IMG/VR virus record: IMGVR_UViG_3300046492_000303
Coordinates: 1-32,451 of that record
Length of the DNA stretch: 32,451 bases
Source: a virus
Reading direction: 5' to 3' (one strand)
Positions 1 to 32,451 of this stretch are shown here, piece after piece. The number at the start of each line of letters is the position of its first letter. Within the stretch, counting starts at the first letter, position 1. The notes beneath the pieces are model-generated. The model was not told where the DNA came from and ran no database searches. It saw nothing but the letters and a program-made list of their open reading frames with translations. The translations under genes and the position numbers were made by a program.

Positions 1-149
1 CTCGCTTGAAACTGACGCGCGTATCACTCGCGATTGACACGACGACCGCCGGCGCCGGCGTGCAAGTCGTCGACATTGAAGGCACGACGACGATTTCGGG
101 CGACCTGGTTTCGACCCGCGTGAAGCTCACGAACGGGGGCGCGGCATGA
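1..149 (+). CDS. W: Baseplate protein gpW, C-terminal part (5' end lies at the other end of the window)
   Basis: The open frame that begins at base 3 encodes 48 residues, ending in TNGGAA, and stops at 147-149, overlapping the J start codon as ATGA. It matches the C-terminal half of P2 gpW, the gp25/lysozyme-like baseplate wedge protein. The N-terminal 65 codons are at 32257-32451. The two pieces do not join in frame directly: read straight through, the junction hits a TGA. One base plus some whole codons must be missing. Comparison with P2 gpW (about 115 aa, with a WEPR motif just before this point) suggests around 20 bases. The split shows the sequence was opened inside W. Confidence 0.85.
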   Translation, partial: RLKLTRVSLAIDTTTAGAGVQVVDIEGTTTISGDLVSTRVKLTNGGAA

Positions 150-1054
150 GCGCGACGCCGATCGACCTGTCGCGCTTGGAATCGCCCGATGTTGTCGAAA
201 CGATCGATTACGAGACGATCCTCGCGGCCCGCAAGGCGCGGCTCGTGTCTCTGTACCCTGCCGATCAACAAGCCGAAGTTGCTGCGGCCCTCGCGCTCGA
301 ATCCGAGCCGATGAACATTCTTTTGCAAGAGAACGCTTATCGCGAAGTCGTCTTTCGTCAACGCGTCAACGATGCCGCGCGCTCTGTGATGCTGGCCTAT
401 GCGACCGATAAGAACCTCGAACACCTCGCCGCATTTTTCGGAATCTCACGGCTCACGATCGTAGAACCGGACCCCGAGAACGATATCGAGGGCGAGTACG
501 AAAGCAACACCGACTTGCGCAAGCGCACGCAGCTCGCACCGCAAGGCTATTCCGTTGCCGGCCCCGAGGGCGCCTATATCTCGCACGCGTTGAACGCTGA
601 CGGCCGCGTGCTCGATGCGACCGCCACAAGCCCCGCGCCGTGCCAGGTAGTCGTTACGGTCCTGTCGCGCCTCGGCGACGGCACGCCCACGCAAGACCTG
701 ATCGACAAGGTAACGCTTGCTCTCCAGGCCGACAACGTGCGCCCGCTTACCGATGAAGTGCTCGTGCAGGGCGCCCAGGTGATCCGCTACGCGATCCGCG
801 CGACGCTCAAGTTTTTCGCCGGCCCCGATCGCGCCGTCGCGCTCGCCGAGGCGCAAAAGCGCACGGCCGCATACACCGACGAAATGCACCGCCTCGGAAT
901 GGAAGTCACGTTAGACGGCCTTTATGCGGCAATGCGCGCGCCAGGCGTTCAAAAAGTCATTCTCGACGAACCGGCCGCCGGCATCGCAGTAACGAAGGGC
1001 CAGGCCGCGTATTGCACCTCTATCGAGCTGGTCGACGGGGGCGTTTATGAGTGA
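146..1054 (+). CDS. J: Baseplate assembly protein gpJ
   Basis: The product has 302 residues, the same length I recall for P2 gpJ, and lies in the P2 order V-W-J-I. gpJ forms the edge of the myophage baseplate wedge together with gpW and gpI, and makes the hub/wedge platform to which fibres attach. The sequence has the family's pattern: an acidic N-terminus (SPDVVETIDYETIL), a middle segment with LRKRTQLAPQGYSVAGPEGAY, and a C-terminal alpha/beta part. The start ATG overlaps the W stop as ATGA, and the 3' end overlaps gpI by 8 bases, so translation is probably coupled. No signal or membrane segment is visible. Confidence 0.93.
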   Translation: MSATPIDLSRLESPDVVETIDYETILAARKARLVSLYPADQQAEVAAALALESEPMNILLQENAYREVVFRQRVNDAARSVMLAYATDKNLEHLAAFFGISRLTIVEPDPENDIEGEYESNTDLRKRTQLAPQGYSVAGPEGAYISHALNADGRVLDATATSPAPCQVVVTVLSRLGDGTPTQDLIDKVTLALQADNVRPLTDEVLVQGAQVIRYAIRATLKFFAGPDRAVALAEAQKRTAAYTDEMHRLGMEVTLDGLYAAMRAPGVQKVILDEPAAGIAVTKGQAAYCTSIELVDGGVYE

Positions 1055-1589
1055 TCTGCTCGCCCCGAATTCGGCGCGCACCGAGCGCAATCTCGCGGCC
1101 GTGATGGCCGACGCGTGCGACGTGCCGACGCCGATCGCCGACTTGATGAACCCGGACACGATCCCGCTCGCGCTGCTGCCGTGGCTCGCCTGGCACGTCG
1201 GAATCGACGCATGGAAAAACTATTGGCCCGAGTCAGTGAAGCGCGCCCGCGTGAAAGCTGCTATTTCGATCGCCCGTAAAAACGGCACCGCTGCGGCCGT
1301 GCGCGAAGTCGTCGCCGCGTTCGGCGCAAACATCGCGCTGCGCGAATGGTTCGAGATGACCCCCCGAGGCGTGCCAGGAACGTTCGACGTAGTGATGACC
1401 GTGAGTAGTCGCGACGGCCAAGCCCCGACCGCTGCTTTCGTCGACGACATTCTCGCGGAGATCGACCGCACAAAGCCCGTGCGTGCTCACTACTCGTTCA
1501 CCCAGGGTTTCGCGATGCAAGGCAAGCAAGGCGTCGCCGTCGCTGTGCGCCCCGCCCTTTATCGCCGTCTTTCTCTCTCGGATATCTGA
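1047..1589 (+). CDS. I: Tail protein gpI (baseplate wedge)
   Basis: This 180-residue product (P2 gpI is about 176) lies between J and the tail fibre, as in P2. The segment LLPWLAWHVGIDAWKNYWPE followed by RKNGTAAAVREVVAAFG is the characteristic core of the phage tail protein I family (TIGR01634/Tail_P2_I type). The protein links the baseplate wedge to the tail fibre. The start codon lies inside the end of J (8-base overlap), and the H start follows 3 bases after the stop, so J-I-H are read as one translationally coupled unit. Confidence 0.92.
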   Translation: MSDLLAPNSARTERNLAAVMADACDVPTPIADLMNPDTIPLALLPWLAWHVGIDAWKNYWPESVKRARVKAAISIARKNGTAAAVREVVAAFGANIALREWFEMTPRGVPGTFDVVMTVSSRDGQAPTAAFVDDILAEIDRTKPVRAHYSFTQGFAMQGKQGVAVAVRPALYRRLSLSDI

Positions 1590-1592
1590 CAC

Positions 1593-3179
1593 ATGGCCGG
1601 AACACTCATTTACGTAACAGACGCGGGGCGCGCGGCGCTCGTCGCGCCTGGCAACACTGGCACGAACGCGCATCGCGTTGTCGAAATCGGCCTGGCAACC
1701 GCCCCTTTCAACGCTGCCGATAAGTCGCTCGTCGTGATGCCGAACGAGCGCAAGCGCATCACGACTTTCGCCGGCGAAAACGTCGCTTTCGACACTATCC
1801 ATGTGACGTTGAAAGACGACACCGACGACCAATTCACGCTGTACGGGTTCGGCCTGTATCTCGAAAACGGCGTGCTCGCGGCCGTCTATAGCCAGGCGAC
1901 CCCAATCATGGAAAAGGCGCCGGCGGCAATGCTGCTGCTGTCGGCCGACGTGCAATTCGCGACGATCGACGCGGCGGCCCTGACGTTTGGCGATGCGTCA
2001 TTCACGAACCCGCCGGCGACGACCGAGCGGCAAGGCGTGATCGAGCTGGCGACGCAAGATGAAGTCAACGCCGGCACCGACACCGTGCGCGCACTGACGC
2101 CCAAGACGGCCGCGAGCCGATACGCGGCACTCACGGGCGCCCGCTTCTCTGGCCCCGTGATCGTCGATAGCACGACGACCCTCGGCGCCGGCGCGAAACG
2201 GGTTATCGCATCAAGCGACGACACAACCGGCTATGTGTTCTCTGACGGAAACATGTATCTCGGCTCGCAAGCGCCGGCCGGCGTAACGCTGCTGATTGCC
2301 GGCAACAAGGAAGCGGCCCGCGTACTGCCGAGCGGGCGCGTGCTCGTCGGCTCGCTCGCCGATGACGGAATCGGCCTGGTGCAAGTCGCCGGCCTGATGA
2401 CGGCACAAACGCCGGCGGCCGGCGACATATCGAAGCGCGTCGCGACAACCGAGTTTGTCGTCGCGGCGATCGCCTCGGCACTCGTCGGCGCGATCGTTTT
2501 CGAAGCGCGCACGAGCGCCCGCGCCGGCTTTCTGAAACTCAATGGTGCGGTTTTGAATCGCGCCGACTATCCGGCGCTTTGGGCCTATGCCCAGGCGAGC
2601 GGCGCCCTTGTATCGGAGGCGAGCTGGACCGCGAATAACTGGGGCTGTTTCTCGACCGGCAACGGCGCGACGACGTTTCGCTTGCCCGAGCTGCGCGGCG
2701 AATTCCTGCGTTGCTGGGACGACGGACGCGGCGCCGACACCGGGCGCGGAATCGGCACGTATCAAGGCTCGCAAAACGTATGGCACGCGCACGGCGCGAG
2801 CGCGGCGGCCGTGGGCGATCACGTTCATAGCGCATGGACCGATTCGCAAGGCTGGCACGGGCACCACGGCAACACGGCCGCGATCGGCGATCACCAACAC
2901 GCACTTAACCAGTACGTGCCCCAATGGGCCAACCCCGACACCGATCGGGGCGTCGGGAATTTCTCGTATTTCTCGATCGATAGCTATGCCATGCCGTACA
3001 CGACCTGGAACGGCGCACACGGCCACGTTTTCGACACTGACGGCGCCGGCACGCACGGCCATAACGTCGGCATCGGCGGCGCCGGCAACCACTCGCACAC
3101 CATCACCGTCAACGGCGACGGCGGCAACGAAGCACGGCCGCGCAACCTCGCGTTGCTCGCCATGATCCGCGCTTACTAA
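1593..3179 (+). CDS. H: Tail fibre protein gpH with histidine-rich tip
   Basis: This 528-residue product (P2 gpH is about 669) is the receptor-binding fibre. Residues 1 to about 170 match the P2-type fibre N-terminus (DUF3751-like; start MAGTLIYVTDAGRAAL), which plugs into the baseplate. Around residues 295-410 is a phage collar domain with the pattern PAGFLKLNG-like, NRADYPALWAYA, FRLPELRGEFLRCWDDGRG. The last 130 residues carry seven HxH motifs (HAH, HVH, HGH, HQH, HGH, HGH, HSH), often preceded by G or GD. In T4 gp37 and related tips such motifs coordinate iron in a trimer. The end RPRNLALLAMIRAY is typical of P2-like fibres. The tip decides host range, so its middle and C-terminal parts should vary among relatives. 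Confidence 0.92.
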   Translation: MAGTLIYVTDAGRAALVAPGNTGTNAHRVVEIGLATAPFNAADKSLVVMPNERKRITTFAGENVAFDTIHVTLKDDTDDQFTLYGFGLYLENGVLAAVYSQATPIMEKAPAAMLLLSADVQFATIDAAALTFGDASFTNPPATTERQGVIELATQDEVNAGTDTVRALTPKTAASRYAALTGARFSGPVIVDSTTTLGAGAKRVIASSDDTTGYVFSDGNMYLGSQAPAGVTLLIAGNKEAARVLPSGRVLVGSLADDGIGLVQVAGLMTAQTPAAGDISKRVATTEFVVAAIASALVGAIVFEARTSARAGFLKLNGAVLNRADYPALWAYAQASGALVSEASWTANNWGCFSTGNGATTFRLPELRGEFLRCWDDGRGADTGRGIGTYQGSQNVWHAHGASAAAVGDHVHSAWTDSQGWHGHHGNTAAIGDHQHALNQYVPQWANPDTDRGVGNFSYFSIDSYAMPYTTWNGAHGHVFDTDGAGTHGHNVGIGGAGNHSHTITVNGDGGNEARPRNLALLAMIRAY

Positions 3180-3189
3180 GGACTCGACC

Positions 3190-4056
3190 ATGTTGATTCA
3201 TCAATACGACGCACAAACCGGCCAATACACGTCTAGCCGACTGGCCGACTCTGACCCGCTCAACCTCGGCCGCTGGCTTGTGCCTGCATTCAGCACCGCC
3301 GACGAGCTGCCGGCCCGCACGCCGCTTTCCTGGCCGTTCTATCTCGATGGCGCCTGGAAACTGTTGCCGGACTATCGCGGCCGGATGCTGTACCGCCAGG
3401 ACACCGGCGACGCGGCCGAGATCCTCGTCGCCGGAACGACGCCGGCCGAGCACGGTTTGACCGACACGCCGCGCCCCTCGGACGAATACACCTGGCGCGA
3501 TGGCGCCTGGCAAATCGATCCGACCGTGATCGCGCAGAAAGCCCGCGCGGCGGCAATGGGCGAGTTTGACGTGCGTATGTCGCACGCTCGGGCGATGAAC
3601 GCGGGCAAGGCCGATGCGTATGCGGCCGGCCTGCTCTCGCGTGCCGAGGCGTACTACTTTCGCGCCTGGTCGGCGTATCAACTCGACCTGGTTCGCGCGA
3701 TCCAGCACGAAGGGTTCCCCGATGCCGTGAGCTGGCCGAACGAACCGACGCCGTTCGAAGTCGCGAGCGCGCCGGCAATGGCCGAATACGAAACGCGTAT
3801 GGCGAAGGCCGCGACGTTTATCGACGGCAAGGCCGACGCCTACGCGGCCCGCACGCTGACGCCCGAGGAACACTACAACTTTCAAGCCTGGTCGGCCTAT
3901 GCCGAGCAATGCACGCGCGCGCTCGACCGCGACACCTTCCCGCGCGCTGTCGTATGGCCTGACGAACCGCCGGCATACGTGCCCCCGGTTTTCCCGGCCC
4001 CCGTGCTGCCCGAGGGCACCGAACCCGCGCCGGAAACCCCGGCCGATCCCGCGTAA
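3190..4056 (+). CDS. G: Tail fibre assembly-type protein (G position) with an internal 65-residue duplication
   Basis: It lies directly downstream of H, the place of the P2 fibre-assembly chaperone gene G, but at 288 residues it is much longer than P2 gpG (about 175). Residues 122-186 and 196-260 are two copies of the same unit. About 33 of 65 positions are identical, sharing AM-E, GKADAYAA, AWSAY, FP-AV and WP-EP. The N-terminal 120 residues contain two aromatic-rich segments (YLDGAWKLLPDYRG and YTWRDGAWQID), common in fibre-assembly or carbohydrate-binding tails. The C-terminus is Pro/Glu-rich. The role as fibre chaperone rests on position and on the C-terminal repeat resembling the DUF4376/fibre-assembly family; I am not certain of the family. 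Confidence 0.75.
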   Translation: MLIHQYDAQTGQYTSSRLADSDPLNLGRWLVPAFSTADELPARTPLSWPFYLDGAWKLLPDYRGRMLYRQDTGDAAEILVAGTTPAEHGLTDTPRPSDEYTWRDGAWQIDPTVIAQKARAAAMGEFDVRMSHARAMNAGKADAYAAGLLSRAEAYYFRAWSAYQLDLVRAIQHEGFPDAVSWPNEPTPFEVASAPAMAEYETRMAKAATFIDGKADAYAARTLTPEEHYNFQAWSAYAEQCTRALDRDTFPRAVVWPDEPPAYVPPVFPAPVLPEGTEPAPETPADPA

Positions 4057-4120
4057 CGCCGCAAGCGTCGCGAGCTGCAACCCCGCCCCCTTCCCTGACC
4101 TCTTTTAACCAGGAACTCAT

Positions 4121-5296
4121 ATGGCAACTGATTTTCACCACGGCGTGCGCGTTATCGAAATCAACGGCGGCACGCGCCCGATTCGCACCGTCGCGACGGC
4201 CGTAATCGGCATCGTCGGCCACGCGTCGGACGCCGACGCAACGGCTTTCCCGCTCGACAAGCCCGTGCTTATCACCAACGTCGCGACGGCGATCGGCAAG
4301 GCCGGCGTGCAAGGCACGCTCGCGAAGGCGCTCAAGGGCATTTCCTGGCAAGCAAAGCCCGTTGTCGTCGTCGTGCGCGTCGCGCCTGGCATCGACGACG
4401 CGGCGACCACGAGCAACCTGATCGGCGCCGCGACGCCGCAAGGCCAACTCACCGGCATGCAAGCATTGCTCACGGCGCAATCGCAGCTCGGCGTTAAACC
4501 GCGCATCCTGGGCGTGCCTTTCGCCGATACGCAACCTGTCGCGATCGCCCTGGCGGCGCTCGCGCAAAAGCTGCGCGCGTTCGCTTACGTGAGCGCGAAC
4601 GGGGCGCAAACGAAGGAGGAAGCGACGACCTATCGCCAGTCATTCAGCCAACGCGAAGTAATGGTGATCTGGCCGGAATTCCAGGCATGGGACACCGCCA
4701 CGAACGCAACCGAAGAAATGTCGTCCGTTGCGATCGCGCTCGGCCTGCGCGCGAAGATCGACGAGGAAACCGGCTGGCACAAGACGCTTTCGAATGTCGG
4801 CGTGAATGGCGTTTCGGGTATCACGAAAAGCGTGTTTTGGGACTTGCAAGACCCCGCGACCGATGCCGGCTATCTGAACGAGCACGACGTGACGACGCTT
4901 ATCAACGGCGGCACCGGCTTTCGTTTCTGGGGTTCGCATACGTGTTCCGACGACCCGCTTTTCATGTTCGAGAACTACACGCGCACCGCGCAAGTGCTCG
5001 CCGACACGATGGCCGAGGCGCACATGGTCTATGTCGACAAGCCGTTGCACCCGTCGCTCGTGCGCGACCTGATCGAATCGATCAACGCGAAGTTTCGCGA
5101 GCTGATTTCAAACGGCTATCTGATCGGCGGCTCGGCCTGGTACGACGAAAGCGCGAACGATGCCGATTCGCTCAAGGCCGGCAAGCTCGCGATCGATTAC
5201 GACTACACGCCGGTTCCCCCGATCGAAAACTTGATGCTGCGCCAACGCATCACCGATCGTTACCTCGCCGATTTCGCCTCGCGCGTGCAGGCATAA
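4121..5296 (+). CDS. FI: Tail sheath protein gpFI
   Basis: The product has 391 residues (P2 FI is about 396). It is the contractile sheath subunit that polymerises around the tube and shortens on infection. The N-terminus MATDFHHGVRVIEINGGTRPIRTV and the downstream AVIGIVGHA are characteristic of myophage sheath proteins, as is the C-terminal YTPVPPIENLMLRQRITDRY handshake segment. A good ribosome site (CCAGGA) precedes the ATG by 7 bases. It is separated from G by 64 bases. P2 has a late promoter at this place, but I see no TGT/ACA dyad here, so FI may be read through from the V or fibre transcript. Confidence 0.95.
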   Translation: MATDFHHGVRVIEINGGTRPIRTVATAVIGIVGHASDADATAFPLDKPVLITNVATAIGKAGVQGTLAKALKGISWQAKPVVVVVRVAPGIDDAATTSNLIGAATPQGQLTGMQALLTAQSQLGVKPRILGVPFADTQPVAIALAALAQKLRAFAYVSANGAQTKEEATTYRQSFSQREVMVIWPEFQAWDTATNATEEMSSVAIALGLRAKIDEETGWHKTLSNVGVNGVSGITKSVFWDLQDPATDAGYLNEHDVTTLINGGTGFRFWGSHTCSDDPLFMFENYTRTAQVLADTMAEAHMVYVDKPLHPSLVRDLIESINAKFRELISNGYLIGGSAWYDESANDADSLKAGKLAIDYDYTPVPPIENLMLRQRITDRYLADFASRVQA

Positions 5297-5323
5297 CAAC
5301 GGCTTAACCAGGAGTAAGCACAC

Positions 5324-5833
5324 ATGGCATTGGCTAAGAAACTCAAGGCGTTCAATCTGTTCGAGGACGGCAACAACTACCGAGGCGAAATCGCTGAAGT
5401 GACGTTGCCGAAGCTCTCGCGCAAGATGGAGGCATATCGTTCGGGCGGCATGAATGGCCCCGTTGACGTCGACCAAGGGCAAGAAAGCATCATGCTCGAA
5501 TGGACGGCCGGCGGCATCATGAAAACCACGCTCGGCAAATACGGCACGCTCAAGCACGACGGCGTGCAACTGCGGTTCGCCGGCGCCTACCAGGCCGAGG
5601 ACGCAACGAAACCCGATGCCGTCGAAATCGTTGTGCGCGGTCGGCACAAAGAAATCGATATGGGCGGCGCCAAGCCTGGCGACGACACGGCTTTCAAAGT
5701 CTCCACGACGTGCAGCTATTACAAGCTGACGATCAACGGCGAGACGATCATCGAAATCGATCTGGTCAACATGGTCGAAATCGTGAATGGTGAGGACTTG
5801 CTCGCGAGCCTGCGCTCGGCGATCGGCCTGTAA
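5324..5833 (+). CDS. FII: Tail tube protein gpFII
   Basis: The product has 169 residues (P2 FII is about 172). It forms the inner tail tube around the tape measure. The sequence starts MALAKKLKAFNLFEDGNNYRG and contains the family segments EVTLPKLSRKMEAYRSGGM, YKLTINGETIIEIDLVNM and a hydrophobic C-terminus, all typical of the P2 tube family. The ribosome site CAGGAG precedes the start. It forms a pair with FI 27 bases upstream. A perfect 10-bp hairpin follows 24 bases after the stop and may set the ratio between abundant tube/sheath and the less abundant E, T, U and D products. Confidence 0.95.
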   Translation: MALAKKLKAFNLFEDGNNYRGEIAEVTLPKLSRKMEAYRSGGMNGPVDVDQGQESIMLEWTAGGIMKTTLGKYGTLKHDGVQLRFAGAYQAEDATKPDAVEIVVRGRHKEIDMGGAKPGDDTAFKVSTTCSYYKLTINGETIIEIDLVNMVEIVNGEDLLASLRSAIGL

Positions 5834-5857
5834 CGCTCCCTCTCAACGCCCTGCCCC

Positions 5858-5884
5858 GCTCGCCTGGTGACACGCCAGGCGAGC
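5858..5884 (+). other. Perfect 10-bp intergenic hairpin after the tube gene
   Basis: GCTCGCCTGG (5858-5867), loop TGACACG, CCAGGCGAGC (5875-5884) forms a perfect 10-bp stem between FII and E. No T-tract follows, so it is not a standard intrinsic terminator. It could stabilise the FI-FII mRNA 3' end or partly attenuate transcription into E/T. Confidence 0.6.
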
Positions 5885-5918
5885 ACCAACAAAACCCAAC
5901 ACCTGAACAGAGAAGAAA

Positions 5919-6200
5919 ATGACCGAAGCCAACCCGAACACGATCACGCTCGATACCCCGATCAAACGCGGCGAACAAGAGATCACCGAAATCACCTTGC
6001 GCAAGCCGGCCGCCGGCGAGCTGCGCGGCACGTCGCTCAATGCCCTTGTCAATCTCGACGTTGACGCGCTCGGCAAGGTGTTGCCGCGCATCACGACGCC
6101 GACGCTCACCGAATTCGACGTGCGCGAAATGGACCCCGCCGACCTCGTGCAATTGGGGGTGGCGTTCGCATCTTTTTTGCTGCCGAAGCGGGCGAGCTAG
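5919..6200 (+). CDS. E: Tail assembly protein gpE
   Basis: The product has 93 residues (P2 gpE is about 91). It is the phage tail assembly chaperone family encoded upstream of the tape measure and corresponds to lambda gpG. The zero-frame product contains ITLDTPIKRGEQEITEITLRKP and GELRGTSL, the family pattern. Near its end the frame reads TCT TTT TTG, a slippery site that lets a fraction of ribosomes continue into the E' frame (separate entry). The start ATG follows AGAGAAGAAA. gpE and E+E' act during tail assembly on the tape measure and are not expected in the mature virion. Confidence 0.92.
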   Translation: MTEANPNTITLDTPIKRGEQEITEITLRKPAAGELRGTSLNALVNLDVDALGKVLPRITTPTLTEFDVREMDPADLVQLGVAFASFLLPKRAS

Positions 6201-6346
6201 AGCACGGCATACCCGACGAAGTAGAAGAAGCGATGGCCGATATCGCGACCGTCTTTCACTGGCCCCCGCCGACGATGGACGGTTTCACCTTGCGCGAATT
6301 GGCCGATTGGCGCGAGCGCGCGCGAATCCGAAGCGGAAACGAATGA
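5919..6346 (+). CDS. E': gpE+E' fusion made by programmed -1 frameshift
   Basis: A -1 shift at the heptamer T TTT TTG (6173-6179) moves ribosomes from E into a frame open from 6179 to the TGA at 6344-6346. This adds 55 residues that begin AAEAGELEHGIPDEV and include ADIATVFHWPPPTMDGFTL and ELADWRERARI. That FHWPP...L.EL..WRERA pattern is the P2 GpE' family. The fused product would be about 142 residues, the length I recall for P2 E+E'. E' has no start codon or ribosome site of its own, so the fusion is its only sensible route. As in P2 and lambda G/GT, E+E' is inferred to bridge tape measure and tube proteins. Confidence 0.88.
6173..6179 (+). promoter_or_regulatory. Slippery heptamer TTTTTTG for -1 frameshifting (E/E')
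   Basis: The heptamer has the X-XXY-YYZ form in the zero frame of E (T-TTT-TTG), as in the P2 E/E' system. The downstream zero-frame stop is at 6198-6200 and the -1 frame stays open. Confidence 0.88.
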
Positions 6347-6349
6347 ACG

Positions 6350-8947
6350 ATGGCGAACGATCTTAAATTGCGCGTGCTGTTCGATATGGTCGACGGCGCA
6401 ACACGGCCGATTCGGAACATCCTGAACGGTAACAAGGGCCTGGCGAAGTCGCTGAAAGAGTCACGCGACGAACTCGGCAAGCTACAGAAAACGCAAAAGG
6501 ACGTTGCCGCGTTTCGCGATATGCGCACCGGCCTGGCGGGCGCCTCGCGCAACATGCGCGACGCCCAGGCCCGCGTTTCGCAGCTCGCCGGCGAGATTAA
6601 GGCGAGCGATTCGCCTACGAAGGCAATGACCGCGGAGTTTGAGCGGGCGAAGCGATCGGCCGCCCAGCTCACGGCCGCGCACGACGCCCAGGCGAACAAG
6701 GTGCGCGAGCTGCGCACGCGCCTCACGGCCGCCGGCATCGATACGCGCAACCTGTCGCAACACGAGCGCGACTTGCGTTCGAGCATGGCCGCGACGATCG
6801 GCGTAATGACGACGCAGCAAAACAAGCTCGCCGAGCTGACCTCGCGCACGAAGCGACTCGCCGAGGCGCGCGAGAAAATGAACCGCACGAAGGAATTCGC
6901 CGGCTCGATGGCGGGCGCCGGCGCTAAAGCAATGGCCGGCGGCGCCGTTGTCGGCGCTGCGACGCTGGTTCCGATCGCGGCCTATGCGAAGGCCGAGGAA
7001 TCGGCGACGCAGCTCTCTAGCGCGCTGATGCGCGCCGGCGGAGTCGTGCCCCCTGAATTCGAAAAGATCAACGCGCTCGCGATGAAACTCGGCGACCGGC
7101 TACCCGGTACAACGTCCGATTTTCAAGACATGATGACCATGTTGACGCGCCAGGGCATTAGCGCGCAATCGATCCTCGGCGGCATGGGCGAAGCGACCGC
7201 ATATCTCGCCGTGCAGCTCAAGAAAACGCCGGCCGAGGCGGCCGAATTTACGGCCAAGCTACAGGACGCCACGCGCACGACCGAAAAAGATATGTTGTCG
7301 CTTACCGACGTGATTCAAAAGGCGTTCATGCTCGGCGTTGACGATAACAACATGCTCAACGGGTTCGCCAAGCTCGGCCCCGCGATGGACACCATCAAGC
7401 AAAAAGGCATCGAAGGCGCGAAGGCGCTCGCGCCGCTGCTGGTGATGGCCGATCAATCGGGCATGGAAGGAAGCGCGGCCGGCAACGCCTACCGGAAGGT
7501 GTTTCAACTCGGCATGGATGCGAAGAAAGTCGCGAAGGCAAACAAGGCCCTCGGCGGCGGCATGAAACTCGACTTTACGAACGGTAAAGGCGAATTCGGC
7601 GGCCTCGATAACATGTTCAAGCAATTCGACAAACTCAAGGGCCTGTCGACGCAAAAGCGCCTCGGCGTGACCAAAGAGATTTTCGGCGACGACGCTGAAA
7701 CGCTCCAGGTTATTTCCCTGATGATCGAGAAAGGGAAAGCCGGCTATGAGGAAGTGCAAGGCAAGATGGCCGCACAAGCCTCGATGCAAGAGCGCGTCAA
7801 TAAGCAACTCGGCACGCTGAAAAACCTATGGGAAGCGGCCGGCGGCACATTCACGAATGGCCTCGTTGCGTTCGGCGAAGCGATCGCACCGGAAATTAAA
7901 GGCGTCGTCGAATGGCTCGGCGATATGTCGCAACGCATGGGCGCGTTCGCGCGTGAAAACCCTCGCGTCGCGAATGCGCTGATGAAAACGGCCGCGATCC
8001 TGGCCGTATTGCTCACGGTCGGCGGCGGCATTACGGTAATGCTCGCCGGCGTACTGGCGCCGCTCGCAATCCTGCGTTTCAGTATGACCGCGCTCGGCAT
8101 GCAAGGCGGCATCCTGGCGCGCGTGCTCGGCTTTGGCGCGACCGCGTTGCGCGCCGTAGGATCGGCCGCGATGTTCGTCGGCCGCGCGTTGCTGATGAAC
8201 CCTATCGGCCTGGCAATCACCGCGATCGCGGTCGGCGCTTTCCTGATCTATCAGTATTGGGAGCCGATCAAGGCATTTTTCGGCGGCCTATGGGATAGCG
8301 TGCGCCAGGCGTTTTCCGGCGGCCTCGCCGGCGTCGCGCAGCTCATTCTCAACTGGTCCCCGATGGGCCTGTTTTACCAGGCGTTTGCGGCCGTGCTGCA
8401 ATGGTTCGGCTTTGATATGCCGTCGAAGTTTTCGGAGTTTGGCGCGAACCTGATCGCCGGCCTCGTCAACGGCATCACCGGCGGCCTCGGCGCCGTGCAA
8501 GCGGCAATCACCAACGTCGCGAGCAACACCGTCGATTGGTTCAAGGAAAAGCTCGGCATTCATAGCCCGTCGCGCGTGTTCGGCGAGCTGGGCGGATTCA
8601 TCACCCAGGGCGCGGCGATCGGCATGGAAGGCGAGCAAGGGCGCATTGCAAAAGCTGCGGTCGGCCTGGCGACGCTCGCGGCGACCTCGTTCGCGGCACC
8701 TGGCGCGGCAAATGCGGCCGGCATGCCGCTCGGCGGCCCTGGCGTACCCATTGATACCCGACCGCCGATCGCGGCCCGCCAGGCGCCCGGAAATTCGGCC
8801 GGCGGGGCATCGGCGGCCGGCGGCGATACGTACATTTTCAACATCACCGGCGGCGACGCGAAGGCGATCGGCGATCAAATTCGCGCCGAGCTGCAAAAGA
8901 TCGAGCGCGAGAAGCGATCGCGCCTCGGCTCGCGCCTGTCGGATTGA
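6350..8947 (+). CDS. T: Tail tape measure protein gpT
   Basis: The product has 865 residues (P2 T is about 815). It sets tail length and passes to the host membrane during injection. Residues 1 to about 190 are charged and helical, likely coiled coil (DELGKLQKTQKDVAAFRDM, LTSRTKRLAEAREKMNR). From about 215 to 500 comes the TP901/phage-related minor tail domain (SATQLSSALMRAGGVVPPEF, EVQGKMAAQASMQERVNKQL). Hydrophobic segments lie near residues 545-580 and 615-640, followed by FFGGLWDSVRQAF and the GIHSPSRVF motif found in many tape measures. The start lies 4 bases after the E' stop. The C-terminus is Ala/Gly-rich. Confidence 0.95.
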   Translation: MANDLKLRVLFDMVDGATRPIRNILNGNKGLAKSLKESRDELGKLQKTQKDVAAFRDMRTGLAGASRNMRDAQARVSQLAGEIKASDSPTKAMTAEFERAKRSAAQLTAAHDAQANKVRELRTRLTAAGIDTRNLSQHERDLRSSMAATIGVMTTQQNKLAELTSRTKRLAEAREKMNRTKEFAGSMAGAGAKAMAGGAVVGAATLVPIAAYAKAEESATQLSSALMRAGGVVPPEFEKINALAMKLGDRLPGTTSDFQDMMTMLTRQGISAQSILGGMGEATAYLAVQLKKTPAEAAEFTAKLQDATRTTEKDMLSLTDVIQKAFMLGVDDNNMLNGFAKLGPAMDTIKQKGIEGAKALAPLLVMADQSGMEGSAAGNAYRKVFQLGMDAKKVAKANKALGGGMKLDFTNGKGEFGGLDNMFKQFDKLKGLSTQKRLGVTKEIFGDDAETLQVISLMIEKGKAGYEEVQGKMAAQASMQERVNKQLGTLKNLWEAAGGTFTNGLVAFGEAIAPEIKGVVEWLGDMSQRMGAFARENPRVANALMKTAAILAVLLTVGGGITVMLAGVLAPLAILRFSMTALGMQGGILARVLGFGATALRAVGSAAMFVGRALLMNPIGLAITAIAVGAFLIYQYWEPIKAFFGGLWDSVRQAFSGGLAGVAQLILNWSPMGLFYQAFAAVLQWFGFDMPSKFSEFGANLIAGLVNGITGGLGAVQAAITNVASNTVDWFKEKLGIHSPSRVFGELGGFITQGAAIGMEGEQGRIAKAAVGLATLAATSFAAPGAANAAGMPLGGPGVPIDTRPPIAARQAPGNSAGGASAAGGDTYIFNITGGDAKAIGDQIRAELQKIEREKRSRLGSRLSD

Positions 8948-8961
8948 ACGGAGAAATAAAG

Positions 8962-9387
8962 ATGCTGGCATCACTCGGGCAATTCGTTTTCAGTCTGTCG
9001 GACCTGGCTTTTAGCGAGCTGCAACGGCGCACGAGCTGGAAGCACGCGAGCACGTCGCGCGTCGGCGGGCGCAATGCGCGGCAATTCACCGGCGCCGGCG
9101 ACGATGCGATCACGTTGACCGGCTGGTTTGCGCCCGATCAACTCGGCGGCAAGCTGTCGTCGCTTACCGAGCTGCGCACGATGGGCGACGCCGGCGACGC
9201 TTACGTGCTCGTCGACGGCGCCGGCTCTGTCTATGGCGCCTTTGTGATCGAAGGACTCGACGAAGGGCAAACGCTGCACGCGAAGGACGGAACGCCGCGC
9301 CGTGTCGAATTCACGTTGAGCCTAATGCGCGTCGACGATGGACTCGTGAAAACGAAGGCGAACACGACGAAGGGCGAAACGGCATGA
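8962..9387 (+). CDS. U: Tail completion protein gpU
   Basis: The product has 141 residues from the ATG at 8962, preceded by GGAG 7 bases upstream; an in-frame TTG at 8944 is a weaker choice. It matches the P2 gpU family: MLASLGQFVFSLSDLAFSELQRRTSW at the N-terminus, then RVGGRNARQFTGAGDDAITLTGWF and RVEFTLSLMRVDDGL. gpU acts at tail tip or tail completion. The stop overlaps the D start as ATGA. Confidence 0.93.
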   Translation: MLASLGQFVFSLSDLAFSELQRRTSWKHASTSRVGGRNARQFTGAGDDAITLTGWFAPDQLGGKLSSLTELRTMGDAGDAYVLVDGAGSVYGAFVIEGLDEGQTLHAKDGTPRRVEFTLSLMRVDDGLVKTKANTTKGETA

Positions 9388-10421
9388 AGCAACCGAAGCC
9401 CGAATATCAAATCACGCTCGACGGCCGCGACCTCACGAGCAAGATCGCCCCGCGCCTCATTTCGCTGTCGCTGTCCGAATCGCGATCGGACGAAGCCGAC
9501 ACGCTCGATATCACGCTCGACGATTCCGAGGGATTGCTCGCGATCCCCGCGCGCGGCGCCGTGCTGCGCGTTGCGTTCGGCTGGTCCGATACCGGCATCG
9601 TCGACAAAGGAAGTTTCACGGTCGACGAAGTTGAACATAGCGGCGCCCCGGATATCCTCACCATTCGGGCGCGGTCGGCCTCGATGACAAAGGAAATGGG
9701 CGAGCGCATCGAACGGAGCTGGCACGGCGAGACAATCGGCGCGATCGTTCGCAAGATCGCCGGCAAGCACGGCCTCAAGCCGGCGATCGCCGACGCCCTG
9801 GCGAAAGTCGCGATTGCTCATATCGATCAAACGCACGAGTCGGATATGTCGTTTCTCACGCGCCTAGCGAAGCGTTACGACGCCGTGATGAACGTGAAAG
9901 ACACGCACTTGCTCTTTATGCCGATCGGGCACGGCACGACCGCAAAGGGCACGAAACTCGAATCGATCGAGCTGACGAGAAAGGACGGCGACCAACACCG
10001 CTATCACATCGCAGAGCGCGAGAACTATGCCGGCGTGCGTGCGAACTACCACGGCACCGGCCGCAAGAAACGCGAGTCTGTCGTCGTCGGCGGCGAAAGC
10101 AATCACAACATCAAAGTATTGCCCGAGACGTATGCGACCGAGGCGGACGCACGCGCGGCGGCAACGGCCGAATTCAATCGCACGAAACGCAGTCAAGCAA
10201 CGATGGATTACACGCTCGCGCTCGGCCGCCCCGACCTGTACCCCGAGATTCCCGTCTATCTCAACGGGTTCAAGCCCGATATCGACGCGCAATCCTGGCT
10301 CGCAAAGAAGGTAAAGCACACGATCGGCGACGGCGGATACACGACCGCGCTCGAGCTGGAGACGCGCGACGATCCGACGAGCGACCGGCACCGCTCACAC
10401 TTTCGCAAGGGCGGGCAATAA
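9384..10421 (+). CDS. D: Tail hub protein gpD
   Basis: The product has 345 residues (P2 D is about 387). It is the late control D / gp27-like baseplate hub protein that carries the gpV spike. Visible family segments are LSLSESRSDEADTLDITLDD, GWSDTGIVDKGSFTVDEVEHSG, HGETIGAIVRKIAGKHGL, HIDQTHESDMSFLTRLAKRYDAV and KVLPETYATEADARAAA. Translation is coupled to U by the ATGA overlap. It is the last gene of the tail transcript, and a terminator follows 28 bases after its stop. Confidence 0.95.
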   Translation: MKQPKPEYQITLDGRDLTSKIAPRLISLSLSESRSDEADTLDITLDDSEGLLAIPARGAVLRVAFGWSDTGIVDKGSFTVDEVEHSGAPDILTIRARSASMTKEMGERIERSWHGETIGAIVRKIAGKHGLKPAIADALAKVAIAHIDQTHESDMSFLTRLAKRYDAVMNVKDTHLLFMPIGHGTTAKGTKLESIELTRKDGDQHRYHIAERENYAGVRANYHGTGRKKRESVVVGGESNHNIKVLPETYATEADARAAATAEFNRTKRSQATMDYTLALGRPDLYPEIPVYLNGFKPDIDAQSWLAKKVKHTIGDGGYTTALELETRDDPTSDRHRSHFRKGGQ

Positions 10422-10449
10422 ACGACCGTTTTCGTTACTGTTCGGGTTT

Positions 10450-10473
10450 GGGGCGTTCGACGCCCCTTTTTTT
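10450..10473 (+). terminator. Rho-independent terminator ending the tail operon
   Basis: GGGGCGT (10450-10456), loop TCG, ACGCCCC (10460-10466), then seven T (10467-10473): a perfect 7-bp GC-rich stem with a U-tract just after gene D. It separates the tail genes from the accessory genes. Confidence 0.93.
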
Positions 10474-10558
10474 CGCCCATACCGTAAAGAAACCTCGTAA
10501 AATAATCAAAGTAACGAAAACCCCCGCGACTCGGGTTTATTGACTCTGAGAGAAAAAC
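10474..10558 (+). promoter_or_regulatory. AT-rich leader, possible promoter of the accessory genes
   Basis: The segment between the terminator and the next ATG is much more AT-rich than the surrounding sequence. It contains TAAAAT at 10498-10503 as a possible -10, but no good -35 at the right distance. A small CCCG-CGACT-CGGG hairpin lies at 10523-10535, followed by TTTATT. I consider an independent promoter likely from the context (a gene directly after a strong terminator), but the exact site is uncertain. Confidence 0.35.
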
Positions 10559-11023
10559 ATGCGATCGACTCAACACCTAATCCTTATGGCGTGCTCGGCA
10601 ACGAAGGCCGCGACGGCGGCGCCCGCGCTCGATCTTTACCAGGGCGTCATGTATTCGACCTTTCGCGCCAACGCGCCCGCCACGCGGCCGGCCGTCGTGA
10701 TCCTGTCGGCGAAGCATGGGTTTCTGCCGGCCGATCAAATCACCGAGCCTTACGAGCAACGTATGACCGAGGCGCGCGCCGACGAAATGCTCGCCGAGCT
10801 GCCGGATTTCGACGCGATCGAATGGCCCTCGGACGTGCGCGCGATCTTTCTCGCCGGCGGCAAGACATACCGGCGCGTAATGCGCGCGGCGATCAAGCGG
10901 CGCATTGAACTCGGCATGATGCCGGCCGACGTAGCGATCACTCAAACGGCCGGCGGCATCGGCTACCAACGCGCGCAGCTCGGCGGATATCTGCGCGCTA
11001 TGGGGGCATGCGATGCGCAATGA
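10559..11023 (+). CDS. DUF6884-like accessory protein
   Basis: The product has 154 residues of unknown biochemical role. The N-terminus LILMACSATKA, then ALDLYQGVMYSTFR, then ILSAKHGFLPADQITEPYEQRM follow the pattern of the DUF6884 family (Cys-x-x-x-Lys, DLY, LSAKHG, EPY). The LSAKHG...PY segment is reminiscent of the YaaA/DUF328 fold, but that link is only suggested by motif. The gene follows a terminator and precedes a short overlapping gene and a recombinase. This is a cargo ('moron') position, so a role in lysogen fitness or phage competition is possible but unproven. The start ATG is preceded by GAGAGAAAA. Confidence 0.7.
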   Translation: MRSTQHLILMACSATKAATAAPALDLYQGVMYSTFRANAPATRPAVVILSAKHGFLPADQITEPYEQRMTEARADEMLAELPDFDAIEWPSDVRAIFLAGGKTYRRVMRAAIKRRIELGMMPADVAITQTAGGIGYQRAQLGGYLRAMGACDAQ

Positions 11024-11330
11024 AACCCCTGCATGGTTCGCTGTCGACCCCGAGGCAATGAGGCGCGACCTGTACATCGGCACATTCGAGCCGACGCCTC
11101 GCACGCAGCTCGACGAGCTGGCCGCCGAGTATCACGAGCGATGCGAGACATACGATCGACGCGTATGCACTGGCCCGATAGTGCGCGGCTCGATCGCGCC
11201 GGCAAACCCTCGCGAGCTGCTGCTCATCAATAGGCATGCAATCGCGGTATTGCGCGAGCTGCGAAGCCGCGCCGAGCTGCACGGCTTTTCACCGATTCAA
11301 CTTTTCAAAGCGATCCACAACCATGCGTGA
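11013..11330 (+). CDS. Small hypothetical protein
   Basis: The product has 105 residues and is not recognised. The start ATG overlaps the end of the preceding gene by 11 bases and has GGGGG 6 bases upstream. The stop overlaps the ATG of the serine recombinase by 8 bases, so all three genes look co-translated. The sequence has a moderately acidic N-terminal half (FEPTPRTQLDELAAEYHERCETYDRR) and a helical C-terminal half (INRHAIAVLRELRSRAELHG, FKAIHNHA). No membrane segment or known motif is visible. Codon use matches the neighbouring phage genes. Confidence 0.7.
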   Translation: MRNETPAWFAVDPEAMRRDLYIGTFEPTPRTQLDELAAEYHERCETYDRRVCTGPIVRGSIAPANPRELLLINRHAIAVLRELRSRAELHGFSPIQLFKAIHNHA

Positions 11331-12006
11331 TCCGGCTGACAAGGCAACGCTCGATATCGTGACCGGCGGCATGCGCATCGGCTATGCGCGCGTTTCGACG
11401 GTCGATCAAAACTTAGAGCTGCAACGCGACGCGCTCGCGCGAGCTGGTTGCGTGCAGGTATATGAGGAAAAGGCGAGCGGCAAGGCGAAGGCCGGCCGGC
11501 CCGAGCTGGCGAACATGATGCGCGCGTTACGCAAGGGCGACACGCTGATCGTTTGGCGCCTCGATCGCCTCGGCCGATCGCTTGTCGACCTGGTGCAAAT
11601 CGTCGACGAGCTGGCCGCGCGTGGCGTCGCGTTCGAAAGCCTCTCGGAAAAGATCGACACGAGCACCGCGCAAGGCCGCATGTTTTTCGGCTTTATGGCC
11701 GCTATGGCGCAATACCAACGCGACGTGATAAGCGAGAACACGAAGGCCGGTTTAGAAGCATCGAAGGCACGCGGGCGCTCGGGCGGGCGCCCTGCCAAGC
11801 TCGACGACAAGGCGATCGCCGAAATACGCGTGCTGCGCGCAAGCCCTGACATATCGATGGCGAGCATCGCGAAGCGCTACGGCGTAAGCAAGCCGACGCT
11901 TTACAACGCTCTCGAACGGGCATCGAAAAAAGAGCTAGAAAAAGCAAAACCGGCGCGCAAGAAAGCTACCGCACGCGCCGTAAATGCCCGAAGCAATACC
12001 CGATGA
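11323..12006 (+). CDS. Serine recombinase (resolvase/invertase family)
   Basis: The product has 227 residues from the ATG at 11323; a start at 11371 (MRIGYARVST) is an alternative. The catalytic domain shows YARVST with the nucleophile at Ser25, VDQNLELQRDAL, and LIVWRLDRLGRSLVDLV with the conserved arginines. A C-terminal helix-turn-helix follows (AEIRVLRASPDISMASIAKRYGVSKPTLYNAL). It is a small Tn3-resolvase/Hin-type enzyme and not a large integrase. In a phage that lives as a plasmid, its likely job is resolving multimers. I see no inverted fibre module for it to flip. A 41-base tail-to-tail overlap with the repressor gene links the two. Confidence 0.92.
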   Translation: MRDPADKATLDIVTGGMRIGYARVSTVDQNLELQRDALARAGCVQVYEEKASGKAKAGRPELANMMRALRKGDTLIVWRLDRLGRSLVDLVQIVDELAARGVAFESLSEKIDTSTAQGRMFFGFMAAMAQYQRDVISENTKAGLEASKARGRSGGRPAKLDDKAIAEIRVLRASPDISMASIAKRYGVSKPTLYNALERASKKELEKAKPARKKATARAVNARSNTR

Positions 12007-12634
12007 AATCTAGGGCGTCGGCCTGGTCGGCGCTTACCACTTCATTTTCATAGTTCGGGTTATCACATAGCAGGTGCAACGCGCCCCCGTGCATGCGTTG
12101 CACTCGCCGCAAGCGAAGGCTCTCGCCGACTCGCAAAACAAACACGCCGTCTAGGTCGCGCGGCCGGCGATCGACGAACACGACATCGCCGTCGGCAATC
12201 GTCGGCGACATACAGTTACCCGGAATGCGCATCGCCACGGTATCAGGGATGCTCACGCCCTCGCCCTCGATCCACGCTTGCGGCATGCGCATCGAACATT
12301 GCGCGATTTCTCCCTCGATAAAGCTCGGCATATCAAACGCGGGTATCTCGACGTACTGACTATCGGGCAACACAAGCCCCTCGGGGTGTAGGTCTAACTC
12401 GGGTTCCTCGATCCCAGGCACGCCGCGCCCGAGCACCAACCAATCGAGACTGACCCCATGTTTTTCCGCGATCGTCATGCACTCGGCGAACGGTATTCGA
12501 TCGCGAATTTTCCATACGGCCGTTGTGCTGCGCGATGCACCTAATGACTCGGCCAATTCAACATCTTTTGTAACGCCGACTACCTCTTTCATTCTGTCGA
12601 CGATGGCTTGAACAAGCGCCTTTTTGTGTTCCAT
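11966..12634 (-). CDS. cI: CI-like repressor with degenerate S24 peptidase dyad
   Basis: The product has 222 residues. The N-terminal helix-turn-helix is of the phage CI type (VELAESLGASRSTTAVWKIRDRIPF, then IAEKHGVSLDWLVLGRG). The C-terminal half is LexA/S24-like (IPGNCMSPTIADGDVVFVDRR). The usual G-x-SM nucleophile position reads GNCM, with Cys141 (TGT) in place of Ser, and the usual catalytic Lys position reads Arg176 (LRLRRV). The repressor is therefore predicted to be poorly self-cleaving or not at all, which would fit P2-like lysogens that are not SOS-inducible. It is divergent from the small RHH gene across an operator region, and its 3' end overlaps the recombinase gene. Confidence 0.9.
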   Translation of the reverse strand: MEHKKALVQAIVDRMKEVVGVTKDVELAESLGASRSTTAVWKIRDRIPFAECMTIAEKHGVSLDWLVLGRGVPGIEEPELDLHPEGLVLPDSQYVEIPAFDMPSFIEGEIAQCSMRMPQAWIEGEGVSIPDTVAMRIPGNCMSPTIADGDVVFVDRRPRDLDGVFVLRVGESLRLRRVQRMHGGALHLLCDNPNYENEVVSADQADALDFIGYCFGHLRRVR

Positions 12635-12649
12635 TTCGGCCTATTAAGG

Positions 12650-12734
12650 TTACAAATTTGTATGTTTGTTAGCGTACAGTAAGGTATATAATTACAGCTA
12701 GTAACACCTGGAAACTAACTGTTACAACCTGTAA
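12650..12734. promoter_or_regulatory. Immunity operators: three related 13-bp dyads
   Basis: Between the divergent repressor and RHH genes lie TTACAAATTTGTA (12650-12662; contains the perfect palindrome TACAAATTTGTA), TTACAGCTAGTAA (12692-12704) and TTACAACCTGTAA (12722-12734; arms TTACA/TGTAA perfect). Starts are 42 and 30 bp apart, close to whole helical turns. The middle one touches the -10 box of the rightward promoter. They are likely binding sites for the CI-like repressor, the RHH protein, or both. Confidence 0.65.
12666..12692 (+). promoter_or_regulatory. Early rightward promoter
   Basis: A perfect TATAAT (12687-12692) follows TTGTTA (12666-12671) at 15 bp; TTTGTT (12665-12670) at 16 bp is an alternative -35. 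It points at the RHH-ogr-primase genes, and the middle operator overlaps its -10 end. Expected leader is about 40 bases. Confidence 0.65.
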
Positions 12735-12740
12735 ACCCAT

Positions 12741-12932
12741 ATGCCAACACTTAACACCTCTCTCCCAACCGCCAAGCGCGTTCCGATCCCGCTTAATGGC
12801 GACGAAATCGACACGCTTCAAAAGCTCGCCGCATCCGATCAACGACCCGTTTCGGCAATGGCCCGGATTATCTACCTCGCCGGACTTGAGCAATATGCCG
12901 CAAAACACATTAAGAACGGCCGTCGTAAATAG
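12741..12932 (+). CDS. Small ribbon-helix-helix-like protein, Cro/Apl position
   Basis: The product has 63 residues. The segment RVPIPLNGDEIDTLQKLAASD followed by PVSAMARIIYLAGLEQYA has the strand-helix-helix layout of CopG/Arc-type regulators. It is the first gene of the rightward early operon, opposite the repressor, which is where P2-like phages keep cox or another lysogeny-antagonising regulator. A role as Cro/Cox analogue is therefore inferred from position. The ATG follows directly after the third operator with no clear Shine-Dalgarno sequence, so expression may be low. Confidence 0.7.
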   Translation: MPTLNTSLPTAKRVPIPLNGDEIDTLQKLAASDQRPVSAMARIIYLAGLEQYAAKHIKNGRRK

Positions 12933-12997
12933 TTGTATTTACCGTGAAGGATTAAGGCCGGGGGCGGATTCCTTATTTCTGAACGGGTATAGACACC

Positions 12998-13246
12998 ATG
13001 CGAATCACTCTGAGCTGTCCACATTGCCGAAGCCGCGTTATCGCTCGCACTTCTCGCGAGCTGACGACGACGATGCGCGAAATCGTGTTTGTCTGCGTTG
13101 ACTACACATGCGGGCATACGTTCGTCGCGAATCTCGAAGCCGTGCGAACGCTGTCGCCGAGCGCCAAGCCGAACCCGGCTATCGGCTTGCCTTTGTCGCC
13201 ACACGTCAAAGAACGCGTGATGAAGCAACTTCAATTGTTGGACTGA
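12998..13246 (+). CDS. ogr: Ogr/Delta-type late transcription activator
   Basis: The product has 82 residues. Four cysteines sit at 7, 10, 33 and 38 (C-x2-C-x22-C-x4-C), the zinc-binding spacing I recall for P2 Ogr. Family sequence features such as ARTSRELT and the aromatic after the last Cys-Gly-His are present. Ogr binds dyads upstream of late promoters and contacts RNA polymerase alpha to turn on head, lysis and tail operons. In P2 ogr lies after D; here it sits in the early operon downstream of the repressor-controlled promoter, so late expression should depend directly on release of repression. Confidence 0.92.
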   Translation: MRITLSCPHCRSRVIARTSRELTTTMREIVFVCVDYTCGHTFVANLEAVRTLSPSAKPNPAIGLPLSPHVKERVMKQLQLLD

Positions 13247-13267
13247 GAGACAACCGAAGGAAAGACC

Positions 13268-13654
13268 ATGAGCACCGATAAAAACCTGCATTACCTGGCC
13301 CTCGCCTTTCTGGCCGAACACCAAGGCGCACACCTGGATCACGACCGCACCTTGCTCGTTACGCGATGCGTTGCGCACCTGATCGAAACGTGCATGGTTT
13401 CGAGCCGTGAGGCGGAAGTGTCCACGCTGCAAGCGCTCGGCGAATACGATTCGCGCAAGTGCGCCGCGTATGTCGATATGGGCCTCACGACGAGCCACGC
13501 CGTTTTCATCCGTGACCCTCGCACGGCACGCATTCGCGTGTTCACCGTTGCCGAGCTGGTCGACCTGGTGAAAACGCCGGCGCTTTCGAGCCTGCCCGTA
13601 CCGAGCACCCGCACCATGCTCGCGAACGGCGTCGCCGAACCACTCTCGCACTAA
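13268..13654 (+). CDS. Hypothetical early protein
   Basis: The product has 128 residues and is not recognised. A strong ribosome site (GAAGGAAAG) precedes the ATG, and it lies 21 bases after ogr, so the two are probably co-transcribed. The sequence begins with a helical segment (LALAFLAEHQGAHL) and has a compact middle with several cysteines (TRCVAHLIETC, SRKCAAYVDMG), ending RIRVFTVAELVDLVKTP. No membrane segment or known catalytic motif is visible. Base composition and codon use match the adjacent phage genes. Confidence 0.8.
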   Translation: MSTDKNLHYLALAFLAEHQGAHLDHDRTLLVTRCVAHLIETCMVSSREAEVSTLQALGEYDSRKCAAYVDMGLTTSHAVFIRDPRTARIRVFTVAELVDLVKTPALSSLPVPSTRTMLANGVAEPLSH

Positions 13655-13744
13655 AACTCCCCTGCATTCCGAAGGCCCTGCCGCGCTCGCCCGAGCTGCG
13701 GCCGGGATGACTCACGCCTAAAAAACGCGAAAGACCCAAATACG

Positions 13745-16519
13745 ATGGCCTCAATCGAAGAACTCAAACGCCGTATCGATCTGCACGACCTGGCCGAACG
13801 CCTCGGCATCAAGAAGGGCAAAGGCGGCGACAAGGCGAACTATCATTCGCCGCACAGCAAGGATGCAAACCCGTCGCTGTCGATCTATCCCGCCCTGCCG
13901 GCGATCGGCACCGGCTGGAAAGATCATTCCGCCAACAAGGGCGGCTCGTGCATCGACCTGGTGATACACGTTCAAGGCGGCGACGTTGCCGAGGCAATGC
14001 GCTATCTGCACGACGAGTATTCGATCCCCCGCGATCGCATCGACGCGCCCGCCGAGACGCGCCCGAAAACGGCCGTCGACTACATCGGCGAGAAAGCGAT
14101 CGACAACCGCGAGAAAGTGCGCGACTACCTGAAATCGCGCGGCATCACCGACGCGGCGATCGATACGGCTTTGAAGTGCAAGACGGTCGGCTTTAACGAC
14201 TGGACAAGCCCGAAGAAACCCGCCGGCGAAGTCGGCCACGGCGGCCCCGCTGCCGTGTTCCTCGTTCATGCTATGAACGCCGGCCCGCTTGTCGCCGTTG
14301 ACATGCGTTACATCGATCCCGCCCTCAATGGTGGCGTCAAGACTCAAACGCAAGGCGAGAAAGACGGCCACGGATGGACGGCAAACCCGCGCAAGCTCGC
14401 CGGCGCAAAGCGCGTTGTGATCGTCGAAAGCGCGATCAATGCGCTCTCGATCGACTCGTGCGAAATCCCGTACACGGCGGCCTTTGCGATTCGAGGCGTC
14501 GGCAACGTCCACAACATCGATTTTTCGTTTCTGCGCGAAAAGCAAGTCGTGATCTGCATGGATAACGACGACCCGATCAAGGAAGGCCCGCGCAAGGGCG
14601 AACGCCCAGGCCCCGACGCTGCATGTGCTCTCTATGAGCGTCTTACCGCGTTGAACATTGCCGCGATCCTGGTCGACCAGGGCGATTGGGTTCGCGACCT
14701 CGCAAACGGCGCGACAAAGAACACCGAATCGATCAACGATGCTAACGACTATCTGCAACTGCACGGCGCGGCCGAGCTGGCGAAGGCGATCGATAACTAT
14801 GAGCCGTGGCTCATTCCCGGCATGCCTGGCGTTATGGAACACAAGCGCGGCCCCGCGCGCGTGCATTTGCCGCAACCCGATTTCGCGCAGTATTGGCGCT
14901 ATCGCTCGCGCGTCGACTTTGCGAGCTACATCGCAAAGGCCGGCGACGGCGAAGAAGAAAAGCCGACTTACATCGATATGGCCGGCTTTCGCGTCGCATC
15001 GTTTAGCCGCGTGTCTGTCGCGAGCGCATCGGCAACGATGACCGGCGATCCTGACAACTCACCGACCGACTATTTCGCCGTCACGGTTCAAACGCCCCGC
15101 CACGGCGCCAAGCTCACGCGCGCCGTGCTGCAAGACAAGCAAGTGCATAACCTCACCGTCTGGAATCAGTTTGGCCCGATCTGGGAGCCGAAACGTTTTT
15201 CGCGCATGGTGACGATTCTCGAACGCACGGCACACCTCGGCGCACGCAAGGCCGCGAACTATGTCGGCCTGGCCTGGCGCGACGGCCGGCTCGTCGTGAA
15301 TGAAGGCCCCGACTGCTATTTCACGAACGCCGAGCAACAATGTCCGTATCACAATCTCACGTTCCCGAGCGGCACCGCATCGGACGCCGCGCGCGTGCTC
15401 GGCAAGTATCAAGAGACGTTCAAGCAAAACGCGGCCTCTATGGCGCTCGTATGGGGCCTGGGCGGGCACCTGAAAGCGTTGCTCGGGTTCTGGCCGCACA
15501 TGATGATGCAAGCCGATAAGAGCGCGGGTAAGTCGACGCTGATTAAGGCGCTCGAACGCACGATCGGCTTTACGATGTTCTCGGGGCAATCGCTGCAAAC
15601 CGAGTTTCGTTTGCTCACGAGCATTAGCCACACGTCGCACCCTGTCGGATGGGAAGAACTGAGCGCGCGAAAGCAAGACGTGATCGATAAAGCGGTCGGC
15701 CTGCTGCAAGAAAACTATCAATACACGATCACGAAACGCGGTTCGGAAATGACCGAGTATGTTCTCTCGGCGCCCGTGCTGCTCGCTGGTGAGGACGTGC
15801 CCGTTAAGTCTCTGCACGGCAAGCTCTGCCGCACCAACCTCACGGCCAAGAAAGGCCCGATGTTGCCGCGTGATCTGCCGCGTTTCCCGGTTCGGCAATG
15901 GCTGCAATATCTCGCCGAGCTGGACAAAAACGCCGTGCTCACGAAATACGACGAGCTGCGCGCCTGGTGTTTGCGCAAGAGCTGCGCGAGCGACGACGAC
16001 GAAGGCGGAAAGCGTATGGCCGGCAACTATGCCGCGATGCTGCTGGCCTGGGGTTATCTGTGCGATTTCGCCGGCATGCCGACCAACGCCGGCAACTTCG
16101 CCGACGACCTGGTAAGCGAAATGAACCGGCACATTAGCGAGACGACCGCCGAGCGCTCGCCCTGGGTTTGGATTCTCGAAAGCGCGTTGTCTGAGATCGA
16201 CGCGGGCAACTTCAAACACCCGCACAAATTCGACGACGTTGACGGCGAAGATTGCTTGCTCGTGCGCCCCGCTCACATCATGGATCACATTTCCGGCGCG
16301 ACGAGCCTGCGCGACAAATGGAACGCGTTGCCGGTTAAAACGCCGGCCGTGTTCCGTCGCCAGCTCGTCGCCGCCGGCGTCACGGTCGGCGAGAAAGAAA
16401 TCGAGCGCACGATCCACATGAAGCGCGTCGCACACCTCACGCCGCTGTCGCTCAAGGCCCTGTCGTCGTTCGGCCTGTCTGTCGGCCGGCGCCTCGATCA
16501 CGTACACGAAAACCCGTGA
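13745..16519 (+). CDS. Primase/helicase replication protein (Toprim + DUF927-like ATPase)
   Basis: The product has 924 residues. Residues about 1-95 resemble the CHC2 primase zinc region (HSPHSKDANPSLSIY, WKDHSANKGGSCIDLVI), although the metal ligands look partly replaced. A Toprim domain follows, with the catalytic Glu at 228 (VVIVESAINAL) and the acidic pair at 273/275 (ICMDNDDP). The second half is a helicase-like ATPase with a Walker A-type motif near 590-598 (ADKSAGKST) and GWEELSARKQDVID downstream, as in DUF927/P4-alpha-like proteins. It would lay primers and unwind DNA during theta replication from the plasmid origin. This is the place where P2 has its rolling-circle gpA, which is absent. 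Confidence 0.9.
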   Translation: MASIEELKRRIDLHDLAERLGIKKGKGGDKANYHSPHSKDANPSLSIYPALPAIGTGWKDHSANKGGSCIDLVIHVQGGDVAEAMRYLHDEYSIPRDRIDAPAETRPKTAVDYIGEKAIDNREKVRDYLKSRGITDAAIDTALKCKTVGFNDWTSPKKPAGEVGHGGPAAVFLVHAMNAGPLVAVDMRYIDPALNGGVKTQTQGEKDGHGWTANPRKLAGAKRVVIVESAINALSIDSCEIPYTAAFAIRGVGNVHNIDFSFLREKQVVICMDNDDPIKEGPRKGERPGPDAACALYERLTALNIAAILVDQGDWVRDLANGATKNTESINDANDYLQLHGAAELAKAIDNYEPWLIPGMPGVMEHKRGPARVHLPQPDFAQYWRYRSRVDFASYIAKAGDGEEEKPTYIDMAGFRVASFSRVSVASASATMTGDPDNSPTDYFAVTVQTPRHGAKLTRAVLQDKQVHNLTVWNQFGPIWEPKRFSRMVTILERTAHLGARKAANYVGLAWRDGRLVVNEGPDCYFTNAEQQCPYHNLTFPSGTASDAARVLGKYQETFKQNAASMALVWGLGGHLKALLGFWPHMMMQADKSAGKSTLIKALERTIGFTMFSGQSLQTEFRLLTSISHTSHPVGWEELSARKQDVIDKAVGLLQENYQYTITKRGSEMTEYVLSAPVLLAGEDVPVKSLHGKLCRTNLTAKKGPMLPRDLPRFPVRQWLQYLAELDKNAVLTKYDELRAWCLRKSCASDDDEGGKRMAGNYAAMLLAWGYLCDFAGMPTNAGNFADDLVSEMNRHISETTAERSPWVWILESALSEIDAGNFKHPHKFDDVDGEDCLLVRPAHIMDHISGATSLRDKWNALPVKTPAVFRRQLVAAGVTVGEKEIERTIHMKRVAHLTPLSLKALSSFGLSVGRRLDHVHENP

Positions 16520-16528
16520 GGCGAAGGC

Positions 16529-16777
16529 ATGCGCATCGATACCGTGCAACTCGCCGTGATGCTGCCGCGTAACCCTGTTTTCAGGGAATGGGTTACGACC
16601 TTTACGGACGACACCGAAACCGTTAGCGAAGATCAAGCCGTGCGCTTTGTTCGCATCGTCTGCGAGATTGAATCGCGCGCCGAGCTGGCGACGAACCCCG
16701 AAGCCGAGCGGCGCTTTCACGAGCTGTTACGCCGCAACTTTCTCGCCTGGCGCGACGGCCGGCACCGCAAGCAATGA
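16529..16777 (+). CDS. Small hypothetical protein downstream of primase
   Basis: The product has 82 residues, is not recognised, and is rich in charged residues (RRFHELLRRNFLAWRDGRHRKQ at the end). It starts 10 bases after the primase stop with GAGGCGAAGG upstream, so it shares that transcript. The first 40 residues contain VQLAVMLPRNPVFREWVTTF, a mixed strand/helix pattern. No known domain is visible. Confidence 0.75.
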   Translation: MRIDTVQLAVMLPRNPVFREWVTTFTDDTETVSEDQAVRFVRIVCEIESRAELATNPEAERRFHELLRRNFLAWRDGRHRKQ

Positions 16778-16850
16778 GAAGGCCGCCGGCGCGCTCGACG
16801 CCGGCGCCCGACGCTACCCCTGCCCTACCCGATCCGACCGCATGGCGGCC
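16778..16850 (+). repeat. Intergenic repeat copy A (hairpin plus CCCTGCCCTACC block)
   Basis: Directly after the preceding stop codon: GAAGGCCGCC, a CGCCGGCG...CGCCGGCG hairpin, then CCCCTGCCCTACC (16817-16829) and CCGCATGGCGGCC. The same order of blocks recurs after the next two genes (17305-17357 and 17650-17735). Confidence 0.6.
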
Positions 16851-16878
16851 GATCTGACGAACCCAGGACTTAGAAAAG

Positions 16879-17304
16879 ATGAACCTCGGACCCAAGCCCC
16901 GCACCGGCGACAAAGTGCTCGAACTGCTGCGCGATATCGGCCCCATGAGCGCGCGCGAAATCGCCGACTTTCTCGGCGTGCGGATTCAAAACATCCATAG
17001 CGCGATAACCGTGATGCGCGACAACGAAGCGAAAGGCGAACCGCGCCGGCTGTACGTGAAAGATTGGGAGTTTCCATCGCGCCCGAATGGCGGCCGTGAA
17101 AACGCCGTATGGGCGCTCGGCACGAAGAAAGACAAGCGCCGGCCGGCGCGCGATCGCAGCGTCGCCGGCCGGCGCTACCGGGACAAGCAAGCGGCGATCG
17201 ACCAGGCGAAGCGCATCGGCACCCAGGCCGCCGGCAATCCGTTCGGCCTGGTGATCGCGCAGCTCGCCGGCGCGGCCCGAGAAACGGCCGCCAGGGCGTT
17301 CTAA
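16879..17304 (+). CDS. Winged helix-turn-helix DNA-binding protein
   Basis: The product has 141 residues. Residues about 10-55 (DKVLELLRDIGPMSAREIADFLGV, then QNIHSAITVMRDN) fit a MarR/HTH_24-like winged helix, followed by a likely wing (RRLYVKDWEFPSRPNGGRENAVWALG). The C-terminal half is basic and helical (KKDKRRPARDRSVAGRRYRDKQAA). It may regulate early genes or assist replication; the target is unknown. Intergenic repeats of the same design flank it on both sides, so it may be an exchangeable small-gene unit. Confidence 0.75.
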   Translation: MNLGPKPRTGDKVLELLRDIGPMSAREIADFLGVRIQNIHSAITVMRDNEAKGEPRRLYVKDWEFPSRPNGGRENAVWALGTKKDKRRPARDRSVAGRRYRDKQAAIDQAKRIGTQAAGNPFGLVIAQLAGAARETAARAF

Positions 17305-17357
17305 GGCGCCGGCCGATACCAACGCCCCGCCCTACCCTTTCCGGCCGCCTGGCGGCC
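17305..17357 (+). repeat. Intergenic repeat copy B
   Basis: Starts at the stop codon with AAGGCGCCGGCC, then CGCCCCGCCCTACC (from 17323; its reverse complement holds TAGGGCGGGGCG) and the perfect hairpin GGCCGCC-T-GGCGGCC (17343-17357). Same block order as copies A and C, but with a shorter first hairpin. Confidence 0.6.
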
Positions 17358-17379
17358 TCAATTTGATCTGGATTCCGCC

Positions 17380-17649
17380 ATGAAATACCGCGACGCTTTG
17401 CGCTATACCTCGCACCGCATTTTCTTTTCGCTGATCGACCGCGGACTTTGGCGCGACCTCGGATTCGCTCTTAGCGAGCTGGCCCGCACGCTTTCGGCGA
17501 TCGCTGTACTCGCCGCGTCGCTCGTGCTGTTCCCGCTGTTTGCCTTGCTGCTGGCCGTTGTCGTCTTTTCCGACAATCGCCGCACGGCCGGTTCCCGCGA
17601 GCACGAGCCTCAAGCCGTGAAAGAATCCGACCCATTGAATCAGCCATGA
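17380..17649 (+). CDS. Small single-pass membrane protein
   Basis: The product has 89 residues. A basic N-terminal segment (MKYRDALRYTSHRIFF) precedes one long hydrophobic stretch, about residues 38-63 (TLSAIAVLAASLVLF, then PLFALLLAVVVF), and a charged C-terminal tail. It is likely an inner-membrane protein of unknown role. It is the last gene of the rightward early operon, before the terminator at 17711-17735. Superinfection exclusion is one possibility for a small membrane protein in a prophage, but nothing in the sequence proves it. Confidence 0.7.
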   Translation: MKYRDALRYTSHRIFFSLIDRGLWRDLGFALSELARTLSAIAVLAASLVLFPLFALLLAVVVFSDNRRTAGSREHEPQAVKESDPLNQP

Positions 17650-17735
17650 AAAAGGCCGCCAGGCGATCAACGCCGGCGGCCTCACCTAATACCCCCTGCC
17701 TTACCGTTTCGGCCGCCTCGTGCGGCCTTTTTTTT
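17650..17735 (+). repeat. Intergenic repeat copy C
   Basis: Directly after the stop codon a hairpin GGCCGCC-A-GGCG-ATCAA-CGCC-GGCGGCC (17654-17681) is followed by CCCCCTGCCTTACC (17692-17705) and the terminator hairpin GGCCGC...GCGGCC. It is closely similar to copy A and follows the same plan. Confidence 0.6.
17711..17735 (+). terminator. Rho-independent terminator ending the early rightward operon
   Basis: GGCCGC (17711-17716), loop CTCGT, GCGGCC (17722-17727), then eight T (17728-17735). It lies between the convergent rightward early operon and the leftward par operon; the T-tract serves the rightward direction. Confidence 0.93.
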
Positions 17736-17743
17736 GCCCCTGC

Positions 17744-17974
17744 CTAGCCTCGATACTGCCAACGCTCGACGAGTGCGCGCGTATCGTCCCAACCTAGCCG
17801 CGCGATCGCCTCGACGATGTTGTAACCGGCCGGCGCCAAATCCATTCGATTAGACGCGAGCGCGCAATACATGCGCTCGCCTGTCGACAATCCCCCGAGT
17901 GCATCGTCGTGACCGTTGCGCACCGCCTCGGCGAGTGAGTCAAGGTGATCGAGCTGCGATTTCGTCATTCCCAT
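17744..17974 (-). CDS. Small hypothetical protein of the par operon
   Basis: The product has 76 residues (or 74 from the second ATG at 17968). It is not recognised with certainty. The segment LSTGERMYCALASNRMDLAP, then YNIVEAIARLGWDDTRALVERW resembles small proteins often found near plasmid partition or replication genes, but I cannot name the family. It is the last gene of the leftward parA-RHH cluster. It is soluble, acidic and mostly helical. Confidence 0.65.
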   Translation of the reverse strand: MGMTKSQLDHLDSLAEAVRNGHDDALGGLSTGERMYCALASNRMDLAPAGYNIVEAIARLGWDDTRALVERWQYRG

Positions 17975-17993
17975 TTTTCAAGACCTCGCACAG

Positions 17994-18179
17994 TTATCGT
18001 TCGAGCCAACCGATCGACTCGACACAAATCAATTCATCGTCGACGCGACACGTATCGCTTGCGTCGGCTATCACTTCCCACGCCGACGCGCCCGCTAGTT
18101 CGAGCGCCGCGAAGATCAACATAACGGCGGCGGCGACTCTCATTCGCGCGGCCCGATCATCGCGCATCCTCGCCGTCAA
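17994..18179 (-). CDS. Small exported or membrane-anchored protein of the par operon
   Basis: Up to 61 residues; a start at 18143 (MRVAAAVMLIFAAL) would give 49. The segment RVAAAVMLIFAALELAGASAW is a hydrophobic helix or signal-peptide-like stretch, with ASA a possible cleavage site. The remainder is acidic with two cysteines (DTCRVDDELIC). The gene overlaps the end of the RHH gene by up to 23 bases and may be coupled to it. Function is unknown; no strong ribosome site is seen for any start, so the gene is uncertain. Confidence 0.5.
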   Translation of the reverse strand: MTARMRDDRAARMRVAAAVMLIFAALELAGASAWEVIADASDTCRVDDELICVESIGWLER

Positions 18180-18444
18180 CGAAGCGCGACAACGCGAGCG
18201 CGACCGCTGCCGCTCGACTTAGGCCGAGCCGTTCGGCCGCGTTGTCGACGCGCGCCAGGAGCGCCGGCGCAATGGTCAAGCTGATCGCCTGCTTTCGTGA
18301 GCTGGCCGCCGGCGTTGCGGCCGGCGCCCTCGTCGGAGCGGGCGAGACTGCCGGCGCCGGCGCGGCGCCCTGCCCCTTGGCATCGGGCGCACCCGAAATA
18401 AACGTGTCGGCGTCAAGCCTCGGGGGGCGTTTGGTAAGTGCCAT
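18157..18444 (-). CDS. Ribbon-helix-helix centromere-binding protein (ParB/ParG-like)
   Basis: The product has 95 residues. The N-terminal 50 residues are Pro/Ala-rich and probably disordered; the C-terminal part has the ribbon-helix-helix pattern (QAISLTIAPALLARVDNAAERLG, then LSRAAAVALALSRFV). This 'flexible tail plus RHH' layout and its place directly downstream of parA are those of type Ib partition partners such as ParG. It would bind the repeat arrays at 18445-18510 and 19166-19259, stimulate ParA ATPase through its tail, and repress the operon. The start abuts a GATATT repeat. Confidence 0.82.
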   Translation of the reverse strand: MALTKRPPRLDADTFISGAPDAKGQGAAPAPAVSPAPTRAPAATPAASSRKQAISLTIAPALLARVDNAAERLGLSRAAAVALALSRFVDGEDAR

Positions 18445-18510
18445 GATATTTCCTTAGTATCGATTCGATATTGCTTTGATATTACTTTGCGATCGCCTCG
18501 ATATTCAACA
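18445..18510. repeat. 11-bp periodic array at the parA/RHH junction
   Basis: Six consecutive 11-bp units on the + strand: GATATTTCCTT, AGTATCGATTC, GATATTGCTTT, GATATTACTTT, GCGATCGCCTC, GATATTCAACA. Exact GATATT begins at 18445, 18467, 18478 and 18500 (spacings 22, 11, 22). The array covers the RHH start codon region and the end of parA, so binding there could control RHH translation or transcription, or form part of the centromere. Confidence 0.65.
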
Positions 18511-19132
18511 AGGCGTTTTTCAGCCTGTCTATCTCGGCGCATGCGACCGTGTTGCGCCGTTTCATTTCCTCAACGTGCAGGCCGGCGCCGCTCGCGTCGG
18601 CGAACACCTTGCGATTAGTCACAAGCACATCGAGCAATGAAAGCGCCGGATAGTCGGCCAACGCTGCGGCGGCCTCGCGGTTCTCCGACCCTTGCGAGTC
18701 GGCCTTATTCACGAACGCGAACGCATGAAGATCGGCGACCGATCGCGATTCCGTCACCAAGTCGGACATATCCTGTAGCGCCCACACATCGAACGAGCGC
18801 GGCGCGAACGGTATCAACACGGCATCGCTCACTGTGAGGGCGCCGCGCAACGCGGTCGAATCCCGGCCGCCGGCGTCGATCACAATGTGATCGTATGCGC
18901 CCCGCTGCTGCATGATCTGCGCGCGAAGCGTCGGCCCGTCGTCATACGCGGCGGCGGCGATCATCGGCCGGCCGGTTTCCGAACGCGCCGTGATCGCGCC
19001 GAGCGCGGTTCGCTGGCGATCGCCGTCGACCAACCACACGCGCGCACCGTCAAGCGCCAGGCCGATCGCTAGTTGCAATGCGATCGTCGACTTGCCGACG
19101 CCCCCTTTCGTATTGCCTACCGTAAAAATCAT
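18482..19132 (-). CDS. parA: ParA-type partition ATPase (type Ib)
   Basis: The product has 216 residues from the ATG at 19132, which has AAGGGG 6 bases upstream; a longer frame from 19162 lacks such a site. MIFTVGNTKGGVGKST carries the deviant Walker A box (K9-G-G-V-G-K14-S). VWLVDGDRQRTAL, HIVIDAGGRDS and AVLIPFAPRSFDVWAL are the further ParA/MinD motifs. There is no N-terminal HTH, so it is the small ParA class that pairs with RHH partners. It segregates the plasmid prophage by ATP-dependent nucleoid binding. The operon has a near-consensus promoter at 19217-19245. Confidence 0.95.
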   Translation of the reverse strand: MIFTVGNTKGGVGKSTIALQLAIGLALDGARVWLVDGDRQRTALGAITARSETGRPMIAAAAYDDGPTLRAQIMQQRGAYDHIVIDAGGRDSTALRGALTVSDAVLIPFAPRSFDVWALQDMSDLVTESRSVADLHAFAFVNKADSQGSENREAAAALADYPALSLLDVLVTNRKVFADASGAGLHVEEMKRRNTVACAEIDRLKNALLNIEAIAK

Positions 19133-19165
19133 TTGCCGCCCCTTATGGAAAGTTACCATCACGTC

Positions 19166-19259
19166 GATATATGGTTGATATCAACTTGCTATAGATACGA
19201 TACCAACTGAATACCGATTATATGTTCATAGCAACTTGATATCAAGTGCATATCAACGG
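19166..19259. repeat. Probable centromere/operator: 11-bp repeats around the parA promoter
   Basis: Five consecutive 11-bp units lie at 19166-19220 (GATATATGGTT, GATATCAACTT, GCTATAGATAC, GATACCAACTG, AATACCGATTA) and two more at 19238-19259 (GATATCAAGTG, CATATCAACGG). They include the palindromes GTTGATATCAAC (19174-19185) and ACTTGATATCAAGT (19234-19247). The parA promoter lies between and across the blocks. The sequence is strongly AT-rich against GC-rich neighbours. It is the expected parS/parC site bound by the RHH protein. Confidence 0.72.
19217..19245 (-). promoter_or_regulatory. parA promoter
   Basis: Reading leftward: TTGATA (complement of 19240-19245), 17 bp, TATAAT (complement of 19217-19222). 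Five of six and six of six consensus bases with ideal spacing. The -35 is part of the palindrome centred on GATATC, so the RHH protein should occlude it. Confidence 0.85.
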
Positions 19260-19604
19260 CCCCGATCGAGCGGAGTAGGGCGGGGCGGCCGGCGCCGGCG
19301 CCCGCGTCGCTCGGGTTCCGATCGAGTAGGGCGGCCGGCGCCGTTCGAGCTGGTCGACGTGCGGCGCCCGCGATCGCCGGCCGGCCGCCGGCCTGGTGAA
19401 GCGTCGTTCTCACCTGAGAGAAACACCGTTCGCACGTTGCCGCGATCGCGTCGGCCGCCGGCGATCCTGGCCGCCCTCGATCGCCGCGCGCAGCTCGTCG
19501 ACGGCCGGCCGAAGATCCCGAAAACGGCGGCCGAGGCGATGGCGATCGAGCGCCAGGCCGGCCGGCGCCGATTCTCGCTAGACCCAGGGGGGCATGTTCT
19601 AAAA

Positions 19605-19956
19605 CCCGTGGATTTCGGCCCGCTTTGCGCCTAAGTCGTTGATTATCGTAAAGAACATATCCACGGCCGCCCCCTGTTTTTCCACGGGTTAGCCCCGTTT
19701 CTACACGGCACCGTTTCGCCGCGCATTACTCTCTCTCTCTCTTAAATTATTGAAAAGAAAGAAAGAAAGAGCATTGAAGGGAAAAAGCGCGCGCCCACAG
19801 GCAAAGGCTAGGTTTCCTCGGGTTTCGCAACTGCCTATTTTTTAATCCACGGATTCCACACGTAAAAAACCCCTCATCCGTGGATGACCCGTGGACCGCA
19901 AACCCTTATAAACAAAGGCTCTGCGGTCGGCGCCCACGCTTTCCACGCATCCACGG
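19605..19956. repeat. Cluster of seven TCCACGG-type motifs in both orientations
   Basis: CCCGTGGAT at 19605, ATCCACGG at 19659, TTCCACGGG at 19680, ATCCACGGAT at 19845, ATCCGTGGAT at 19876, CCCGTGGAC at 19888 and ATCCACGG at 19949. The fifth and sixth are 11 bp apart in register. The family differs from the Rep iterons. Some copies look like imperfect DnaA boxes (ATATCCACG, TTTTCCACG). Confidence 0.6.
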
Positions 19957-20420
19957 CGAAAACGCCCCTACCCCCCCGACGAGCTGCCGGAAAGCCTCTT
20001 TTTCTGACGCCTAGACTTTGGCCGGCGTCGATCACCCGAAAACGCATCGAACGCGCATCAAAGCGCATCACCGCGACGCCCTCGAAAACCCGCCGAAGCC
20101 CTTGCGGCCTGGGCCTGGGCGCCGGATTCATGCACCGCATGAAAACAAGAGACCCAAGAAGCGCCCAGGCGCGGAGGGGTGACTGCGAAATTTCGGGGCG
20201 AAAGGCCGGTAAAACGGCCCTGGGCGCCTCGGCTCCCTCGGGGGCGGCCGTGCCCCTGCCGAACCCGTAGCGGCCCGCTGTAGGGCCTGGAAACGGCCCG
20301 CCAACGCTGTTCGAGGCGATAGGGCGGGGCGCCCCCCTTGCTGCTAAACCTTTGGGCCTGGGTGAATCACAGGTGCATCGGCATGGATCGCACGCGATCC
20401 GGCTTGAGCGGTCGGCATGG

Positions 20421-20706
20421 CGCGCGAAGCGCGACGGGGCGAGCGCGATTTATGCCGGCCTTAGCGTTTGGCGCGGCCTGCCGCGCTGAACGGTTAGGCC
20501 ATAGCCCCGCCGGCTTTCAATGCTCGATGGTTTGTTGAGTGAGTGGCGTGCGTGCTCGATGCGCTGCCCGTGAGCTGGTGCGCGTGCTGCGCGATGGACG
20601 CGCCAACGAGCGCGGCCTCGTTCGTCTGGATAGGGGGTTATCGTCAAGCGACGCGCGAAGCGCGGACTTGTGCTGTTCGCCCCTCACGGGGCGGAGCGCG
20701 AAGCGC
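20421..20706. repeat. Three GAA-loop mini-hairpins
   Basis: CGCGC-GAA-GCGCG at 20421-20433 and 20652-20664, and GCGC-GAA-GCGC at 20696-20706. Each contains GCGAAGC, a sequence known to form an exceptionally stable DNA mini-hairpin. They lie just upstream of the origin. Confidence 0.5.
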
Positions 20707-20745
20707 GGGGGGTGGTTTTCTATCGGGCGCGGCGATTTCGCTGAG

Positions 20746-20936
20746 TTATCCCCAGGCGGGGCGCCTGGCTCTTTTTAGAAAGATTTTTAAAACCTTTTTA
20801 AAAACCTTTTTAGGCTCCTGCTCGGCCTTGCCTGGCGTGCCTTTGCGGCCCGCTATCCTGACATTTTCGTGGCTCCAATCTGACATTTTCGTGGTAGTTC
20901 TCGGGCGTTTTCGTGGTGAGTCTGACATTTTCGTGG
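20746..20936 (+). other. Probable plasmid origin of replication (oriV)
   Basis: The order is that of iteron plasmids: a DnaA-like box TTATCCCCA (20746-20754, one mismatch to TTATCCACA); an AT-rich tract 20771-20813 with CTTTTTA (20771) and two CCTTTTTA copies (20793, 20805) suitable as the melting site; then direct repeats at 20859-20936; then rep. I infer theta replication of the circular prophage from here, driven by Rep, host DnaA and the phage primase/helicase. Confidence 0.82.
20859..20936 (+). repeat. Rep-binding iterons
   Basis: TGACATTTTCGTGG occurs exactly at 20859, 20881 and 20923, with a degenerate copy (GGGCGTTTTCGTGG) at 20903. Starts are 22, 22 and 20 bp apart, about two helical turns, so all lie on one face of the helix. 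An inverted near-copy lies just before rep (21018-21031). Confidence 0.88.
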
Positions 20937-20970
20937 TTGCTGCCTACGCTTTGAGCACCGCGCCGAGGCG

Positions 20971-21034
20971 TTGACGCACCCGTGCTTTCTGACATACATT
21001 TGCGTCTGTCAGAATAACCACGAAAAAGTCAGAA
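20971..21034 (+). promoter_or_regulatory. rep promoter with autoregulatory inverted repeats
   Basis: TTGACG (20971-20976) and TACATT (20995-21000) with an 18-bp spacer form a likely promoter. The -10 lies inside the perfect inverted repeat TTCTGACA-N12-TGTCAGAA (20987-21014). An inverted iteron (CCACGAAAAAGTCA, 21018-21031) sits between this and the ATG. This matches the operator style of Rep_3 initiators, whose dimers repress their own gene. Confidence 0.72.
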
Positions 21035-21825
21035 TGAGCGACGCCCTCGAACAACTCGACCCGAACCCGCACGACCAAAGCGTCGTAATCAGAAACGAAC
21101 TCGTGCGCCGCGTGCAGCGCATGAAGCTCTCGGAAAAACGGCTGCTCGCGCTGGCGATCGCCAAGATCAACCCGAAGCCGAAAATTCTGTTGCATCAAGC
21201 GATGGCGGTCGATCCGCAAACGGGCGTTGCACCCGGCTTTAGCGTGCGTGTCACGGCTCAAGAATTCATGGAGGCTTACCCCCAAGTCGACGCGAAGCAC
21301 GCCTATAGCGACCTGAAAGAAGCGGCCGAAAACCTGTTCGAGTGCCGTGTCGAATGGGATACCGAGGAAACGGAGCGGGGCAAGAAAAAGCCCGTGCGAA
21401 AGAGTGTTCGCTGGATTTACGAAAAGACCGACACCACGGCGGCCGGATGGGTGGAAATCAAGTTTTCGCCGAGCATCGCGCCTTACCTGCTCGGCATCGA
21501 AAAGGAATTCACGAAATACAAGCTCAAGCTCGCGGCCGATCTGCGATCGGTCTATAGCTGGCGGCTGCTGGAAATCCTCGCGCAGTATCGCAAGACCGGC
21601 CTCGTTACGATTCGATACGACGAATTCTGTGAGGCAATGGGCGCCCCTGAAAGCTGCGTAAAGGACGCCGGCCAACTGCGGCGCCGCGTGATCGAACCGG
21701 CCGTGAAAGAGCTGACGGAAAAAAACGGCATGGCGATCGAATGGGAAGGCACCACGCCGGCCGGCCGAAAGATCACAGGCTTTCGATTCACTTTCAAACC
21801 CGACCCGCAAGGGCGTCTATTCTGA
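21034..21825 (+). CDS. rep: Rep_3-superfamily replication initiator
   Basis: The product has 263 residues from the ATG at 21034; an upstream in-frame start at 20971 would place the operator inside the gene and is unlikely. Two winged-helix domains are visible. The first starts around VIRNELVRRVQRMKLSEKRLL. The second has RSVYSWRLLEILAQY, GLVTIRYDEFCEAMGAPE and LRRRVIEPAVKELTEKNGM. This is the RepE/pi/RepA pattern of iteron-binding plasmid initiators. As monomer it opens the origin at the iterons; as dimer it represses its promoter. The presence of this gene in a P2-like genome is the main evidence for the plasmid lifestyle. Confidence 0.93.
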   Translation: MSDALEQLDPNPHDQSVVIRNELVRRVQRMKLSEKRLLALAIAKINPKPKILLHQAMAVDPQTGVAPGFSVRVTAQEFMEAYPQVDAKHAYSDLKEAAENLFECRVEWDTEETERGKKKPVRKSVRWIYEKTDTTAAGWVEIKFSPSIAPYLLGIEKEFTKYKLKLAADLRSVYSWRLLEILAQYRKTGLVTIRYDEFCEAMGAPESCVKDAGQLRRRVIEPAVKELTEKNGMAIEWEGTTPAGRKITGFRFTFKPDPQGRLF

Positions 21826-21849
21826 CGCCTAATAATCGCGTCAGTCTCA

Positions 21850-21959
21850 CCACGTTTTTGTCAGAATGGGACACGACCGCAAACATGTCCGAATAGGCGG
21901 CCCGCGAACCCATACGTAGCGCGGCGCCAATCATCAACCGCAAAAATGTCCGAATAGCC
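21850..21959. repeat. Inverted iteron-like sites downstream of rep
   Basis: CCACGTTTTTGTCAGAA at 21850-21866 resembles the inverted iteron before rep. Two 22-bp repeats follow at 21877-21898 and 21938-21959 (61 bp apart, 20 of 22 identical, core CCGCAAA-ATGTCCGAATAG). Their reverse complement CGGACATTTTTGCGG resembles the iteron CTGACATTTTCGTGG. They could titrate Rep (copy control or handcuffing). Confidence 0.62.
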
Positions 21960-21984
21960 GACCTATCCGGCCGCTCAAAACAAG

Positions 21985-22018
21985 ACGCCAGGCCCCCGCA
22001 CTGCGGAGCCTGGCGTTT
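21985..22018. terminator. Hairpin between rep and portal genes, probable bidirectional terminator
   Basis: ACGCCAGGC (21985-21993) and GCCTGGCGT (22008-22016) pair perfectly, with an inner CCGC-ACT-GCGG stem. It is followed by TTTGTC on the + strand and CTTGTTTT on the - strand, so it could end both the rep transcript and the leftward P-Q transcript. Confidence 0.7.
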
Positions 22019-22024
22019 GTCATT

Positions 22025-22045
22025 GGCGAGTAGGGCGGGGCGATC
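22025..22045. other. Weak candidate for the cos region
   Basis: In P2 the cohesive end lies beyond the 3' side of the portal gene Q, which is where this site sits. GGCGAG-TAGG-GCGGGG-CGATC resembles the P2 cohesive end as I recall it (GGCGAG-GCGGGG then AAAGCAC), with four extra bases. The TAGGGCGGGGCG core also occurs at three other places, which weakens the case. Confidence 0.25.
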
Positions 22046-22053
22046 CTGGCGGC

Positions 22054-23073
22054 CTATGCGGCTTTCTTGATGCCGTAGGGATTGAACCGCACAACCTCGT
22101 CGCCGAGCCATTCATTAAGCTGCATGAAGCGCCTTTGCAGGGGTTCGATTTCGTTCGCACCGAACACCTCGGCCGCCGTGTCGGCCGCGCCGAAACCGCC
22201 GGTATTGCTCGGCACGATCCCCATGAGCTGCGGCGGGATGCGATGCGCGGCGAGCAAGTCGTCGCGCGTGACATTCTTGATGTTGAAAAACTCGTCTTTC
22301 GCAGTGACCTCGGAAACCGGAATGAGCTGTATGCCGTCTTTCTTGCCGGCCGGCGCGTACATGAAAAGGTTTCGGAAATTGCCTGGCCCCTTGCTGTTTT
22401 TCAACGCCTCGCGAAGTTTGTCGACATCCTCTTGCGATTGCGCCGCGTCTGTCATGTACAGAATAAAGCCGGCGTGCGAACCGTTCTCGTAATACCGCCG
22501 GCGAAAGAGCGTCGCCGATTCATTCAACCAGGCCGCGTGCAGGGCGCCGAGATATTCCGGCAAGCCGTACACCTCCTGGTTAATGTCCGGTTCCATCAAG
22601 TGATAGATCACACCGGCATCGAACTCGTGTTCGACCTGCCAACCGTTGACCTGGTAATAGCCGAGCAAGTCGACCGAGCGGCGCACGTATTTCGCCGGCG
22701 CGCGTTTGAGCGGCAAGCGGCTGTTAAGCCTGCTTTTCGGCGCCTCGATCGGGGCATTACCGAACACCAGGAAATCGAGCGCCCACTTGCCGAACTCGTC
22801 GCGCGAAAGCAACTTGTGCGGAATGAACGTCGACGCGAGCACGTTGCGTTTGAAGTAGATAGCCGAGCTGTGATGGACGCCGGCGCGAAAGGTTTTCGCC
22901 AGGCCCGAGAATGACACCGGCGGCTCGAACCATTTGCCGGCCGACCACGTTTCGACGTAATCGAGAATTTCGGGGCGATCCATCACCGGGATAGGATCGC
23001 CGAAGGTGAAAGCCTCGGCTCTCGCCGGCGCGGCCGGCGTCGGCTGCTCGATGCTGTTTTGTCGCTTGCTCAC
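22054..23073 (-). CDS. Q: Portal protein gpQ
   Basis: The product has 339 residues (P2 Q is about 344). The start is GTG, overlapping the P stop as GTGA. Family features include FTFGDPIPVMDRPEILDYVE, WFEPPVSFSGLAKTFRAGVHHSSAI, HEFDAGVIYHLMEPDINQEVYG, RIPPQLMGIVPSNTGGFGAADTAAEVF and FNPYGIKKA. It forms the dodecameric portal ring at the head vertex through which terminase drives DNA. It is transcribed leftward with P, as in P2, towards the hairpin at 21985-22018. Confidence 0.96.
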   Translation of the reverse strand: MSKRQNSIEQPTPAAPARAEAFTFGDPIPVMDRPEILDYVETWSAGKWFEPPVSFSGLAKTFRAGVHHSSAIYFKRNVLASTFIPHKLLSRDEFGKWALDFLVFGNAPIEAPKSRLNSRLPLKRAPAKYVRRSVDLLGYYQVNGWQVEHEFDAGVIYHLMEPDINQEVYGLPEYLGALHAAWLNESATLFRRRYYENGSHAGFILYMTDAAQSQEDVDKLREALKNSKGPGNFRNLFMYAPAGKKDGIQLIPVSEVTAKDEFFNIKNVTRDDLLAAHRIPPQLMGIVPSNTGGFGAADTAAEVFGANEIEPLQRRFMQLNEWLGDEVVRFNPYGIKKAA

Positions 23074-24851
23074 GTTGAAAACTCCATAAAGCCGGTATTG
23101 TTGAAAGTCGCACCCTCAAGCGGTTCATTGCCGAGCGCGTGCAGGCACGCCCAGGCCAAATCCGCATGGCCCGTTTCCTCGTTGCGGCTCGCCTCATACG
23201 TGACCCGCTTTCCGCTCGGCGTCATGGTTTTACGGATTGCCATAAACGATTGCGCCAAGTCAGTCCAACCGGCATCGAATTCAAGCCGGCCCTTGCCGAT
23301 CACCGACAAGCCTTTGAGCACGAGACGGCCTTTAACCTCGGGCGAGTAGTTGAGCGCGACCGCGCTCGGATAGAACTGTTTGACGATCTGATAGACGCCC
23401 TGGCCGATGCCTGTCGTATCGATCGCCATATAGGCGACGCTGTATTGCTCTGTGACCTTGCGAATCGCCTCGGCCTGGGCCTCGAAATCCATGCCGCGCC
23501 ATTGGGACTTGTGCAACACGCGGAACTTGCCACCAGGCACCGCCGGCGGGGCGACGACGATCAAGCCGGCCGAGTCGCCGGAAAGCGCTGGATCGTAACC
23601 AACCCACACGGGTTTATAGCCGAACGGCCGCAACGCGAACGGCTTGAAATCCTCGTGCCACTCATCCCACGAGTCGATCATGCAACGTTGAAGATCGGCG
23701 AGCGGAAAGATCGACGCCGTATCGTCGACGAACTGGCACATCAAGAGATTCGCGTAATCCTGCGCGCTGTATTCGAGGCGGAGCTCGTCGATATCGAACA
23801 AGTCGCACCCGCCGGCGAGCGCATCCTCGACCGTCACAATCTGGCGCCATTGCCGATCCTCGCAAAGCCGGCCGCCGGCGAGCGTCTTATGCGTTACGTC
23901 TAGGTGAAGGTGATCGACTTTCGCACGGCCGCGATTGAAGTGATCGCCATTCCAAAAGGTGTACGCCGGATGGCTGATGCTCGAAGGCGTTGAGAAATAC
24001 GTCTTTCGCCAACGCTTGTGCATCGCCATGCCCGAGGCGACCTTGTTCAATTCCGTAAAACCGCCAGTCCAAAAATACTCGTCGAAATAAAAGTTACCGT
24101 GATAGCTCTGTGCCGTGCGTGCGTTCGTGCCGAGGAAATAGAGAATCGCGCCATTCGGCAAGATGATCGGCTCGCCGGTTAGCTCAACGTCGGCGGCCTC
24201 GCGTGCGAACTGGCAAATGTACTGCCTGAAAACGTGCGCCTGGGCCTTGCTCGCCGACAAGAAAATTTGATTTCGGCCCGTGCCGATCGCATCGTCTAGG
24301 GCCTCGCGTGCGAAATACCAAGTCGCGCCGATCTGGCGGCTCTTGAGAATGTTGCGCGTGCGCTGGTGAGCCTGCCGAAACCATACCTTTTGATAGTCGA
24401 AAAGCGAATCGAGAAACGCCTCGCGAATCCGCTCGGCCTGTTCCTCGCTGAACGCGTTACGCGCGGGTTTCTCTTTGCGCGGCGCCGTGTTGCGTGCCTC
24501 GATGTTCGGGTTTAAGTCGCTCTCTTTCCCTGTCTCCCCGTATTTGCGCACCCGCGCCAGGCGTTCGACCTGGCGCCCGAGCAAGTCGATTTCTTTGAAG
24601 TCGCGGCCGTCTTTATCGCCCTTGGCAATAAGCACCGCCAGGCGCGTTTCGAGCGACGACTCGATGCGCTCGATCGGCTCGGCCTCGGCCCACTTGTCGC
24701 GCTGTTTCCATGCCTCAACGGTCGGCCGCTTTTCGCCTAAGTGCCTGGCGATAGACGAGACGCGCCAACCCTGCCAGTAAAGCGCGCGCGCAATACGGCG
24801 TGGATCGAGATTGTTATCGAGGGCGGGGGCAATGTCGGCGGTTTCTAGCAT
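23070..24851 (-). CDS. P: Terminase large subunit gpP
   Basis: The product has 593 residues (P2 P is about 590) from the ATG at 24851, preceded by GAGG; an extended start at 24896 has no such site. The N-terminal helix-turn-helix is GWRVSSIARHLGEKRPTVEAWKQRDKW. The ATPase half has the P2-type nucleotide loop SRQIGATWYFAREALDDA and a Walker B-like FYFDEYFW. The C-terminal RNase H-like nuclease has VGYDPALSGDSAGL and MAIDTTGIGQGVYQIV with acidic metal ligands. It cuts cos DNA and pumps it through portal Q. Confidence 0.96.
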   Translation of the reverse strand: MLETADIAPALDNNLDPRRIARALYWQGWRVSSIARHLGEKRPTVEAWKQRDKWAEAEPIERIESSLETRLAVLIAKGDKDGRDFKEIDLLGRQVERLARVRKYGETGKESDLNPNIEARNTAPRKEKPARNAFSEEQAERIREAFLDSLFDYQKVWFRQAHQRTRNILKSRQIGATWYFAREALDDAIGTGRNQIFLSASKAQAHVFRQYICQFAREAADVELTGEPIILPNGAILYFLGTNARTAQSYHGNFYFDEYFWTGGFTELNKVASGMAMHKRWRKTYFSTPSSISHPAYTFWNGDHFNRGRAKVDHLHLDVTHKTLAGGRLCEDRQWRQIVTVEDALAGGCDLFDIDELRLEYSAQDYANLLMCQFVDDTASIFPLADLQRCMIDSWDEWHEDFKPFALRPFGYKPVWVGYDPALSGDSAGLIVVAPPAVPGGKFRVLHKSQWRGMDFEAQAEAIRKVTEQYSVAYMAIDTTGIGQGVYQIVKQFYPSAVALNYSPEVKGRLVLKGLSVIGKGRLEFDAGWTDLAQSFMAIRKTMTPSGKRVTYEASRNEETGHADLAWACLHALGNEPLEGATFNNTGFMEFST

Positions 24852-25013
24852 GGCCTCAAGTTTCCCGCGCCGCGCGCGCGCAAGCACGCTTAACACCTTG
24901 TATCCAAAGCGAAAACAATCGCCGCGCGTTGAGTCATTGCGCTATCGAACGCAAGATATCAACTCACGTTGAACCCATACCGAACCCCCCGGAACCCTGT
25001 TGGAGAACTAACG
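24852..25013. promoter_or_regulatory. Divergent late promoter region of P/Q and O-N-M with two dyads
   Basis: TTGT-N13-ACAA (24898-24918) resembles the TGT/ACA Ogr site, which in P2 is centred near -55. Its centre lies about 55 bp upstream of an AGATAT -10-like box, giving a start near 24963 for gene O. A second nested dyad GTTGA-N4-TTGCG-N8-CGCAA-N4-TCAAC spans 24928-24963 and could serve the leftward P transcript in the same way. Family consensus is N12, so the fit is close but not exact. Confidence 0.5.
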
Positions 25014-26084
25014 ATGCAAAAACGCAAGTTGTCGCTTATGTCGTTCGCCGTTGCGGCGATCGCGTTCGCTTTCACGATGGACGCACACGCGGCGACGCTC
25101 GCCGTGAGCACGGTTCTCAATCATGCCGACGCGCTGCCTTTCCTGTTGCACGATCAACTCGGCGTGCAATCCGTCGCCGCAAGCCTGGGCGCAATGGCGA
25201 TCGGCTCGACCGCGAGCGCTGCGACCAGTGCGACGCAGCTCGCGAAGTCGAAAATGTTTCGCATCGCGGTCGAAGGTGCGACGACGGACGGCCGCACGAT
25301 CGAACGCGCATGGCTCGAACAAATCGCGGCGAACTACTCGGCCACGAAATATGGCGCCCGCGTGAATCTCGAACACTATCGCGGCATCGTGCCCGATGGC
25401 CCGTTCAAGGCATACGGCGACGTGCTCGCGGTCGAAGTGCGCGAACTCGACGGCGAATTCGCCGGCAAGCTCGGCCTCTATGCGCAAATCCAACCGACCG
25501 CCGACCTCATTGCACTGACGAAGGCGAGCCAGAAGATTTACACGTCGTGCGAAATCGATACGTCGTTCGCCGACTCGAAACAAGCCTATCTGATCGGCCT
25601 GGCCGTGACCGATAGCCCCGCGAGCCTCGGAACGGAAATCCTTTCTTTCGCAGCTCAAAACCCGGCCGCGCATCCCTACGCAGCTCGCAAGCAAAACCCG
25701 GCGAACCTGTTCACCGTCGCCGAAGAAACCGCGATCGAATTCGAAGCCGAGGCGGAAACGCCGACGCTGCCGGCGCTGTTCGCCCGCGTTAAGGAAGTGC
25801 TCGGCCTGGCGAAGAAGAAGGGCGCGGCCGACGACTCGCGTTTCGCTGACGTAGCGCAAGCGGTCGAAGAACTCGCCACGCACGGCGCCGAGCAATCGCA
25901 AGCCCTGGCCGCGAGCGAGATTCGCGTCGCCGAGCTGGCCGCCCAGCTCGACGAGCTGGTGAAGGCACGCGAAGCCGATCGCCAAGCATTCGACGAGCTG
26001 CACACGCAGCTCTCGACCACGAGCACCGGCACCACGCGCCCCGCGTCGACCGGCGCCGGCGCAACCGTCGCGACCGACTGCTAA
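25014..26084 (+). CDS. O: Capsid scaffold/protease gpO with signal-peptide-like N-terminal extension
   Basis: The product has 356 residues (P2 O is about 284). The P2-like part begins near residue 79 (SKMFRIAVEGATTDGR). The serine-protease residues are in place: Asp92 (TTDGR), His121 (NLEHYRG) and Ser178 (YTSCE), with spacing like P2 Asp19/His48/Ser107. The C-terminal part is a coiled-coil scaffold (QALAASEIRVAELAAQL). The extra N-terminus has a basic start (MQKRK), a hydrophobic run (FAVAAIAFAF) and AHA-A, as in a Sec signal peptide. The ATG at 25014 has a strong GGAG site; internal starts at 25194 and 25254 have none. gpO shapes the procapsid and processes N and itself. Confidence 0.93.
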   Translation: MQKRKLSLMSFAVAAIAFAFTMDAHAATLAVSTVLNHADALPFLLHDQLGVQSVAASLGAMAIGSTASAATSATQLAKSKMFRIAVEGATTDGRTIERAWLEQIAANYSATKYGARVNLEHYRGIVPDGPFKAYGDVLAVEVRELDGEFAGKLGLYAQIQPTADLIALTKASQKIYTSCEIDTSFADSKQAYLIGLAVTDSPASLGTEILSFAAQNPAAHPYAARKQNPANLFTVAEETAIEFEAEAETPTLPALFARVKEVLGLAKKKGAADDSRFADVAQAVEELATHGAEQSQALAASEIRVAELAAQLDELVKAREADRQAFDELHTQLSTTSTGTTRPASTGAGATVATDC

Positions 26085-26131
26085 CCCGCCCCCCTAGGCA
26101 CTCACTCGACCTTTATCGGAGCACACGCAAC

Positions 26132-27139
26132 ATGCAAAACAAAACCCGCGAGCTGTTTAACGCCTATCTGGCGGCAATCGCGAAGCTCAACGCGATCGCC
26201 GACGCGTCGAAGAAATTCGCCGTGTCGCCGTCGACTCAACAAACCCTGGAAGCGCGTTTGCAGGAATCGAGCGCCTTTCTCGCATCGATCAACGTCGCGC
26301 CCGTGACCGAGCAAATGGGCGAAAAGCTCGGCCTCGGCATTGGCGGCCCGATCGCCGGCACGACCGACACGAAGGTAAAGGACCGCGAGACGATCGACCC
26401 TACCGACGTGGATGCAAACGGGTATTTCTGTTTTCAGACGAATTTCGATTCGCATATCCCGTTCGCAAAGCTCGACATGTGGGCGAAGTTTCCGAACTTT
26501 CAAACCCTCATTCGCGATCTGATCCTCACGCGTCAAGCGCTCGATCGCATCATGATCGGTTTCAACGGCGCGTCGCGCGCGGCCTCGTCCGACCGTGCGG
26601 CAAATCCGATGCTGCAAGACGTCAACAAGGGCTGGTTGCAGCACTACCGCGAGCAAGCCCCGCAACGCGTGATGGATCACGGCGCCGTCGCCGGAAAGAT
26701 CACGATCGGCGCGGCCGGCGATTACAAGAATCTCGATGCGCTGGTGTATGACGCGAAAACGTCGCTGATCGACCCGTGGCACCGTCAAGACACGCAGCTC
26801 GTCGCGATCCTCGGCGACGCGCTGATGAAAGACAAGTATTTCCCGATCATCAACCAGGACAACAAGCCGACCGAGCAAATTGCGGCCGACCTGGTGGTTT
26901 CGCAAAAGCGCGTCGGCGGCCTGCCGGCTGTCACGGTTCCTTACTTCCCGGCCGATGGCGTTTTGATTACGCGCCTCGATAACCTGTCGCTGTACTACCA
27001 GGAAGGCGCACGCCGTCGCTCGATCGTCGAAAACGCAAAGCGCGATCGCATCGAAAATTACGAGTCGTCTAACGACGCGTATGTCGTCGAAGATTTCGGC
27101 GCCGGCTGTTTCGTCGAAAACATCGAACTGGCGGAGTAA
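26132..27139 (+). CDS. N: Major capsid protein gpN
   Basis: The product has 335 residues (P2 N is about 357). It is the HK97-fold coat protein of the P2 family. Characteristic segments are KTRELFNAYLAAIAKLN, FAVSPSTQQTLEARLQESSAFL, GYFCFQTNFDSHIPFAKLDMWA, DVNKGWLQHYREQAPQRVMDHG and DNLSLYYQEGARRRSIVENAKRDRIENYESSNDAYVVEDF. The N-terminal 30 or so residues are probably removed by the gpO protease during maturation. It lies between O and M in P2 order with a ribosome site CGGAG upstream. Confidence 0.96.
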   Translation: MQNKTRELFNAYLAAIAKLNAIADASKKFAVSPSTQQTLEARLQESSAFLASINVAPVTEQMGEKLGLGIGGPIAGTTDTKVKDRETIDPTDVDANGYFCFQTNFDSHIPFAKLDMWAKFPNFQTLIRDLILTRQALDRIMIGFNGASRAASSDRAANPMLQDVNKGWLQHYREQAPQRVMDHGAVAGKITIGAAGDYKNLDALVYDAKTSLIDPWHRQDTQLVAILGDALMKDKYFPIINQDNKPTEQIAADLVVSQKRVGGLPAVTVPYFPADGVLITRLDNLSLYYQEGARRRSIVENAKRDRIENYESSNDAYVVEDFGAGCFVENIELAE

Positions 27140-27145
27140 CCGAGC

Positions 27146-27820
27146 ATGAAAAGCCCCGCCCAACGTCATTACGAACGCGTATCGGCCGCGCGAGCTGCGG
27201 CCTCGGCTGCGCCTGGCGAATCCCTCGCCGGCGCCAACGCTTACGAGCTGATGCTCGTGAAGTTGTCAACCGATCGTCGACGCCTCAAATCTATCGCCTC
27301 GATTCAAGCAAAAATCCAGGTGAAGCGCGACGAACTGTTACCCGAATACGTCGAATACGTATCGGGCGCGTTGAGCGGCGGGCGGGGCGCCCAGGATGAT
27401 GTTTTAACGACCGTGATGATATGGCGCGTCGACGCTGGCGACTTTGCCGGCGCGCTCGAAATCGCCCGCTATGCGCTCGCGCACCGGATGACCTTGCCGG
27501 ACCAATACGACCGGCCGCTCGCGACCGCGATCGCCGAGGAGTTTGCCGAGGCTGCACTCGCATCGTTCAAGAAAGGCGCGATGTTCATTCGCGTCGACGG
27601 CGCGCAGCTCGAAGAAATCGCGCAGCTCACCGCATCGGCCGATATGCACGACCAGGTGCGCGCGAAGTTGCACAAGGCCCTCGGCCTCACCGCCGAACGC
27701 GACGGCAACATGCCGGCCGCCCTCGAACACCTACGCCGTGCGCTCGAACTCGATGCGCGCGCCGGCGTAAAGCAAGACATTGCACGGCTTGAGAAAGCCG
27801 GCAATGCGACCGGCAAGTAA
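27146..27820 (+). CDS. M: Terminase small/endonuclease subunit gpM
   Basis: The product has 224 residues (P2 M is about 247). The sequence MKSPAQRHYERVSAARAAA, then YELMLVKLSTDRRRLKSIASIQAKIQVKR and the helical C-terminus (AALEHLRRALELDARAGVKQDIARLEKA) fit the P2 GpM family. With gpP it recognises and cuts cos. It starts 6 bases after N. A +1-frame open reading frame begins within its last codons (see 27804-27941). Confidence 0.94.
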   Translation: MKSPAQRHYERVSAARAAASAAPGESLAGANAYELMLVKLSTDRRRLKSIASIQAKIQVKRDELLPEYVEYVSGALSGGRGAQDDVLTTVMIWRVDAGDFAGALEIARYALAHRMTLPDQYDRPLATAIAEEFAEAALASFKKGAMFIRVDGAQLEEIAQLTASADMHDQVRAKLHKALGLTAERDGNMPAALEHLRRALELDARAGVKQDIARLEKAGNATGK

Positions 27821-27941
27821 GCCGGCCGCACGTAAAGAGCCAACCCCGGCCGAGGCGGCGCCGGCTGACGATCGCAAAACCGGAAGGCAACGCGATCCGA
27901 AGCCGGCCCACCGCCTCCCTTTTTCCGAGCTGAGACAATGA
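27804..27941 (+). CDS. Possible small basic Pro-rich protein between M and L
   Basis: A 45-codon frame starts with ATG at 27804 inside the end of M (GAGAAAG upstream) and stops with TGA at 27939-27941, overlapping the L start as ATGA. It fills the only sizeable gap in the head operon. The product (MRPASKPAARKEPTPAEAAP and onward) is basic, Pro/Ala-rich and probably disordered. It could be a separate small protein, a +1-frameshift extension of gpM, or chance. The start/stop overlaps on both sides argue for translation. Confidence 0.4.
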   Translation: MRPASKPAARKEPTPAEAAPADDRKTGRQRDPKPAHRLPFSELRQ

Positions 27942-28429
27942 CGAGTTTTAACGCGATCGCATCGCCAACCATCACGCCCGAGCCGAACCCGCCGGCCGCC
28001 TCGCTGATCGTTGAAAACATCGCATGGTTTCCGGCTGTCGACCTGGCCGCAATGCGCGAAGCCGTGCGCCTCGATGGCACCGTGACACATGCACGGCTGC
28101 GCTCGGCCGTGATCGACGCAATCGACGAAGTAAATCGCGAGCTGGCGAGCTGGCGCGCAACGCACCAGGCCGCCGGCGTCGCATCGCTCGCCGAGCTGCC
28201 GGCCGACTCGATCGGCGGCGAAAGCGTGCAGCTCGCGCGCTATCGCCGCGCCGTCTATTTCCTGGCGCGCGCCGACCTTACCGAGAAATACCGCGATTTC
28301 GATAGCACCAAATCGGGCGCGAACGACGCCGACGAGCGCGAGACAACGATCGACGCCGATCGCCGCAACGCTCGGCACGCGATGAACGATATGCGCGGCC
28401 TCGCGCGCACAACGATAGAGCTGATCTGA
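27938..28429 (+). CDS. L: Head completion protein gpL
   Basis: The product has 163 residues (P2 L is about 169). Family features include WFPAVDLAAMREAVRLDGTVTHARLR, VIDAIDEVNRELASWRA, AVYFLARADLTEKYRDFDST and the C-terminal RRNARHAMNDMRGLARTTIELI. It seals the filled head at the connector. The stop overlaps the X start as TGATG, so the genes are coupled. Confidence 0.95.
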   Translation: MTSFNAIASPTITPEPNPPAASLIVENIAWFPAVDLAAMREAVRLDGTVTHARLRSAVIDAIDEVNRELASWRATHQAAGVASLAELPADSIGGESVQLARYRRAVYFLARADLTEKYRDFDSTKSGANDADERETTIDADRRNARHAMNDMRGLARTTIELI

Positions 28430-28635
28430 TGCGCGTATTCGCACGCCAGGGCGACACCGTAGACGCCCTCTGTTATCGGCACCTCGGCCGCACGCAAGGC
28501 GTTGTCGAAGCGACGTTAGAAGCAAACGCCGGCCTCGCCGACCTCGGCCCCGTATTGCCGCTCGGCTATGCGGTCGACCTGCCCGACCCGCCGAACGATC
28601 AATCGATCGTCAAGCTCGTCAACCTTTTCGACTAA
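28429..28635 (+). CDS. X: Tail protein gpX
   Basis: The product has 68 residues (P2 X is about 67). The sequence MRVFARQGDTVDALCYRHLGRTQGVVEATLEANAGLADLG and LPLGYAVDLP fits the tail protein X family, a LysM-like small domain. It is coupled to L and precedes the lysis genes as in P2. Confidence 0.94.
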   Translation: MRVFARQGDTVDALCYRHLGRTQGVVEATLEANAGLADLGPVLPLGYAVDLPDPPNDQSIVKLVNLFD

Positions 28636-28650
28636 CCAGGAGCGCCACAC

Positions 28651-28992
28651 ATGGCCGAACCAAGTAGCACCGCGCTCGCCGCTGTATCGGCCGGCGTCGG
28701 CTTTGCAAGCCTGTTTCCAGGCATCGACGGTAATGCGCTGATCGGCGCCTTTACCGGCGCGGCGCTCGTCGTCGTCACGTCGAAAGACCTGTCGCTCGGC
28801 AAGCGTTTCGCGTACCTCGTGATTTCGCTGATCGCCGGCTATCTCGCCGCGCCCGACGTTGTGAGCCATACGCCAATCACGAGCACCGGCGTCGCCGCGT
28901 TTTTCGCCGCTGCCCTGGCGATAACCGTAACGCTGCAACTGATCGAACGCGTGAAGTCGTTCGACCTGTTGGCGCTCTTTAAGAAGGGCTGA
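28651..28992 (+). CDS. Holin-like membrane protein 1
   Basis: The product has 113 residues. Hydrophobic segments lie at about residues 30-45, 52-70 and 80-98 (LIGAFTGAALVVVTS, FAYLVISLIAGYLAA, VAAFFAAALAITVTLQLI), with a short charged tail (ERVKSF, FKKG). This three-segment design and its place directly before the second membrane protein and the endolysin fit the putative phage holin family seen in Burkholderia P2-like phages. It would form the inner-membrane lesion at lysis, or act as the antiholin of the next gene. Ribosome site CAGGAG. Confidence 0.82.
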   Translation: MAEPSSTALAAVSAGVGFASLFPGIDGNALIGAFTGAALVVVTSKDLSLGKRFAYLVISLIAGYLAAPDVVSHTPITSTGVAAFFAAALAITVTLQLIERVKSFDLLALFKKG

Positions 28993-28996
28993 TGCC

Positions 28997-29272
28997 ATGC
29001 ACAACCCCCTCGCATTGATTGCGCTGATCGCGTACAGCGTCGCCGCTCTGCGCATCCTCGCTTATCGCCGCGACGGCGCGCGGCACCGGCACCATGTTTC
29101 ATGGTTCGCCTGGTTGCTGCTCGTCGCGCTCGGCGGCTCGGCGATCGAGCTGGTGATTAACGCGAAAACGGTCGGCTTGTTCGAGGCTGCACGAGCTGCC
29201 CTTTTCGCGGTCCTGGTGTTCGGCTCGCGCGGCAACGTCGCGCGGCTGCTGCGCCCTTTGCGGAGTGAATGA
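28997..29272 (+). CDS. Holin-like membrane protein 2 (holin superfamily III type)
   Basis: The product has 91 residues with hydrophobic segments at about 4-22, 36-52 and 62-77 (LALIALIAYSVAALRIL, FAWLLLVALGGSAIELVI, AARAALFAVLVFG) and a basic end (NVARLLRPLRSE). The RRDG...RHHVSWFAWLLL pattern is that of the putative 3-TM phage holin found before endolysins in P2-like phages. Together with the gene upstream it makes a holin/antiholin pair; which is which cannot be told from sequence. It starts 4 bases after the preceding stop. Confidence 0.82.
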   Translation: MHNPLALIALIAYSVAALRILAYRRDGARHRHHVSWFAWLLLVALGGSAIELVINAKTVGLFEAARAALFAVLVFGSRGNVARLLRPLRSE

Positions 29273-29275
29273 AAA

Positions 29276-30079
29276 ATGATCCTGAGATATGGCGACACCG
29301 GCGACGACGTTTTGTTGCTGCAAAAGCGCCTCACGCGCGCCGGCTTTCCTGTTCCGTTGACGCACGTTTTCGACCATGAAACGGAATCCGCGGTTATGAC
29401 GCTGCAACGCGATCGCGGCCTCGTGATCGACGGCATCGCCGGCCCTAAAACGATGATCGCGCTACCTGGCGCCGCGCTCGCGGCTCACCTGTCCGATCGC
29501 GACCTCGTGCAAGCGGCCGACTTGCTCGGCGTGCCTGTCGCCGCGATTCGCGCCGTCAACGAAGTCGAATCACGCGGACAAGGTTTCTTGCCTGGTGATG
29601 GACGGCCCGTGATCCTGTTCGAGCGGCATGTGTTTTACAAGGAACTCAAGTCGCGCAAGATCGACGCCGACGCGCTCGCCGCGAAATACCCGAACCTCGT
29701 ATCGAGCACGCGCGGCGGATACATGGGCGGCGCCTCGGAATACTCGCGCCTCACCGAAGCCGTGCGCCTGAATTCCGACGCGGCGAACGAGTCGGCGAGC
29801 TGGGGCGCGTTTCAAATCATGGGCTATCACTGGAAGGCCCTGGACTATTCGAGCATTGACGATTTCGTTTCGCGCATGCACCGATCCGAAGCCGATCATC
29901 TCGACGCGTTCGTGCGGTTTATCGCGGCCGACACGGCTTTGCTTTCCGCGCTCAAGGGTAAGAAGTGGGCGGCATTCGCGAAGGGCTACAACGGCCCGGA
30001 TTACGCGCGCAATCTGTACGACGCGAAGCTCGCCCAGGCATACGCGAAGTATGCCGAGCGCGAAAAGGCGGCCGCGTGA
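29276..30079 (+). CDS. Endolysin: peptidoglycan-binding domain plus N-acetylmuramidase
   Basis: The product has 267 residues. Residues about 1-65 are a PG_binding_1 domain (RYGDTGDDVLLLQKRLTRAGF, VMTLQRDRGLVIDGIAGPKTM). From about 75 onward is the DUF3380/N-acetylmuramidase domain (LLGVPVAAIRAVNEVESRGQGF, PVILFERHVFYKEL, ASWGAFQIMGYHWKAL), with Glu96/Glu98 as likely catalytic residues. There is no signal peptide, so it needs the holins to reach the wall. It replaces the shorter P2 lysozyme K. Its TGA overlaps the GTG of Rz. Confidence 0.94.
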   Translation: MILRYGDTGDDVLLLQKRLTRAGFPVPLTHVFDHETESAVMTLQRDRGLVIDGIAGPKTMIALPGAALAAHLSDRDLVQAADLLGVPVAAIRAVNEVESRGQGFLPGDGRPVILFERHVFYKELKSRKIDADALAAKYPNLVSSTRGGYMGGASEYSRLTEAVRLNSDAANESASWGAFQIMGYHWKALDYSSIDDFVSRMHRSEADHLDAFVRFIAADTALLSALKGKKWAAFAKGYNGPDYARNLYDAKLAQAYAKYAEREKAAA

Positions 30080-30504
30080 ATGCGATCGCCGCGCGCCTCA
30101 TTGCGATCGCGCTCGCGGCGCTCGCCGCGTTCGGCGCCTGGCAATACGTGAAGGCGTTGCGCGCCGAGCTGGCGACCGCCCAGGAAACCGCACGCACCGC
30201 GCAAGAGACGGTCGGCCGGCGCGACGCGGCGATCGTCGATCTACAGAAGAAACAACGCGACAACGCTCTCGCGCTCGCGCAGCTCGAACGCACGCGCCAG
30301 GGCATCGCGGCCGACCTCGCGGCCCGTAAATCGGAACTGGAGACTTTGAAACGTGAAAGCGAAACCGTGCGCGCCTGGGCTGATGGCGCTTTGCCTGACG
30401 ATGTTGTGCGGCTGTATGCAAGCCCCGCCCTCACCGGAGCCGACGACGCAGCAATGCGCCCCGGTAACGGCTTGCACGCTGCCGGCGATGGCGCCGCGCA
30501 GTAA
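30076..30504 (+). CDS. Rz-like inner-membrane spanin (LysB)
   Basis: The product has 142 residues from a GTG start at 30076 that overlaps the endolysin stop (GTGA). An N-terminal membrane helix (AARLIAIALAALAAFGAW) precedes a long coiled coil (about residues 27-100, with ELATAQETARTAQETVGRRDA and LAARKSELETLKRESETV). It ends in a segment typical of P2 LysB-type proteins (VRAWADGALPDDVVRLY). It acts with Rz1 to fuse inner and outer membranes after wall degradation. Confidence 0.88.
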   Translation: MNAIAARLIAIALAALAAFGAWQYVKALRAELATAQETARTAQETVGRRDAAIVDLQKKQRDNALALAQLERTRQGIAADLAARKSELETLKRESETVRAWADGALPDDVVRLYASPALTGADDAAMRPGNGLHAAGDGAAQ

Positions 30505-30631
30505 TGGCGAGCTGGGCGACGCGCTCGACGTGGCGCGCGCGGCCTGGCGCGACTGCGCGGCCCGCGTCGATATGATTCTCGTATGCCAGGCGAAAGGCGT
30601 GCCCGTTCCGACGAAGGCCGACCATGAATAA
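30353..30631 (+). CDS. Rz1-like outer-membrane lipoprotein spanin (LysC), embedded in Rz
   Basis: The product has 92 residues from a GTG at 30353, out of frame within the 3' part of Rz. The N-terminus MKAKPCAPGLMALCLTMLCG followed by Cys21 is a lipoprotein signal with lipobox L-C-G-C. A Pro-rich stretch follows (APPSPEPTT), typical of Rz1, then a helical C-terminus. It overlaps the end of Rz by 152 bases and the start of R by 8. The overlap architecture is a hallmark of two-component spanins. Confidence 0.87.
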   Translation: MKAKPCAPGLMALCLTMLCGCMQAPPSPEPTTQQCAPVTACTLPAMAPRSNGELGDALDVARAAWRDCAARVDMILVCQAKGVPVPTKADHE

Positions 30632-31058
30632 GGCCGCGACCTTTCGCCAGGCGATCACGGCGGCCGTGCCCTCGCTCAACGATGACCCCGACAAGCTGCT
30701 CGTGTTCGTCGACAACGGCCGCATCAATGCGACGAACGCCGATTCGCTGTCGTTTGAATATCGGTTCGTGCTTAACGCGATCCTGCTCGATTTCGCCGGC
30801 GACGCCGACACGGTTTTCGTCGCGCTGCTCGCCTGGGTGAAGCTCAACCAATCCGACCTACTCGCGAACGACACCGAGCGTAAAGACGGCATCACGTTCG
30901 AAGTTGAACACCTGACGAACTCGACGTGCGACTTGTCGATCAAGCTCGCGCTCACCGAAAGCGTTGTCGTCGGCGTCGACGGCGAAGGCGCGCAGCGAAT
31001 CACGCACGTCGACGAGCCTGTGCCCGAGTGGAACCTCGATAGTTTCATCGGCTCGTGA
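30624..31058 (+). CDS. R: Tail completion protein gpR
   Basis: The product has 144 residues (P2 R is about 155). Features of the P2 GpR family are FRQAITAAVPSLNDDPDKLLVFVDNG, FEYRFVLNAILLDFAGD and the end PVPEWNLDSFIG. It starts inside the end of Rz1 and overlaps S as TGATG. It helps finish and stabilise the tail. Confidence 0.93.
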   Translation: MNKAATFRQAITAAVPSLNDDPDKLLVFVDNGRINATNADSLSFEYRFVLNAILLDFAGDADTVFVALLAWVKLNQSDLLANDTERKDGITFEVEHLTNSTCDLSIKLALTESVVVGVDGEGAQRITHVDEPVPEWNLDSFIGS

Positions 31059-31519
31059 TGGACGATCTAACCGCGCTCGAATCCTGGGCGGGCGGCCTGC
31101 TTTCGCAGCTCGAAGCCCCCGCCAGGCGCGCAGCTCTGCGCGATATCGCCCGCGAGCTGCGGCGAAGCCAGCAAACGCGCATCGCGCAGCAAAAGAACGC
31201 CGACGGCTCGGCCTATGCTGCGCGCAAGCCACGGCATGTGAAGAAACTGCGCGGCAAGCAAGGCAAGATCAAACGCGCGGCGATGTTCGCGAAGCTGCGC
31301 CAGGCCCGCTATCTGCGCGCCGAGTCGGATTCGAAGGGCATCGCGATCGGATTCGCCGGCCGTATCGCACGTATCGCACGCGTTCACCAATTCGGCGAAA
31401 CCGATCGCGTCGCACCGCGCGGCCCCGAGTACAAATACGACGCTCGCGAACTGCTCGGCTTTAGCCCCGACGACCTCAAAATGATCCGCGATATGTTGCT
31501 CAAACACATCGTTAAATAA
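31058..31519 (+). CDS. S: Tail completion protein gpS
   Basis: The product has 153 residues from the ATG at 31058; a GTG directly before it at 31055 would add one (P2 S is about 150). Segments DDLTALESWAGGLLSQLEAPARRAALRDIARELRRSQQ and IARIARVHQFGETDRVAPRGPEYKYDARELLGF are typical of the phage virion morphogenesis (GpS) family. It joins tail to head or completes the tail end. It is the last gene of the head/lysis transcript before the gap at 31520-31603. Confidence 0.93.
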   Translation: MDDLTALESWAGGLLSQLEAPARRAALRDIARELRRSQQTRIAQQKNADGSAYAARKPRHVKKLRGKQGKIKRAAMFAKLRQARYLRAESDSKGIAIGFAGRIARIARVHQFGETDRVAPRGPEYKYDARELLGFSPDDLKMIRDMLLKHIVK

Positions 31520-31536
31520 GCGTTCGGTTTGCTAAC

Positions 31537-31557
31537 TATGTGCCCGAAGCACATACA
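31537..31557. promoter_or_regulatory. Dyad upstream of V, possible Ogr-dependent late promoter element
   Basis: TATGTGC-CCGAA-GCACATA (31537-31555) is a perfect 7-bp inverted repeat. Within and just beyond it lies TGT-N13-ACA (31539-31557), the same spacing as the site at 24899-24917. P2 has a late promoter before V. The distance to the V start codon (about 50 bp) is short for a -55 site, so the start point may be very close to the ATG. A short hairpin on the S transcript is the alternative. Confidence 0.45.
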
Positions 31558-31603
31558 AAGCCCCTAGCGTGACTCGCGCGTGCGTGCTCGGCAACATGAG
31601 GGC

Positions 31604-32260
31604 ATGAACTCAAACGAATCCACACGCCAATTTCTCAACGTCGCACGCAAAGGCACCGTGATAGGGCTGGCCGGCGCGTTGTGCCGTGTCGAAAGCGGCG
31701 ATTTACAGACCGACTGGATTCAATGGTTCGTGCCTTATGCCGGAGAAACGATCGACTGGCTCGCGCCGTCGATCGGCGAAGGCGTGATGCTGTTGTGCCC
31801 TAGCGGCGATCCGGCGCAAGCCGTCGCGCTGCGCGGTTTTTATTCCGAAGATTTCCCCGCACCGAGCACCGACCCGAACAAGCACCTGCGCGTTTATCGC
31901 GATGGCGCGATCGTCGAATACGACTTTTCCGCCCACTCTCTCAAAGCCGTTTTGCCCGAGGGCGCGACGGTCTTAATCGATGCACCTGGCGCCGTCAACG
32001 TAATCACGAAAGACGCGACGATCAAGGCCGACACGATGACCATTGACGCGACCGAAACGACCGTTACCGGCTCGATGCTGGTTAAAGGCGCGTTCGAGTT
32101 TCAATCGGGAATGACCGGCAAGGGCGGCACCGCCGGCGCAACGATGAAGATCGACGGCGCGGCCGATTTCACGGGCGAAGTGAAGTCACAAAACATTAGC
32201 TTGCCGAATCACACGCACAAGGAACAAGGCGACGGCAACGACGTGAGCAAGCCCAAATGA
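31604..32260 (+). CDS. V: Baseplate spike protein gpV
   Basis: The product has 218 residues from the ATG at 31604 (P2 V is about 211); an in-frame GTG at 31580 would add 8. The OB-fold part has VIGLAGALCRVESGDLQTDWIQWFVPYAG, WLAPSIGEGVMLLCPSGDPAQAVALRGFYS and DGAIVEYDFSAHSLKAVLPEG. A beta-helical repeat follows (ATIKADTMTIDATETTVTGS). The tip ends PNHTHKEQGDG, where the HxH motif binds iron in the P2 and phi92 spikes. It is the membrane-piercing tip. It overlaps W as ATGA. Confidence 0.95.
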   Translation: MNSNESTRQFLNVARKGTVIGLAGALCRVESGDLQTDWIQWFVPYAGETIDWLAPSIGEGVMLLCPSGDPAQAVALRGFYSEDFPAPSTDPNKHLRVYRDGAIVEYDFSAHSLKAVLPEGATVLIDAPGAVNVITKDATIKADTMTIDATETTVTGSMLVKGAFEFQSGMTGKGGTAGATMKIDGAADFTGEVKSQNISLPNHTHKEQGDGNDVSKPK

Positions 32261-32451
32261 TCGGAATGAACGCCACGACCGGCCGCTCGACAAGCGGCCT
32301 CGATCACCTCACCCAATCGATCGAAAAAATTCTTACGACGCCGATCGGCACGCGCATAGCTCGCCGCGACTTTGGTTCCGAGCTGCCCGACCTGATCGAC
32401 GCCCCTAACAACGGCGCGACCCGCGTGCGCCTGTATGCGGCCGTCGCGACG
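32257..32451 (+). CDS. W: Baseplate protein gpW, N-terminal part (continues at base 1)
   Basis: 65 codons, starting MIGMNATTGRSTSGLDHLTQ and containing ILTTPIGTRIARRDFGSELPDLID, the GPW_gp25 pattern of P2 W. The start overlaps the V stop. The frame runs off the end of the window, and the C-terminal part is at 1-149. The whole protein would be about 120 residues. Confidence 0.92.
   Translation, partial: MIGMNATTGRSTSGLDHLTQSIEKILTTPIGTRIARRDFGSELPDLIDAPNNGATRVRLYAAVAT

Follow-up and report, generated by a model that had tools for sequence, protein, structure and literature searches.

In a P2-type phage resembling KS14, the capsid scaffold/protease gpO is made, in all likelihood, with a real and selected Sec-type signal peptide as the first 26 residues of its N-terminal extension. 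This reading is drawn from an architecture that relatives keep while their sequences diverge. Below, we describe the extension, its conservation and its distribution, and we weigh the roles that it could have in the assembly of the phage head.

The gpO Gene and Its Genomic Context

The window, i.e., the whole stretch of 32,451 nucleotides that was analysed, holds the genome of a KS14-like phage of the P2 type, complete or nearly so; FLC5, FLC10 and KS14 match it over 79–87% of the 25 kb tested, with an identity of about 80%. Gene O is divergent from the terminase gene P and is followed downstream by the capsid gene N, the order of the ORFs being that found in KS14 and P2. The product of gene O is a P2-type capsid scaffold/protease preceded by 80 extra residues, MQKRKLSLMSFAVAAIAFAFTMDAHAATLAVSTVLNHADALPFLLHDQLGVQSVAASLGAMAIGSTASAATSATQLAKSK (coordinates 25014–25253), after which the core begins with MFRIAVEG from 25254. 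The Pfam family Phage_GPO (PF05929) is matched by residues 79–356 with E 2.5e-98 and 329 bits, against a curated cut-off of 33.6. The features of the gene are the following (arrows mark cuts):

24999–25013, plus strand: ribosome-binding site and spacer, GGAGAACTAACG, recognised from the sequence; a GGAGA/GGAG box is kept ahead of the extension start in relatives
25014–26084, plus strand: gpO ORF, open from the ATG at 25014 to 26084
25014–25091, plus strand: Sec-type signal peptide, residues 1–26, with an MQKRK n-region, a hydrophobic run and D-A-H-A, where signal peptidase I is predicted to cut behind A26
25092–25253, plus strand: variable linker, residues 27–80, with an Ala/Gly-rich part nearly free of Lys and Arg and basic last residues, TQLAKSK
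25248–25262, plus strand: candidate gpO self-cleavage site SKMF↓R after Phe82, at the border between extension and core, proposed from the Phe-ending P2 sites
25254–26084, plus strand: gpO core, with a serine protease domain (Asp92, His121, Ser178) and a C-terminal scaffold helix (PF05929, E 2.5e-98)

Residues 1–80 match no Pfam family and, in phage or plasmid records, nothing outside gpO; the idea of the extension as a separate gene was rejected on this ground. A PDB sequence search with gpO returned chance coiled-coil matches only, and a PDB fold search with its AlphaFold model returned nothing below E 0.07 and was uninformative.

A Probable, Conserved Sec-Type Signal Peptide

The earlier note on this DNA had claimed a Sec-signal-like extension on gpO, and the relatives confirm it. 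In the window the predicted site is A-H-A↓A, followed by a linker almost without Lys and Arg. A signal-peptidase-type site (AxA type) is kept in 82/82 unique extensions, in the form of AHA, ANA, AQA, TQA, VHA, ADA or AYA, then A or S. These 82 signal sequences form 16 groups at <60% identity, and throughout them the site is preserved, preceded by a basic n-region and a Lys/Arg-free run of 19–25 residues. A rule-based test for signal peptides (basic n-region, hydrophobic core of 10–15 residues, small residues at –3/–1) is passed by 58/58 relatives. About 8% of the shuffled versions of the Ala-rich extension also pass this test, so that a single sequence is weak evidence for a signal; as far as sequences can tell, the strength of the case is the conservation across divergent members and not one sequence alone. 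In the 46 closer sequences, the mean amino-acid identity is 85% for residues 1–28 (dN/dS about 0.32), 55% for the linker (dN/dS 0.59) and 84% for the protease (dN/dS 0.21).

The hydrophobicity of the signal is moderate (KD over 12 residues of about 1.9–2.8; OmpA, 2.5), as is typical of post-translational Sec substrates. The AlphaFold model of gpO places a low-confidence helix at residues 9–35, and that of the locus L100 (mean pLDDT 53) has a helix at 8–24 and is otherwise uninformative. Three divergent members (L099:2890, L101:2887 and L102:2887) have an L-V/A-A-C motif in the hydrophobic run, lipoprotein-box-like and upstream of the AxA site, the Cys of which is absent from the sisters L100 and L103.

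The Linker and the Second Hydrophobic Stretch

Lys and Arg account for 6 of 2500 linker residues (0.24%) vs 10% in the core, and Asp/Glu (121) and His (107) are tolerated. A low content of Lys and Arg is expected right after a signal peptide, in residues that must enter the translocon. In the AlphaFold model the linker is of low confidence and mostly disordered. The second small-residue hydrophobic stretch that the earlier note had pointed out is present, with a KD over 19 residues of about 1.1–1.6 that makes it marginal as a membrane segment, but the hydrophobic clustering of the linker is no better than that of shuffled linkers (31 representatives, combined p 0.67). Composition alone predicts a stretch as strong as this one, which leaves a second membrane segment unsupported, and a procoat-like hairpin with a second membrane helix, attractive at first, was set aside after the same comparison. 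The MAKSK-like basic residues before the core do not count as evidence of topology, because they are also found in gpO without the extension. Finally, a role of the extension as a secreted peptide has no specific support, since conservation within it is lowest downstream of the cleavage site.

The Protease Core and Its Cleavage Sites

The catalytic triad is intact: the invariant Asp92, His121 and Ser178 align with Asp19, His48 and Ser107 of P2 gpO. In the AlphaFold model, the core has helices at 252–268 and 275–335. We take Asp19 and His48 to be catalytic residues of P2 gpO, and P2 gpQ to be cleaved after residue 26. The catalytic role of S107 in P2 gpO is documented, gpO acts inside the procapsid, and cleavage in P2 occurs after Phe31 of gpN and after residue 141 of gpO (PMC7552001). 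The P2 sites SKKF↓TVEP(S) (gpN), YLEF↓CRTA and MEAF↓TFGE all three end in Phe, and their counterparts in the window are SKKF↓AVSP, ILSF↓AAQN and EAF↓TFGD. A P1-Phe rule for this protease family is suggested by the sites of gpQ (22054–23073, minus strand), gpO (25014–26084) and gpN (26132–27139), all conserved with Phe.

That gpO cuts off the extension on its own, at SKMF↓RIAVEG, is plausible by analogy, because all of the P2 sites end in Phe and SKMF↓RIAVEG resembles SKKF↓TVEPS of gpN; Phe82 is invariant in 24 relatives. P2 gpO has a similar SKFF↓RIG, at which we know of no cut.

Distribution Among Related Phages

The extension is common to the plaque-forming phages KS14, FLC5 and FLC10 and is found in ten prophages of Burkholderia, Paraburkholderia and Caballeronia, and in many more sequences from scans of IMG/VR. 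Within the KS14-like group no relative starts at MFRIAVEG, in agreement with the earlier note, which had taken the extension as part of the protein; starts close to the core are seen in more distant P2-type phages (P2, KS5, KL3 and others). In the published table of the KS14 paper, gpO of the related Burkholderia phages KS5 and KL3 has 273 and 270 residues, respectively, vs 345 in KS14.

The extension is present at 144 of the 305 loci that have a gpO core (82 unique N-termini), 161 begin ≤26 residues from the core and none lies between, a count that covers only loci where the core was found, includes some contigs more than once and appears two-state partly by rule, since the choice of start in the second group favours the one nearest to the core. 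In the family of Burkholderia, 60 of 398 sampled genomes have a gpO match and about 13–14 gpO loci carry the extension; in an order-wide sample of 399 genomes, 16 have gpO and the extension is in the query genome only.

On the tree of the core, most of the carriers are in one part, amid several signal-less sisters (L086, L088–L092, L094, L152, L153, L160, L163, L168 and L169); L094, without the extension, and the carrier L083 are neighbours there. A phage of metagenomic origin (L119:2818–3819), placed away from the main group, has a different signal-peptide extension, MKRTFFRILPMIGIAAAAMFAIDAHA, which suggests an exchange or an independent gain. Since carriers are mixed with signal-less sisters and L119 is outlying, the history of the extension appears to include more than one event of loss, gain or swapping. 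On the same tree, L013 and L132 passed for carriers only because of a loose pattern and are false positives. In two host prophages (L010:3001–4578 and L015:3001–3612) gpO is broken after about 200–240 residues, being fused to other sequence or truncated, with the signal extension intact; these are probably decaying prophages.

Possible Role in Head Assembly

The signal may take the scaffold/protease to the inner membrane, so that procapsids would begin there and be freed later by cleavage, a role to which we give a little less than an even chance. The signal would bind Sec or the membrane insertion machinery and direct nascent gpO to the inner membrane, and gpO located there would nucleate the assembly of the procapsid with the portal and the capsid protein. 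The core would probably stay or fold in the cytoplasm instead of being fully exported, since the signal is only moderately hydrophobic and there is no convincing second membrane segment. The release of the finished procapsid would then come from cutting of its tether, with signal peptidase I (after AHA) and gpO (at SKMF↓R) as the candidate enzymes. This membrane model is favoured by the conserved architecture over divergent signals, by the Lys/Arg-poor linker and by the intact triad together with the Phe sites. It also draws on the two-state N-termini (partly a product of the rule for picking starts), the single good ribosome site, the frame kept through all changes of linker length, the presence of the extension in KS14, FLC5 and FLC10 and the precedent of SPP1 and T4. 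Against it, gpO is internal, so that anchors on all copies would pose a steric problem, barring an early cut or the insertion of only a few copies, and the second hydrophobic stretch is not significant and marginal as a membrane segment. Moreover, sisters such as L094 live without the extension, and nucleation at the membrane through the signal is therefore not essential to this type of phage. More tentatively, we propose in general terms that one lineage of tailed phages employs a host Sec signal peptide on its internal scaffold/protease, thereby directing procapsid assembly to the inner membrane, and sets the heads free by proteolysis.

The extension might instead be a cytoplasmic structural propeptide or assembly tag that never meets Sec and, for example, binds the portal or capsid protein or keeps the protease inactive. 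Such a tag would suit a protein known to work inside the procapsid (PMC7552001), the low-confidence model helix at residues 9–35 and the fact that close phages manage without the extension. Nevertheless, we consider it unlikely, as neither the AxA↓A behind the hydrophobic run, which persists where other positions diverge, nor a linker depleted in Lys and Arg but not in Asp, Glu and His would be needed for it. Even less probable, in our view, is a true export in which some of the gpO, or the protease part at its N-terminus, reaches the periplasm and acts there, or a jam of the Sec translocon by the folded core late in infection that weakens the host envelope. A complete signal peptide, an export-friendly linker and the absence of a convincing stop-transfer segment are what such a function would call for, but the same chains must provide the cytoplasmic scaffold and the core is unchanged with respect to cytoplasmic gpO relatives.

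Constraint on the DNA and Start of Translation

In codons 1–30 (25014–25103) synonymous differences are 0.19–0.22, about half of those elsewhere; for the remaining codons of gpO, and for gpN in these phages, they are mostly 0.34–0.56, with the exception of a 15-codon block of the protease (121–135), also at 0.23. Codon choice, the start of translation or a 5′ end exchanged recently may lie behind the low synonymous variation. This low variation is the one observation in favour of these 30 codons being a regulatory or translation element with the peptide as a by-product, which we judge very improbable: distant members keep the protein pattern despite quite different DNA and protein sequences, amino-acid changes are constrained too, and covariation adds next to nothing to the consensus RNA fold (term –0.28). 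The fold over the start has no clear structure, and an RNA structure at this position was rejected as weak.

As the earlier note had claimed, the only good ribosome site is at the front of the extension: GGAG lies upstream of 25014, and the ATGs at 25194 and 25254 have no Shine-Dalgarno sequence. This pattern is shared by the relatives, and nearly all of the IMG/VR carriers have their sole good ribosome site at the extension start, L099 and L101 having an additional start further upstream. In KS14-like phages the extension is conserved and the same start is annotated in KS14 gp34 (345 aa, GGAGAcctaacaATG, in the published table of the KS14 paper) and in FLC5 ORF41. In Paraburkholderia L008 and Burkholderia L010, the last 39 residues ahead of the core contain no ATG, GTG or TTG, and the length of the linker differs among relatives with the reading frame always kept. 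The single good ribosome site at the front, the annotated starts, the relatives without an internal start and the preserved frame make it very probable that gpO is synthesised with its extension, and probably every copy is; the start at 25014 is not mis-called. A true start at 25194 or 25254, with the extension as an untranslated in-frame leader, is scarcely credible, since an ATG is present at both positions in the window but the ribosome site is absent from both, several relatives have no internal start at all and the extension is protein-constrained and in frame.

Relation to Known Systems and Meaning

With P2 gpO (PF05929, PHROG 73), the protein of the window shares the core domain (45% identity), the Asp/His/Ser residues, the Phe-ending cleavage sites and the gene order P-O-N-M-L; unlike it, P2 gpO starts with MAKKVSKFFRIG and has no signal peptide, the window protein having about 75–80 extra residues. 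The gpO of Kisquattuordecimvirus (KS14 gp34, FLC5 ORF41 and FLC10 gp5) has the same start and extension, with 62–75% identity over residues 1–333, and differs in sequence divergence only. A signal peptide on gpO is not mentioned in the records of KS14, FLC5 and FLC10 or in the accessible parts of the KS14 and FLC5 papers; the former applied LipoP to its phages and, in those parts, reports no signal peptide on gp34. Likewise, a literature search, with most subscription journals outside its scope, found no tailed phage whose scaffold or prohead protease is described as having a signal peptide.

The precursor of the major coat protein of M13 (gp8 procoat), likewise a structural protein of a phage, has a cleavable signal peptide, but it also has a strong second membrane helix, whereas the second stretch of gpO is marginal, and M13 is not tailed. 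In SPP1 the procapsid precursors are membrane-attached through the portal (PMC13212656), and membrane-associated assembly of T4 is cited in the same paper. The start of procapsids at the inner membrane in SPP1 and T4 is what we propose, from sequence, for the phages with signal-bearing gpO; in SPP1 and T4, however, the membrane element is the portal and not a scaffold with a signal.

Where in the cell tailed phages begin to build their heads, and how, is a question still to be answered; for SPP1 and T4, initiation at the membrane via the portal has been seen. Our analysis suggests that a P2-related group of phages of Burkholderia and relatives makes its scaffold/protease with a Sec-type signal and may start building heads on the inner membrane. 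If this is true, a scaffold-borne signal would be a way to the membrane different from the portal of SPP1 and T4. A conserved export signal on the scaffold/protease, together with laboratory-grown phages and signal-less close relatives, makes the question of a start at the membrane directly testable.
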